DNA from: an uncultured Actinomycetes bacterium
GTDB lineage: Bacteria; Actinomycetota; Acidimicrobiia; Acidimicrobiales; RAAP-2
Reading direction: 5' to 3'
Assembly (NCBI GenBank): GCA_903893745.1
Contig: CAITNF010000002.1
Coordinates: 1-56,777, forward strand
Length of the DNA: 56,777 nucleotides
Position numbers and translations under genes: made by a program. Shown one piece after another: positions 1 to 56,777 of the stretch; position 1 is the stretch's first letter, and each line of letters starts with the position of its first letter. The notes beneath the pieces were generated by a model. It was not told the origin of the DNA. It saw only the letters and a list, made by a program, of their open reading frames with translations, and did not search any database.

Positions 1-2816
1 GCGGCCCCACTGGGCGGGGTGTAGTAGTCCAATTGGGTGGCGGAACCCGCGCTGACGTTAAACGACGAACTCGTGGCGCTGGAGAGCGAGCCAACCGTGG
101 CGACGAGCACGACACCCGACGCCGCGAGATCGATCTCACAACCGGTGAAGGTGGCCACGCCCTTGACGGCCGCCTTGGTGCAAACAGTAGTGCCCGAACC
201 AGTCGTGAGGTGCAACGTCACGGTACTGGTATCAGACTTCACGACGTTGTTGTTGGCGTCTTCGATCTTTACGACGGGCTGGGTGGAAAAAGCTGCGCCC
301 GACGTGGCCCCACTGGGCTGGGTGGTGAAGACCACTTGGGTGGCGGCACCCGCAATTGCCCCGTCAACTGACCCGATATTGCATGATCCAGCCGAATTGG
401 TAGAGCCAGTTTGGTCTACTTCGGAATCTTGGCACAACGCAATGTTGTAGATACCGTTACTTAATGGGTCGTGATAGAGAGGTGTGTTGTAAGTAGAGGT
501 TGTGCCAATGGGAATCTTGCCAATTACTGGCGAGCCGGTATTGGGTGCTCGTGTCTGCGTTACTCCGCCGTTATCTGCCAGCGAGCCAAGATTGGCGGAC
601 GTTCCTTGGGTAACCCCCGCGGTGGTGAAACCACAAGAGTTACTTGAATCGAGGTTATAGCCCCCGTCGGTAATTCGGTCGCACAGAGTGGCGGCGGTGC
701 CGGTAATAACTGAGCCAATGACTACGAAACGGCCTTCGTCCGATCTAAGAGCTGGACCATTTCCCGAGCCGTTGTCGATGGTCGAACGGTAGATTATTTC
801 GACTCCGTTGGCGTAATAGTAGCCAGAGCCAATAGTGTCCCCGAATCTCGAAGGTTCCAAGGCGTAGTTGTTCGAAAAAGTTGAATAACTTACTGTGAGA
901 AAGCTGAAGTTGTAACCCCCAACATAAATGGCACCGCCACCGTCAGCGTGGTTATGTACAAAAGTAGATCCGGTAATGGTCATGGAAACGAAGGAGTCGA
1001 CAAAGGAGTTGTATCCATAAGCACCGACATCGATTGCCCCACCAAAACCGCTGGCGTGATTGTCCGTAAACGTTGAGCCGGTAATCGTAACGCTGCTGTA
1101 GGCACCGTTCCATTCACCGGGAGTGGTAATGGCGCCACCATCACTGGATGAGAAGTTATTCGTAAACACACAGTTGGTGATAGTGAGGGGCATGCCCGTC
1201 TGGTACTTGACCGCGCTACTTTGACTATTTTGAAACTTGAGGTTGGTCAACGTGATGGATCCATTACCACCGAAACCATAGCCACCGAGGAGAAGAAGAT
1301 TTCCGTTTATCTTTGCCCCATCCAGTGTTGATTGATTGCTTCCCCCGATGCCAGGATCAGTTTCGATAGTGAGGTCGGCCCCGGCCCCGAGGTACGAATA
1401 AAGACCATCGTGCTCTCCTTGGTAGAGCGACGAGTTCGATGATCCGGTGTCCTCGAGGTAGATCGCTACCAATCCAGTAGTCCTGCTTTGTGCCACGTTG
1501 AGGGCATCTTGTAGACCACACTCAACGCTCGCGGTACTGGTCAAGTCCGTCGGGCACGTTTGACTAGTGGCGTTGGTGCCCGCCGCGTAGGCGTAGAGAA
1601 TTGTTGGTGCCACGGTCTGTACTTCGAAGGCCCCCGCGTCACAGTTACTAACTCCCACGCCAGGTCGAGGTAGTCCACGCTCGTCGGTCGCAAGGCATCG
1701 AGCCGCGGGAATAAAGGCCAAAGCCGGCCCCGTCGAATAGCCGATACTGAGCGTCTGGGCGTGGTTGCTGGAGTTGGCGGCCAGGGTGTTTGAGAGATTG
1801 AGAAACACGGGGGTCGACTTTGAAGTATTGCCAAAGCAACTACTGGTTTGGTCACTGACGTTGTAGCCACCGTCGGTGAAGTTTTGACAGTCAGTTTGAT
1901 AAAAGAGCGAGTTCTTCACGGTCGTGGGACCCGAGGAACCGTCAACGCCGCTGCCGTTTCCGTTGCTCGCGAACGTATCGAAATTGAGCAGCGTAGTCAC
2001 GTTGCTGGGGCTGTACACCGCGGCGGCCGTACTGCTGGAGTTCCCCACGAAGGTCGAGTTTTCGACGGTGAAGGAACTGGCGTCGACCACGTAGATTCCC
2101 GCACCTGCCCCTGACGCGTAGTTATTGTCGATCGTGTCGCGTTGCATGAGGACGATGACGTCTTCGTTCGCTGACCGAACGCCACCGCCGTATCCCCCGG
2201 AGTTGGAACTAATGGTGGAATCGAGAATGGTGACGGTACCACTCGATTGAATTTGAACGCCAGCACCCACCTGCCCCCCAGATTGGTTGTGCGCAATGAT
2301 GTCGTTGCTCAGCGTCGTGTTCCCACTTCCGGAGATCGCCACACCCGCGCCGAGCCAAGGGTTGGAAGAATATCCATGACTCACGGTCAAATTTGAGAGC
2401 AGCACGGTCCCTGATCCGGCGATCGACACGACGTTGCCGCCAAGCCCGGAGCCACTAATTTCGGTAGCACTCGGACCATCGCTACTCGATATGGTTAGGG
2501 TTTTACCCGAGCCGACCGAAGTACTAACGACTTCGTTGTACGTTCCGGCGGCCAACAGAACTTGGGCCGAGGCGGCACTGTTGAGGCGGTTCTGAGCCGC
2601 GTTGATAGCACCCTGCACTGTGCACTGCGTACTGCTGACGCTGCTCACTGCGCAGCTGTCGGTGTTCGATTGGTTAAGGTCAGTACCAGTTGGGTAGGCG
2701 TAGAACGTACTCACCACCGCTCCGGCGGGTGAGGACTCCAGCACTACCGGGACCACGGCCACCAGCGGCACCCAGATTAGTAGTGCACCGAAAAACCTAA
2801 CGAGTCGACGAGCCAT
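1..2816 (-). CDS. Large secreted right-handed beta-helix surface protein, 3' end beyond window
   Basis: An uninterrupted minus-strand frame starts at ATG 2814-2816, preceded by an AGGAAA ribosome site, and runs off the left edge (about 938 residues visible). Residues 1-32 look like a signal peptide: RR, a hydrophobic stretch, then an AGA cleavage site. Two similar modules follow. Each begins with a YAY...GT stretch and a Cys-containing segment ending in an NAAQ/NVAQ helix, continues with Gly/Asn/Ser/Thr-rich beta-helix coils, and closes with an anchor. The first anchor (about residues 375-398) reads DERGLPRP...CDAGAFE, like choice-of-anchor Q domains; the second (about 801-816, CNIGS) is degenerate. 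From about residue 825 a domain starting ATQVVFTTQP begins and recurs at about 926. Family knowledge suggests a cell-surface or secreted adhesin- or pectate-lyase-like fold; no catalytic residues were identified. Substrate and exact function are unknown. Confidence 0.85.
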   Translation of the reverse strand, partial: MARRLVRFFGALLIWVPLVAVVPVVLESSPAGAVVSTFYAYPTGTDLNQSNTDSCAVSSVSSTQCTVQGAINAAQNRLNSAASAQVLLAAGTYNEVVSTSVGSGKTLTISSSDGPSATEISGSGLGGNVVSIAGSGTVLLSNLTVSHGYSSNPWLGAGVAISGSGNTTLSNDIIAHNQSGGQVGAGVQIQSSGTVTILDSTISSNSGGYGGGVRSANEDVIVLMQRDTIDNNYASGAGAGIYVVDASSFTVENSTFVGNSSSTAAAVYSPSNVTTLLNFDTFASNGNGSGVDGSSGPTTVKNSLFYQTDCQNFTDGGYNVSDQTSSCFGNTSKSTPVFLNLSNTLAANSSNHAQTLSIGYSTGPALAFIPAARCLATDERGLPRPGVGVSNCDAGAFEVQTVAPTILYAYAAGTNATSQTCPTDLTSTASVECGLQDALNVAQSRTTGLVAIYLEDTGSSNSSLYQGEHDGLYSYLGAGADLTIETDPGIGGSNQSTLDGAKINGNLLLLGGYGFGGNGSITLTNLKFQNSQSSAVKYQTGMPLTITNCVFTNNFSSSDGGAITTPGEWNGAYSSVTITGSTFTDNHASGFGGAIDVGAYGYNSFVDSFVSMTITGSTFVHNHADGGGAIYVGGYNFSFLTVSYSTFSNNYALEPSRFGDTIGSGYYYANGVEIIYRSTIDNGSGNGPALRSDEGRFVVIGSVITGTAATLCDRITDGGYNLDSSNSCGFTTAGVTQGTSANLGSLADNGGVTQTRAPNTGSPVIGKIPIGTTSTYNTPLYHDPLSNGIYNIALCQDSEVDQTGSTNSAGSCNIGSVDGAIAGAATQVVFTTQPSGATSGAAFSTQPVVKIEDANNNVVKSDTSTVTLHLTTGSGTTVCTKAAVKGVATFTGCEIDLAASGVVLVATVGSLSSATSSSFNVSAGSATQLDYYTPPSGA
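3..345 (-). repeat. ATQVVFTTQP-type domain repeat in the left surface protein
   Basis: One complete domain of about 101 residues (ATQVVFTTQP... PVVKIEDANNNVV...) and the start of a second (ATQLDYYTPPSGA) are visible. The same domain ends the opposite surface protein at 56582. At nucleotide level the opening of the two copies is almost identical, differing at third codon positions. It resembles Ig-like or invasin-type stalk domains; that assignment is inference. Confidence 0.7.
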
Positions 2817-2870
2817 TTCGTTTCCTGACGGTTAGGACTGTGCAAAGTGGGAGCACAATAGATTTAAACC

Positions 2871-2898
2871 GACAATTTAGTAGACAAATAATTGTCAA
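2871..2898 (-). promoter_or_regulatory. Possible promoter/operator of the left surface protein
   Basis: The AT-rich spacer holds a perfect TTGACA on the minus strand (2893-2898). Overlapping it are three GACAA half-sites: 2871-2875, 2883-2887 and the inverted TTGTC at 2892-2896. GACAATT 2871-2877 and AATTGTC 2890-2896 form a 7-bp inverted repeat. No well-spaced -10 is visible, so promoter function is tentative. Confidence 0.3.
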
Positions 2899-3023
2899 GC
2901 CATTGAATTGCCCGATTGACGCGCAGATCTCGTGAAATTTGGCTCAATGTAAGCCAATTGGGCCGATGGAGACCGAGCTGGCCAGCTAGTGAACGACCGA
3001 TGCGCCCTGGTTCTTAGGGGAAC

Positions 3024-3575
3024 TCACTTCTCTTGGATGGTCACGGACTCAATCACGACGCGTTCGCGCGGTTCGCCCGAAGGTGAGCCCACATCGTTGA
3101 TGACGGCCACGACGTCGAGACCCTTGACGACCTTGCCAAAGAGGGCGTAGAGCGGAGGTAGCCGCACCCCATCGGGTCCCGAGATGACGAAGAACTGCGA
3201 GCCATTGGTATTGGGTCCGGCGTTGGCCATGGCCAACGAGCCGAGTTCGTAACGACCGGCCTTGGGCAGTTCGTCGTTGAAGCGATAGCCCGGACCACCG
3301 GTACCAGTACCAGTGGGGTCGCCACCTTGCAACACGAAGCCGGGGATGACGCGGTGAAAGACAATTCCGTCGAAGTAGTGCCAACGAGCGAGAAAGACGA
3401 AACTGTTGACCGTGACGGGCGCGCTCAGTGGATCGAGCACAATTTCGAGTGTGCCCTTCGACGTCACCATGGTCGCGGTGTAGGTCTTGGCTGGATCGAT
3501 GATCATCGGCGGCGGCCCGTCAAATTTCTGTCGCGCTTCGCTCGAGCCGTCGGGGTTCGGAATCTGGTCACTCAT
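3024..3575 (-). CDS. Cyclophilin-type peptidyl-prolyl cis-trans isomerase
   Basis: This 183-residue protein catalyses cis/trans isomerisation of Xaa-Pro bonds during protein folding. The cyclophilin signature FHRVIPGFVLQGGDP is at residues 73-87, with the catalytic Arg at 75, and the GSQFF motif at 125-129. The first 25 residues are polar with no signal peptide or membrane segment, so a cytoplasmic location is likely. The start is supported by an AAAGGATG ribosome site upstream of ATG 3575. It lies 36 bp downstream of, and on the same strand as, an unrelated FKBP-type isomerase, so two isomerase families may be co-transcribed. Family assignment is firm; the client proteins are unknown. Confidence 0.95.
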   Translation of the reverse strand: MSDQIPNPDGSSEARQKFDGPPPMIIDPAKTYTATMVTSKGTLEIVLDPLSAPVTVNSFVFLARWHYFDGIVFHRVIPGFVLQGGDPTGTGTGGPGYRFNDELPKAGRYELGSLAMANAGPNTNGSQFFVISGPDGVRLPPLYALFGKVVKGLDVVAVINDVGSPSGEPRERVVIESVTIQEK

Positions 3576-3611
3576 GAGATGTTCATCCTTTGTTGTCGTA
3601 CGTAGGGGGCG

Positions 3612-4334
3612 CTAGCCGATTTTTAGTAGGTCCACCACGAAGACCAGCGTGTCGTTCGCCGCGATACCAGCCCCTTGGGCGACGTTGCCGTAGCCAATTG
3701 ATGGGGGTAGTACTAACTCGCGGCGTCCGCCAACTTTCATGCCAACGACGCCCAGGTCCCAACCCTTAATCACTTGACCCACGCCCAGGGTGAAGGGGAA
3801 AGGTGATGACGTCCACGACGACTGGATTACTTTCCCGGACGAGTACGTCGCCAAGACGTACTGCACCGTCAACTTGTCGCCAGCTTTCGCTGCGGCTCCG
3901 GTGCCGGTAATGAGGTCAGCTCGTTCGGGCGTGGTGGGCGGCGCACCCGCGGGGACAGTCACCGTAGGTGCGGTGCCAAAAGTACCGGCCGCAGAGGCAC
4001 CTTTGAGCGCGGCCCACGTGATCGAGTTTGGCGCCGTAGTGGTGCTGACCGGTGCGGTGGTGGACGTCGTGGAGCTCGAATTGGAACTCGACGAAGTCGT
4101 GGTCGTCGTGGGCATCGTCGTCGTGGTAGTTGTCGCGAGGGTTGTCGTGGTCGGCGTCGCACTGGGGCTCGACTTGCCCGAGAAGAGGAGTACCGCCGAG
4201 CCAATCACGACCACCGCGATGACGGCGATGATGACACTGCGTCGGAGGAGTTGGCGCCGCTTGGCGTCGACCTGCTGCTGCTCGAGCTTGGCGCGACGAG
4301 CGGCCTTTTGACGTTCACGTTTGGTTGTAGCCAT
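3612..4334 (-). CDS. Membrane-anchored FKBP-type peptidyl-prolyl isomerase
   Basis: The 240-residue protein has a basic cytoplasmic N-terminus (1-32), one transmembrane helix (about 33-51), a Thr/Ser-rich linker (about 55-104) and a C-terminal FKBP domain (about 145-239) with GVGQVIKGWDLGVVGMKVGG and ELVLPPSIGYG. This topology places the isomerase domain outside the membrane, where it would assist folding of exported proteins. No lipobox is present. The start ATG has no Shine-Dalgarno. Instead a TAAAGT box ends 6 nt before it, suggesting a leaderless transcript. The adjacent divergent gene is aspartate kinase, 56 bp away. The domain call is firm; the anchor orientation is inferred from the positive-inside rule. 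Confidence 0.93.
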   Translation of the reverse strand: MATTKRERQKAARRAKLEQQQVDAKRRQLLRRSVIIAVIAVVVIGSAVLLFSGKSSPSATPTTTTLATTTTTTMPTTTTTSSSSNSSSTTSTTAPVSTTTAPNSITWAALKGASAAGTFGTAPTVTVPAGAPPTTPERADLITGTGAAAKAGDKLTVQYVLATYSSGKVIQSSWTSSPFPFTLGVGQVIKGWDLGVVGMKVGGRRELVLPPSIGYGNVAQGAGIAANDTLVFVVDLLKIG

Positions 4335-4340
4335 GGGGCA

Positions 4341-4346
4341 ACTTTA
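4341..4346 (-). promoter_or_regulatory. -10 box for leaderless FKBP transcript
   Basis: On the minus strand TAAAGT lies 6 nt upstream of the ATG, with no ribosome-binding site between. The spacing would put transcription start at or next to the start codon. No clear -35 is seen. Confidence 0.5.
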
Positions 4347-4378
4347 GTAGGCCGGCGCCGACCCCTTTTTCGCTCAAC

Positions 4379-4384
4379 TAACTT
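4379..4384 (+). promoter_or_regulatory. -10 box for leaderless lysC transcript
   Basis: TAACTT ends 6 nt before ATG 4391 and no Shine-Dalgarno intervenes. With the FKBP box it makes a compact divergent promoter region of 56 bp. Confidence 0.5.
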
Positions 4385-4390
4385 TGTCGT

Positions 4391-7318
<2,928 letters not shown>

Positions 7319-7324
7319 AGACAC

Positions 7325-7330
7325 ACGATA
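7325..7330 (-). promoter_or_regulatory. -10 box for leaderless phoU transcript
   Basis: TATCGT on the minus strand, 6 nt before ATG 7316-7318. This placement decides between two possible start codons. Confidence 0.45.
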
Positions 7331-7387
7331 CCGTCATGTGACACCTTCTCCCTAGGGTGGGTAGCGATCAACGAAGGGGTAGGCGAC

Positions 7388-8710
7388 ATGACTGGTTTGG
7401 TGGGGGCTCTAGCGGGATTAGTAGTGGGGGCGCTCGCAATGTGGGCGTGGACGCAGCGTCGAGCGCAGTTGCTGCGCGACGCATCATCGAACTCCGCCAC
7501 CCAGTTGGCAATTCGTGATGCTCAGCTGACCCAAATGGGTGCGACTCTGGAACACGAGCGCAGTGAGCACGCCCAGGCTCTACTCAATATGGAGGTGGTG
7601 TTTGAAAATCTTTCGAATCGAGTCTTGTCTAATACCGTTGAGCAGTTCAATCAGTCGCAAGAACAAGTATCCAAAGTTCGTGACTCCAAACTTGATTTAA
7701 CTTTGAAACCCCTCGAGGCATTACTGGAGGAGTACAAGAAGAACTTGGCGGAGTTCAACGAGAAGCACTCGGGCGCACTCTTTACGGTGCAACGCAGCGC
7801 GAGCGATCTACTCGAGGCCCAGCTCCAGACTCAAGTTGAGACTCGGCGTTTGAATCAACTACTCGGACGAAGTGATCAGCGCGGTCACTGGGGTGAAGTG
7901 CAACTCGCGAACGTGCTCGAGGCATCGGGACTACGCCGCGATATTGACTACGACCTGCAGGTCACTAGTACGACGGATACTGGCCGAGTACGGCGCCCCG
8001 ACTGCGTGGTGCGAATGCCCAACGGCACCTCTATTGCGGTCGACGCGAAGTTCCCCTTTGACAAGTTCGAAGCGGCCCTCGCCACTGAGGAGTCTGAACA
8101 GCGAGAGATGCTCTTTGGCGAGCACGCCAAGGCGTTGCGCGGACACGTTAAGACGCTGAAGGAGAAGTCCTACTGGGAAGTGATTGCCCCGGCGCCCGAG
8201 TTCGTTGTCTGCTTCGTCCCCAGTGACTACGCCATTTCTATGGCGCTGCACGCCGATCGCGAACTTCAGGCCTACGCGACCAAGGAGCGGGTGCTGATCT
8301 GTGGGCCAACCACGTTGCTCTCGCTCCTGTGGTCCGTCGCGATGGTGATGCAACAGCATCAGGCCGCGCTTAACGTCGAAGAGATCTTGCAACATGCCGA
8401 ACAGATCTTCGACCGAATTCGACTCGTCGCGGAGCCAATTGTGAAAATGGGCAAGTCACTCGACGACAGTGTGAGCTCGTATAACAAAATGGTCGGCTCC
8501 TTTGAGTCAAGGCTCATCCCCGCGGCGCGCAAACTTCGGGGGCTGGGCGGGGCGCTACGGGCTCGACCTCTGCCCGAATTGGGTGAGTCACACGAGGCGA
8601 CCGTGCCCCTGAACGCGGATCGCTGGGGGATGGGACCGGGCTCGGCGCTACCCGTTGGCGTATCGGAGATTATTGACGCCGATGACGACGAGGACTTCAA
8701 CGAGGAGTAG
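7388..8710 (+). CDS. rmuC: DNA recombination protein RmuC family
   Basis: RmuC proteins are membrane-tethered, coiled-coil, nuclease-fold proteins implicated in limiting DNA inversions and in DNA handling. The 440-residue product has an N-terminal membrane segment (about 4-20), a long charged coiled coil (about 30-190), and the conserved RmuC domain. That domain contains HWGEVQLANVLEASGL (about 166-181), SIAVDAKFPFDKFEAAL and WEVIAPAPEFVVCFVP. ATG 7388 is chosen over an in-frame start at 7226. The later start has a purine-rich ribosome site (GAAGGGG), gives the normal N-terminal anchor and avoids overlap with phoU. Family assignment is firm; the biochemical role of the family remains incompletely defined. 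Confidence 0.92.
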   Translation: MTGLVGALAGLVVGALAMWAWTQRRAQLLRDASSNSATQLAIRDAQLTQMGATLEHERSEHAQALLNMEVVFENLSNRVLSNTVEQFNQSQEQVSKVRDSKLDLTLKPLEALLEEYKKNLAEFNEKHSGALFTVQRSASDLLEAQLQTQVETRRLNQLLGRSDQRGHWGEVQLANVLEASGLRRDIDYDLQVTSTTDTGRVRRPDCVVRMPNGTSIAVDAKFPFDKFEAALATEESEQREMLFGEHAKALRGHVKTLKEKSYWEVIAPAPEFVVCFVPSDYAISMALHADRELQAYATKERVLICGPTTLLSLLWSVAMVMQQHQAALNVEEILQHAEQIFDRIRLVAEPIVKMGKSLDDSVSSYNKMVGSFESRLIPAARKLRGLGGALRARPLPELGESHEATVPLNADRWGMGPGSALPVGVSEIIDADDDEDFNEE

Positions 8711-8723
8711 TTCGAAGGTTAGT

Positions 8724-8739
8724 GAGTAAGTTCTTACTC
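8724..8739 (+). repeat. Inverted repeat abutting a start codon
   Basis: GAGTAA (8724-8729), GTTC, TTACTC (8734-8739) forms a perfect 6-bp hairpin that ends one base before the GTG start at 8741. It covers the position of a ribosome site. It also overlaps TAAGTT (8727-8732), which sits 8 nt from the GTG and could be a -10 box. It could be an operator or just coincidence. Confidence 0.4.
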
Positions 8740-8740
8740 C

Positions 8741-9733
8741 GTGGCCCGTTCCCGTGCGTATCGACGTCGACGTTTCGTGACCATCGTGGTCGCGTTGGCG
8801 GTGCTCGCGGCGTTCGGCGTGCTCTTCACCCGCGACGTCTTTCGTTCGGCTCACGACGTCACCACCGCACGCCAGAGCGAAGACACGTCGTTCGCTCGCA
8901 TGGCGAACGACGTGGTCAATCGCCAAAACTTTGTCGACTCGAGCCTGGTCACGCTGCTGAGCACCGGCTCATCGATGACTCGTCCACTGTTTGCGGCCCA
9001 ACTCAGCAAACTCGCGAATGAAGTGTCGAGTTGGTCGACGGCCGGCGCACAACTCATCGTGACGGGAGCTGATCACCAACTCGCGCTCACCATGGAGCAG
9101 TTATTGAGTGAACGCAGCGTTGACTTCGCTACCCTCTTGGGCGTCGTCGCGACCAAACTCGCGCTGCCGTTCGCGACCCCCGTGGACCCAACACGTACGC
9201 CCCAGGTGGCCCAGCAGAATCTCGTCGCCACGAGTCGCCAGTGGCGCTCGCTGCAGTATTCCTTGGTCCACGGTCCCGGTCGAGTGACGCTGCTGGCTCC
9301 GAGTGCCGCGTCAGCTTCGATCCGTCTGGGTTCCGCCTTGGCCAACTTGGTGGCGTCACCGCTACTTTCAGTGTCTCGGGGCGTGGCAATCACGGCAGTT
9401 CGAGTCGATCCGGCACCGCTACCGGCGGTTCCGGGAACGTTGCTGCTGCCGCCCGTTACGTCGATCGCGCTCGGGATTACGGTGACGAATACGGCCTACG
9501 TGGATCAGCCCGTGACGCTACTGATTACCTGGACACCCATTGGCGTTTTGGGTCGTCCCCAGCACGAGACGTTGACGGGGGTGGTGGGGCCACTTCGCTC
9601 ACTGGCCTTAGTGCCCCGGGCGATCAGTACACTCGCGAACGAGTCCGCGACGCTCACCATTGGTGTGCGCGGCGTGGCGACGCCAATTGGCATGTCGCGA
9701 ACTCGAACCTATCGGGTGAAAGTATCGGGCTAG
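8741..9733 (+). CDS. Unrecognised membrane-anchored extracytoplasmic protein
   Basis: I do not recognise this 330-residue family. It has a very basic start (RSRAYRRRRF), one transmembrane helix (about 12-28), and a largely helical, polar region (about 35-150) rich in Ser/Thr/Ala. A beta-rich C-terminal half follows with VTNTAYVDQPVTLLITW and a final TYRVKVSG, which could be an Ig-like fold. The positive N-terminus predicts that the bulk of the protein lies outside the membrane. No cysteines or obvious catalytic motifs are visible. It begins with GTG, 30 bp after rmuC, on the same strand. Codon use matches its neighbours, so it is likely a native gene rather than a chance ORF. Confidence 0.75.
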   Translation: MARSRAYRRRRFVTIVVALAVLAAFGVLFTRDVFRSAHDVTTARQSEDTSFARMANDVVNRQNFVDSSLVTLLSTGSSMTRPLFAAQLSKLANEVSSWSTAGAQLIVTGADHQLALTMEQLLSERSVDFATLLGVVATKLALPFATPVDPTRTPQVAQQNLVATSRQWRSLQYSLVHGPGRVTLLAPSAASASIRLGSALANLVASPLLSVSRGVAITAVRVDPAPLPAVPGTLLLPPVTSIALGITVTNTAYVDQPVTLLITWTPIGVLGRPQHETLTGVVGPLRSLALVPRAISTLANESATLTIGVRGVATPIGMSRTRTYRVKVSG

Positions 9734-9769
9734 GGGCCAAGCGCGGTTTTGGTTACTGGCCAGTTCGCC

Positions 9770-9775
9770 TACGAT
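9770..9775 (+). promoter_or_regulatory. Candidate -10 of gltA
   Basis: TACGAT lies about 30 nt before the gltA start, leaving room for a short leader with the ribosome site AGGAAATGAGG. A weak T-rich -35 (TTTTGG) lies 16-18 bp upstream. Confidence 0.4.
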
Positions 9776-9805
9776 AGAAGCGACCTACGTAGGAAATGAG
9801 GATTC

Positions 9806-11077
9806 GTGGCGCAGTCGATAACCGTGACCGACAACCGAACTGGTGAGACGCGCGAGATTCCCATCGCCAATGGGGGCATCGCGGCGAACGAATTCGCCAA
9901 GGTCGTACCTGGCGTCTGGTTCTACGACCCGGGCTTCATGGCTACGGCCGCGGCCGAGTCCGCCATTACCTTTTTGGATGGCGACGCGGGCATTCTTCGT
10001 TATCGGGGCTACCCCATTGAGCAGTTAGCCGAACACGCCACGTACCTGGAAGTCTCGTACCTCTTAATTAACGGCGAACTGCCCACTGCAGTGCAGGCGG
10101 CCGAGTGGGAGCGTGACGTTACGTACCACACCTACATTCACGAGAATGTTCGCAAGCGCTTCCTCGAAGGTTTTAACTACGACGCCCACCCCATGGGTAT
10201 GTTGGTCTCCGCAGTTGCGGCCCTGTCGACGTACTACAAGGACGCCAAGGTTCTTGACGACCCCGAAATTTTGCGTAAGCAAATCGTGCGACTCATCGCC
10301 AAGATGCCGACGTTGGCCGCCGCCGCGCACCGATTCTCGGTCGGCATGCCGTTTGTCTACCCCGACAACTCTCTGGGCTACACCCAGAACTTTCTTTCGA
10401 TGATGTGGAAGGTCGCCGAGCCTCGCTACGAGCCAGACCCGATTCTCGCGCGCGCCCTCGAAGTGTTGTTCATCTTGCACGCCGATCACGAACAGAACTG
10501 TGGCACGACGGCGATGCGTGTGGTGGCGTCATCGCACGGGGACCCTTACGTGGCGACTGCCGCGGCGACCGCCGCGCTCTACGGCCCCCGACACGGCGGC
10601 GCGAATGAAGCGGTACTGAAAATGCTGCGCAAAATTGGCAGCATTGACAACGTCCCCGCGTATATCGAAACGGTGAAGGCCGGAAAAGCGATGCTCGAAG
10701 GCTTCGGTCACCGGGTTTACAAGAACTACGACCCGCGTGCGACGATTATCAAGAAGACGGCCGACGCCGTCTTTTCGGTAACCGGAAAAAGCCCGCTGCT
10801 CGACATCGCGTTGAAACTCGAAGAGATCGCACTGAAGGATGACTACTTCATCTCGCGTCGCCTCTACCCGAACGTGGACTTCTACTCGGGTCTCATCTAC
10901 CAGGCGATGGGCTTTCCGCCCGAAATGTTCACCGTACTGTTCGCAATTCCACGGACGTCGGGTTGGCTTGCGCACTTTCAAGAGCTCTTGGCCCAGGATA
11001 TGAAGATTGCTCGACCACGTCAGCTCTACATTGGTTCTGACGTTCGCGACTACGTGCCGATGACGCAGCGCTCCTAG
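9806..11077 (+). CDS. gltA: Citrate synthase
   Basis: Condenses acetyl-CoA and oxaloacetate to citrate, the entry step of the TCA cycle, in the cytoplasm. The 423-residue protein matches the GltA-type length and begins at GTG 9806 behind AGGAAATGAGG. Visible signatures are the N-terminal FLDGDAGILRYRGYPIEQLAEHA (split here by position only), the HADHEQN segment (about 222-228) and FGHRVYKNYDPRA (about 299-311), which contain the two active-site histidines of the family. A conserved aspartate is in NVDFYSGL. It is preceded by the unrecognised membrane protein and faces the convergent thioesterase gene 6 bp away, so it is probably monocistronic. Confidence 0.97.
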   Translation: MAQSITVTDNRTGETREIPIANGGIAANEFAKVVPGVWFYDPGFMATAAAESAITFLDGDAGILRYRGYPIEQLAEHATYLEVSYLLINGELPTAVQAAEWERDVTYHTYIHENVRKRFLEGFNYDAHPMGMLVSAVAALSTYYKDAKVLDDPEILRKQIVRLIAKMPTLAAAAHRFSVGMPFVYPDNSLGYTQNFLSMMWKVAEPRYEPDPILARALEVLFILHADHEQNCGTTAMRVVASSHGDPYVATAAATAALYGPRHGGANEAVLKMLRKIGSIDNVPAYIETVKAGKAMLEGFGHRVYKNYDPRATIIKKTADAVFSVTGKSPLLDIALKLEEIALKDDYFISRRLYPNVDFYSGLIYQAMGFPPEMFTVLFAIPRTSGWLAHFQELLAQDMKIARPRQLYIGSDVRDYVPMTQRS

Positions 11078-11083
11078 CGCGAC

Positions 11084-11953
11084 CTACGAGGGGTCCACCT
11101 TCGACGGGGCGGGGCGCACGCGAGTGAGCCCTTCTTGCACCATCGAGACGCACAGTTCACCAGCTTGGTTAAAGAGTTGGCCTCGAGAAAGTCCCCGAGC
11201 ACCGTGGGCGATTGGTGAGTCGGTGTCGTAGAGGTGCCACTGGTCGGCGATAACGGGGCGATGAAACCACATGCAGTGGTCAATACTCGCGCCCATGAAG
11301 GTGCCGTCATCCCAGCGAATTGGGTGGGGGGCGAGGATTGCGTCCATGAGGCTCATGTCACTGGCGTAGGTAATCACGCACGCGTGGAGCAACGGATCAT
11401 CGGGAAGATCGCCGTCGGCTCGAATCCATAGTCGCCCACTTGGTTCGTGGTTGGCGTTGGGCCCCCAGGGTAGGTCCCCAATAAAGCGCTGGTCAATTGG
11501 ATGGTGACGCTTAAACCACTCGTCGGCGTTACCCCACTCGTCACGGACTCGTTCGTAGAGGGGCTTGATTGTTTCGGGGTCGGGCGCGTCGGGCATGGCA
11601 ACTTGGTGCTCGAGACTCGACTCTTCAATGTGAAAACTGGCCTGCATGTTGTAGATCGCGCGACCATGTTGCAGCGCGACCACGCGGCGAGTGGTGAAAC
11701 TGCGTCCGTCGCGAATTCGGTCCACTTCGTAAAGGATGGGAATTCGAGGATCGCCGGGTCGCAAGAAGTAGGAGTGCAGCGAGTGCACGCGTCCCTGAGT
11801 GACGGTGCGACCGGCGGCCATCAGCGCCTGCGCGGCAACCTGGCCGCCAAACGTGCGCTGGCGCTCTTCTTCGGGCTGCTTGCCTCGATAGATATTGACT
11901 TCAATCGTCTCGAGGTCCAAGAGCTCGACGAGAAAATCAAGGGCGGAGGACAC
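11084..11953 (-). CDS. tesB: Acyl-CoA thioesterase II
   Basis: Hydrolyses medium/long-chain acyl-CoA to free fatty acid and CoA. The 289-residue protein has the double hot-dog architecture of TesB. The N-terminal hot-dog carries QRTFGGQVAAQAL, HSLHSYFLRPGDP and VDRIRDGRSFTTRRV. The C-terminal hot-dog carries ITYASDMSLMDAIL, GASIDHCMWFHRP and FNQAGELCVSMVQEGLTR. The Asp, Ser/Thr and Gln positions expected for catalysis are present in those last three motifs. The start is a GTG at 11953 with only a very close GGAG upstream, so the exact start is less certain than the family. It converges on gltA. Confidence 0.94.
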   Translation of the reverse strand: MSSALDFLVELLDLETIEVNIYRGKQPEEERQRTFGGQVAAQALMAAGRTVTQGRVHSLHSYFLRPGDPRIPILYEVDRIRDGRSFTTRRVVALQHGRAIYNMQASFHIEESSLEHQVAMPDAPDPETIKPLYERVRDEWGNADEWFKRHHPIDQRFIGDLPWGPNANHEPSGRLWIRADGDLPDDPLLHACVITYASDMSLMDAILAPHPIRWDDGTFMGASIDHCMWFHRPVIADQWHLYDTDSPIAHGARGLSRGQLFNQAGELCVSMVQEGLTRVRPAPSKVDPS

Positions 11954-11999
11954 GTCTCCATTGTGGCATCTCGCGCCACCACGCGAAATGGTCGGCCAG

Positions 12000-12005
12000 T
12001 AGGAT
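12000..12005 (+). promoter_or_regulatory. -10 box for leaderless GtrA transcript
   Basis: TAGGAT is followed by 7 nt (GGCCCCC) and then GTG 12013. The arrangement is almost the same as at asd (TAGACT, GGCCCCT, ATG). It argues for the GTG start rather than ATG 12004, which lies inside the box. Confidence 0.5.
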
Positions 12006-12012
12006 GGCCCCC

Positions 12013-12519
12013 GTGCCCAAGAATCTTCGCGAACTCGTGGCGTGGTCCCAGTCCCATCAGGGCCGCAAGATTATTCGCTTCACCTCGGTTTCTATCGTGT
12101 CAACGGCCGTTTCGTTCACCTCCATTGCGGTCTTCTACGGCTTTCACATCATTAGTGGTGTGCTGTGGGCCACGGTCGCGGGCAACCTCGTGGCCACCCT
12201 CCCGTCGTACTACTTGAACCGCAGTTGGACCTGGGGCAAGCGGGGGCGAAGTCACTTTCGCAAAGAAATCATTCCCTTTTGGTCCATGTCATTTCTGGGT
12301 ATTGGCGTTTCAATACTCGGGGCGACCTGGGCACGAGCGATGGTGCGCGATCACCTCTGGTCGCACTTGGCCAACACGGCCCTCGTCTCGTCAACGAATG
12401 TCGCGAGCTTTGGCCTGTTTTGGGTTTTGAAGATGATGGTCTTCAATCGAATCTTCCACGTGCACCCGCTCGAAGAGATTGACGAGCACCTCACGATCGA
12501 AGAGTCCGAGCGCCGCTAG
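12013..12519 (+). CDS. GtrA-family membrane protein
   Basis: GtrA-family proteins are small four-helix membrane proteins thought to move polyprenyl-linked sugars across the membrane for polysaccharide glycosylation. The 168-residue product has four hydrophobic segments (about 23-43, 49-69, 91-111, 121-141, approximate). Between the second and third is the family hallmark LPSYYLNRSWTWGKRG. The C-terminal 30 residues are polar and acidic. No glycosyltransferase partner is adjacent on the same strand, but an MptB-like mannosyltransferase lies about 700 bp downstream beyond yajQ. The start is taken at GTG 12013 because of the placement of the TAGGAT box; ATG 12004 is the alternative. Confidence 0.85.
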   Translation: MPKNLRELVAWSQSHQGRKIIRFTSVSIVSTAVSFTSIAVFYGFHIISGVLWATVAGNLVATLPSYYLNRSWTWGKRGRSHFRKEIIPFWSMSFLGIGVSILGATWARAMVRDHLWSHLANTALVSSTNVASFGLFWVLKMMVFNRIFHVHPLEEIDEHLTIEESERR

Positions 12520-13008
12520 TTAGTCGCGGAAATTAGTGAACTGCAAGGGCACGTCGAGATCGGCCTCTTTAAAGTGGGCCATCGCTGCTTGCAGATCGTC
12601 GCGCTGCTTTCCAGTGATCCGAACCTGATCACCTTGGATTGACGAACTGAGATTCTTGAGCCCAAGGTCCTTGACCATTTTGTTGATCTTCTTGCCGACA
12701 TCTTGGGAGATGCCCGCTCGCAGGGAGACTTTTTGACGCGCGGCGCCTTGGCTGGCCTCTTCGATCTTGCCCGCGTCGAGAGTCTTCAGTGACACGGAGC
12801 GCTTGACCAACTTTTCTTCGAGCAGTTGGTAGAGCGCTCGAAGTCGATCCTCGGTCGACGCGCTGAGCGTGAGTTCTTTCTCCGTGAACTCGATCTTGGC
12901 GTTGGTGTTCTTGAAGTCAAAGCGGGTGGTGGCTTCGCGGTTGGCTTGATCGACCGCGTTACGGACTTCTTGTAGGTCGATCTCTGAGACGACGTCAAAA
13001 CTTGGCAT
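12520..13008 (-). CDS. yajQ: YajQ-family nucleotide-binding protein
   Basis: YajQ proteins are small two-domain alpha/beta proteins that bind nucleotides; some bind cyclic di-GMP and act as transcription co-regulators. The 162-residue product has the family N-terminus MPSFDVVSEIDLQEVRNAVDQ and TRFDFKNTNA (about residues 32-41). The C-terminal half contains KINKMVKDLGLKNLSSSIQGDQVRITGKQRDDLQ (in two stretches). Length is normal. A TAGCAT box on the minus strand ends 6 nt before the ATG, without a Shine-Dalgarno, suggesting a leaderless mRNA. Stop codons of this gene and GtrA abut in convergent orientation. Its ligand here is not shown by sequence. Confidence 0.93.
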   Translation of the reverse strand: MPSFDVVSEIDLQEVRNAVDQANREATTRFDFKNTNAKIEFTEKELTLSASTEDRLRALYQLLEEKLVKRSVSLKTLDAGKIEEASQGAARQKVSLRAGISQDVGKKINKMVKDLGLKNLSSSIQGDQVRITGKQRDDLQAAMAHFKEADLDVPLQFTNFRD

Positions 13009-13014
13009 GGGGAA

Positions 13015-13020
13015 ATGCTA
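13015..13020 (-). promoter_or_regulatory. -10 box for leaderless yajQ transcript
   Basis: TAGCAT (minus strand), 6 nt before the ATG at 13006-13008; no ribosome-binding site between. Confidence 0.5.
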
Positions 13021-13033
13021 GAGCCTTCGTCGG

Positions 13034-13063
13034 TTGGAAGCCCGACCCTCGTGGCAGTAGGAT
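13034..13063 (+). promoter_or_regulatory. Promoter of tRNA-Tyr
   Basis: TTGGAA (13034-13039), 18-bp spacer, TAGGAT (13058-13063). The box ends 7 nt before the first base of the mature tRNA at 13071, so transcription may begin at or within a base of the mature 5' end. Confidence 0.55.
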
Positions 13064-13070
13064 GCTCCAC

Positions 13071-13155
13071 GGGTCGGTGCCCGAGCGGCCAATGGGATCT
13101 GGCTGTAAACCAGACGGCTTTGCCTACGGGGGTTCAAATCCCTCCCGGCCCACCA
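13071..13155 (+). tRNA. tRNA-Tyr (GTA)
   Basis: A type II tRNA with acceptor GGGTCGG pairing CCGGCCC (one G-T wobble), anticodon stem TCTGG/CCAGA, loop CTGTAAA with anticodon GTA at 13105-13107, a long variable arm and the T-loop GGTTCAAATCC. CCA is encoded at 13153-13155. No other gene overlaps it if the mannosyltransferase starts at 13242. Confidence 0.95.
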
Positions 13156-13241
13156 AGGCCAATTCAGCGTTCGCTGGATTGGCCCTGCCCAGAAACGGAT
13201 CTTCGGAGTACGGTGGCTCTGTTCGTAACGAGAGGAGGGGT

Positions 13242-14855
13242 GTGCGTCGACTGCAGTCGTTGGCTCGAACCATCCGGCAACGCTATGAACAAGTAGCGGC
13301 TCGTTTTGAATCGGGCGTGCAGCTCCTCGAACATCGCTACACCCCGCTGGGCCGCTTTACCCCAGGCCCCTTTGAGGGTTGGAGCTTTCTCTGGCAACCC
13401 GCACTACTCGGCTTCGTGGCCATGATCTTGATTCTCGCGAGCGGTTCGTTCACCAACTCACCCTTCAAACTCAACATGACCGGCACGTGGTTCTTCGGTG
13501 AGCCGCTCTCGGGCAACGTCGGACTCGGCAGTGAGACCAAGTTGCTGCTCTCGATTGTCTTTATGCTCGCCGGACTTTTGTTGCTCATGCGCGTCTGGCT
13601 GCGTCTGGCTGAAGTAATGAAACTTCATCCGGGGGCCAAGCTCAAGTCGCTCTACTGGATCTTGGTGCTGTGGGCCACACCCATGATCATCGCGCCACCA
13701 CTCTTTTCGCGCGACGTCTTTAGTTACGCGGCCCAAGGTGAGATGACGAGTCACCACCTTTCGCCCTACATCTTGGGTCCCTTCTCGTTGGGTTCGAGTC
13801 CATTCGTGAATCCGGTAGACGCGCTGTGGGGCAACACGCCCGCGCCGTACGGTCCACTCTTTCTCTTTCTCGATGGTTCGATTGCGAAGTTAACGGGTCA
13901 TAATCAACTCGCCACCGTGGTGGGGCTGCGGCTACTCGAAGTGGGGGCGGTCGCACTCTTGGGTTTTGGAGTCACGATGTTGGCGCGCGGACTTGGTCGC
14001 GACCCCGGCGAAGCCCTCGTGCTCAGTGCACTGAATCCTCTCGTGCTCTTAACACTCGTCGCGGGCGCCCACAACGACGCATTGATGGCGGCCCTGTTGG
14101 TGTTGGGTATTGCGCTCGCGGTGCGTCGACGTCCGGGCTGGGGCATCATCTTGTGCGCCTGCGCCGCGTCGGTGAAGGCACCCGCGGCACTCGGCATTGC
14201 CTTTATTGCGTGGACGTGGGCCGGTCCGGGCGCCACGTGGCGCCGGCGCCTGCGCCAGATCTCGATCGCGTCGGGGGTAACCGCGGTCGTGCTCTCAATC
14301 TGGACGCTGCTCGCGGGCTTTGGTTTTGGATGGGTGCGCAATCTCTTGACCAACGGCACGGTGCGTTCGTGGGCGGCTCCGGCCACCGCGGTGGGTCTCG
14401 CGGTGAGTTACACCCTTCGCGCGCTCGGGGCAACGGCAATTTCGGTAGGAGGGACGCTGAGTGTGACCCGGCTGCTTGGTGCGCTCGTCGCGCTCTCGTT
14501 CGCGGGGTGGCTGCTGGTGCACGCGAGTCGCCGAGGCTGGGTGCGCTCACTGGGACTGGCACTCGTGCTGATTGTTGAACTTGGTCCCGTGGTGCAACCG
14601 TGGTACTTGGCCTGGGGGCTGATGCTGCTCGCGGCCAGCTATCAAGGTCGTGAACACTTCTGGCTGCTACTGCTCTCCATTACGGGTCCCTTTATTGGGA
14701 TCCCGGGCGGATCGACGTTGCTCGCGGGTCTCTTGCACAGCAACCCGTTGCTGATCGTGCTGGCCTTTGCGCTCTTGGGCGGCGTGTTAGTGGCGCCGAT
14801 GGGCCGCTGGACCCAGTGGTCGTGGCCCGAGCAGGTCGCCGAACTGTCGGTCTAG
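13242..14855 (+). CDS. MptB-like polyprenol-phosphate-mannose alpha-1,6-mannosyltransferase
   Basis: A 537-residue integral membrane protein with about a dozen hydrophobic segments, resembling GT-C (GT87-type) mannosyltransferases such as actinobacterial MptB. MptB extends the alpha-1,6-mannan core of lipomannan from polyprenyl-phosphate mannose outside the membrane. Supporting motifs are an early extracytoplasmic SRDVFSYAAQGEM (about 154-166), which supplies a candidate catalytic Asp, then PAPYGPLFLFLDG, LNPLVLLTLVAGAHNDALM, CAASVKAPAALG and VVQPWYLAWGLMLLA. GTG 13242 follows AGGAGGGG closely. An upstream in-frame start would run through the tRNA gene and is rejected. The sugar donor and acceptor are family inference; the GT-C membrane fold is well supported. 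Confidence 0.8.
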   Translation: MRRLQSLARTIRQRYEQVAARFESGVQLLEHRYTPLGRFTPGPFEGWSFLWQPALLGFVAMILILASGSFTNSPFKLNMTGTWFFGEPLSGNVGLGSETKLLLSIVFMLAGLLLLMRVWLRLAEVMKLHPGAKLKSLYWILVLWATPMIIAPPLFSRDVFSYAAQGEMTSHHLSPYILGPFSLGSSPFVNPVDALWGNTPAPYGPLFLFLDGSIAKLTGHNQLATVVGLRLLEVGAVALLGFGVTMLARGLGRDPGEALVLSALNPLVLLTLVAGAHNDALMAALLVLGIALAVRRRPGWGIILCACAASVKAPAALGIAFIAWTWAGPGATWRRRLRQISIASGVTAVVLSIWTLLAGFGFGWVRNLLTNGTVRSWAAPATAVGLAVSYTLRALGATAISVGGTLSVTRLLGALVALSFAGWLLVHASRRGWVRSLGLALVLIVELGPVVQPWYLAWGLMLLAASYQGREHFWLLLLSITGPFIGIPGGSTLLAGLLHSNPLLIVLAFALLGGVLVAPMGRWTQWSWPEQVAELSV

Positions 14856-15385
14856 TGGCGCCGTTCGGCAACGACGTACTGGTACTCCACGACGTCGAGC
14901 CAAATCCCGTGTTTACGTCCGACTTCGATTTCGGTGCCTACCAGGGTGAAGCCACACTTTTCGTGCAGCCGGATGGAACTTTCGTTCTCGCCCACGATTC
15001 GAGCAATTAACGAGTGAAAACCTGACTCTTGAGCCGTCGCAATGAGCTCACGCAGCAGCACCTCACCCACGCCGCGTCCACGCGCGTCACGCTGGACGTA
15101 GACCGAGTTTTCGACCGTGGTGTAGTAGGCGGGCCGCTCGCGAAAGGGTGACACCACCGCAAAGCCGAGTAGTCGATCACCGTGCGCGCCGATTTCGCCG
15201 GCCTCATCTTCTTCATTGACCGCCACCACACAGGGGTGCGTCGCCTGGTGGCCGAGAATCCACTCTTGTTGCTCCTCGAGCGATCGGGGCACTAAATCAA
15301 AGGTTTTGGTCGTTTCGACGACTTCGGGGTTGTAGATGGCCATGAGCGCGGGCGCATCATCGAGTTCCACCAGTCGCGTTCGCAC
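14852..15385 (-). CDS. GNAT-family N-acetyltransferase
   Basis: A 177-residue acetyl-CoA-dependent acetyltransferase of the phosphinothricin-acetyltransferase-like branch. It shows AIYNPEVVETTKTFDL near the N-terminus, the beta4 strand YTTVENSVYV, the acetyl-CoA pyrophosphate loop RDARGRGVGEVLLREL (about 108-123), and IARIVGENESSIRLHEKCGF, the usual motif B. The substrate cannot be read from sequence; amines, amino acids or small toxic compounds are acetylated by relatives. GTG 15385 is preceded by TACCCT with 6 nt spacing and no Shine-Dalgarno, so it may be leaderless. It overlaps the mannosyltransferase stop by 4 bp in convergent orientation. Confidence 0.9.
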   Translation of the reverse strand: MRTRLVELDDAPALMAIYNPEVVETTKTFDLVPRSLEEQQEWILGHQATHPCVVAVNEEDEAGEIGAHGDRLLGFAVVSPFRERPAYYTTVENSVYVQRDARGRGVGEVLLRELIATAQESGFHSLIARIVGENESSIRLHEKCGFTLVGTEIEVGRKHGIWLDVVEYQYVVAERRH

Positions 15386-15391
15386 GTTCTA

Positions 15392-15397
15392 AGGGTA
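15392..15397 (-). promoter_or_regulatory. -10 box for leaderless acetyltransferase transcript
   Basis: TACCCT on the minus strand, 6 nt before the GTG start of the acetyltransferase; no ribosome-binding site is visible. Confidence 0.4.
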
Positions 15398-15565
15398 ATA
15401 GGCGTCACGCGAGGCTTCGCTCTCTCGCGCCAGTGGAGCCCCTGCACGAAGGTGCCGGGGAACTCGAGCACCGCTAAAGCCCAGACTCGACCCCACACGT
15501 ACTGGTCCAGGTCGTTGATGGCGACAGGGCGGCTCTTCGTCTGGAAATTAGGCTTCGCGGGGGAG

Positions 15566-15571
15566 TAGAAT
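15566..15571 (+). promoter_or_regulatory. -10 box of the tRNA-Thr/tRNA-Met/rpmG transcript
   Basis: TAGAAT, 18 nt before the mature tRNA-Thr 5' end, leaving a leader of about 11 nt to be removed by RNase P. A weak -35 (CTGGAAA) begins about 19 bp upstream. Confidence 0.45.
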
Positions 15572-15587
15572 CTCACCTCGCATTGAT

Positions 15588-15661
<74 letters not shown>

Positions 15662-15666
15662 CGCCA

Positions 15667-15743
15667 GGCGGCGTAGCTCAGGTGGTTAGAGCACACGGCT
15701 CATAATCGTGGTGTCGCGGGTTCGACTCCCGCCGCCGCTACCA
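15667..15743 (+). tRNA. tRNA-Met (CAT), elongator type
   Basis: Acceptor GGCGGCG pairs CGCCGCT with a G-T at the first pair. The anticodon stem CACGG/TCGTG lacks the three G-C pairs of initiators; loop CTCATAA has anticodon CAT at 15701-15703. CCA is encoded. Elongator Met is the best call; a lysidine-modified tRNA-Ile(CAT) cannot be fully excluded. Confidence 0.9.
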
Positions 15744-15794
15744 GGCAGGCCCCTTGGGGTCTACGAAGTACCAGTACGAAGAGAGGAAACGAGA

Positions 15795-15959
15795 ATGGCT
15801 AAGAACGAAAAGCGGATCCAGGTCACCCTGGCCTGCGAGGAGTGCAAGCGCCGTAACTACATCACTATGAAGAATAAGGTCAACGACCGCGAGCGTATCG
15901 AGATGAACAAGTACTGCCAGTGGGAGCGCAAGCACACCCTGCACAAGGAGACCCGCTAA
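15795..15959 (+). CDS. rpmG: 50S ribosomal protein L33
   Basis: A 54-residue large-subunit protein near the E site. Start ATG 15795 follows GAGAGGAAACGAGA. The N-terminal half has CEEC at 14-17, the first zinc knuckle of the zinc-binding form, followed by RNYITMKNK. The second knuckle has only C41 ([14 protein letters not shown]): the position of the fourth ligand is Glu44 where CxxC is usual. So this is a partly degenerate zinc ribbon that may not hold zinc in the normal way. It sits between tRNA-Met and tRNA-Trp, just ahead of secE-nusG, a common arrangement. Confidence 0.95.
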
Positions 15960-15981
15960 GGAAGCCCTTTCTTTGGGGTGG

Positions 15982-15987
15982 TAAGAT
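15982..15987 (+). promoter_or_regulatory. Candidate -10 of the tRNA-Trp/secE/nusG transcript
   Basis: TAAGAT lies 41 nt before the tRNA-Trp 5' end. No convincing -35 is visible, so read-through from rpmG is an alternative. Confidence 0.3.
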
Positions 15988-16028
15988 TCACCTTCCCTAC
16001 GTCATTGCTCGAAACGGTGGTGACGCAG

Positions 16029-16101
16029 AGGGCAGTGGCTCAATTGGTAGAGCACCGGTCTCCAAAACCGGGGGTTGGGGGTTCGAGTCCCTCCTGCCCT
16101 G
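16029..16101 (+). tRNA. tRNA-Trp (CCA)
   Basis: Acceptor AGGGCAG pairs CTGCCCT. The anticodon arm is CCGGT/ACCGG with loop CTCCAAA, anticodon CCA at 16062-16064. The T-loop is GTTCGAGTCC. CCA tail is not encoded. The trnW-secE-nusG order is widely conserved in bacteria. Confidence 0.96.
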
Positions 16102-16150
16102 CTCGACGAAGTAATCGAATGAAGTACCCAGTGATAACGAGAGACGTGAG

Positions 16151-16450
16151 ATGAATCGCGAACAGAAGCGAATGATGCAGCGACAGGGACAGGTTGGCGC
16201 CGACGGCGCCGCCGCACCTCGACGCGCCACGTCCGTGCAAGACGTCCAACGACGTCGTAGTCAGCGTACGAAGCCCGCTCAGTTCATTCGAGAGATCCGC
16301 GAAGAAATGCGTCAGGTTGCCTGGCCTACTCGTCCCGAAGTGATCAACTACACCACCATCGTGCTCTTCGTCCTCATTTTTATGAGCGCATTGATTTTTG
16401 GTCTCGGCTACGGCTTTTCGAAGTTCGTCACGTTCCTCTTCCAGAAGTAG
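16151..16450 (+). CDS. secE: Preprotein translocase subunit SecE
   Basis: SecE clamps SecY in the membrane channel for protein export. The 99-residue product has a polar, basic N-terminal extension (1-45), the conserved amphipathic segment FIREIREEMRQVAWPTRPEV (45-64) and one C-terminal transmembrane helix (about 70-90). This is the short single-helix form. It starts at ATG 16151 and is followed 6 bp later by nusG. SecY, its partner, is encoded at 41985 in this window. Confidence 0.95.
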   Translation: MNREQKRMMQRQGQVGADGAAAPRRATSVQDVQRRRSQRTKPAQFIREIREEMRQVAWPTRPEVINYTTIVLFVLIFMSALIFGLGYGFSKFVTFLFQK

Positions 16451-16456
16451 GCCGCT

Positions 16457-17134
16457 ATGAGTGATATTGAAATCCACGAAACCGTCGAAGTGAGTGACGA
16501 GACGACCGACCACGACGAGATTCTTGACGTCACCATTTTGGACGACGGTCTCGAAGAAGAGCCCATCGCCGAAAGCGCCTTTGACCGACCCGGTCGTTGG
16601 TACATCGTGCACACCTTTGCGGGTCACGAGCAAAAAGTCATTGGGGCGCTCAACAACATTGTCAAGAGTCGCGAGCTTCAAGAGAGCATTTACGAGATCT
16701 ACCTGCCCGAAGAGGACGTCACTGAATTCAAGTCGGGCAAAAAAGTCACGGTCTCCAAGCGCATGTTCCCGAGCTATTTGCTGATTCGCTGTGAGCCAGA
16801 TCCCGAAATCTTCTACGTCATTGGCTCGACGCCGGGCGTGACGGGGTTCGTGGGCGCCGAAAAGACTCGACCAACCGCGCTCACGCGACGCGAGGTTGAC
16901 AACATCATCCGTCCGCAGATTGAGGGCGTGGAGCAGCCCGTTACGAAGCGCCGCATGCCGACGCACGAGTTCGAGGTAAACGACACGGTGCAGATCAAGA
17001 GCGGGCCGTTCGCGACCTTCTCTGGTCACGTGGCCGAGATTAACGAAGACCAACTCAAGGTCAAGGTGTTGGTCGACATATTCGGACGAGAGACCCCCGT
17101 GGAGCTGGACTTCACGCAGGTCACGAAGCTGTAA
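16457..17134 (+). CDS. nusG: Transcription termination/antitermination factor NusG
   Basis: NusG binds RNA polymerase, affects pausing and couples transcription to translation or Rho. The 225-residue protein has an acidic N-terminal extension of about 48 residues (rich in E/D/T). The NGN domain begins [15 protein letters not shown] and contains [19 protein letters not shown] and [12 protein letters not shown]-terminal KOW domain follows ([22 protein letters not shown]). Acidic extensions are common in actinobacterial NusG. The next gene, rplK, follows after 20 bp with a good ribosome site. Confidence 0.97.
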
Positions 17135-17154
17135 GGGAACGAAGGAGAACAGTC

Positions 17155-17580
17155 ATGGCTAAGAAGGTTGTTGCAATCGTCAAGATTCAGCTAGAAGCGG
17201 GCGGCGCCACGCCCGCGCCGCCGGTTGGTACCGCGCTCGGGCCGCACGGTATTCAGACAATGGAGTTCTGCAAGCAGTACAACGCCGCAACGGAGTCCAT
17301 GAAGGGCACCGTTATTCCGGTGGACATTTCAATCTACGAAGACCGTTCCTTCACCTTCGTGCTGAAGACGCCACCGACCCCGGTGTTATTGCGTCAGGCC
17401 GCGGGTGTACCTAAGGGCGCGCACTTGGCCGGTCGTGAAGTCGTCGCCTCGGTGACGATGGATCAGGTCGAAGAGATTGCGAAGACCAAATTGAAGGACC
17501 TCAATACTGACGACCTCGAGATGGCGAAACTGCAAGTAGCGGGCACCGCTCGCTCTATGGGTATCACGGTTGCGGGCTAG
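17155..17580 (+). CDS. rplK: 50S ribosomal protein L11
   Basis: L11 binds 23S rRNA at the GTPase centre and is the contact site of elongation factors and RelA. At 141 residues it is full length. It shows [22 protein letters not shown] (given here in family terms: the Pro-rich thiostrepton-site loop at about 10-31), [14 protein letters not shown] and the C-terminal RNA-binding part ending [10 protein letters not shown]. The proline pairs typical of the antibiotic-binding loop are present. It is followed 9 bp later by rplA in the usual L11 operon order. Confidence 0.98.
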
Positions 17581-17589
17581 GAGAAAATA

Positions 17590-18306
17590 GTGAAGCACGG
17601 AAAGAACTACAGAAACGCTTTAGCGCAGGTCGATCGCGAGGAACTCCTCACGGTCGTCGAGGCGCTCGAAAAGGTTAAGACGTTGTCGAGCGCGAAGTTC
17701 GACGAGACCGTCGAACTCGCTATCCACTTGGGTGTCGACCCTCGTAAGGCTGAGCAGATCGTGCGTGGCACGATCTCGCTGCCGGCCGGCACGGGAAAGA
17801 CCAACCGCGTGGCGGTTTTTGCCGCGGGTGAAGCCGCTCAGGCCGCTCGCGACGCCGGAGCTGACGTGGTGGGTGCGGAGGACCTGGTCGCCAAGGTGGC
17901 CGGTGGTTTCCTCGACTTCGACGTCGCGATTGCGACACCGGACCTCATGGGTCAAGTCGGTGGCCTCGGTCGCGTGCTCGGACCACGTGGTCTGATGCCT
18001 AACCCCAAGACGGGCACCGTGACTATGGACGTGGCGAAGGCCGTCGGGGAGTTCAAGGGTGGTCGCGTGGAGTACCGCACCGACAAAATTGGCAACGTGC
18101 AGTTACGCGTGGGCAAAGTGAGCTTCTCGCGTGACGACCTCGTGAAGAACGTACAGGCCGTGATTGACGAGATTCTGCGCGTCAAGCCCGCGAGTGCGAA
18201 GGGTCGCTACCTCTTGAGCGTGACGGTTTCGTCAACGATGGGACCCGGCGTGAAGATTGACCCGGCTCGTGCGCGTGCCGTTGATGAGGTGCTCGCCTCG
18301 GCGTAG
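17590..18306 (+). CDS. rplA: 50S ribosomal protein L1
   Basis: L1 forms the mobile stalk that helps release deacylated tRNA and, in many bacteria, represses its own operon. The 238-residue protein begins with GTG behind GGAGAAAAT. It shows [33 protein letters not shown], the hinge region [18 protein letters not shown] (about 131-148) and the C-terminal [17 protein letters not shown]. The operon stops here: the next genes have their own promoter that starts almost at this stop codon. Confidence 0.98.
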
Positions 18307-18314
18307 CCGAGGTT

Positions 18315-18344
18315 TTGACGACGAGGTAGCGAGGCCACTACGAT
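18315..18344 (+). promoter_or_regulatory. Promoter of rplJL
   Basis: TTGACG (18315-18320), 18-bp spacer, TACGAT (18339-18344). The -35 begins 8 bp after the rplA stop. A CCGAGGT/ACCTCGG inverted repeat (18307-18313 and 18349-18355) encloses the promoter. Confidence 0.65.
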
Positions 18345-18359
18345 GGCGACCTCGGACGA

Positions 18360-18516
18360 AGTTGTGCCACAGATTTTTTAAGAACGCCGAAGACATCCGG
18401 TGGGGGAGACCCCGTAAAGGACAGCAGTCCACCTGACGAGGAGTTCGAGTCTTACGAGACTCGTTCGCTGGGATGCCCGAGGCCCGTACCGGGCGGCATC
18501 CGGTGAAGGAGTCAGC
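18360..18516 (+). ncRNA. Ribosomal protein L10 leader
   Basis: The 5' region of rplJ is about 160 nt long and highly structured, as in known L10 leaders, where L10-L7/L12 binding represses translation. Visible elements are the GCCGAAGACATCCGGTGGGG and GGACAGCAGTCC region, a perfect hairpin CGAGTCT-TACG-AGACTCG (18446-18463), and a two-part hairpin GGATGCC...GGCATCC (18471-18501) with inner GCCCG-TAC-CGGGC. The ribosome site GAAGGAG follows the last hairpin directly. Confidence 0.7.
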
Positions 18517-19236
18517 ATGAACAAGGTTCGCACCGCCAAGGTCGCCACCGTCGACGAACTTAAAGTCCGCGTGGACGCGACGTCGACTGCGGTCGTCACC
18601 GAGTACCGCGGCATGACCGTGGCCGAGATCTCGGCCCTTCGTCGTCAACTGCGCGCGTTGGGCGCTGACTACAAAGTATTTAAGAACACGCTCGTGCGTC
18701 GCGCTATTGCGGGCAGTGCCGTGGAATCACTGGGTGAGTTCCTCGAAGGCCCCACCGCCATTGCCTTCGTTGATGGCGAAGTCTCGGCCGTCGCCAAGGC
18801 CCTGCGCGACTTTGCCAAAGAGACTCCGGCCCTGATCGTTAAGGGTGGCGTGGTCGATGGTAAGTCACTCTCCTTGAAGGATCTACTCGCTCTGGCCGAT
18901 CTGCCGAGCCGCGACGTGCTGCTCGCCCAGTTGGCGGGTCTCATTGCGTCACCACTTCGCACCATGGCCGGTCTCTTGAAGGCCGTGCCACAAAACTTCG
19001 CCTACGGTCTTTCGGCCCTGATCGACAGCAAGGGCGGCCCCGTCGCCCCCGTTGTCGAAAAGGTCGAGGCCGCCGCGACTCCGGCCGGGGTCGAGGAAGC
19101 TGCACCCGCAGCGAGCGACGACGCCGCGGCAGCTGTCGCGGAGGTCGCAGTGGAGGAGGAGACCCCCGAGGTCGTCGCCGAAGCTGAAACCACCGAGGCG
19201 CCCGTTGAGGACGCCGCGAGCGAACCGGCCGAATAA
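18517..19236 (+). CDS. rplJ: 50S ribosomal protein L10 with long acidic tail
   Basis: L10 anchors L7/L12 dimers to form the factor-recruiting stalk. The N-terminal part (about 1-175) is canonical: VDELKVRVDATSTAVVTEYRGMTVAEISALRRQLR (in family order), KVFKNTLVRRAI and the L12-binding helix ending NFAYGLSALIDSKGG. The protein is 239 residues, about 60 longer than usual. The extra residues (about 178-239) are almost only Ala, Glu, Val, Pro, Thr and Asp, so strongly acidic and probably disordered. The tail lies beyond the L12-binding helix. Expression is likely autoregulated through the leader. rplL follows after 36 bp. Confidence 0.97.
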   Translation: MNKVRTAKVATVDELKVRVDATSTAVVTEYRGMTVAEISALRRQLRALGADYKVFKNTLVRRAIAGSAVESLGEFLEGPTAIAFVDGEVSAVAKALRDFAKETPALIVKGGVVDGKSLSLKDLLALADLPSRDVLLAQLAGLIASPLRTMAGLLKAVPQNFAYGLSALIDSKGGPVAPVVEKVEAAATPAGVEEAAPAASDDAAAAVAEVAVEEETPEVVAEAETTEAPVEDAASEPAE

Positions 19237-19272
19237 CCACAACCGCGTTACCAAGGAAAGAAAGGAATCAAC

Positions 19273-19665
19273 ATGGCAACCCTGACCAAGGACCAGATTC
19301 TCGACGGCATTGCTGCATTGACCGTCATTGAGTTGAGCGAACTCCTGAAGGAGTTCGAAGAGAAGTTCGGCGTAACTGCGGCGGCTCCTGCGGCCGTGGC
19401 CGCGGCACCCGCAGCGGGTGGCGGCGGCGACGCCGGTGCCGGCGCTGAAGAGAAGAGCGACTACGACGTCATCTTGACGAGTGGTGGCGAAAAGAAGATT
19501 CAGGTCATCAAGGAAGTACGTACCTTGACGAACTTGGGTCTGAAGGAAGCCAAGGACCTCGTGGACGGTGCCCCCAAGCCCGTACTCGAGAAGGTTTCCA
19601 AGGCGGACGCCGACAAGGCCAAGGCTGCCCTCGAGGCCGCTGGTGCCACGGTAGAAGTCAAGTAG
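19273..19665 (+). CDS. rplL: 50S ribosomal protein L7/L12
   Basis: The multicopy stalk protein that recruits EF-Tu and EF-G. At 130 residues it has the N-terminal dimerisation domain ([24 protein letters not shown]), an Ala/Gly-rich flexible hinge (about 35-60) and the C-terminal factor-binding domain with [23 protein letters not shown] and [10 protein letters not shown]. It ends the operon: a strong intrinsic terminator follows 18 bp after the stop codon. Confidence 0.98.
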
Positions 19666-19682
19666 CCCAAAGAATTTGGCTT

Positions 19683-19716
19683 AAAGCCCCGGTCGGTACG
19701 CCGACCGGGGCTTTTT
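19683..19716 (+). terminator. Rho-independent terminator after rplL
   Basis: A perfect 13-bp stem (AAGCCCCGGTCGG with CCGACCGGGGCTT), a TACG tetraloop and a run of five T. It is the clearest intrinsic terminator in the window and separates rplJL from rpoBC. Confidence 0.95.
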
Positions 19717-19729
19717 GTCGCCGTGGTAC

Positions 19730-19758
19730 TTGACCGCGGGCCTAACTGTGCCTATGGT
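19730..19758 (+). promoter_or_regulatory. Promoter of rpoBC
   Basis: TTGACC (19730-19735), 17-bp spacer, TATGGT (19753-19758), placed 14 bp after the terminator. It implies rpoBC transcription independent of rplJL, with a leader of about 170 nt before the rpoB start. Confidence 0.65.
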
Positions 19759-19938
19759 GAAGCAATCGCCTCGGCGAGCGCGTCCCGCTGGGGAGCGCCA
19801 GTTGCGCATCCCCTCGGTGAGCCACTAGTGTTGAAAGACCGTGTCCCTGCGCTCAACTTTGCCGACCCTTGGCGTCGTTGGTTGCGTGGTCACGGACGAA
19901 ACATCTTGTAGCCGCCCACTTACACGGAGGATAGACCG

Positions 19939-22900
19939 TTGACGTCTCGGTCCACTAGCCCCGAACGCTTTAATTTTTCGGCCTTGGGTGAAGCTCACCC
20001 ACTACCGAATCTTCTCGAAATCCAGAGGGACAGCTTTGACCTGTTCATGAAGCAAGGACTGCGTGAGGCCTTCGAGGCTATCTCGCCAATCCAAGACTTC
20101 ACCGGTCGACTCTCACTCGAACTCGAGTTTGATCCCGACGACGCGGACTTGAAGAGTCCACCGAAGTTCACCGTCGAAGAGTGTCGTCAACGCGCGACTA
20201 CTTACTCGCAACCCATCTTCGTGCGAGCACGTTTCTTGAACTCCGAAACGGGTGAGATCAAAGAACAGACCGTCTTCATGGGCGACTTCCCGATCATGAC
20301 CGAACAGGGCACCTTCATTATTAACGGTACCGAGCGAGTCGTCGTCAGCCAGCTCGTGCGTTCACCCGGCGTACTCTTCCAGCCCGGCAAGGACGAGAAG
20401 GTTGCCTTCGAAGGCACGATTCACCCGAGTCGCGGTGAGTGGTTGCAGGTCGACCTCGAAGAGAAGAAGAACAAGCCCGCGAACGCGGGTGCGCGTATTG
20501 CGCGTAAGCGTCGCGTATCGATCTTCACTCTGCTGCGCGCGCTCGACACGAAAATGGATGAGGCCTTCTTCACCAAGTTCGTAGAGCACTTTGAGTTCCT
20601 CGACGACCAGTTCCACGTGGACTGGAAAAAGGCTCTTACCGAAATCGCCAAGCACATGGACAAGTACAACCTTGACGACACGCCCGAGAACTTTGCTCGC
20701 GCCAGCCAAGAGACCGCGTGGCTCGAGATCTACCGTCGCGCCCGTCCGGGTGAAGTGCAGACTATTGAAGCGGCTCGTCAGTACTTTGAGGGCGCCTTCT
20801 TCTCCGAGAAGCGTTACGACCTCAGTCGAGTTGGTCGTTACAAGCTCGACCGCAAGCTCGGTAGCGAAGTCGCGAAGAACCTTGAGCTCTTTGGCGACCT
20901 GCTCGAGCGTCCGAACCCGGACCTGCACGTGTTGTCCAAGGCCGAAGTACTGGCTGCGGCGACCTACCTGTTGAACTTGGCGCGCGACCGCACCGCCAAG
21001 GAGACGACGTACCACATCGACGACCAGGACCACTTCGCGAACCGCCGTATCCGCAGCGTGGGCGAACTGATTCAAAATGCTTTGCGTACCGGTCTGTCGC
21101 GCATGGAGCGAGTCGTACGTGAGCGCATGAACACCCAAGACGTTGAGGCGATCGCGCCCCAGACGTTGATCAACATCCGACCAGTGATGTCGGCGATCAA
21201 GGAGTTCTTCGCGACGTCCCAGCTGAGTCAGTTCATGGACCAGAACAACCCGCTGTCGGGTCTGACCCACAAGCGACGACTCTCCGCGCTGGGACCAGGT
21301 GGTCTGTCGCGTGAGCGTGCCGGTCTCGAAGTTCGAGACGTCCACTCATCGCACTACGGACGTATGTGTCCGATTGAGACGCCCGAAGGCCCCAACGTGG
21401 GACTTATTGGCTACCTCGCGAACTACGCACGTATTAACTCCTACGGTTTCATTGAGACGCCGTATCGTGTCGTCGAAGGTGGCCGCGTCACCGGTGAGAT
21501 TAAGTACTTCACCGCCGACGAAGAAGAGCGTTTCGTTATTGCCCAGGCCAACACCGAAGTCGACGACAAAGGTGTACTGAAGGGTGACCGCGTACTCGTA
21601 CGTCGTGGCCCACTCGGTACCGGACTGCGCGTGGGTTCGGCGAACAAGTCCTCGTCGACGACGTCGGAGATCGACTTTGTGAAGCCCGACGAAGTGCAGT
21701 TGATGGACGTATCGACCAAGCAGATTATTTCGGTCGCGACCTCGCTGATCCCCTTCGTGGAGCACGACGACGCCCAGCGTGCGTTGATGGGCGCCAACAT
21801 GCAAAAGCAGGCTGTACCTCTGATCATGCCCGAGGCGCCCTTCGTGGGCACCGGCATGGAGCAGCGCGCCGCGTTGGACTCGGGTGACGTTTTGATTGCC
21901 GAAGGCGATGGCGTTGTGCGTCTCGTCTCTGGCGACCGCGTCGTGGTGGAGTACGAAAAGCACGTCACCGACCGTTACGGCAAGGCCTTGGGCAAGAAGC
22001 AGTACAACTTGAACAAGTTCCGCCGTTCCAACCAAGACACCTCGATCAACCAGAAGCCCCTCGTCTTTGGTGGCGAGACGGTCAAGGCCGGCGACCTGCT
22101 GGCTGACGGAACGAGCACGTCGCACGGTGAGCTCGCGCTCGGCAAAAACCTGTTGGTCGCGTACATGCCGTGGGAGGGCTACAACTACGAAGACGCCATC
22201 ATCTTGAATGAGCGTCTCGTGCGTGACGACGTCTTGACGTCGATCCACGTCAAGGAGTACGAGATTGACGCGCGCGACACCAAGTTGGGTGCCGAGGAAA
22301 TTACGCGCGACATCCCGAACCTGCCCGACGACATTCTGGCCGACCTCGACGACCGCGGCATTGTGCGCATCGGTGCCGAAGTGCAGCCCGGTGACATTCT
22401 CGTGGGCAAGGTCACGCCCAAGGGTGAGACCGAGCAGTCGCCCGAAGAGCGTCTGTTGCGTGCCATCTTCGGTGAAAAGGCGCGCGAAGTGCGCGACACC
22501 TCGCTGAAGGTCCCCCACGGTGAGTCCGGCAAGGTTATTGACGTCAAGGTCTACTCGCGTGACGAAGATCACGAGATGCAGCCCGGCGTGAATCAGCTGG
22601 TCAAGGTCTACGTGGCCCAGAAGCGAAAGATCTCCGAAGGCGACAAGCTCGCCGGACGACACGGCAACAAGGGTGTCATCTCGAAGATTCTACCCGAAGA
22701 GGACATGCCGTTCCTCGAAGACGGTACCCCGGTGGACATCATCTTGAGCCCCCTTGGTGTACCGAGTCGAATGAACGTGGGCCAGGTGCTCGAAAGTCAC
22801 TTGGGGTACGCGGCGCGTCACGGCTGGGCCGGTATCACCGTGAACCCTGCGGTGGGCACGTCGGGTCATGACGACCAAAAGGGCGCCACGCGTCCGTACC

Positions 22901-23619
22901 GTAAGACTCGTCCTCGTACTGAGCCCGCGGTCTACGTGGCGACGCCGTCGTTTGATGGTGCTCACTGGGACGAAAAGGAACGGGCGAAGGATAAGCCCAC
23001 CATTCAAGAGACGTTCGCGACGCTCAACGTCGACGGCGCGAATGGCAAGCGACTACTGGCGGGGGACAACGACGGAAAGGTCACCCTCTTCAACGGTCGC
23101 ACCGGTATTGCCTACGACAGTCCAATTTCGGTTGGTTATGCCTATATCTTGAAACTCGCCCACATGGTCGACGACAAGATTCACGCACGTTCGACTGGTC
23201 CGTACTCAATGATTACGGCCCAGCCCCTCGGTGGTAAGGCCCAGTTCGGTGGTCAGCGATTTGGTGAGATGGAAGTCTGGGCTCTCGAGGCCTACGGTGC
23301 CGCGTACGCCCTGCAAGAACTCTTGACCGTCAAGTCTGACGACATGAAGGGTCGCGAGCGCGCCTACGAAGCCATTGTGAAGGGTCAGAACCTACCCGAG
23401 CCGGGTATCCCCGAGTCGTTCAAGGTATTGATCAAGGAAATGCAGTCACTCTGTCTCAACGTTGAGGTACGAGACAAGAACAAGCAGCACGTTGATCTGG
23501 CCGACACCGAAGAGGACTTCTTCTCGGTCACGCGTGAGTTGGGTATTGACATCAGTCGACCCGAGCGTGGCAGTGACGAAGAGGACGCGCGCCGTGCCGC
23601 CGAAAGGAAGTTGTCATGA
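19939..23619 (+). CDS. rpoB: RNA polymerase beta subunit
   Basis: The 1226-residue beta subunit of RNA polymerase. Translation starts at TTG 19939 behind GGAGGA. The rifampicin pocket is standard: [29 protein letters not shown], shown here as consecutive motifs, retains the Asp, His and Ser positions linked to rifampicin sensitivity. Other landmarks are [63 protein letters not shown] and the C-terminal [24 protein letters not shown]. The stop overlaps the rpoC start by 4 bp (ATGA), so beta and beta-prime are translationally coupled. Confidence 0.99.
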
Positions 23620-26600
23620 GTCCGTTAGACGTCAACCAGTTCGAAGAGATCAGCATTGGCCTCGCGACGGCGCAGAACATCCGTAGTTGGAGCTCGGGCG
23701 AAGTAAAGAAGCCCGAGACCATTAACTACCGCACCCTGCGTCCCGAGAAGGACGGTCTGTTCTGCGAGAAGATTTTCGGCCCCCAAAAAGCCTGGGAGTG
23801 CGCCTGTGGCAAGTACAAGCGAGTTCGTTTCAAGGGCATCGTCTGTGAGCGCTGTGGTGTTGAAGTAACGAGTGACAAAGTTCGTCGTGACCGTATGGGC
23901 CACATTGCGCTGTCGGCGCCGGTGGTGCACATTTGGTACTTACGAGGTACTCGTTCATGGCTCGCGTACCTGCTCATGGGTACCGCTCCCAAAGAAGAGC
24001 TCAAGGCTAAGCAGTTAGAGAAGGTCATCTACTTCGCCGCCCACATGGTTACGCACGTCGACATTGATCGTCGACACGAGGACCTCGCGGATCTGCGCGC
24101 CGGTCTGGCCGACGAGCAGTTGGAGATTGCCGAGCGTGAGGCGAAGGCTCTGGACAACAAGCTGAAAGACATCGAGCTGCGCGCCGCCAAGCTGGAAGAG
24201 GACGGGGCTAAGGAGTCGGAACTTCGAGCGCTCCAGCGCGGCACCGAGAAGGAGCTCGACGGGGTTCGCTCACGATTCGCCGAAGAGCGCGACCTCGCCA
24301 AGGCCGCCTTTGACGCGTTCGAGGGCCTGCACTCACGAGCCATCATCGAAGACGAAGTGCTCTACCGCGAAATGGAGTTCCGCTACGGCGAGTACTTCGA
24401 AGGCGGCATGGGCGCTGACGCAATTTTGCAGTTGATCGACCGCATGGACCTCGACGACGAAGAGCGCAAGATGCGCGAGATGATTGACGCGAAAGATGGC
24501 CGCAAGCCCCTGAGCGCACAGCGTCACGCCAAGTTCTTGAAGCGTTTGGCTATCGTGCAGTCGTTTAACCGACGCGACGATCAAGGTCGTCGCTTGAATG
24601 ACCCGCGAGCAATGATTCTCGAAGCCGTGCCGGTTATTCCTCCGGACCTGCGCCCCATGGTGCAGCTCGACGGTGGCCGTTTCGCCACTAGTGACCTCAA
24701 CGACCTCTACCGTCGCGTGATTAACCGCAACAACCGACTGAAGCGTCTGTTAGACCTGGGCGCGCCCGACATCATCGTGAACAACGAAAAGCGCATGCTT
24801 CAAGAAGCAGTGGACGCCCTGTTCGACAACGGACGACGTGGTCGACCCGTGGCCGGCCAGAGTGGTCGTCCCTTGAAGAGTCTCTCGGACATGTTGAAGG
24901 GTAAGCAGGGACGATTCCGTCAGAACTTGCTCGGAAAGCGCGTGGACTACTCCGGCCGTTCGGTCATTGTGGTGGGACCGACGCTAAAGCTGCACCAGTG
25001 TGGTCTGCCCAAGATGATGGCCCTCGAGCTCTTTAAGCCCTTCGTCATGAAGCGCCTCATTGAGACCCAGATGGCTCAGAACATCAAGAGCGCCAAGCGT
25101 ATGGTCGAGCGGCGTAAGGCCGTGGTGTGGGACGTCCTCGAAGAGGTCATCCGCGAACACCCGGTGCTGCTCAACCGAGCGCCGACGTTGCACCGACTGG
25201 GTATTCAGGCCTTCGAACCAGTACTCGTTGACGGTAAGGCCATTCAGATTCACCCGCTCGTCTGCAAGGCGTTCAACGCGGACTTTGACGGTGACCAGAT
25301 GGCGGTGCACGTGCCACTGTCGGCCGAAGCGCAGGCGGAAGCACGAATCTTGATGCTCTCGACCAACAACATCTTCACGCCGGCCACCGGTCGTCCAATC
25401 ACGGAGCCGTCCCAGGACATGGTCTTTGGTGCGTACTACCTCACGTTGCCCGCAGACCAGGAGTTGGCAAACCCGCGAGTCTTCCGTCACGTCTACGAGA
25501 TCGAAAACGCCATTGGTGATAAGACCCTGACGTTGCGAACTCCGATTGAGATCCGTCCCCTCGAGGGCTCCTCACTCGACACGCGTCTGGACGCGGCCGG
25601 TATTGAAGTCAAGGGAGCGAGTCGCAGTTTGGTGACGACACCGGGTCGAGTCTTCTTTAACGAAGCGCTGCCCTTTGGCTTCCGCTACGTGGAGTCGGTC
25701 ATTGGTAAGAACGCCATGCCCATTGGTGTCATCGTCGAAGAGATCTCGGGTGGCTTTAGTCGCCAAGAGGTGGCCGAGGCGCTCGACGCGATTAAGTCAT
25801 TGGGCTTCCGCTTCGCGACGCAGTCGGGTCTCACGATCTCGATTTCGGACGTCGTCACGACGTCCGAAAAGATGGCGATCTTGAACAAGTACGAAGAGCA
25901 GGCCGCCAAGGTGGAGACCAACTACCGTCGCGGCGTTATTGTCGACGACGAGCGTCGCCAGCAAGAGATTGAAATCTGGACCAACGCGAACAAGGAGGTC
26001 GGTGACGCCACCGACCGCGCCATGAACGCGACCTTCGATAACCCGATCCGCATGATGGTGGACTCGGGTGCTCGTGGTAACAGTCAGCAGATTCGCCAGA
26101 TTGCGGCCATGAAGGGCCTCGTATCGAACCCGCGTGGTGAGATGATTCCTCGTCCGATCAAGTCTTCGTTCCGCGAAGGCCTCTCGGTGCTCGAGTACTT
26201 CATTTCGACGCACGGTACCCGTAAGGGACTGGGCGACACCGCACTGCGCACCGCGGACTCGGGTTACTTGACCCGTCGACTCGTCGACGTGGCCCAAGAG
26301 CTCATTGTTAAGGAGTTCGACTGTGGCACGACGCGCGGCATGTGGATTGAGCACGTGGCACCCGATACTCGAGCTCAGCGTGCGCACCTCGAGACGAAGC
26401 TCTGGGGTCGCGTGGTCGCCGAGGACGTCACCCTAAGTGACGGCACCCTCTACGCCGCGGGCACCATGTTGATGATGGACGATGTTGAGCGCTTGCGCGA
26501 CGACGCGGCCGTGACGCGCGTGCGCGTGCGCGCCACGTTGACCTGTGACGCGGTGCAGGGAGTCTGTGCCGCTTGTTACGGACTGTCACTCGCGACGCAC

Positions 26601-27641
26601 CAACTCGTCGAGCTCGGTGAGGCCGTGGGCGTCATTGCCGCGCAGTCGATCGGTGAGCCGGGGACCCAGCTGACGATGCGTACGTTCCACTCCGGTGGAG
26701 TAACCGAAAGCGACATCACCCACGGTCTGCCGCGAGTCGTGGAGCTCTTCGAGGCGCGTACCCCTAAGGGTGCCGCCAAGGTGGCTCAGCACTCGGGCAT
26801 CGTGCACGTGGAGTTAATTGGACGTGAGCGCAAGGTCACGGTCGTCTCCAACGAAGGTGAGCAGCAAGAAGAGTCCATCTCGATTGCTCGCCACCTGCAC
26901 GTCGAAGACGGTCAAGAGGTTGAGGTCGGTACGCCGTTGCACGACGGACCGCTTGACCCCAAAGAGATGATGAAGTTCCGTGGTACTCGAGAGACCCAGC
27001 AGTACTTGACCGAAGAAGTCCAGAACGTCTATCGCGACCAGGGTGTATCGATTCACGACAAGCACATTGAACTAATCGTGCGCCAGATGACCCGTCGCGT
27101 GCAGATTGTTGACGCCGGTGAGTCGGTGTGGCTGCCCGGGGCGATGGTCGACGTCAAGCTCTTTAACGACACCAACGACGAGCTCGAGGCCAGTAACAAG
27201 GAAGCAGCCGACGGTCGTGCCCAGCTCATGGGTATTACCAAGGCCTCCCTGGCGACTGATTCGTGGCTCTCGGCAGCTTCGTTCCAAGAGACGACTCGGG
27301 TACTCACCGAAGCGGCGATTGAGGGTAAGCGCGACCACCTGGTCGGCCTGAAGGAGAACATCATTATTGGTAAGTTGATCCCGGCCGGATCGGGCCTGGA
27401 CTACTACAACCGCAGCCGTTTGCGTCTGGATATGCCCGACGCGGTGCTGTTGCCCGACTGGGCGCAGGTCTCCGATGATGAACTCGACTTCGCCAACCTT
27501 TTGGGTGAACTTACGAGCGACGACACCTTTAGTGCCGACATGGCGGCCTTCCAGAACATTGGGGCCAGTTATGACGAGTCGGCGCTGCCCGAAGACGACG
27601 CGATTAACCCCGAAGATCAGTTAGGCGGTCAGGCTCTCTAG
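23616..27641 (+). CDS. rpoC: RNA polymerase beta-prime subunit
   Basis: The 1341-residue catalytic subunit. The N-terminal zinc ribbon is [20 protein letters not shown] in the first 85 residues. The Mg-binding active site NADFDGDQM is at about 553-561. The second zinc site [13 protein letters not shown] and the trigger-loop region [21 protein letters not shown] follow. Between about residues 140 and 245 there is a charged, helical insertion ([20 protein letters not shown] and onward), as found in actinobacterial beta-prime subunits. This supports the phylum call. A GGCACCG-GTAA-CGGTGCC hairpin without a T-run follows the gene. Confidence 0.99.
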
Positions 27642-27650
27642 AGCAGGTCG

Positions 27651-27668
27651 GGCACCGGTAACGGTGCC
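27651..27668 (+). terminator. Hairpin after rpoC, weak or Rho-assisted terminator
   Basis: A perfect 7-bp stem GGCACCG/CGGTGCC with a GTAA loop lies 10 bp after the rpoC stop. There is no T-tract, so intrinsic termination would be inefficient; it may be a 3' stabiliser. Confidence 0.4.
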
Positions 27669-27672
27669 GGGC

Positions 27673-27702
27673 TTGCCGTAGTGGGTCTGGGTGTCGTAGG
27701 AT
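27673..27702 (+). promoter_or_regulatory. Promoter of the str operon
   Basis: TTGCCG (27673-27678), 18-bp spacer, TAGGAT (27697-27702), leaving about 60 nt of leader before rpsL. The leader holds a GCCGG/CCGGC inverted repeat (27716-27731). Confidence 0.55.
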
Positions 27703-27768
27703 AGTCAGTCCGTGTGCCGGCCCCAGCCGGCGCAGTCCAGAACGAAGTACAACCAGAAGAGGTTCCGC

Positions 27769-28140
27769 GTGCCCACAATTGCACAGTTGGTCCGAAAAGG
27801 CCGGCAGGACAAAGTATCCAAGACCAAGACGCCGGCCCTGAAGGGGGCCCCGCAGCGTCGTGGCGTGTGCACTCGCGTGCACACGGTCACGCCGAAAAAG
27901 CCGAACTCGGCTCTGCGAAAGGTCGCGCGTGTGCGTTTGACCTCGGGCGTTGAGGTCACGGCGTACATCCCCGGGGTTGGCCACAACCTCCAAGAGCACT
28001 CCATTGTGCTGGTGCGTGGCGGTCGCGTAAAGGACCTCCCCGGTGTGCGCTACAAGATCATCCGCGGCGCGCTCGACACCTCAGGCGTGCGTGACCGCAA
28101 GCAGGCCCGTAGCCGCTACGGCGCAAAGAAGGAGAGCTAA
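27769..28140 (+). CDS. rpsL: 30S ribosomal protein S12
   Basis: S12 sits at the decoding centre and controls fidelity. The 123-residue product starts at GTG 27769 ([12 protein letters not shown]), which fits the family length; the in-frame GTG at 27712 would add an unrelated 19-residue leader. The key segments [11 protein letters not shown] and [12 protein letters not shown] are wild type, with the lysines whose changes give streptomycin resistance. Residues [15 protein letters not shown] place it firmly. The TAA stop overlaps the rpsG ATG by one base. Confidence 0.98.
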
Positions 28141-28610
28141 TGCCTCGTAAAGGCCCCGCTGAACGTCGCGAGCTCGTTCCCGACCCGATCTACAAATCGG
28201 TGCTCGTGACCCAGGTCACCAACAAAATTCTCGAGCGCGGCAAGCGCACGATCGCTGAGCGCATTGTCTACACCGCTCTCGAAACCGTCGAGCAAAAGAC
28301 GGGCGCTGACCCCGTCGCGGCCCTGAAGCGTGCCCTCGAAAACGTGCGTCCCGAACTCGAAGTTCGCAGCCGCCGCGTTGGTGGTACCACCTACCAAGTA
28401 CCGGTCGAGGTTCGTCCTCGCCGCGCAACGACGCTCGCGATTCGCTGGCTCACCGACTTCGCTAAGAAGCGTCGTGAGAAGACGATGGCCGAGCGCCTCG
28501 CGAATGAAATTATTGACGCCAGTAACGGCGTGGGCGCGGCCGTGAAGCGCCGTGAGGACATGGCGAAAATGGCCGAGTCCAACAAGGCGTTCGCGCACTA
28601 CCGCTGGTAA
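28140..28610 (+). CDS. rpsG: 30S ribosomal protein S7
   Basis: S7 nucleates assembly of the 30S head and lines the E site; in the str operon it can repress translation. The 156-residue protein is full length, with the [20 protein letters not shown] start, [43 protein letters not shown] (family order) and a C-terminal [13 protein letters not shown]. Its start overlaps the rpsL stop by one base, so coupling is likely. fusA follows after 24 bp. Confidence 0.98.
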
Positions 28611-28634
28611 ACGAAGAAAGATCTGATCACTGAC

Positions 28635-30722
28635 ATGACCGCGCGCGAGTTCCCCCTCGACAAAGTTCGCAATATTGGCATCATGGCGCACATCGACGCC
28701 GGTAAGACCACCACCACCGAACGCATCCTCTTCTATACCGGTAAGAACTACAAAATCGGTGAAGTGCACGAAGGTGCCGCGACGATGGACTGGATGGTCC
28801 AAGAACAAGAGCGGGGCATCACGATTACTTCGGCCGCGACGACCTGTCAGTGGGATGGTCATCGCATCAACATCATTGACACCCCCGGTCACGTGGACTT
28901 CACCGTGGAAGTCGAGCGCAGTCTGCGCGTGCTCGACGGCGCCGTGGCGGTCTTTGACGCCGTAGCGGGGGTGGAGCCCCAGACCGAGACCGTGTGGCGC
29001 CAAGCCAATAAGTACCACGTGCCGCGCATCTGTTTCGTCAACAAGATGGACCGCGTCGGGGCGGACTTCTTTCGTTGCGTCGACATGATTGCCGACCGAC
29101 TCGACTGCGTTCCAGCCGTTATTCAGTTGCCTATTGGGGCCGAAGGCGGTTACTTGGGCATTATCGACATCTGCTCGATGAAGGCCACGATCTACCACGA
29201 CGACAAGGGCGAAGAGCTCGAGGTCGTCGACATTCCCGCCGAGTACCAAGCTCAGGCCGAGGAGTACCGCACCAAGTTGCTCGACGTGCTCACCACCTTT
29301 GACGACGCCTTGATGGAAAAGGTATTGGGCGAAGAAGAGATCACCACGGCCGACATCCGTCGCGCGCTGCGCGTGGGTACGCTCGAGAATCACTGCGTGC
29401 CAATTCTGAACGGCACCGCCTTTAAGAACAAGGGTGTCCAGCCCATGCTCGACGCGGTGGTCGACTTCTTGCCTTCGCCCGTGGACCTGCCGCCGACTCA
29501 GGGCACCAAGCCCGGTAAGGAAGACGTCCTCGAACGTCGTCCCGCCGACGACGAGCAGTTTGCGGCGTTGGCCTTCAAGATCATGACTGACCCCTACGTC
29601 GGTAAGTTGACGTACCTGCGCGTCTACTCGGGCACCCTCGAAAAGGGTGACACCGTGGTGAACACCACGAAGGGCATGAAGAAGGAGCGCCTCGGGCGTC
29701 TCTTGTTGATGCACGCGAATAACCGCGAGGACCTCGACACGATTCGCACCGGCGACATCATCGCCGCGGTGGGTCTCAAGCAGGTCACGACCGGTGACAC
29801 GTTGAGCTCGATCGACAATCCCATCCAGCTCGAAACCCTCGAGTTCCCCGAGCCCGTCATCCACGTCGCCGTCGAACCCAAGACCAAGGCCGACCAGGAG
29901 AAGTTGTCCAAGGCGCTGTACTCACTCTCCGAAGAGGACCCGACCTTTCGCGTGCGCACCGACGAAGAGACCGGCCAGACCGTTATCTCGGGCATGGGTG
30001 AGCTGCACCTCGAAGTCCTCGTGGACCGTATGTTGCGCGAGTTCTCCGTTGACGCCAACGTCGGTAAGCCCCAGGTGGCCTACCGCGAAACAGTTCGAAA
30101 GACCGTCACCAAGGTCGAAGAGAAGTACGTGCGCCAGACCGGTGGTAAGGGTCAGTACGGCCACGTCGTTATTACCCTCGAGCCCACTGGGCCCGGCGGG
30201 GGCTACGAGTTCGTGGACGAAATTTCGGGTGGTGTTATTCCCAAGGAGTACATCCAGCCGGTCAACCAGGGCATCACTGAGGCGTTGACCTCGGGCGTGC
30301 TCGCGGGTTACCCCATGGTCGACGTGCGCGTGCGACTGACGTTTGGTAGCTACCACGACGTGGACTCTTCAGAAATGGCCTTCAAAATCGCGGGATCGAT
30401 CTGCGTGAAGAAGGCGGCTCGCATGGCCAGTCCGGTCCTGCTCGAGCCCGTTATGGCCGTCGAGGTCGTGACCCCCGAGGACTACATGGGCGACGTGATT
30501 GGTGACCTGTCGAGTCGCCGTGGTCGCGTCGAGGGCATGGAACAAAAGGGCAACAGCCAAGCAATTCGGGCCCTTGTGCCCCTAGCGGACATGTTCGGCT
30601 ACGCTACTGACCTGCGTTCTCGCACCCAAGGGCGCGCGACGTACACCATGCAGTTCCATTCGTACGCGGAAGTACCTGAGGCGATCGCAAAGGAGATCGT
30701 CGCTAAGGCCACTGGCGCGTAG
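28635..30722 (+). CDS. fusA: Elongation factor G
   Basis: EF-G is the GTPase that drives tRNA-mRNA translocation and, with RRF, ribosome recycling. The 695-residue protein has P-loop [15 protein letters not shown], the switch [10 protein letters not shown], the NKMD guanine motif, and the domain IV/V regions with [21 protein letters not shown] and [11 protein letters not shown]-like ([15 protein letters not shown]). All G-motifs are intact. It is in its normal position between rpsG and tuf; the gap to tuf is 110 bp and contains a palindrome. Confidence 0.99.
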
Positions 30723-30787
30723 GAGCTGGGCAACCAGTGCAACCAAGGTCCAAACCGTCGTCGGGGAGGGCCGAAACCAACCAGACG

Positions 30788-30802
30788 GATCCACCGTGGA
30801 TC
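30788..30802 (+). repeat. Palindrome in the fusA-tuf gap
   Basis: GATCCAC-C-GTGGATC is a perfect inverted repeat with a one-base centre, 30 bp before the tuf start. It could be a processing site, operator or weak hairpin controlling tuf. No promoter boxes are obvious in this gap. Confidence 0.5.
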
Positions 30803-30832
30803 AGTCACGAGAGAGAAAGTTAGTCCCCGACA

Positions 30833-32020
<1,188 letters not shown>

Positions 32021-32027
32021 TTAGGTC

Positions 32028-32351
32028 ATGGCCGACAACCGACAAACCATCAGAATCCGGCTGAAGGCCTTCGACCACGGCGTCTTGGACCAGTCCACCG
32101 CGAAGATCGTGCAAACGGTCGAGCGCACTAACGCCCGCGTGCAGGGTCCCGTGCCGCTGCCGACCGAGAAGCACCGTTACACGGTGATTCGCGGGCCGCA
32201 CAAGCACAAGGACAGCCGCGAGCACTTCGAGATGCGCGTACACAAGCGCCTCTTGGACATCGTGGACCAGACCCCCAAAACGGTTGATGCGCTACAGCGC
32301 CTCGACCTGCCGGCGGGTGTGGACATCGAAATCAAGATCCGCCAGAGCTAG
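32028..32351 (+). CDS. rpsJ: 30S ribosomal protein S10
   Basis: S10 is part of the 30S head and also, as NusE, a transcription antitermination partner of NusB and NusG. The 107-residue protein shows [51 protein letters not shown] (family order) and the C-terminal DIEIKIRQS. It lies 7 bp after tuf and 236 bp before rplC. In this genome it therefore appears to end the str transcript rather than head the S10 operon. Confidence 0.98.
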
Positions 32352-32363
32352 TAACCACCACCG

Positions 32364-32397
32364 GACCCCGCCCGCGACTTTGCGCTGGCGGGGTCCC
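32364..32397 (+). terminator. Hairpin after rpsJ overlapping the next promoter
   Basis: A 10-bp perfect stem GGACCCCGCC/GGCGGGGTCC encloses a 14-nt loop. No T-tract follows. The loop contains TTGCGC, which is the -35 of the downstream promoter, so termination and initiation signals are interleaved. Confidence 0.5.
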
Positions 32398-32409
32398 ATG
32401 GTGTACGGT
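32381..32409 (+). promoter_or_regulatory. Promoter of the S10/spc cluster
   Basis: TTGCGC (32381-32386), 17-bp spacer, TACGGT (32404-32409). It would give a leader of about 170 nt before rplC. The leader contains a GCTCCG/CGGAGC hairpin near 32508-32539, a possible site for L4-type or other autoregulation. Confidence 0.5.
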
Positions 32410-32587
32410 AAGTATCCCTGCATTTAGGGTCTGGCGAAGTTTGCCGGAGAACAGTTGATGTGTTCAGTTGCCTCACCCGAGGGACGCTGAACCAAACCAG
32501 TCGAGCGCTCCGTTCGGGTTTTATGGCCCGGCGGAGCGTCTGTGTGTCGGATGAACCGATACGCGGAACCAGTAGAGAGAGGCACAC

Positions 32588-33247
32588 GTGGCGACCAAAG
32601 CGATCGTCGGCGAGAAGGTGGGCATGACCCAGGTCTGGGACGACCAGAATCGAGCGATTCCGGTAACGGTCGTTCGCGTCAGCCCAGCTCGAGTCGTCCA
32701 AGTTAAGACTCCCGAAAAAGAGGGTTACAGTGCCGTGCAGGTCACCTGGGGCACCCGTCGTGTCTCGACGCTCTCCAAGCCCGAGATGGGCCACTTCGAT
32801 AAGGCCGGCGTCACCCCGGGCAAAAAGCTCGTGGAGTTGCGCCTCGATGACGTAACCGGTTACAGCGTGGGCCAAGAGATTTTGGCCGACACGCTGGTGA
32901 AGGGCGAAATGATTGACGCCACGGCCGTGTCCAAAGGTAAGGGCTTTGCCGGTGGCATGAAGCGCCACAACTTCAAAGGACAAGGCGCCGCGCACGGTAA
33001 CCACAAGCACCACCGTGCTCCGGGTTCGATTGGCGCTTGCGCTACGCCCGGCCGCGTCTTTAAGGGCACGAAAATGGCTGGGCGGATGGGTGGCGGTCAA
33101 GTCACCACCACCAATCTTGAAGTAATCGGTGTCGACCTCGAGCGTCACCTCGTGCTGGTCAAGGGTGCCGTTCCCGGCCCCCGTGGCGGCGTCGTGGTAT
33201 TGCGCACGTCGGTGAAGAATCCCATGAAGGCCGGAGGTAAGCGATGA
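32588..33247 (+). CDS. rplC: 50S ribosomal protein L3
   Basis: L3 is one of the first proteins to bind 23S rRNA and its loop reaches the peptidyl transferase centre. The 219-residue protein starts at GTG behind AGAGAGGCAC. It has IVGEKVGMTQVWDDQ, VSKGKGFAGGMKRHNFKGQGAAHGNHKHHR (family order), GSIGACATPGRVFKGTKMAGRMGG and a Lys-rich end. It is the first gene after the leader and overlaps rplD by 4 bp (ATGA). Confidence 0.98.
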   Translation: MATKAIVGEKVGMTQVWDDQNRAIPVTVVRVSPARVVQVKTPEKEGYSAVQVTWGTRRVSTLSKPEMGHFDKAGVTPGKKLVELRLDDVTGYSVGQEILADTLVKGEMIDATAVSKGKGFAGGMKRHNFKGQGAAHGNHKHHRAPGSIGACATPGRVFKGTKMAGRMGGGQVTTTNLEVIGVDLERHLVLVKGAVPGPRGGVVVLRTSVKNPMKAGGKR

Positions 33248-33924
33248 GCGACGTCTTTACGCTGCGCGGTCCGATCAAGAAGGACCGTCCCGCACCCCAG
33301 AAGCGTTCGGCGCAACGCAAGAGTCTCGACGGCACCACGTTGGGTAACGTCAGCCTCGAGCCCACCATCTTTGGTATCGAGCCCAACATGGCGGTACTGC
33401 ACCAAGTGATCAAAGCCCAGCTCGCCGCGAAGCGTGCGGGCACCCAGTCCACCAAGACTCGTAAAGAGGTTCGCGGTGGTGGCAAGAAGCCGTTTAACCA
33501 AAAGGGAACTGGTGGCGCTCGCCAGGGCACCATTCGTGCGCCGCACTACCCGGGTGGTGGTATTGCGCTCGGACCCAAGCCTCGCAAGTACGACCAAAAG
33601 ACGCCCAAGAAAATGATTCGCTTGGCCCTGCACTCCGCGCTGTCGGACCGCGCGTCCGAGTCGCACGTCGCGGTCGTTGACAGTTTCGCTAACTGGACCA
33701 TGCCACGCACCAAGGACGCCGTGGCAGCCCTGAGCGCGATGGGCCTCGAGGGCAAGATCCTCGTGGTGCTGGCTCGTGAAGACGCCGTGGCCTTCCACTC
33801 ATTTCGCAATCTGGACTTCGTCAAGACCATCGACGCTGGCGAAATCAACGCCTACGACGTCTTGAACTCAGACTGGGTCTTGTTCACTGACGAAACGTTG
33901 CCCAAGGCCAAGGAGATTGACTGA
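33244..33924 (+). CDS. rplD: 50S ribosomal protein L4
   Basis: L4 lines the nascent-peptide exit tunnel and in some bacteria represses the S10 operon. The 226-residue protein shows NMAVLHQVIKAQLAAKRAGT, the Gly/Lys-rich loop VRGGGKKPFNQKGTGGARQG (about 77-96) that contacts the tunnel, ALGPKPRKYDQKTPKKM and SDWVLFTDETLPKAKE near the end. The extended loop is intact, which matters for macrolide susceptibility. Its stop overlaps rplW by one base. Confidence 0.98.
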   Translation: MSDVFTLRGPIKKDRPAPQKRSAQRKSLDGTTLGNVSLEPTIFGIEPNMAVLHQVIKAQLAAKRAGTQSTKTRKEVRGGGKKPFNQKGTGGARQGTIRAPHYPGGGIALGPKPRKYDQKTPKKMIRLALHSALSDRASESHVAVVDSFANWTMPRTKDAVAALSAMGLEGKILVVLAREDAVAFHSFRNLDFVKTIDAGEINAYDVLNSDWVLFTDETLPKAKEID

Positions 33925-34214
33925 TGCGTGACGCCATGAGCATCTTGATCCGTCCGGTCGTGTCCGAAAAGACCTACGCCCTGATGGAAAACCACACCTA
34001 CGTGTTCGTGGTGGACCCGCGCGCCACCAAGATCGACGTGCGTAACGCCGTCGAGCAGGCCTTCAACGTCAAGGTCACCAACGTCAACACGCTCAACCGC
34101 AAGGGTAAGTCGACGCGCAATCGTCGCACCGGAGTCGTGGGCCAGCGCCCCGGCTCGAAGCGGGCCATTGTCACCCTGCGCCAGGGCGACTCGATCAACC
34201 TCTTCGAGAATTAA
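33924..34214 (+). CDS. rplW: 50S ribosomal protein L23
   Basis: L23 surrounds the tunnel exit and docks trigger factor and SRP. The 96-residue product contains [24 protein letters not shown], the basic loop [22 protein letters not shown] and a short acidic end. Start ATG overlaps the rplD TGA; an internal ATG four codons later is an alternative start. The chain is of normal length. Confidence 0.97.
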
Positions 34215-34222
34215 GGACAGGC

Positions 34223-35056
34223 ATGGCACTGCGTCACCGCAAACCAACTAGCCCCGGTCGTCGTTTCCAGACGGTCTCGGACTTCGCTGAGATCACCAAG
34301 CGCACACCCGAGAAGTCACTGCTCGACCCCAAGCCCAAGACCGGTGGTCGTAACAACTACGGCCGCAAGACCTCGCGACACCGCGGTGGCGGTCACAAGC
34401 AGCAGTACCGCATCATTGACTTCAAGCGCAACAAGGACGCGATCCCCGCGAAGGTCGCCTCCATTGAGTACGACCCGAACCGCACCTGTCGCATTGCGCT
34501 GTTGCACTACGCCGACGGCGAGAAGCGCTACATCCTCGCGCCGAACGGTTTGAAGGTTGGCGACGTCGTGGAGTCTGGTGCCAAGGCCGACATCCGTAAC
34601 GGCAACGCCCTGCCCATGCGCTTCATTCCCACTGGTTCCACCGTTCACAACGTCGAGCTGCGCCCCGGTGGCGGCGGCAAGATGGCCCGTAGTGCGGGCA
34701 TGAGCGTGCAGTTGGTCGCCAAAGACGGCGGCTTCGCTACGTTGCGACTGCCCTCGACCGAAATGCGTCGAGTGCCCATTGACTGTCGCGCCACACTTGG
34801 CACGGTGGGTAACTCGGAGCACGAACTCATCAAGATCGGTAAGGCCGGCCGTAACCGCTGGAAGGGCATTCGCCCCCAGACTCGTGGTGTGGCCATGAAC
34901 CCCGTTGACCACCCGCTGGGTGGTGGTGAGGGTAAGACCTCGGGTGGTCGTCACCCGGTGTCGCCGTGGGGTCAACCCGAAGGTCGTACGCGCCTGGCCA
35001 AGTCCAGCGACGCGCTCATTATTCGTCGTCGCCGCGGACGCGGATCGCGGAGGTAG
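34223..35056 (+). CDS. rplB: 50S ribosomal protein L2
   Basis: L2 bridges the subunits and is close to the peptidyl transferase centre. The 277-residue protein shows [42 protein letters not shown] and the C-terminal [29 protein letters not shown] region (given in segments), with the functionally important histidine in NPVDHPHGG-type context; here the motif reads [10 protein letters not shown], Leu replacing the second common His. It ends with the Arg-rich [10 protein letters not shown]. Confidence 0.98.
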
Positions 35057-35063
35057 GTAGAAC

Positions 35064-35342
35064 ATGTCACGCAGTCTCAAAAAGGGTCCGTTCATCGATG
35101 CCCACCTCTTGAAGAAGGTGGGCGCGATGAACGCCGCCAACGAGAAGAAGGTCATCAAGACCTGGAGCCGTCGTTCGACGGTGATCCCCGACATGGTCGG
35201 TCACACCTTCGCCGTGCACGACGGACGCCGTCACGTGCCGGTCTTCGTAAACGAATCCATGGTGGGACACAAGCTCGGTGAGTTCGCCCCGACGCGGACC
35301 TTTAAGTTCCACGCCGGACAAGAGAAGACGGGTAAGCGATAA
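35064..35342 (+). CDS. rpsS: 30S ribosomal protein S19
   Basis: S19 binds 16S rRNA in the head next to S13 and contacts A-site tRNA. The 92-residue protein is standard: [61 protein letters not shown] and [13 protein letters not shown]. It sits 7 bp after rplB and its TAA overlaps the rplV ATG by one base. Confidence 0.98.
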
Positions 35343-36007
35343 TGACCGGTCCCAAGCTGAACGAACGTCCCGGCACCCGCGCCACGCTGCGCAACTACCA
35401 CATGTCGGCCAGCAAGGCCCGCGTGGTGTTGAACCTCGTGCGTAACGAGGACGTCAACACCGCTCGCGAAATTCTGGCGGGTACCACTCGTGAGGCCGCC
35501 GACGTGATTGGCAAGGTCTTAGCCTCCGCCGTCGCCAACGCCGTGAACAACGATGGCATGTCGGCCGACGAGCTCTACGTCTCGGCCGCCTACGCCGACG
35601 AGGGCGTCACCATGAAGCGCTTCACCCCCCGAGCGCGTGGTCGCGCCGGCAAGATCTTGAAGCGCTCGTGTCACATCACGGTCATCGTGTCGCGACTCGA
35701 CGAGAGTCGTCTCGAAGTACTTCGCGCCGCCCGCAGTGCCCAGGCCGCCGCGTCACGCACGCGCCGCGTGGCGTCATCGCGCCGCCGGGCCGACCAGCAG
35801 GCCAGTTTGAACAAGCGTGAGACCGCCGCCGAGCTGGCCGCGGAGAACGAAGCAATCGAGAATGAGGCGATTGAGAACGACGCGGTCGAGATCGAAAACG
35901 TGACGACCGAGGTTGCCACGGACGAGTCGGCACACGACGAGGTCGTCGATGAGATCGCGGCCGACGAGACGGTGTCCGAGGACACCACTGAGGAGACGGA
36001 CAAGTAA
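35342..36007 (+). CDS. rplV: 50S ribosomal protein L22 with long acidic C-terminal extension
   Basis: L22 has a globular rRNA-binding body and a beta-hairpin that lines the exit tunnel. Residues about 1-120 are canonical: [45 protein letters not shown] and the hairpin [24 protein letters not shown]. The protein is 221 residues; L22 is usually 110-130. The extra C-terminal part has first an Arg/Ala-rich stretch (about 125-160), then an acidic low-complexity segment with a short repeat ([16 protein letters not shown]) and many Glu/Asp/Thr to the end. No stop or frameshift separates the parts. Confidence 0.96.
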
Positions 36008-36948
36008 TGGGCCAGAAGGTAAATCCCTACGGGTTCCGACTCGGTATTACGACGGACTGGAAGTCGCGCTGGTTCAAAGAGCGTGGCTACAAGGACCTCG
36101 TCATCGAGGACTGGAAGATTCGCGACTACCTGACGCGTCAGCTCGAATCCGCGGCCGTGAGTCGCATCGAGATTGAGCGCAACTCGGACCGTATCCGCGT
36201 GGACATCCACACGGCACGCCCGGGCATCGTTATCGGACGACGTGGGGCCGAGGCCGAGCGTTTGAAGAAGGACCTCGAAAAGATCACTGGTCAGAAGAAC
36301 AAGATTTCGCTGAACATCCAAGAGATCAAGCAGCCCGAGCTCGACGCCGCTCTGATTGCTCAGGGAATCTGCGACCAGTTGCTGCGCCGCGTGGCCTTTC
36401 GTCGCGCCATGAAGCGTGGTATTCAGACCGTGCAAAAGGCGGGAGCCCTGGGCGTACGTATCCAGGCCTCGGGTCGTCTCGGTGGCGCCGAAATGTCGCG
36501 TCGCGAGTCCTACCGTGAAGGCCGCGTACCCCTGCACACGTTGCGCGCCGACATTGACTACGGCTTTCGTGAGGCTCGTACCTCCACGGGCCGCATTGGC
36601 GTGAAGGTTTGGATCTACAAGGGCGACATCTTGCCCTACCAGTTGACTAACGACGAGAAGATCGTGCGCGAAGCGGCTATGGCCGCGGGCGACGCGGTGC
36701 CGGCTTCGGCCACGAGTGCAGCGCCTAAGGGCGTCGTGCGAGCTGGTGGCGGACGCCGTCGAGTGGACACCGAGGCCAGCACCGAGAGCGTGACCGACGA
36801 GACGTTGGTCACCGTTGACGTCAACCCGGCCGACCTGCTCGAGGCGAACGATGAGGTCGAGCGCCGACTCACGGTGGAAGAAGAGATTGAGCGTCGTACG
36901 GCGCAAGATCAGTCCGACACGCCACACTTCCGAAAGGACGCGGAGTAA
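36007..36948 (+). CDS. rpsC: 30S ribosomal protein S3 with long C-terminal extension
   Basis: S3 is in the 30S head at the mRNA entry channel and has helicase-like contacts. The 313-residue product has KH domain motifs ([19 protein letters not shown]), [23 protein letters not shown] and the C-terminal core ending [21 protein letters not shown] at about residue 212. About 100 further residues follow, first Ala/Gly/Arg and then strongly acidic ([20 protein letters not shown] and onward). Normal bacterial S3 has 210-240 residues, sometimes to 280 in actinobacteria, so this is at the long end. Confidence 0.97.
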
Positions 36949-36950
36949 CC

Positions 36951-37388
36951 ATGTTGATGCCCCGCAAAATGAAGTACCGCAAGCAGCAGCGCGGTCGCAT
37001 GACCGGAATGGCCAAGGGCGGCACCGAGCTGACCTTTGGTGACTTTGGTATTCAGGCCCTCGAGGCCGGTTGGATTACTGCTCGACAGATTGAGGCCGCG
37101 CGAATCGCGATGACCCGTCACGTCAAGCGCGGTGGCAAGGTCTGGATTCGTGTGTTCCCCGACAAGCCGGTGACGCAAAAGCCCGCCGAAACTCGAATGG
37201 GTTCGGGTAAGGGCAACCCCGAGTTCTGGGTGGCCGTCGTGAAGCCGGGTCGCGTGATGTTCGAACTTGGTGGCGTGGACGAGACCTTGGCGCGAGCCGC
37301 CATGGACCGCGCCATTCAGAAGCTGCCAATTAAGGCGAAGTTCATCGTGCGTCCCGGGACCCACGGTGCTCCGGAGGTGACGATCTAA
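36951..37388 (+). CDS. rplP: 50S ribosomal protein L16
   Basis: L16 stabilises the A-site tRNA elbow region on 23S rRNA. The 145-residue protein begins [20 protein letters not shown] and contains [25 protein letters not shown], the loop [20 protein letters not shown] and [10 protein letters not shown]. The hydroxylatable Arg region RMGSGKG is present. It lies 2 bp after rpsC and overlaps rpmC by one base. Confidence 0.98.
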
Positions 37389-37627
37389 TGGCTAAGACTC
37401 GAGAGCGTGTGGCAGAGATGCGACTACTCGGCGACGCGGAATTGCTAGAGCGTTTGGCCGACAGTCGTCGCGAGCTGTTCAATCTGCGATTCCAGTTGGC
37501 CACCGGCCAGCTCGACAACTCGGCGCGACTGGGCGAGGTGCGTCGTGACATTGCACGACTCGCCACGTTCGTACGCGAGCGTGAGATCGCGGCCCACGAG
37601 GCCGCAGGAGAGGGTGCGTCGTCATGA
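37388..37627 (+). CDS. rpmC: 50S ribosomal protein L29
   Basis: L29 is a small helical hairpin near the exit tunnel next to L23. The 79-residue product shows [27 protein letters not shown]-like helix 1 and the conserved [19 protein letters not shown], then [19 protein letters not shown]. It is slightly longer than the usual 65-70 because of the C-terminal [11 protein letters not shown]. Its stop overlaps rpsQ by 4 bp (ATGA). Confidence 0.96.
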
Positions 37628-37992
37628 GTGACATCACCAGTAACGAAACGAACGAGCCGGTCGAGACGCCCGTCGTCGAAACCGTCGCGAGTGTGCCCAC
37701 GCCCGCCCCGGTCTCGACGCCCGCCGTCGACGACGAGGGACGCGACAACCCCCGCAAAACGCGTGAGGGTATCGTCATCTCGGACAAGATGAACTCGACC
37801 GTAGTAGTGGCCCTGACCGAGCGTGTCAGTCACCCCCGCTACGGCAAGACCGTGCAGCGTACGAAGAAGCTCTACGTCCACGACGAGAAGAACGACGCCA
37901 AGATTGGTGACCGGGTCCGGGTCCGCGAGACTCGTCCGCTGTCCAAGCTCAAGCGTTGGCGCCTGGTTGAAGTAGTGGAGCGTGCGCGATGA
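37624..37992 (+). CDS. rpsQ: 30S ribosomal protein S17 with acidic N-terminal extension
   Basis: S17 binds 16S rRNA helix 11 early in 30S assembly. The core (about 43-122) is typical: [73 protein letters not shown] (as consecutive segments). It is preceded by about 42 residues rich in Glu, Thr, Val and Pro ([19 protein letters not shown]). Start ATG 37624 is supported by the 4-bp overlap with rpmC. There is no other ATG, GTG or TTG close to the core, so the extension seems real. Confidence 0.94.
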
Positions 37993-38357
37993 TTCAGCAA
38001 GAGTCCCGTCTCAAGGTCGCGGACAACAGCGGCGCCAAAGAAGTGCTGTGCATCCGAGTTCTCGGGGGCACGCGTCGACGCTACGCGTCGATTGGTGACG
38101 TCTTTATCGCGACGGTCAAGGACGCCATCCCGGGTGCCGCGGTGAAGAAGGGTGACGTCGTGCGTTGCGTGGTCGTTCGTACCGCCAAAGAGCGCCGCCG
38201 TCCCGATGGTTCGTACATCAAGTTCGACGAGAACGCGGCCGTGTTGATCAACGATCAGCTCCAGCCGCGAGGAACGCGAATCTTTGGACCGGTCGGCCGT
38301 GAACTTCGTGACAAGAAGTTCATGCGCATCATCTCACTCGCACCGGAGGTGCTGTAA
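37989..38357 (+). CDS. rplN: 50S ribosomal protein L14
   Basis: L14 forms an inter-subunit bridge and binds the silencing factor RsfS. The 122-residue product is full length, with [47 protein letters not shown] and [24 protein letters not shown]. It overlaps rpsQ by 4 bp and rplX by one base. Confidence 0.98.
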
Positions 38358-38662
38358 TGAAAATTCGTAAGGGAGACGACGTGCTCGTTCTGGCCGGTAA
38401 GTTCCGCGGCGAGCGAGCCAAGGTCGAAGAGGCAATGCCCAAGAGCAATCGAGTCATCCTCGAAGGCCTCAACAGTGCCAAGCGACACACCAAGCAGACC
38501 GGCGCCACCATGCAGGCCGGCATCATTGACAAGTTGATGCCGCTGCACGCGTCGAACGTGGCGCTGTGGTGCAGTGGTCACAAGGGCCCCGCGAAGGTTG
38601 GTTTTAAGGATGACGACGGCACCAAAGTACGGGTCTGTCGCAAGTGTGGAGAGGCGCTATGA
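38357..38662 (+). CDS. rplX: 50S ribosomal protein L24
   Basis: L24 is an assembly initiator at the tunnel exit. The 101-residue product has the KOW-like start [39 protein letters not shown] (as consecutive motifs). The C-terminal part contains [20 protein letters not shown] and CRKCGEAL, so three Cys near the end (C73-type, and CRKC) could form a zinc-ribbon-like element. Its stop overlaps rplE by 4 bp. Confidence 0.96.
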
Positions 38663-39222
38663 GCACGACTACTAAGCCGCGTCTAAAGGCGCGCTTTGAC
38701 GACACCATTCGCCAGCAACTCAAAGAAGAGCTCGGCCTCGACAACATCATGCGCGTACCGCGCTTGACCAAGATCGTGCTGAACTCGGGCGTGGGTCGCG
38801 CGACCCAACAGGCCTCGCTGCTCGAAGGCGCTCAGCGCGACCTCGAACTGATCACTGGGCAAAAGCCGGTCGTGACGCGGGCCAAAAAGTCCATCGCGAG
38901 CTTCAAGTTGCGCGAAGAGCAGCCCATTGGTGTGAAGGTCACCCTGCGCGGCGACCGCGCCTGGGAGTTCTTCGACCGCCTGCTCAGCCTCGCGATCCCG
39001 CGAATCCGTGACTTCCGCGGCCTTTCGCCGAAGTCCTTTGACGGCTGTGGCAACTACACGTTTGGTATCAACGACCAGTTGATCTTTCCCGAGATTGACT
39101 ACGACAAGATCGACTCGCCCCGGGGTTTTGACATCACGATTGTCACCACCGCCGCGACCGACGAGCAGGGACGCGCGTTCTTGCGCGCCTACGGCTTCCC
39201 CTTCAAACAGGAGAATCGATAG
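38659..39222 (+). CDS. rplE: 50S ribosomal protein L5
   Basis: L5 binds 5S rRNA and contacts P-site tRNA. The 187-residue product starts at ATG 38659 (overlap with the rplX TGA), giving [20 protein letters not shown]. An earlier in-frame GTG at 38644 lies inside rplX and is rejected. It has [48 protein letters not shown] (segments) and [23 protein letters not shown]. Normal length. Confidence 0.98.
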
Positions 39223-39224
39223 AC

Positions 39225-39410
39225 ATGGCGAAGAAGTCGCTACGAATCAAGCAGCAGCAGACCCCGAAGTTCTCGACGCGTGCGTACACCCGCTGTGAGC
39301 GGTGTGGCCGCCCACGCTCGGTGTACCGCAAGTTCGGGCTCTGTCGAATCTGCTTGCGCCAGATGGTCCACGCCGGTGAAATCCCCGGTGTGACGAAGGC
39401 AAGTTGGTAG
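39225..39410 (+). CDS. rpsZ: 30S ribosomal protein S14, zinc-binding type Z
   Basis: S14 is in the 30S head. This is the short 61-residue zinc form: [30 protein letters not shown]..., with CxxC at 24-27 and CRICL at 40-43 completing a four-cysteine zinc site. It starts 2 bp after rplE. All four ligands are present, unlike L33 of the same genome. Confidence 0.97.
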
Positions 39411-39420
39411 GAGGACAGCT

Positions 39421-39825
39421 ATGACAATGACTGACCCCATCGCCGACATGCTCACGCGTATCCGCAACGCTAACTCGGCAATGTTTGACAGCGTGAAGAT
39501 GCCGAGCTCCAAGTTGAAAGAAAACCTGGCCAAACTCCTTGAACGAGAGGGTTTTATCGCGGGCTTTAGCGTCACCAAGAGTGAGAACCGTCCCGGTTCG
39601 ACCCTCGAAATCACGTTGAAGTACTCCGAGGACCGCAAGAAGACAATCGTTGGTATCAAGCGAGTCTCGAAGCCCGGACTACGTATCTACAAGAAGTCGG
39701 ACCAGATGCCCAAGGTGCTCGGCGGCGTCGGCGTGGCCGTTGTCTCGACGAGTCACGGACTGATGACTGACCGCGAAGCTCGAAAGGCCAAGCTCGGCGG
39801 CGAGGTGCTCTGCTATGTCTGGTAA
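39421..39825 (+). CDS. rpsH: 30S ribosomal protein S8
   Basis: S8 binds the central domain of 16S rRNA and in many bacteria represses the spc operon by binding its mRNA near rplE. The 134-residue product shows [46 protein letters not shown] and the C-terminal [28 protein letters not shown] (segments). It begins behind GGAGGACAGCT. rplF follows after 30 bp. Confidence 0.98.
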
Positions 39826-39855
39826 CTCGAGTGCGAACAACCTGGAGGTGCGCTG

Positions 39856-40395
39856 ATGTCGCGTATTGGACGTAACCCCATCACGGTTCCCTCATCGGTG
39901 ACGGTGAGCGTCGCCAACGGTGTCGTCACGGTTAAGGGACCGAACGCCACGATGAACCGCAACCTACCCGACGGCATCACGTTGGCCCAAGAGGGTGACG
40001 TGTTGACGGTCGATCGGGCCAGTGACGAGACCAACCACCGCGCCTTGCACGGTCTGACGCGCACGCTGGTGTCGAACATGATTCACGGCGTGACCGAAGG
40101 CTGGAGCAAGGAACTCGAAATTATCGGCGTGGGTTATCGCGCCGCGGCCGCGGGGGCGAACGCGCTCGACCTGGCGCTGGGTTTTTCGCATCCGGTGAAG
40201 TTTCAAGCTCCCGAGGGCGTGACCTTCGAGGTGCCAAGTCCGACACGCGTCATCATCAAGGGCGCCGACAAGGAAGTCGTGGGCCAAGTTGCCGCGACAA
40301 TCCGCAAGATTCGAAAGCCCGAGCCCTACAAGGGCAAGGGTGTGCGTTACCTCGGCGAACGAGTGTTGCGCAAGGCTGGAAAGGCTGCGAAGTAA
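39856..40395 (+). CDS. rplF: 50S ribosomal protein L6
   Basis: L6 lies near the factor-binding site and the sarcin-ricin loop. The 179-residue protein has the [18 protein letters not shown] start, two similar domains, [19 protein letters not shown], and the C-terminal RNA-binding motif [26 protein letters not shown]. Start ATG follows GGAGGTGCG. Its TAA overlaps the rplR ATG by one base. Confidence 0.98.
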
Positions 40396-40751
40396 TGGCT
40401 CGTACTACTCGTGAACTACGTCAGCGCCGTCACAAGCGCATCCGTCGTCGCCTTTCGGGCACGGCCGAGCGTCCGCGCGTCGCGGTGAGCCGCACCAACC
40501 GCCACATCTCGGCGCAGATCATCGACGACGTCGCTGGTCGCACGCTGGCCGCCGCGTCGTCAGTCGAAGCCAGCATGAAGGCGACTTCGGGCGGCAACGT
40601 TGAGGGCGCCAAGGCCGTCGCCGCGGTGCTGGCCGAGCGCGCCAAGGCCGCCAACATCACCACCGTGGTCTTTGACCGCGGCGGATTCGACTACCACGGT
40701 CGCGTGGCCGCCTTTGCGGACACGCTGCGCAGTGCCGGACTGGAGTTTTAA
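40395..40751 (+). CDS. rplR: 50S ribosomal protein L18
   Basis: L18 with L5 binds 5S rRNA in the central protuberance. The 118-residue product has a basic N-terminal tail ([23 protein letters not shown]), [26 protein letters not shown] and the C-terminal [28 protein letters not shown]. It overlaps rplF and rpsE by one base each, so the three are translationally coupled. Confidence 0.98.
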
Positions 40752-41305
40752 TGAGTGACCTCGAGCAGTACGAAGAGCGGACCATCAAGGTCAATCGCGT
40801 GTCCAAAGTAGTCAAGGGTGGACGTCGGTTCTCCTTCACGGCGCTCATGGTCATCGGTGACGGCAACGGCAAAGTGGGTCTCGGCTACGGCAAGGCCAAA
40901 GAAGCGGGACTCGCCGTGCAAAAGGGCATTGAAGAGGCTCGAAAGAATCTCTTTGACGTGCCCCTGGCCGGAACCACCATCATCTACCCAGTACTGGGTA
41001 GCTCCGGCGCCGGTCGCGTGCTCATGAAGCCCGCCGCTCCCGGAACCGGCGTTATTGCCGGTGGCGCCGCGCGCGCCATTTTGGAGATGGCCGGCGTGAA
41101 GGACATCATTGCCAAGTCGCTTGGTTCGAGCAACGGGATCAACGTGGCGCACGCCACGATCGAAGGACTGAAGCAGTTGCGTCGTCCCGAGGAGATTGCC
41201 GCGTCACGCGACAAGCCGGCCGATCACGTCATCCCGTCGGGGACGCTGCGCGCCTACCGCGAACGTCAGCGCGAGGGTGACCTGTTCAAGGTCACGGAGG
41301 CCTAA
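40751..41305 (+). CDS. rpsE: 30S ribosomal protein S5
   Basis: S5 lines the mRNA entry channel and affects decoding accuracy. The 184-residue product has the N-terminal [31 protein letters not shown], whose loop is where spectinomycin-resistance changes occur, [44 protein letters not shown] and a long C-terminal basic tail. Loop residues appear wild type. rpmD follows after 2 bp. Confidence 0.98.
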
Positions 41306-41307
41306 GC

Positions 41308-41490
41308 ATGACCCAACTTAAAGTCACCCAGATTCGCTCGGCGATTGCCACCAAGCCCAAGCACCGCGGTACGCTGCGCGCGCTCGGACTGCGCGGCATT
41401 GGCCAGAGCAACGTACTGCCCGATCGTCCCGAGATTCATGGGATGATTGCGCGAGTACCCCACCTGATCAAAGTAGAAGAGGTCAACTAA
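41308..41490 (+). CDS. rpmD: 50S ribosomal protein L30
   Basis: A small 60-residue protein of the large subunit: TQLKVTQIRSAIATKPKHRGTLRALGLRGIGQSNVLPDRPEIHGMIARVPHLIKVEEV in family terms, with the conserved Lys/His-Arg-Leu-Gly pattern. Full length. Its stop overlaps the rplO ATG by one base. Confidence 0.97.
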   Translation: MTQLKVTQIRSAIATKPKHRGTLRALGLRGIGQSNVLPDRPEIHGMIARVPHLIKVEEVN

Positions 41491-41975
41491 TGAAGTTGCA
41501 CGATCTCCATTCGCCCGAGGGCTCCACGCACCGCAAGAAGATTGTTGGTCGCGGTATTGGTGGTAAGGGTGGCAAGACCGCCGGCCGTGGTACCAAGGGT
41601 CAAAAGGCTCGTCGACAGATTCCGGCGGGCTTCGAAGGTGGACAGATTCCGCTCTTGCAGCGCATCCCCAAGTTGAAGGGTTTCACCAACCCCTTCCGCG
41701 TGGCCTACACCCCGGTCAACCTCGACGCGCTGGCGCAGCTCGGCGTGAGCGAGATAAACCTGGACGTGTTGGTCACCAACGGTTTGGCGCGAAAGAAGGA
41801 CTTCGTCAAGATCTTGGGTCGCGGCACGCTGTCGTCCGCTCTCCAGGTGTCGGCGCACGGCTTCTCGGCTTCGGCCAAGGCCGCAATCGAGGCGGCCGGT
41901 GGTACGACGATTGTCGTAGACCTGCCGTTCTCGGTTCGTCCTCCCGCAGCGGGCAACCAGCACCAGAACCGCTAG
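41490..41975 (+). CDS. rplO: 50S ribosomal protein L15
   Basis: L15 is a late-assembly protein reaching deep into domain II of 23S rRNA. The 161-residue product has the Gly-rich N-terminus RKKIVGRGIGGKGGKTAGRGTKGQKARRQIPAGFEGGQ (segments) and a C-terminal L15/L18e fold with VTNGLARKKDFVKILGRGTL. The last about 14 residues (VRPPAAGNQHQNR) are a short polar extension. secY follows after 9 bp. Confidence 0.98.
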   Translation: MKLHDLHSPEGSTHRKKIVGRGIGGKGGKTAGRGTKGQKARRQIPAGFEGGQIPLLQRIPKLKGFTNPFRVAYTPVNLDALAQLGVSEINLDVLVTNGLARKKDFVKILGRGTLSSALQVSAHGFSASAKAAIEAAGGTTIVVDLPFSVRPPAAGNQHQNR

Positions 41976-41984
41976 GCCACGCAC

Positions 41985-43274
41985 GTGCTAAGTCGTCTCG
42001 CGAACATCTTTCGGGTCCCGGACCTTCGTAACAAGGTTCTGTTCACGATTGGCATCATCTGTCTGTACCAACTCGGAGCCAATCTTCCGATCCCTGGCGT
42101 GAGTTGGTCCCAGGTCACGTTGCTGCAGTCCAAGGCCGGCGCCAGTGGCGTGCTCGGATTCTTGAACCTGTTCTCGGGCGGGGCGCTGACGCGCTTGGCC
42201 GTCTTTGGACTTGGCGTTATGCCCTACATCACGAGCTCCATCGTGATTCAGTTGCTCACGACCGTGATCCCCAAGTTGACCCAGTGGCGCGACGAGGGAG
42301 CGACCGGTCAAAAGAAGATCACCCAGACCACGCGGTACTTGACCATTGGACTGGCGCTGTTGCAGTCAACCGGTCTGATCTACGCCTTCCACGGTCACGA
42401 CCAGGCGCTGCTCGGGTTCAATATCGACCTCATTCCTAAGTTCAGTCTCGGGCTCGGCCTGTTCATGGTGATCATCATGACCGCGGGAACGGGATTCGTG
42501 ATGTGGCTCGCCGAGCTCATTACCCAGCGCGGTATTGGCCAGGGCATGAGTCTGTTGATCTTCGCGAACGTCGTGGCCGGTCTACCCTCGGGGGGCCGAG
42601 CGGTCTACGCCGAAGGTGGCGCGCTGAAGTTCTCGGTGATCCTCCTGATTTCCATTGGACTCTTAGTCCTCATTGTCTTCATGGATAACGGCCAGCGTCG
42701 TATTCCGGTGACCTTCGCGCGTCGAGTGGTCGGGCGTAAAGAGATGGGTGGCAACTCCACCTACATTCCGTTAAAGGTCAATCAGTCGGGCGTTATCCCG
42801 ATTATCTTCGCCTCGTCGGTGCTCTACATTCCGGTGCTGTTGTCGAACATTGTTCCCTGGAGTGGTTTTCAGAACTTCGTGAACCGTTCGCTGCGTCCGA
42901 CGAGCTTGCTGTACATTGCCTCGGACTTCGTCTTGATCTTCGCCTTCACCTTCTTCTACGTCTACATTGCCTTCGAGCCCCACCAGCAGGCCGAACTGCT
43001 GCGTCAGCAGGGTGGCTTCGTGCCCGGAATTCGTCCGGGACTGCCGACCGAGAAGTTCTTTGCGAAACTGCTCAGCCGCATTACCGTCGTGGGCGCCTTC
43101 TTCTTGGCCTCGGTCGCCGTGGTGCCGAGTCTCTTGATGGCGCTGTGGAACATCAACCGCTTTCCCTACTACGGCACCACGTTGTTGATTGCGGTGGGTG
43201 TGGCGCTCGAAACGATGCGCCAGATCGACAGTCAGTTGATGATGCGTAACTACGAAGGCTTCTTGAAGCGTTAG
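41985..43274 (+). CDS. secY: Preprotein translocase subunit SecY
   Basis: SecY forms the protein-conducting channel with SecE and SecG. The 429-residue product starts at GTG 41985 and has ten predicted transmembrane segments. Landmarks are the N-terminal RNKVLFTIGIICLYQLGANLPIPG, the plug region FLNLFSGGALTRLAVFGLGVMPYITSSI (as consecutive motifs), RIPVTFARRVVGR in a cytoplasmic loop and GFVPGIRPG near TM8. The two surface proteins at the window ends are probable clients. adk follows after 2 bp. Confidence 0.98.
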   Translation: MLSRLANIFRVPDLRNKVLFTIGIICLYQLGANLPIPGVSWSQVTLLQSKAGASGVLGFLNLFSGGALTRLAVFGLGVMPYITSSIVIQLLTTVIPKLTQWRDEGATGQKKITQTTRYLTIGLALLQSTGLIYAFHGHDQALLGFNIDLIPKFSLGLGLFMVIIMTAGTGFVMWLAELITQRGIGQGMSLLIFANVVAGLPSGGRAVYAEGGALKFSVILLISIGLLVLIVFMDNGQRRIPVTFARRVVGRKEMGGNSTYIPLKVNQSGVIPIIFASSVLYIPVLLSNIVPWSGFQNFVNRSLRPTSLLYIASDFVLIFAFTFFYVYIAFEPHQQAELLRQQGGFVPGIRPGLPTEKFFAKLLSRITVVGAFFLASVAVVPSLLMALWNINRFPYYGTTLLIAVGVALETMRQIDSQLMMRNYEGFLKR

Positions 43275-43276
43275 CC

Positions 43277-43936
43277 ATGACGACGCGCCTCAACCTCGTC
43301 ATCCTGGGCAAGCAGGGTGCCGGGAAGGGAACCCAGTGCAAGCGGCTCGCCGAGCGTTACGCCATTCCCCACGTCTCTACGGGCGACATGTTGCGCGCCG
43401 CGGTGAAGGCCGACGGTCCATTGGGCCGCGAGGTGAAGTCGATTCTTGAAGCCGGGGCGTTGGTGTCGGACGAACTGGTGAACCGACTGGTCGTTGAGCG
43501 TTTCGCTCAGCCCGACGCTGAGCGCGGCGCACTGCTCGACGGCTTTCCGCGCACGTTGGTCCAGGCGCAGGCGCTCGAGTCGCTGCTCAGCGACGACGGC
43601 GTGAAGCTCTGCATCAATCTGGACATCTCGAGTGAGAAGGTCACCGAGCGACTCTCGTCGCGACGAGTCTGCCAAGAGTGTGGCGCGATCTACAACGAGC
43701 ACGACCCCGAAGCAATTTCGGGCACCTGCGCGACGTGCGGGGGCGACGTCATCCAGCGCGCCGACGACTCACCCGATTCAATTCGCAAACGTCTCGAAAC
43801 CTACGAACGCGATACCGCGCCCCTGCTCAACTTTTATCGCGAACGCGGTCTGCTGGTCACGGTTGACGGGGACCGCGACGCCGACACGGTCAACGCGGCC
43901 ATCACGGCGGTGATTGGCGAACGAGGACTGGCGTGA
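43277..43936 (+). CDS. adk: Adenylate kinase
   Basis: Catalyses ATP + AMP to 2 ADP. The 219-residue protein has the P-loop GKQGAGKGTQCKRLAE (here GKQGAG where GPPGAG is commoner), the AMP-binding HVSTGDMLRAAV, DGFPRT, and the zinc-type LID domain with CQECG and CATCGG (four Cys, about residues 131-155). Long LID form. Its TGA overlaps the map GTG by 4 bp, in the common secY-adk-map order. Confidence 0.97.
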   Translation: MTTRLNLVILGKQGAGKGTQCKRLAERYAIPHVSTGDMLRAAVKADGPLGREVKSILEAGALVSDELVNRLVVERFAQPDAERGALLDGFPRTLVQAQALESLLSDDGVKLCINLDISSEKVTERLSSRRVCQECGAIYNEHDPEAISGTCATCGGDVIQRADDSPDSIRKRLETYERDTAPLLNFYRERGLLVTVDGDRDADTVNAAITAVIGERGLA

Positions 43937-44673
43937 GGCGTTCGTCCGACGAGCTCAACAAGATGCGTAAGGCCGGCAAAGTGGTGGCCGAAATGCACGA
44001 AGTGACCCGCGCCGCTATTGCTCCCGGGGTGACGACCGCGCACCTTAACGAGCTCGCGGCCCAAGTGCTCGAGCGGCGTGGCGCGCGTTCAAACTTTCTT
44101 GGTTACCACGGTTTTCCCGCGGTGATCTGCACGAGTCCCAACGACATGATTGTCCACGGCATTCCGGGCGAGTACGTCTTGCAAGAGGGCGACATTATCT
44201 CGGTGGACTGTGGCGCAATTATTGAGGGCTACCACGGCGACGCCGCCTACAGCGCGGGCGTGGGCGAGATCAGTGCGCTCGCGACTCGTCTGTTGCAAGT
44301 CACCGAGCGATCACTCTGGGCCGGCATCGATCAGTTAGTCGCCGGGACGCGACTACACGAAGTCGGTCGCGCCGTGCAAGACGTCGCCGAGGCGGCGGGA
44401 TTCTCGGTGGTTCGTGAGTACGTGGGCCACGCAATTGGCACCGCAATGCACGAGAGCCCCCAAGTGCCCAACTACTGGCCCGGTTCGCCCGGACCGACCC
44501 TCAAGACCGGGATGGTCTTTGCGATTGAACCAATGGTCAACGTCGGGGGTCCCGATACCTACATGCTCGACGACGGTTGGTCGGTGCTGACCAGCGATCA
44601 CTCGCTGTCGGCGCACTTCGAGCACACCATTGCCGTCACCGAGAACGGACCCGAAGTCTTCACCGTGGCCTAG
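43933..44673 (+). CDS. map: Methionine aminopeptidase type I
   Basis: Removes the initiator methionine from nascent proteins. The 246-residue enzyme starts at GTG 43933. The dinuclear metal ligands are all visible: Asp pair in VDCGAIIEGYHGDAAYS, His in YVGHAIGTAMHE, Glu in FAIEPMVNVG and Glu in HFEHTIAVTE. It ends the S10/spc cluster here; the convergent response regulator overlaps its last 4 bp, where infA would usually follow. Confidence 0.98.
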   Translation: MRRSSDELNKMRKAGKVVAEMHEVTRAAIAPGVTTAHLNELAAQVLERRGARSNFLGYHGFPAVICTSPNDMIVHGIPGEYVLQEGDIISVDCGAIIEGYHGDAAYSAGVGEISALATRLLQVTERSLWAGIDQLVAGTRLHEVGRAVQDVAEAAGFSVVREYVGHAIGTAMHESPQVPNYWPGSPGPTLKTGMVFAIEPMVNVGGPDTYMLDDGWSVLTSDHSLSAHFEHTIAVTENGPEVFTVA

Positions 44674-45314
44674 GTCGGCGGATGATGGCGATCGTGCTGG
44701 CGTTGGGCGAAGAGCGCGGCTTCGGTGCGTCGCTGAAAACCTAACTTCGCGAGCAGGTTCGACACGTAGTTCTTGACGGTCTTTTCGGCCAGAAACATTT
44801 CGGCCGCAATCTCGCGATTACTAAAGCCCTCGCTCAAGAGTTCCAGGATGCGCCGTTCTTGGTGGCTGAGACTCTCGAGGCGAATGTCCTCAGTAATCTG
44901 GCGGCGCAGCCGTTCACGAGCGCGTTCGACCTGATCAGTGGTGAGGAGCATCTCACCCTTCACGACTCGGCGAATGGCGCGCACTAGTTCGTCACCGCGC
45001 ACGTTCTTTAAGACGTAGCCGCGAGCTCCCGCGAGCACGCTGGCGTTCAGGGCCTCGCTGTCGGCAAAGGACGTGAGCATGATGACGTCGAGGTCGGGGC
45101 GTTGTTCGTGCAGGGTCCGACAGAGGTCCACGCCGCTGCCGTCGGGGAGTCGCACGTCGAGCACGGCCACGTCAATCTGGTCAAGGTCGACGGTGCTGGC
45201 CTCGAGCAGGGAACCGGCTTCGGCGATGACGCGTAGGTCATCGTTGGCTTCGAGTAGTTCGCGAAGCCCCCGTCGCACAATTTCGTGGTCATCAACGAGG
45301 AGGAGTCGAATCAC
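44670..45314 (-). CDS. NarL/DevR-type response regulator
   Basis: A DNA-binding response regulator of 214 residues. The receiver domain (1-120) has the acidic pocket VDDHE (7-11), phosphoacceptor D53 in VLDVRLPDGSG, and LKNVRG with the conserved Lys near 104. The C-terminal LuxR-type helix-turn-helix (about 145-207) reads LSHQERRILELLSEGFSNREIAAEMFLAEKTVKNYVS (segments). The receiver resembles DevR/DosR of mycobacteria (AEAGS, VLDVRLPDG, LAGARGYV). It begins with GTG one base after the stop of the kinase gene, so the pair is co-transcribed and coupled. Confidence 0.92.
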   Translation of the reverse strand: MIRLLLVDDHEIVRRGLRELLEANDDLRVIAEAGSLLEASTVDLDQIDVAVLDVRLPDGSGVDLCRTLHEQRPDLDVIMLTSFADSEALNASVLAGARGYVLKNVRGDELVRAIRRVVKGEMLLTTDQVERARERLRRQITEDIRLESLSHQERRILELLSEGFSNREIAAEMFLAEKTVKNYVSNLLAKLGFQRRTEAALFAQRQHDRHHPPT

Positions 45315-45315
45315 G

Positions 45316-46449
45316 TCAACTCAGTCGATTCGCGGTCCATCGCACCAGTGTGCCACGACTTGGGGCCGACTCGACCGTGCACTCGCCGCCCAGTTCGCGC
45401 GCGCGTGACGTGAGGTTACGCAGTCCGCGCCCCGGACCAATCGGTGCGCCAAAACCCACGCCGTCGTCAGCTACTTCGAGCACGAGTAACTGATCGTCGT
45501 GGGCCAGCGAGACGCGCACCGCCCGCGCCTGCGCGTGGCGCGCCACGTTGGCGAGCATCTCGCGAAGGGCCTGCACGGTGTGATGCGCACAGCGCGGACC
45601 AATACCGTCGTCGAGTTGGCTCGCCAGCTGGTAGTCCACCGTCACCCCTAATCGTTCCGCCACCTCACCACAGAGAGTGGCCACGCGCTCGGAGAGTGGG
45701 CCGCCCTCGTCGTCGCGGTCGATCTCGAAGATGGTGGTGCGGATCTCGTGAATGGTGGTGTCGAGTTCGTCGATGACGAGATTCACTCGACGACGCACTT
45801 CGTCGTCGAGGGGCGCCGAGAGGGCGATCTGTAACGTGAGTCCCACGCCAAAGAGTCGCTGAATAACGGTGTCGTGGAGGTCTCGGGCCAGCCGTTCGCG
45901 TTCTTGTTGCAGCGTGAGTTCGCGCAGCTGGTCTCGCAACATGGCTTGATCAATTACCAAACCGGCGGCGCGCCCGAAGGCTTCGACTAATTGTTCGTCT
46001 TGTTCATCAAAGGGCTGCTCGTCGAGTCGATCGGTCAGGTAGAGGTTGCCGTAGATGTGACCGTCGCCGGTCTTGACGGGTACGCCCAGAAACTGGCGCA
46101 TCGGGGGATGGTGCGCCGGGAACCCCTCGAAGCTCTTCGAGGCCACGATGTTGTCGACGCGCAATATGTCCGCGCGATGAATGGCTGCACCGAGCAGACC
46201 TCCGCCCTTGGGCGGGGCGCCAATTTTGGCACGCAACTCGTCGTCGATGCCGGTAGTAATAAAGCGTGACAGTGACGTGTGATCGTCGCTCAACACCCCG
46301 AGGGCGCCGTAGCGCGCGCCAACTAAGTCGGTCGCGTGCTCGACAATTTTGCTCAGCAGTTCATCGAGGTCCGCCTCGACTTCGATGAGCAAAATCGCGC
46401 TAATCAACGCGTGGAGTCGCTGGGGATCAGTGATCTGATGAAAGGCCAC
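45316..46449 (-). CDS. DevS/DosT-like GAF sensor histidine kinase
   Basis: A 377-residue cytoplasmic kinase with one GAF domain (about 27-170), a HisKA_3 dimerisation domain with phosphoacceptor H192 in RDLHDTVIQRLFG, and a HATPase_c domain (N box REMLANVARHA, G1 box DDGVGFG, then GRGLRNLTSRARELGG). No transmembrane helix is visible. The GAF segment HHPPMRQFLGVPV and GNLYLTDR closely matches the style of mycobacterial DevS/DosT, whose GAF-A binds haem to sense oxygen, NO or CO. Those proteins have two GAF domains; this one has one, so haem binding is an inference. Start GTG follows GAGAGGG. Confidence 0.9.
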   Translation of the reverse strand: MAFHQITDPQRLHALISAILLIEVEADLDELLSKIVEHATDLVGARYGALGVLSDDHTSLSRFITTGIDDELRAKIGAPPKGGGLLGAAIHRADILRVDNIVASKSFEGFPAHHPPMRQFLGVPVKTGDGHIYGNLYLTDRLDEQPFDEQDEQLVEAFGRAAGLVIDQAMLRDQLRELTLQQERERLARDLHDTVIQRLFGVGLTLQIALSAPLDDEVRRRVNLVIDELDTTIHEIRTTIFEIDRDDEGGPLSERVATLCGEVAERLGVTVDYQLASQLDDGIGPRCAHHTVQALREMLANVARHAQARAVRVSLAHDDQLLVLEVADDGVGFGAPIGPGRGLRNLTSRARELGGECTVESAPSRGTLVRWTANRLS

Positions 46450-46482
46450 GAGACCACCCTCTCACAGGCCCGGCTGCGCTGT

Positions 46483-46875
46483 TCAATTGATGCGCTCGCC
46501 CACGACCACCGAAATCGGCAGGACAAAGAGGGCGGCCCCGCGCAGCACGGCCTCTTGCAGGGGGAGGGTTAGGGCGGGTTCGCTCGGGGCCCGCTCGGCA
46601 ATGCCTGACGCCAGCACCGACCACGTGGCGCCGCTCGGCTCCAGCCCGTCAATCTGGATACTCAGCACGTCCCCGCGCCGCGCCGCAATCAGTACGGTCT
46701 CCTCACTCGAGGCGAACATGAGGTGGCGATCATCAATCAGGCCAACGCGCACGGGCAGGGCGGCGGGCAGGCAGCGCACGGAAAGCACCACGCGAGCGAG
46801 GGACTGTTCGCCCAAGAGACCAAGACAGTCCGCTCGCGTCAGTGAGGTGCGAACTGGGGGTGGGGATGAATCCAT
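46483..46875 (-). CDS. PPOX-type FMN-binding split-barrel protein
   Basis: A 130-residue protein resembling the pyridoxamine 5'-phosphate oxidase-like split-barrel family, which binds FMN, F420 or haem. Visible features are RADCLGLLGEQSLARVVLSV, the strand LPVRVGLIDDRHLMFASSEE, a middle VLSIQIDGLEPSGATWSVLASGIAERA and a C-terminal FVLPISVVVGERI. It lies 33 bp upstream of the sensor kinase on the same strand, so it probably belongs to the two-component operon. The start is uncertain: GGAAGG directly abuts the ATG, and no better start was found. The cofactor is unknown. Confidence 0.7.
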   Translation of the reverse strand: MDSSPPPVRTSLTRADCLGLLGEQSLARVVLSVRCLPAALPVRVGLIDDRHLMFASSEETVLIAARRGDVLSIQIDGLEPSGATWSVLASGIAERAPSEPALTLPLQEAVLRGAALFVLPISVVVGERIN

Positions 46876-47008
46876 CCTTCCAGCATGAACCCTGCAATTG
46901 CAAGGGGTCTAGGGTCGCTGGTCACATTCTGGGCCCGGGGGGACCGGTCGCTTTGAACCCCGACCTCGACCGTCGCGCGGCGAGTGCGGTGGGTCGCGAG
47001 TCGGGCTT

Positions 47009-47036
47009 TTGCGTTCTGTGGAGAATCCGGTAGAAT
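47009..47036 (+). promoter_or_regulatory. Promoter of the infA-rpmJ-rpsM operon
   Basis: TTGCGT (47009-47014), 16-bp spacer, TAGAAT (47031-47036). It implies a leader of about 85 nt before infA. Confidence 0.6.
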
Positions 47037-47074
47037 AATCAGCCGACCTCTGAGCTGTAGCCCAGAAGTCTTCC

Positions 47075-47098
47075 GTGGAGGAGTTTTTGCTCCGCCAC
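47075..47098 (+). repeat. Leader hairpin upstream of infA
   Basis: GTGGAGGAG and CTCCGCCAC pair with one A-G mismatch around a TTTTTG loop, 20 nt before the ribosome site of infA. A second, weaker CTG-A-GC...GC-C-CAG stem lies near 47050-47064. The structured leader might control infA translation. Confidence 0.5.
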
Positions 47099-47130
47099 GC
47101 CCCGAAGTGTCGTAAATAAGGAGCAAGAAC

Positions 47131-47355
47131 CTGAGTAAGCCAAAGGAAGACGCGTTTACCGTTGAGGGTACCGTCGTCGAGCCTCTTCCGAACGCCATGT
47201 TCCGTGTGGAGCTAGAGAACGGCTATACCGTGCTCGCCCACAGTTCGGGCAAGATGCGCATGCACCGCATTCGTATCCTTCCCGGCGACAAGGTGCAGGT
47301 CGAGATTACGCCCTACGACATGACCCGCGGCCGCATCACCTACCGCTACAAATAA
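47131..47355 (+). CDS. infA: Translation initiation factor IF-1, apparent CTG start
   Basis: IF-1 binds the ribosomal A site during initiation. The 74-codon frame reads [20 protein letters not shown] after the first codon and continues [36 protein letters not shown] and RGRITYRYK, an intact S1-fold IF-1 of normal length. No ATG, GTG or TTG occurs in frame between the upstream TAA (47113) and the conserved core; the next Met is at residue 21, inside the fold. CTG 47131 is 7 nt after a perfect AAGGAG (47118-47123), so CTG is the likely start codon. It heads the rpsM-rpoA cluster. Confidence 0.85.
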
Positions 47356-47385
47356 CTCAGTTTCCCCAGTCGAGAAAGAAAAAGT

Positions 47386-47499
47386 ATGAAGGTTCGCGCC
47401 AGCGTCAAGACAATGTGTGAGAAGTGCAAAGTCATTCGACGGTCGGGTCACGTCCGCGTGATCTGCGAGAACCCCCGCCACAAGCAGCGCCAGGGCTAG
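47386..47499 (+). CDS. rpmJ: 50S ribosomal protein L36
   Basis: A 37-residue large-subunit protein: [20 protein letters not shown], then [17 protein letters not shown]. The zinc site uses CEKC and the later Cys and His (ICENPRHKQ), so it is the zinc-binding form with all ligands present. It lies 30 bp after infA, with an AGAAAG ribosome site, in the conserved infA-rpmJ-rpsM order. Confidence 0.97.
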
Positions 47500-47511
47500 G
47501 AGAGGAAGAAT

Positions 47512-47889
47512 ATGGCCCGTATTGCCGGAGTCGACATCCCGCGTGACAAGCGCACCGTGATTTCGCTGACCTACATCTTTGGAGTTGGTACCACGACCGC
47601 CGAGCAGATCTGCGCGGCGACGGGGATTGACGAGTCGACGCGCGTGAAGGACTTGGCCGAGGCCGACGTCAACAAGCTGCGTGCCTACATCGACCAGAAC
47701 GTGACAGTCGAGGGTGACCTGCGACGTGACGTGCAACAAGACATCAAGCGCAAGATGGAGATCAACTGTCTGCAGGGTATTCGTCACCGCAAGGGACTTC
47801 CCGTTCGCGGTCAGCGCACCCGCACCAATGCTCGCACCCGCAAGGGACCCAAGCGCACCGTCGCCGGCAAGAAGAAGGTTACGAAGTAA
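47512..47889 (+). CDS. rpsM: 30S ribosomal protein S13
   Basis: S13 in the 30S head contacts P-site tRNA and bridges to the 50S. The 125-residue product shows [65 protein letters not shown]-like C-terminal basic tail (here [20 protein letters not shown]). Normal length. Its TAA overlaps the rpsK ATG by one base. Confidence 0.98.
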
Positions 47890-48284
47890 TGGCTAAGCCC
47901 ACCGCGGCCCGCAAGGGTCGTCGCAAGGAACGCAAAAACGTCGCCTTTGGCGTCGCGCACATCAAGAGTTCGTTCAACAACACCATCGTGTCGATCTCGG
48001 ACCCCGAGGGCAACGTGCTCTCGTGGGCCTCGTCGGGCAACGTCGGTTTCAAGGGCTCGCGTAAGTCGACGCCCTTCGCCGCGCAGCTCGCCGCCGAGAA
48101 GTGCGCTCGTGCGGCAATGGAGCACGGCGTGAAAAAAGTTGACGTACTGGTGCGCGGACCGGGCTCGGGCCGCGAAACGGCAATTCGTTCGCTGGCCGCG
48201 GCCGGCATTGAAGTCGTAGCCATCAAGGACGTCACTCCGCTACCCCACAACGGCTGTCGCCCCAAAAAGCGTCGTCGAGGCTAA
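47889..48284 (+). CDS. rpsK: 30S ribosomal protein S11
   Basis: S11 forms the platform with S18 near the E site. The 131-residue product has a Lys/Arg-rich start, [49 protein letters not shown] in segments, [18 protein letters not shown] and the C-terminal [18 protein letters not shown]. It follows rpsM with a one-base overlap; rpsD follows after 8 bp. Confidence 0.98.
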
Positions 48285-48292
48285 GGAAGATC

Positions 48293-48937
48293 ATGGCTCG
48301 TTATACCGGACCCGTCTGTCGACTCTGTCGTCGAGAGCGCACCAAACTGTTTTTGAAGGGTGAGCGCTGCTTCACCATGAAGTGCCCCGTCGCCGAAAAC
48401 TCCGACCGCCAGATGCGGGCCTTCCCGCCGGGCATGCACGGTCGCGACCGCCAGCGTCAGGGTTCGGAGTATTTGAACCAGCTGCGTGAGAAGCAGAAGG
48501 CTCGTCGAATCTACGGTCTGCTCGAAAAGCAGTTCCGCAACCTCTACGAAGAGGCCAGTCGCCGTCCCGGTATTACCGGAACCAACCTGCTGCAGTTCCT
48601 CGAGCTGCGCCTCGACAACGTGGCCTACCGCGCCGGTTGGGGCGCCTCGCGCGCCCAGGCCCGCCAGTTGGTGCGCCACGGTCACGTGAGCATCAACGCT
48701 AAGCGCGTCACCATCCCTTCGTACCGCGTACGCCCCGGCGAAGTCGTGTCGCTCAAGGCCGTCACGCGTGAGAACTTCAACGTCAAGCGCAACCTTGACG
48801 TACTCGATCGCACCATGCCCGGCTGGCTCGAGGCAGGCGACGGTGGTTTTGCGGTCACCGTGCGCGTCGTGCCCCAGCGCGAGCAGATTGACGAGTCAAT
48901 CCGCGAGCAGCTCATTGTCGAGTTGTACTCCAAGTAA
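48293..48937 (+). CDS. rpsD: 30S ribosomal protein S4, zinc-type
   Basis: S4 nucleates 30S assembly and often represses this operon. The 214-residue product has an N-terminal four-cysteine zinc site: C9 and C12 ([10 protein letters not shown]) and C26 and C31 (CFTMKC). [22 protein letters not shown], the S4 RNA-binding domain [33 protein letters not shown] (segments) and a C-terminal Gln/Glu-rich region follow. Normal length for the zinc form. Confidence 0.98.
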
Positions 48938-48968
48938 CCCAACGCGCTAGAGACTGTAAGGAGTCACC

Positions 48969-49910
48969 ATGTTGATCATCCAACGACCCACCATCGAGGC
49001 CCTCGGCGACGAGCTGAACAACCGCCAGGCCTTCGGCATCGGACCGCTGGACCCCGGCTTCGGGCACACGCTCGGCAACTCACTGCGCCGCACGCTGCTG
49101 TCGTCGATTCCCGGTGCCGCCGCGACCCGCGTGAAGTTCGACGCCGTATTGCACGAGTTCGGTGTCATCGAGGGTGTGAAAGAAGACGTCCAGGACATCT
49201 GCTTGAACCTGAAGGACCTGCTGCTCAAGGTGCACAGTGACGAGCCCATCACGTTGCGCCTCGACAAGCGAGGCGAGGGTCCGGTCACCGCGGCCGACCT
49301 GTCAACCACCGCCGACGTCGAGATTTTGAACGCCGACCTACACCTGGCCTACCTCACCACGCCCAAGAGTGCGCTCAGCTTCGAGCTGACCGTGGAGCGT
49401 GGCAAGGGCTACGTCGGCGCCGAAGGCAACAAGGGCAGTTCGACCATTGGAGTTATTCCCCTCGACGCAATCTTCACCCCCGTTCGTCGCGTGAGCTTCG
49501 AAATCGAGCCGGTGCGCGTCGAGCAGAGCAAGGACTTCGACCGCTTGGTACTCGACATTGAGACCGATGGTTCCATCAGTCCGCGCGAGGCGCTGGCCTC
49601 ATCGGGTAAGACCCTCGGGGCCCTGATTGAGTTGATTGCCAACTTTGACGAAGAGGCTCCGGCCCTCGAACTCGGTGACGTGGGCACCGCCCAGGCCGCC
49701 GCGAGCGAGCTCGACATTCGCATCGAAGAGCTCGGTCTGACCGAGCGTTCGCGTAACTGTCTGAAGCGGGCGGGCATTAACACCATTGCGCAGTTGATTA
49801 ACGCCACCGAGCGCGACCTCACTTCGATCACCAACTTTGGCGCCACGTCGCTGAAGGACGTCACCGACCGCCTCGACGAGCGCGGTCTCTCGTTGCGACT
49901 GGAGGACTAG
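48969..49910 (+). CDS. rpoA: RNA polymerase alpha subunit
   Basis: Alpha dimerises to nucleate RNA polymerase assembly and its C-terminal domain contacts promoters and activators. The 313-residue protein shows GFGHTLGNSLRRTLLSSIPG and VRRVSFEIEPVRV in the N-terminal domain. The C-terminal domain contains the DNA-binding IEELGLTERSRNCLKRAGINTIAQLINATERDL (segments) with the conserved Arg and Asn-Cys positions. ATG follows AAGGAG. rplQ follows after 2 bp. Confidence 0.99.
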   Translation: MLIIQRPTIEALGDELNNRQAFGIGPLDPGFGHTLGNSLRRTLLSSIPGAAATRVKFDAVLHEFGVIEGVKEDVQDICLNLKDLLLKVHSDEPITLRLDKRGEGPVTAADLSTTADVEILNADLHLAYLTTPKSALSFELTVERGKGYVGAEGNKGSSTIGVIPLDAIFTPVRRVSFEIEPVRVEQSKDFDRLVLDIETDGSISPREALASSGKTLGALIELIANFDEEAPALELGDVGTAQAAASELDIRIEELGLTERSRNCLKRAGINTIAQLINATERDLTSITNFGATSLKDVTDRLDERGLSLRLED

Positions 49911-49912
49911 TC

Positions 49913-50275
49913 ATGCGCGGTACTCCCACTAAGGGCAAGCGGTTCGGGGGCAATAGTGCTCACCAAAAGGCGATGATGGGCAACCTCGTGGCGTCGATGA
50001 TCGCCGCCGAGTCCATTGTCACGACCGAAGCCAAGGCCAAGGCCCTTCGACCCATTGTCGAAAAGGTCGTCACCGCCGCGAAGAACTCACCCGAGGGCTC
50101 CGTGCACGCGCAGCGTCGCGTCGTGGCGTTCATTCGCGACAAGGACATGACCCACAAACTCTTCACCGAGATCGCGCCGCGTTACGTGGAGCGACCCGGC
50201 GGGTACACGCGCATCTTGAAGCTCGGGCCGCGTCAGGGTGACAACGCCCCGATGGCGCGCATTGAGTTCGTCTGA
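49913..50275 (+). CDS. rplQ: 50S ribosomal protein L17
   Basis: L17 is a large-subunit protein near the tunnel exit. The 120-residue product shows MRGTPTKGKRFGGNSAHQKAMMGNL, IVTTEAKAKALRPIVEKVVTAAK, RYVERPGGYTRILKLGPRQGDNAPMARIEFV as consecutive motifs. It is full length; truA follows after 4 bp if it starts at TTG 50280. Confidence 0.98.
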   Translation: MRGTPTKGKRFGGNSAHQKAMMGNLVASMIAAESIVTTEAKAKALRPIVEKVVTAAKNSPEGSVHAQRRVVAFIRDKDMTHKLFTEIAPRYVERPGGYTRILKLGPRQGDNAPMARIEFV

Positions 50276-50279
50276 TCCT

Positions 50280-51131
50280 TTGACGCTGCCGACTCGTCGG
50301 TGGCGTCTGGACCTCGCCTACGACGGCGCCGGTCTTCGCGGCTTTGCCCACCAAGCCGGCAAGGTGACGGTCGTTGGTCTCTTGCGTGCAACACTCGCGC
50401 GGACATTACGACTCGCGAGCGAACCCGACATTGTGGGCGCGGGACGCACGGACGCGGGCGTGCACGCCTTTGCCCAAGTGGTCCACGTGGATCTTCCCGA
50501 ACCACTCTTTGCCACCAAGCGTGGCCCCGAAGCCGATCGGTTGATGCGTTCGATCAACCAGCAACTGCGCGGTCAGGTGCGCGTGCTCGACGCGCGGATC
50601 GTGAGCGACGAGTTCCACGCCCGATTTTGCGCCACCTGGCGCGAGTACCGTTACCTGGTCTTGGCGAGCGAGCCGCCCGCTCTGGCTCAGACCACGACGT
50701 TTTCGTGGTCGGTGCGCGGGCCGCTGGACCTGGACGTCATGAATCGAGCCGCGGCCGCGCTGGTGGGCACCCACGACTTTCGAGCCTTCTGTCGTCGCCC
50801 GGCTAAGACCCTCGCGAGCGACCCGCTGGTGCGTGAGGTGCTCGTCGCCCACTGGGACCAGCTCAGTGACGAGTGGTCGCTCAACCCCACCGGGTTGCCA
50901 GCCCTGCGGCTACGGATCCGCGCCGCCTCGTTCTGTCACCACATGGTGCGCAGCCTCACCTCCACCATGGTCGCCATGGGGCGAGGCGACCTGGCGCCCA
51001 CCACCATTGAAGAACGGCTCCAAAGCCGGCAACGAGCCGGTCTGCCACCCCCGGCCCCGGCCGCGGGGCTCTGTCTCGTGGGGGTGGGCTACGAGCAATT
51101 TGCCGGGGGACCCTCCGGTTTTGTAAGGTAG
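50280..51131 (+). CDS. truA: tRNA pseudouridine synthase TruA
   Basis: TruA makes pseudouridine at positions 38-40 of tRNA anticodon arms. The product of about 283 residues has LDLAYDGAGLRGFAHQ, the catalytic-Asp motif VGAGRTDAGVHAFAQV, FHARFCATWREYRYLV, and the C-terminal FCHHMVRSLTSTMVAMGRGDL. The start is uncertain. TTG 50280 lies just after rplQ and is preferred; ATG 50238 would overlap rplQ by 38 bp. No strong Shine-Dalgarno precedes either, so translation may depend on coupling to rplQ. A promoter for rplM overlaps its stop codon. Confidence 0.94.
   Translation: MTLPTRRWRLDLAYDGAGLRGFAHQAGKVTVVGLLRATLARTLRLASEPDIVGAGRTDAGVHAFAQVVHVDLPEPLFATKRGPEADRLMRSINQQLRGQVRVLDARIVSDEFHARFCATWREYRYLVLASEPPALAQTTTFSWSVRGPLDLDVMNRAAAALVGTHDFRAFCRRPAKTLASDPLVREVLVAHWDQLSDEWSLNPTGLPALRLRIRAASFCHHMVRSLTSTMVAMGRGDLAPTTIEERLQSRQRAGLPPPAPAAGLCLVGVGYEQFAGGPSGFVR
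51100..51129 (+). promoter_or_regulatory. Promoter of rplM-rpsI-glmM
   Basis: TTGCCG (51100-51105), 18-bp spacer, TAAGGT (51124-51129), lying in the last 10 codons of truA. It would give a leader of about 50 nt. Confidence 0.5.
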
Positions 51132-51185
51132 AGAGTCCACTGCGCCTCGAGGCGCGGACCCGAGAAGATCGCTGAAGGAAGAACT

Positions 51186-51632
51186 GTGCGCACTTACACC
51201 CCGAAGGTCAACGAGATTACCCGTGAGTGGCACGTGCTCGACGCCGAAGGCCTCGTACTTGGACGCCTCGCGACGGTGGCCGCGTCACTACTTCGTGGCA
51301 AGCACCGCACGTTTTTCGCGCCCCACGTCGACACCGGTGACTTCATCATCATTATCAACGCCGACAAGATTGTCGTGACCGCCAACAAGGCCAAGCAGAA
51401 CTTTCATTACCACCACTCGGGCTACCCGGGCGGACTTAGCCAGACCAGCTGGCAGACCCTGCTCGATCGCGACCCCGCGAAGTTGGTCTACGACGCCATC
51501 AAGGGCATGGTGCCCAAGAATCGTCTCGGACGCGCCCAAATGGAGAAGCTCTTCGTCTACGCCGGACCCGAGCACCCGCACGCGGCCCAGCAGCCCCAGA
51601 AGTTTGACACCTCGGCGATTCGCCGCGGTTAA
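51186..51632 (+). CDS. rplM: 50S ribosomal protein L13
   Basis: L13 is an early-assembly large-subunit protein. The 148-residue product starts at GTG 51186 behind GAAGGAAGAACT and shows WHVLDAEGLVLGRLATVAASLLRGKHRTFFAP (segments), GDFIIIINADKIVVTANKAKQ, MVPKNRLGRAQMEKLFVYAGPEHPH and QQPQKFD. Usual pair with rpsI, 12 bp later. Confidence 0.98.
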   Translation: MRTYTPKVNEITREWHVLDAEGLVLGRLATVAASLLRGKHRTFFAPHVDTGDFIIIINADKIVVTANKAKQNFHYHHSGYPGGLSQTSWQTLLDRDPAKLVYDAIKGMVPKNRLGRAQMEKLFVYAGPEHPHAAQQPQKFDTSAIRRG

Positions 51633-51644
51633 GGAGAAACAACA

Positions 51645-52037
51645 GTGTCCAGTCCGCTAACTCAGACCACCGGCCGTCGCAAGGAGGCGCGCGCTCGCGT
51701 GCGTCTGCGTCCCGGCTCGGGAACCATCACCATCAACAGTCGCGCCTTTGACAACTACTTCACCTCCGCGACCCACCGCCAGATGGTTATGGAGCCCCTT
51801 CGTCTGATTGACGTGCAGCAGACCTACGACATCGACGCCACCATTGAGGGTGGCGGCGTGGCTGGCCAGGCCGGCGCGCTGCGCTTGGGGATTGCCCGCT
51901 CACTGCTCGAAATCGACGAAGCGGTCCGTCCGGCCCTGAAGAAGGCCGGACTCTTGACCCGTGACTCGCGCAAGAAGGAGTCCAAGAAGTACGGACTCAA
52001 GAAGGCGCGCAAGGCTCCCCAGTACTCGAAGCGTTAA
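51645..52037 (+). CDS. rpsI: 30S ribosomal protein S9
   Basis: S9 reaches P-site tRNA with its C-terminal tail. The 130-residue product starts at GTG 51645 behind AAGGAGAAACA. It contains [77 protein letters not shown] in segments; the final SKR that touches tRNA is intact. Its TAA overlaps the glmM ATG by one base. Confidence 0.98.
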
Positions 52038-53323
52038 TGGCGATGGCCGTGCGATTCGGCACGGACGGCATTCGGGGGCGCTACCCCGAAGAGGTACACG
52101 AGGACTTGGCCTACCGGCTCGGTCGTGCCGTGGCTCAGGTCTTTCCGCGGCCCGTTTTTCTGGGCTACGACACCCGAGAAAGTTCACCGCTACTCGCGGC
52201 CGCCCTCTACGAGGGTCTCGTCGATGGGGGAGCAGTAGGCATCAATCTCGGTCTTTTTACGACTCCCGGGGTTGCGGTGACGGCCAAGGCCCGCGGGGGC
52301 GTGGGCGTGGTCGTGTCGGCCTCGCACAATCTCTATCAGGACAACGGTCTGAAGGTACTGGGGCCCGGTGGGGGCAAACTCGATCACGCCACCGAAGCCG
52401 CCCTGGAAATCGCCCTGCGCGAGGCGCCGTCGCCCCCGTCAGGGGATTTTCATCTAGGGCCACTGGACGAATTGGCCGAAACGGCCTACGTTGCCCACCT
52501 GCTGGGTGCCGCCGCGGCGCGACTCGACGGACTTCGGGTGATAATCGACTGCGCCAACGGCTCGGCAAGTCACGTGGCCCAACGTCTGTTTAGCCAAACT
52601 GGGGCCCACTTCACCCTGCTGAATAGTCAGCCCAACGGCCACAACATCAATGATCACTGCGGTTCTACCTCGCCCGAGCAGCTTCGCCAAGCCGTGCTCG
52701 CCGAGGGGGCCGACCTGGGTCTGGCCCTCGACGGTGACGCGGATCGCCTCATTGCGGTCGACGCGCAGGGCACCGTTCGTGACGGAGACGACCTGATGGC
52801 GCTCTTTTCCCAGGATTTACAGCGAAATGGCCGTTTGGGCGCCGGCGTGGCCCTGACCATCATGAGTAATTTGGGGCTGCGAAAGGCCCTCAGCGACCTC
52901 AAAATAGAGGTGGTTGAGACCGACGTCGGCGATCGCCACGTCGCGGCGGCTTTGGAAGAGCACGAGTGGCACTTTGGGGGTGAGCAGTCGGGACACCTTT
53001 TATTTAGAGACCTGGCACCCAGCGGTGATGGACTCCTGACGGGCCTGCTGCTGTTGGCCCTCGTGGCCCGGCACGGACCGCTCGCGACCCAATGTGACGC
53101 TCTTTGGCACCGAATTCCCCAGGAACTCGCAAATTTTCCAGTTATGTCCTTTGATGAGGGGGCGGCGAGGGATCGATTCTCGCGGCTCTGTGCCCAGTAT
53201 GGCTACCGTGAACAGGATGTTCGCCTGGTGATTCGCCCATCGGGCACCGAACCGGTAATCCGAGTCATGGTGGAGGCTCCCGACGCGAGTTTCATCGAGG
53301 AGTTTCTACTTACCCTGCAGTAA
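52037..53323 (+). CDS. glmM: Phosphoglucosamine mutase
   Basis: Interconverts glucosamine-6-phosphate and glucosamine-1-phosphate for UDP-GlcNAc and peptidoglycan. The 428-residue enzyme shows RFGTDGIRGRYP (6-17), the phosphoserine loop VSASHNLYQDNG with catalytic Ser96, the Mg-binding DGDADR, FGGEQSGHLLF and the phosphate-binding RPSGTEPVIRVMVEA. In the phosphoserine loop Leu99 replaces the common Pro after HN. It is somewhat shorter than the typical 440-450 residues. Coupled to rpsI by a one-base overlap, it ends the housekeeping block. Confidence 0.97.
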   Translation: MAMAVRFGTDGIRGRYPEEVHEDLAYRLGRAVAQVFPRPVFLGYDTRESSPLLAAALYEGLVDGGAVGINLGLFTTPGVAVTAKARGGVGVVVSASHNLYQDNGLKVLGPGGGKLDHATEAALEIALREAPSPPSGDFHLGPLDELAETAYVAHLLGAAAARLDGLRVIIDCANGSASHVAQRLFSQTGAHFTLLNSQPNGHNINDHCGSTSPEQLRQAVLAEGADLGLALDGDADRLIAVDAQGTVRDGDDLMALFSQDLQRNGRLGAGVALTIMSNLGLRKALSDLKIEVVETDVGDRHVAAALEEHEWHFGGEQSGHLLFRDLAPSGDGLLTGLLLLALVARHGPLATQCDALWHRIPQELANFPVMSFDEGAARDRFSRLCAQYGYREQDVRLVIRPSGTEPVIRVMVEAPDASFIEEFLLTLQ

Positions 53324-53632
53324 TACTCGACAGTTTGTTTAGTTGGGTTTCCAAGCGCTAAGCGAAACTGATTTCCGTGGACTGCTTGGCAAATCCAAGT
53401 GAGTATTGATTTCAAAGACCGATTTGCTAGATTAGAAGTCTGTAAAAAAAAAGCCCAGCTTTTCCGGTAAAAAATTTTTGCCAGCGAGTTTTCAATTGTA
53501 AGAATAGGGGGGGCTCGTCAGTAGGCATTGCGCATCCTTCGTCCGAGTCAATCTCGTGACACTGGAATCATCGGGAACGATGACGTCCGCTGTCCACCTC
53601 CAACTCCCAAGCAGTAATGCTCGGAGCCGTTC
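53324..53632 (+). other. AT-rich intergenic leader of the right surface protein
   Basis: This 309-bp stretch has no convincing gene. It is far more AT-rich than the block before it. It holds CTTGG-CAAAT-CCAAG (a 5-bp hairpin), a possible promoter at 53406-53433, a run of nine A, a near-palindrome GGTAAAAAATTTTTGCC (53466-53482), and a run of seven G near 53508-53514. No terminator with a T-tract is clear for glmM. Confidence 0.6.
53406..53433 (+). promoter_or_regulatory. Candidate promoter of the right surface protein
   Basis: TTGATT (53406-53411), 16-bp spacer, TAGATT (53428-53433). It would give a leader of about 190 nt containing the A-tract and the GGTAAAAAATTTTTGCC near-palindrome. Confidence 0.4.
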
Positions 53633-56600
53633 GTGATAGCGAACGTGTCGAAGTTTTTCAGCTCCAAAATACTCGGCGCCACTCTAAGCGCTGTCCTACT
53701 GGCTTCTCCACTCGCGTCCTTTATGAATGCGCAGCCCGCCGGCGCTGGTGTCAACACCAATACCAACATCAGTAATCCACAATATGTTTCTTCAACCGGT
53801 ACCACCTACAGCGGTTTGACGAACGGCACGACCTACCGTATAGGGGCAGATGCATCATCTGGCACGCTAAAGGTGACGCTCAATAATACCTCGCAGACAG
53901 TAACTGCAGTAACTGTGGGTGGCGTTACTGACACCGCCACCCCCAGCTTTGTCACGAGTACCAAGGTCTATTCAATTGCTGTTGGCCCTTTGGCATTTGG
54001 CGTGACGACAGTTAGCATCACTATTCAGGCCAGTAATGGAAGTACAACCCAGACGTACTCATATCCATTGAGTCTTCCCTACAGTGTCTCCTTTGACGAA
54101 AACACCCAAGGTCGTGGGACAATTACGAACCCCACTGGTTCTGGATGTCCCAAAGCAGCGGCCCCAATTGCCTCAACTTTTTATACGGATCGTAATGCAA
54201 CCATTCCACAAAATACTTGTGCCGGACTTGACGGCTACAGCTTCGAAGGCTGGGCCACTTCGGCCGTGGCCACAACACCAACCTTTGCCACCACCGACTT
54301 GCCCACCACCGCCGACGGCACCTTTATTACGGGTCCTACCACGTTCTACGCCGTCTGGAGAGGACTACCAGTACCAACAATTGTAGAAACTGCCACAGAC
54401 TCAAATGGCGATCCCCTCCTTACGTTCGATGTGGGAACGTCGGTGACGTTGACCGCGACTGAATACGACTCTGGCGACCTCACTACACCAACTGGCGACG
54501 ATGGGACCTACGTGGATTTCAGTCAGTCCGTACATTGGTTTGGAAGTAATCCAAGTATTGGCGGCTGCAATCTCAGTAACGGAACCTGTTCAATAACGGT
54601 TACGACCATTGCTGGAGGTTCCAACACTATTACTGCCACAGTTGCCGCCAACTCGCAGTACTTCAAGGGTTCTACAACAATCGACTTGGCCGTCTTTCGA
54701 CTACAAGCAGTGCCCTACGTCACCGCAACAGATGGAGCCACACTCACCGGTGGAAAGTACGTTGCGTCTACCTCTACCCCCGTAACGCTTAAGGCGTTTT
54801 TCAACACCAGCGCGTTGTACCCGAGTGAAGTTGGCACAACGGCCACGTTCTATGACGGATCAACACCAATTGGAACATGCAACGACGCCATCTACGACTA
54901 CGGCTGCACTATTTCACCGTCATTCAGCGCTGGTGATCACACAATCACAATACGGACGGCTGATGGAATCGACCTACTTGGGGCAACGTCGGCTGCTATC
55001 ACCGTTTCGGTGGCAAAACCTACCCCAACAATTTCTCTTAGCCAAACAGCGGGTGGCGCTTCGCCAAGTTACGGCTCTTCAGTGAGCTTCTCCACAATTG
55101 TGAATGCCACCAACGTCAGCGGTGAGACGGTCACCTTCTACGCAAACGGTGGATTTGGCGTTGGCAAAAATCTTGGAACATGCACCCTCGCGACTGTTTC
55201 AACGATTTCCACCTGTGCGTTCACTACGAGCGCCCTTCCACTTGGATCGAGTGTCCCAATTGTTGCTTACTTTGCGAGTGACGCCAACTGGGCCAGTGCC
55301 ACGTCGAGTGCCGTAACGCTCAATGTCACCGCGGCGCCTGGCAGCGTGGTCGTTGAGGGTACGGGCATTACCGGGACGAGTTCTCCCTACGCGCTCAGCC
55401 TCGCAAAGGGTCAGTCGCTACCTTCGCTAACGCTGAGTGACCAAGACACTGTTGCCCACACCAACAACACCATTACCACCGGATCACCCGATACCTTCAC
55501 TTACGCAATTTCCGGAACGGGTAACACCGCGAGTTGCAGCATCAATTCTGATGGTACGGGATTTACTGAAACGGCCTCGGGTAACTGTGTACTGGTCGTT
55601 ACTTCAGTAAACACCGACGGCTACTACAACAGTTCCTCATCGTCAATAAACATCAAGATCGGGAAGGCCGCGCTTTACGTAATTCCCGATAACCACCGCG
55701 TTACCTATAACGCAACGGACTCGGCCTACAGCTTTAGCGTATGGACCGGAGCGGGTGGCACCGGAACACAGATCACGAACCCGAGCGCACTCGCTGGTTA
55801 CGGCGCACCGACGTGTACGTCGGACTTCGGCACCACTGGGTACATCAACGTCGCAACCTACAGCGCTGACGTGACGTGTAGCGGAGGAGCTTCTACGCTG
55901 TACACCTTCGCCACCACAGCATCGGCAGACCTTATTATTCAAAAAGCCGCGCCAACCATCACTGCATTTACGGTGCCAACACTTACCTACAACAGTGCGA
56001 GCACCCTCAGTGCTACTTCAAGTGTTCCGGGGACTATTACCTTTAACGTGGGTGGGTCAGCAATTAGCGGTTGCACAAACGTTGTTGAAGATGTTTCCAA
56101 TACCGCAACCTGTTCCTACACCCCCACTGATGCTACCGAGCTAACTTTTACCCTTGACTTCACGCCAACCAGTTCGAACTACTCCTCGCTAACGGCAGTG
56201 AACTCCACTGCAGCCACTCCGGGGAAGGTGACCTTTACGGGCGGGACCATCAGCGTTAATAACACCACGACGGCAACAAATCCCGCATCAAGTGCCGTCT
56301 ACAACGACGCCCTAGAAATTACTGTTTCGGGTCTACCAATTGATTCAGCGGGTCACGCCACGTTTTACTACCAGAACAGTATTGGTAGTTGGATCAATAT
56401 AGATCCCTGTAACTCCCTGGCGGTGGTTAGTGGTTCAGCCACCTGCACTCCAAACATTTATCTGCTATCCGCCGGTGCACTACCGCTTGGCACTTCTCAT
56501 ATTCGTGTCATCTTCAACGGCTCGACGGGTTACGCGGGTCGACAACTTACGGATATTCAGTTTGTCGTAACCTCGGCTGCCGCTACCCAAGTGGTCTTCA

Positions 56601-56777
56601 CTACCCAACCGGGCTCGACCTACGCCAGCGGGGCCAAGATCGCGCCAGTCGTGAAGGTCGAAGACGCCGCGGGCAACGTCGTGACCACCGACAGCACCAC
56701 GTTCGTGACCTTGAGTATTACCAACTCCACGGGCACTGCGGGTGCCGCCCTCACTACGTGTTCCATGAAGGTAGCGA
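53633..56777 (+). CDS. Large secreted Ig-like repeat surface protein, 3' end beyond window
   Basis: An open frame of at least 1048 codons starts at GTG 53633, 6 nt after GGAG; GTG 53645 is an alternative. It runs off the right edge. Residues 1-40 form a signal peptide (FSSKILGATLSAVLLASPLASF). At about 150-240 an InlB B-repeat-like unit reads YSVSFDENTQGRG... GYSFEGWAT... TFYAVW. Several Ig-like modules of the Big_3_5 style follow (for example PTISLSQTAGGASPSYG... VTFYANG). An MBG-like unit begins near residue 683 (VIPDNHRVTYNATDSAYSF). At residue 984 the ATQVVFTTQP domain of the left protein begins. Function is probably a cell-surface stalk or adhesin; no enzyme motif is seen. Confidence 0.85.
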   Translation, partial: MIANVSKFFSSKILGATLSAVLLASPLASFMNAQPAGAGVNTNTNISNPQYVSSTGTTYSGLTNGTTYRIGADASSGTLKVTLNNTSQTVTAVTVGGVTDTATPSFVTSTKVYSIAVGPLAFGVTTVSITIQASNGSTTQTYSYPLSLPYSVSFDENTQGRGTITNPTGSGCPKAAAPIASTFYTDRNATIPQNTCAGLDGYSFEGWATSAVATTPTFATTDLPTTADGTFITGPTTFYAVWRGLPVPTIVETATDSNGDPLLTFDVGTSVTLTATEYDSGDLTTPTGDDGTYVDFSQSVHWFGSNPSIGGCNLSNGTCSITVTTIAGGSNTITATVAANSQYFKGSTTIDLAVFRLQAVPYVTATDGATLTGGKYVASTSTPVTLKAFFNTSALYPSEVGTTATFYDGSTPIGTCNDAIYDYGCTISPSFSAGDHTITIRTADGIDLLGATSAAITVSVAKPTPTISLSQTAGGASPSYGSSVSFSTIVNATNVSGETVTFYANGGFGVGKNLGTCTLATVSTISTCAFTTSALPLGSSVPIVAYFASDANWASATSSAVTLNVTAAPGSVVVEGTGITGTSSPYALSLAKGQSLPSLTLSDQDTVAHTNNTITTGSPDTFTYAISGTGNTASCSINSDGTGFTETASGNCVLVVTSVNTDGYYNSSSSSINIKIGKAALYVIPDNHRVTYNATDSAYSFSVWTGAGGTGTQITNPSALAGYGAPTCTSDFGTTGYINVATYSADVTCSGGASTLYTFATTASADLIIQKAAPTITAFTVPTLTYNSASTLSATSSVPGTITFNVGGSAISGCTNVVEDVSNTATCSYTPTDATELTFTLDFTPTSSNYSSLTAVNSTAATPGKVTFTGGTISVNNTTTATNPASSAVYNDALEITVSGLPIDSAGHATFYYQNSIGSWINIDPCNSLAVVSGSATCTPNIYLLSAGALPLGTSHIRVIFNGSTGYAGRQLTDIQFVVTSAAATQVVFTTQPGSTYASGAKIAPVVKVEDAAGNVVTTDSTTFVTLSITNSTGTAGAALTTCSMKVA
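56582..56777 (+). repeat. ATQVVFTTQP-type domain repeat in the right surface protein
   Basis: The domain begins ATQVVFTTQP and continues PVVKVEDAAGNVV, closely matching the domain of the left protein (at 3-345, minus strand). ACCCAAGTGGTCTTCAC and TCGAAGACGCC are identical in DNA in both copies. It is cut by the window edge. The two copies are in inverted orientation about 56 kb apart. Confidence 0.75.

Follow-up and report, generated by a model that had tools for sequence, protein, structure and literature searches.

In bacteria, RNase P is generally credited with forming the 5' end of every tRNA. Eukaryotic tRNA-Sec, one special tRNA, is transcribed by RNA polymerase III from an external promoter; its transcription starts at base 1 and the 5' triphosphate is retained, and a paper on tRNA[Ser]Sec reportedly uses the phrase 'leaderless pre-tRNA'. 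The bacterial tRNA-Tyr gene that we describe here is alike in a base-1 start with a kept 5' triphosphate, both of them predicted in our case, and unlike in that RNA polymerase III, the external promoter and the restriction to a single special tRNA belong to the eukaryotic system.

Leaderless tRNAs have also been described for archaea that are devoid of RNase P (PMC10941002, PMC4368725, PMC3491384); here and below, what we say of published work refers to the excerpts of each paper on which we draw. In Nanoarchaeum equitans the promoter stands at a fixed distance, so that transcription begins directly on the initial purine of the tRNA and no 5' leader is made (PMC3491384, PMC10941002); our locus is alike in this respect, with a start that is predicted. 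There, the arrangement is archaeal, with box A 26 nt upstream, extends to all tRNA genes and compensates for the missing RNase P, whereas here a bacterial TANNNT box stands before a few tRNA genes of a genome that carries genes for RNase P RNA and protein. The leaderless mRNAs of actinobacteria share the -10 motif and overlap with our locus in how far this box lies from the start of the gene (PMC8079986, PMC3890552). In our case, however, what follows is not a start codon but a structural RNA, the 5' end of which RNase P would otherwise produce.

We found no leaderless bacterial tRNA in the excerpts of the literature searched. Most tRNA genes of P. acnes are transcribed singly, and the authors name RNase P as the source of the mature 5' ends (PMC3848588). 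For S. lividans, 67 start sites are assigned to tRNAs in a text whose excerpt does not say where they lie with respect to base 1 (PMC8079986), and the portion of the S. coelicolor work used here deals with maturation by RNase P and with unusual cuts at the 3' side rather than with leaderless tRNAs (PMC4681348). The authors of the C. glutamicum map removed the start sites of rRNA and tRNA genes (PMC3890552). Leaderless actinobacterial tRNAs could thus have been overlooked because tRNA start sites were dropped from at least one published map.

The window, by which we mean the whole stretch of 56,777 nt that was analysed, carries a tRNA-Tyr gene for which a first-pass annotation had described a promoter placed for transcription from the mature 5' end. 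Both boxes, the 18 bp between them and the 7 nt to base 1 were all located as that annotation had described them (Table 1). ARAGORN and Rfam agree on G13071 as base 1, and by folding the 7-bp acceptor stem GGGUCGG/CCGGCCC fits this position; the tRNA folded alone (z -0.11) yields nothing beyond that stem. A consensus scan of 12900-13300 returned no sigma-70 promoter, because the -35 element is weak, and no terminator. The case for the promoter rests on the -10 box, a TANNNT at start distance as in sigma-A-type promoters. With 150 and 167 occurrences of TANNNT on the two strands of the 56,777 nt, or about 0.3 % of positions on each, a single exact placement is weak evidence by itself.

Table 1. 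Positions of the tRNA-Tyr promoter, its neighbours and the start sites considered, in coordinates of the window.
Feature	Position	Strand	Remarks
-35-like box TTGGAA	13034..13039	+	weak element; missed by consensus scan
-10 box TAGGAT	13058..13063	+	separated from the -35-like box by an 18-bp spacer
Discriminator GCTCCAC, 7 nt from -10 to tRNA	13064..13070	+	C at -1 in 61/61 relatives
Predicted transcription start, G1 of tRNA-Tyr	13071	+	position 8 downstream of -10; inferred from leaderless-mRNA calibration and published start preferences
Rival start, A at tRNA-Tyr -2	13069	+	position 6 downstream of -10; purine there in 59/59 seven-nt relatives
tRNA-Tyr(GTA), 85 nt, CCA encoded	13071..13155	+	ARAGORN; Rfam RF00005, 52.6 bits
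Divergent DUF520 family gene	12520..13008	-	Pfam PF04461, 204.3 bits
-10-like box TAGCAT of the divergent DUF520 gene	13015..13020	-	6 nt before ATG; leaderless-mRNA layout
-10-like box TAGAAT of tRNA-Thr, leadered contrast	15566..15571	+	18 nt before tRNA-Thr

Conservation of the box spacing in relatives had been put forward as a check, and the spacing is conserved. From named public genomes 80 loci were kept out of 393 confirmed, many of them Acidimicrobiales or Acidimicrobiaceae MAGs, and 78 have a tRNA-Tyr gene. The named relatives that were scored are the 61 tRNA-Tyr genes of loci L132-L194: 59 of them have a TANNNT that ends 7 nt ahead of base 1, and in the other 2 this distance is 6 nt. 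A same-genus set, which shares members with the named set and to which the genome of the window itself belongs, is made up of the 33 genomes with a match out of 37; it gives 7 nt in 32/33 tRNA-Tyr genes and 6 nt in 1/33. The 17 tRNA-Tyr genes of loci L195-L211 comprise one that is without a box at 3-25 nt and others with boxes at 7-14 nt, the 7-nt cases being L204 and L196, the latter a same-genus record. In other families of the order, 23 of 25 tRNA-Tyr genes have the box at 8-16 nt and 2 have none.

Within the 59 seven-nt genes, mean pairwise identity is 39 % in the 18-bp spacer and 66 % in the discriminator. The 88 % identity of the -10 box and its invariant T, A and last T are partly due to construction, the genes having been picked for TANNNT; even so chosen, the three free columns are G in 54, G in 48 and A in 50 of the 59. 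A TTGG is found at a spacing of 19 nt in 31 of these genes, of 18 nt in 4 and of 17 nt in 3 (38/59 in total). On sequence comparison, the -10 box of tRNA-Tyr is a conserved element at a fixed spacing while the intervening sequence drifts. The first base of the tRNA is G in 61/61 named relatives, a purine as in N. equitans. It corresponds to position 8 downstream of the -10 box in the 59 seven-nt genes and is followed there by G2; position 7 is C in 59/61, and the other two, which have the 6-nt spacing, have G1 at that position. The promoter distance in about sixty related genomes should set the start at or within two bases of tRNA-Tyr base 1.

The leaderless mRNAs of the lineage provide an internal ruler for the start site, because the start codon is there the start site. 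Among 1135 candidate ATG starts, TANNNT ends 6, 7 and 8 nt upstream in 126, 52 and 46 cases respectively, with 3 at 5 nt, a median of 4 and no enrichment at 9 nt; counted by gene family, there are 36, 17 and 16 at these distances versus 5 at 5 nt. The ruler from GTG, which matches a G start better than ATG does, is weaker: 23, 20 and 47 of 2130 starts lie at 6, 7 and 8 nt, with 14 at 5 nt, another 23 at 13 nt and a median of 7 (by family 26, 17 and 7, with 10 at 5 nt). Candidate TTG starts carry no box-distance signal. In three genomes with 138 tRNA genes together, no TANNNT was found at 0-5 nt before any of these genes, which is what one would expect if 6 nt corresponds to a leader of zero. 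The first-pass annotation had likened the tRNA-Tyr spacing to that of leaderless mRNAs, and 7 nt does fall among the distances of these mRNAs (6-8 nt before ATG). A fixed promoter distance, as in leaderless tRNA genes, is present at tRNA-Tyr within that range, and we infer a start on base 1 rather than at -2.

Published start-site preferences agree with this ruler. Start positions 6, 7, 8 and 9 downstream of the -10 box take 8, 55, 29 and 7 % of initiation respectively; a pyrimidine before the start, a purine at it and a G after it are favoured, and a CCT discriminator shifts the start from 7 to 9 (PMC5730371). For actinobacteria, the excerpts give a distance from -10 to start of 6.3 on average in S. 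lividans, with 5-7 nt in 88.7 % (PMC8079986), a -10 box centred at -9 on average in P. acnes (PMC3848588) and a range of 3-11 nt in C. glutamicum (PMC3890552).

Our preferred explanation is that a housekeeping sigma-A-type promoter 7 nt upstream would let RNA polymerase begin mainly at base 1 of tRNA-Tyr. The C at -1 would present a pyrimidine in the usual start position, so that the start would be displaced by one base to G1. In that case the final 5' end would already be in place on the primary transcript, as a triphosphate, and this RNA would need no RNase P cut and would be processed at its 3' side only; the same layout is common to tRNA-Ser(CGA), tRNA-Ser(TGA) and tRNA-Lys(CTT) of the lineage. 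We consider it probable that tRNA-Tyr transcription starts mainly at G1 and without a leader. This is favoured by genes that offer no purine from offset 5 to base 1 (18/29 for tRNA-Ser(TGA) and 23/26 for tRNA-Lys(CTT)), and the two 6-nt tRNA-Tyr relatives likewise have no purine between offset 5 and base 1, leaving G1. The weaker GTG ruler and the shorter distances in other actinobacteria count against it. We considered whether the C at -1 proves that a start is leaderless and rejected this: tRNA-Gly(GCC) shares this base in 30/30 genes with boxes at 9-12 nt, and C at -1 is therefore not an exclusive mark of leaderless starts.

In the main rival explanation, transcription would begin at -2, on the purine A13069, and RNase P would trim the resulting leader of 2 nt as usual. 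A purine is found at -2 in 59/59 seven-nt tRNA-Tyr promoters and in 26/29 of tRNA-Ser(CGA), which counts against the G1 start, and the mRNAs of equal 7-nt spacing mostly have a pyrimidine at the matching place (68/89). The resulting 5-nt distance would be within the common range of S. lividans (PMC8079986), and both the average box position of P. acnes (PMC3848588) and the RNase P genes of this genome agree with such a start. ATG starts of the lineage, however, are not in excess at 5 nt, and position 6 takes the small share given above (PMC5730371). The base preceding the purine is G in 45/61 relatives and not a pyrimidine, and the purine itself is missing in the two 6-nt relatives. We regard this alternative as unlikely, though it deserves to be kept in mind.

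Alternatively, starts may be spread over -2, G1 and G2, such that tRNA-Tyr would be partly leaderless and partly made via RNase P or discarded. Purines at offsets 5, 7 and 8 would permit this, ATG starts are themselves spread over 6-8 nt, and the promoter of the nearby tRNA-Thr gene has a G at offset 8 in 48/48 cases scored. Since a start at G2 would yield a tRNA lacking base 1, and the spacing of tRNA-Tyr is tighter than such a spread would need, we think this quite improbable.

The surroundings of the gene bear on a third alternative, in which the main start lies further upstream, at another promoter or by read-through, with an ordinary RNase P cut and a minor role for the close box. The weak -35, the consensus scan without a promoter and the presence of both RNase P genes would fit this. 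The divergent gene of the DUF520 (YajQ) family begins 62 nt from tRNA-Tyr base 1 in the window, counted from its ATG; of the 61 relatives, 58 have a start of this gene within 80 nt, and there it is 48-73 nt away. A transcript from further upstream would be antisense to the divergent gene because that gene starts at this distance. With the box of tRNA-Tyr moreover held at 6-7 nt in 61/61 relatives, we judge a main start further upstream to be very unlikely, and a start at G1 remains the reading that we favour.

The divergent gene has a box of its own, and while the gap to tRNA-Tyr varies, the distance from this box to the ATG is kept, at 6 nt in 51 of those 58 relatives and at 7 nt in the other 7. 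Two leaderless-type boxes stand back to back within 62 bp between tRNA-Tyr and DUF520, an arrangement seen in 58/61 relatives. On the other side, a gene of 537 aa (13242-14855, + strand) lies directly downstream of tRNA-Tyr; it has no Pfam match at E 0.001.

The first-pass annotation had expected the effect to be specific to tRNA-Tyr. At the level of spacing this does not hold, since two tRNA-Ser genes at 7 nt and tRNA-Lys(CTT) at 6 nt share the layout and keep it in the genus. The window's own genome has 46 tRNA genes, 33 of which have a TANNNT at 4-20 nt and 13 of which do not. The distance is 6 nt for Lys-CTT and 7 nt for Tyr, Ser-CGA and Ser-TGA (4/46 at 6-7 nt); 25/46 lie at 9-12 nt (six at 9, seven each at 10 and 11, five at 12), with single genes at 17 and 18 nt and two at 20 nt. 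Across the genus, tRNA-Ser(CGA) has the box at 7 nt in 29/29 and tRNA-Ser(TGA) in 29/30, the remaining one being placed at 6 nt by ARAGORN beginning the gene one base early. For tRNA-Lys(CTT) the distance is 6 nt in 23/26 and 7 nt in 3/26. As controls, Gly(GCC) has its box at 9-12 nt and Val(CAC) at 9-11 nt, each in 30/30 genes.

The contrast drawn with tRNA-Thr was borne out: its promoter would leave a leader, with a box 18 nt off and thus farther than the 7 nt of tRNA-Tyr. For tRNA-Thr(GGT) in named relatives the box lies 22-42 nt upstream in 48/49 genes scored, the farthest match being taken. By eye, the tRNA-Thr leader of relatives often contains a GC-rich inverted repeat (CGCGTC...GACGCG) just before the tRNA, which is weak in the window (15572-15589).

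Some further observations concern individual tRNA genes. In tRNA-Val(CAC) (L331-L359, L074) the box is mostly at 9 nt, and offsets 6-8 before G1 are nearly all pyrimidines; either transcription starts at a pyrimidine there, or it starts at G1 from an unusual distance, 9 nt being one at which ATG starts are not enriched. Many of the tRNA-Ser(TGA) promoters (L243-L272), inspected by eye, have a purine run (CAAGAAG, AAAAAG) about 25-40 nt upstream that replaces a TTGACA-like -35. The 3' part of tRNA-Lys(CTT) is present in several copies of 42-54 bases, 94-100 % identical, within single genomes (C43, C46 and C48 of G029; C4, C10 and C16 of G036), as left by mobile elements integrating in that gene.

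One conceivable cause of the layout, a loss of RNase P, was rejected. The genome contains genes for both the RNase P RNA (RF00010, 252.5 bits) and the RNase P protein (PF00825, 57.6 bits). Nor does it show the N. equitans combination of absent RNase P and leaderless tRNA genes throughout, since 4/46 of its tRNA genes have the 6-7 nt spacing. RNase P, of which both the RNA and the protein are encoded, thus coexists with tRNA genes of leaderless type and with others of short leader, and the layout is not a Nanoarchaeum-like replacement of RNase P.

Outside the genus the layout is seen mainly at tRNA-Ser. Two complete genomes from other families of the order have the box at 8 and 8 nt for Ser(CGA) and at 7 and 7 nt for Ser(TGA); one has Arg(TCT) at 6 nt, the other Pro(TGG) at 8 nt, and neither has Tyr at 8 nt or less. 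In a sample of the phylum, 43 of 90 genomes gave a match and 29 loci were read besides the window's own. The box lies exactly 7 nt before 19/47 tRNA-Ser genes, found in 15/29 loci, and no other distance is represented by more than 4 genes; for 4 of these 19 the position of base 1 was corrected by one nucleotide, and the uncorrected counts are 15 at 7 nt and 6 at 6 nt. C stands at -1 in 18 of the 19. One tRNA-Ser gene has a match at 4 nt and another at 5 nt, in both cases next to a second box, which counts against our preferred explanation. The sampled loci of the same order or class (L446, L447, L448, L453 and L458) have no tRNA-Ser at 7 nt (0/5). The tRNA-Ser layout is therefore patchy: either it is old and has been lost many times, or it has arisen more than once. 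The layout at tRNA-Tyr seems to have been added in this lineage.

Bacterial tRNA genes with putative leaderless-type promoters in a genome that bears RNase P appear to be new, being unpublished as far as the literature was searched. We propose tentatively, with confidence that is close to balanced, that Actinomycetota may repeatedly place some of their tRNA genes for transcription from the mature 5' end despite having RNase P. Some of the tRNA in the cell would then bear a triphosphate at its 5' end and would not pass through 5' processing, with tRNA-Ser affected in many lineages and tRNA-Tyr and tRNA-Lys(CTT) in this Acidimicrobiales genus. This could be tested with tRNA-Ser in laboratory actinobacteria or in existing 5'-end data. 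If the proposal is true, triphosphate-bearing tRNAs are predicted, which certain protocols overlook or misinterpret. Some tRNAs of a bacterium would then skip RNase P although the enzyme is present, and this would suggest a stepwise route to the loss of RNase P for an organism such as Nanoarchaeum.
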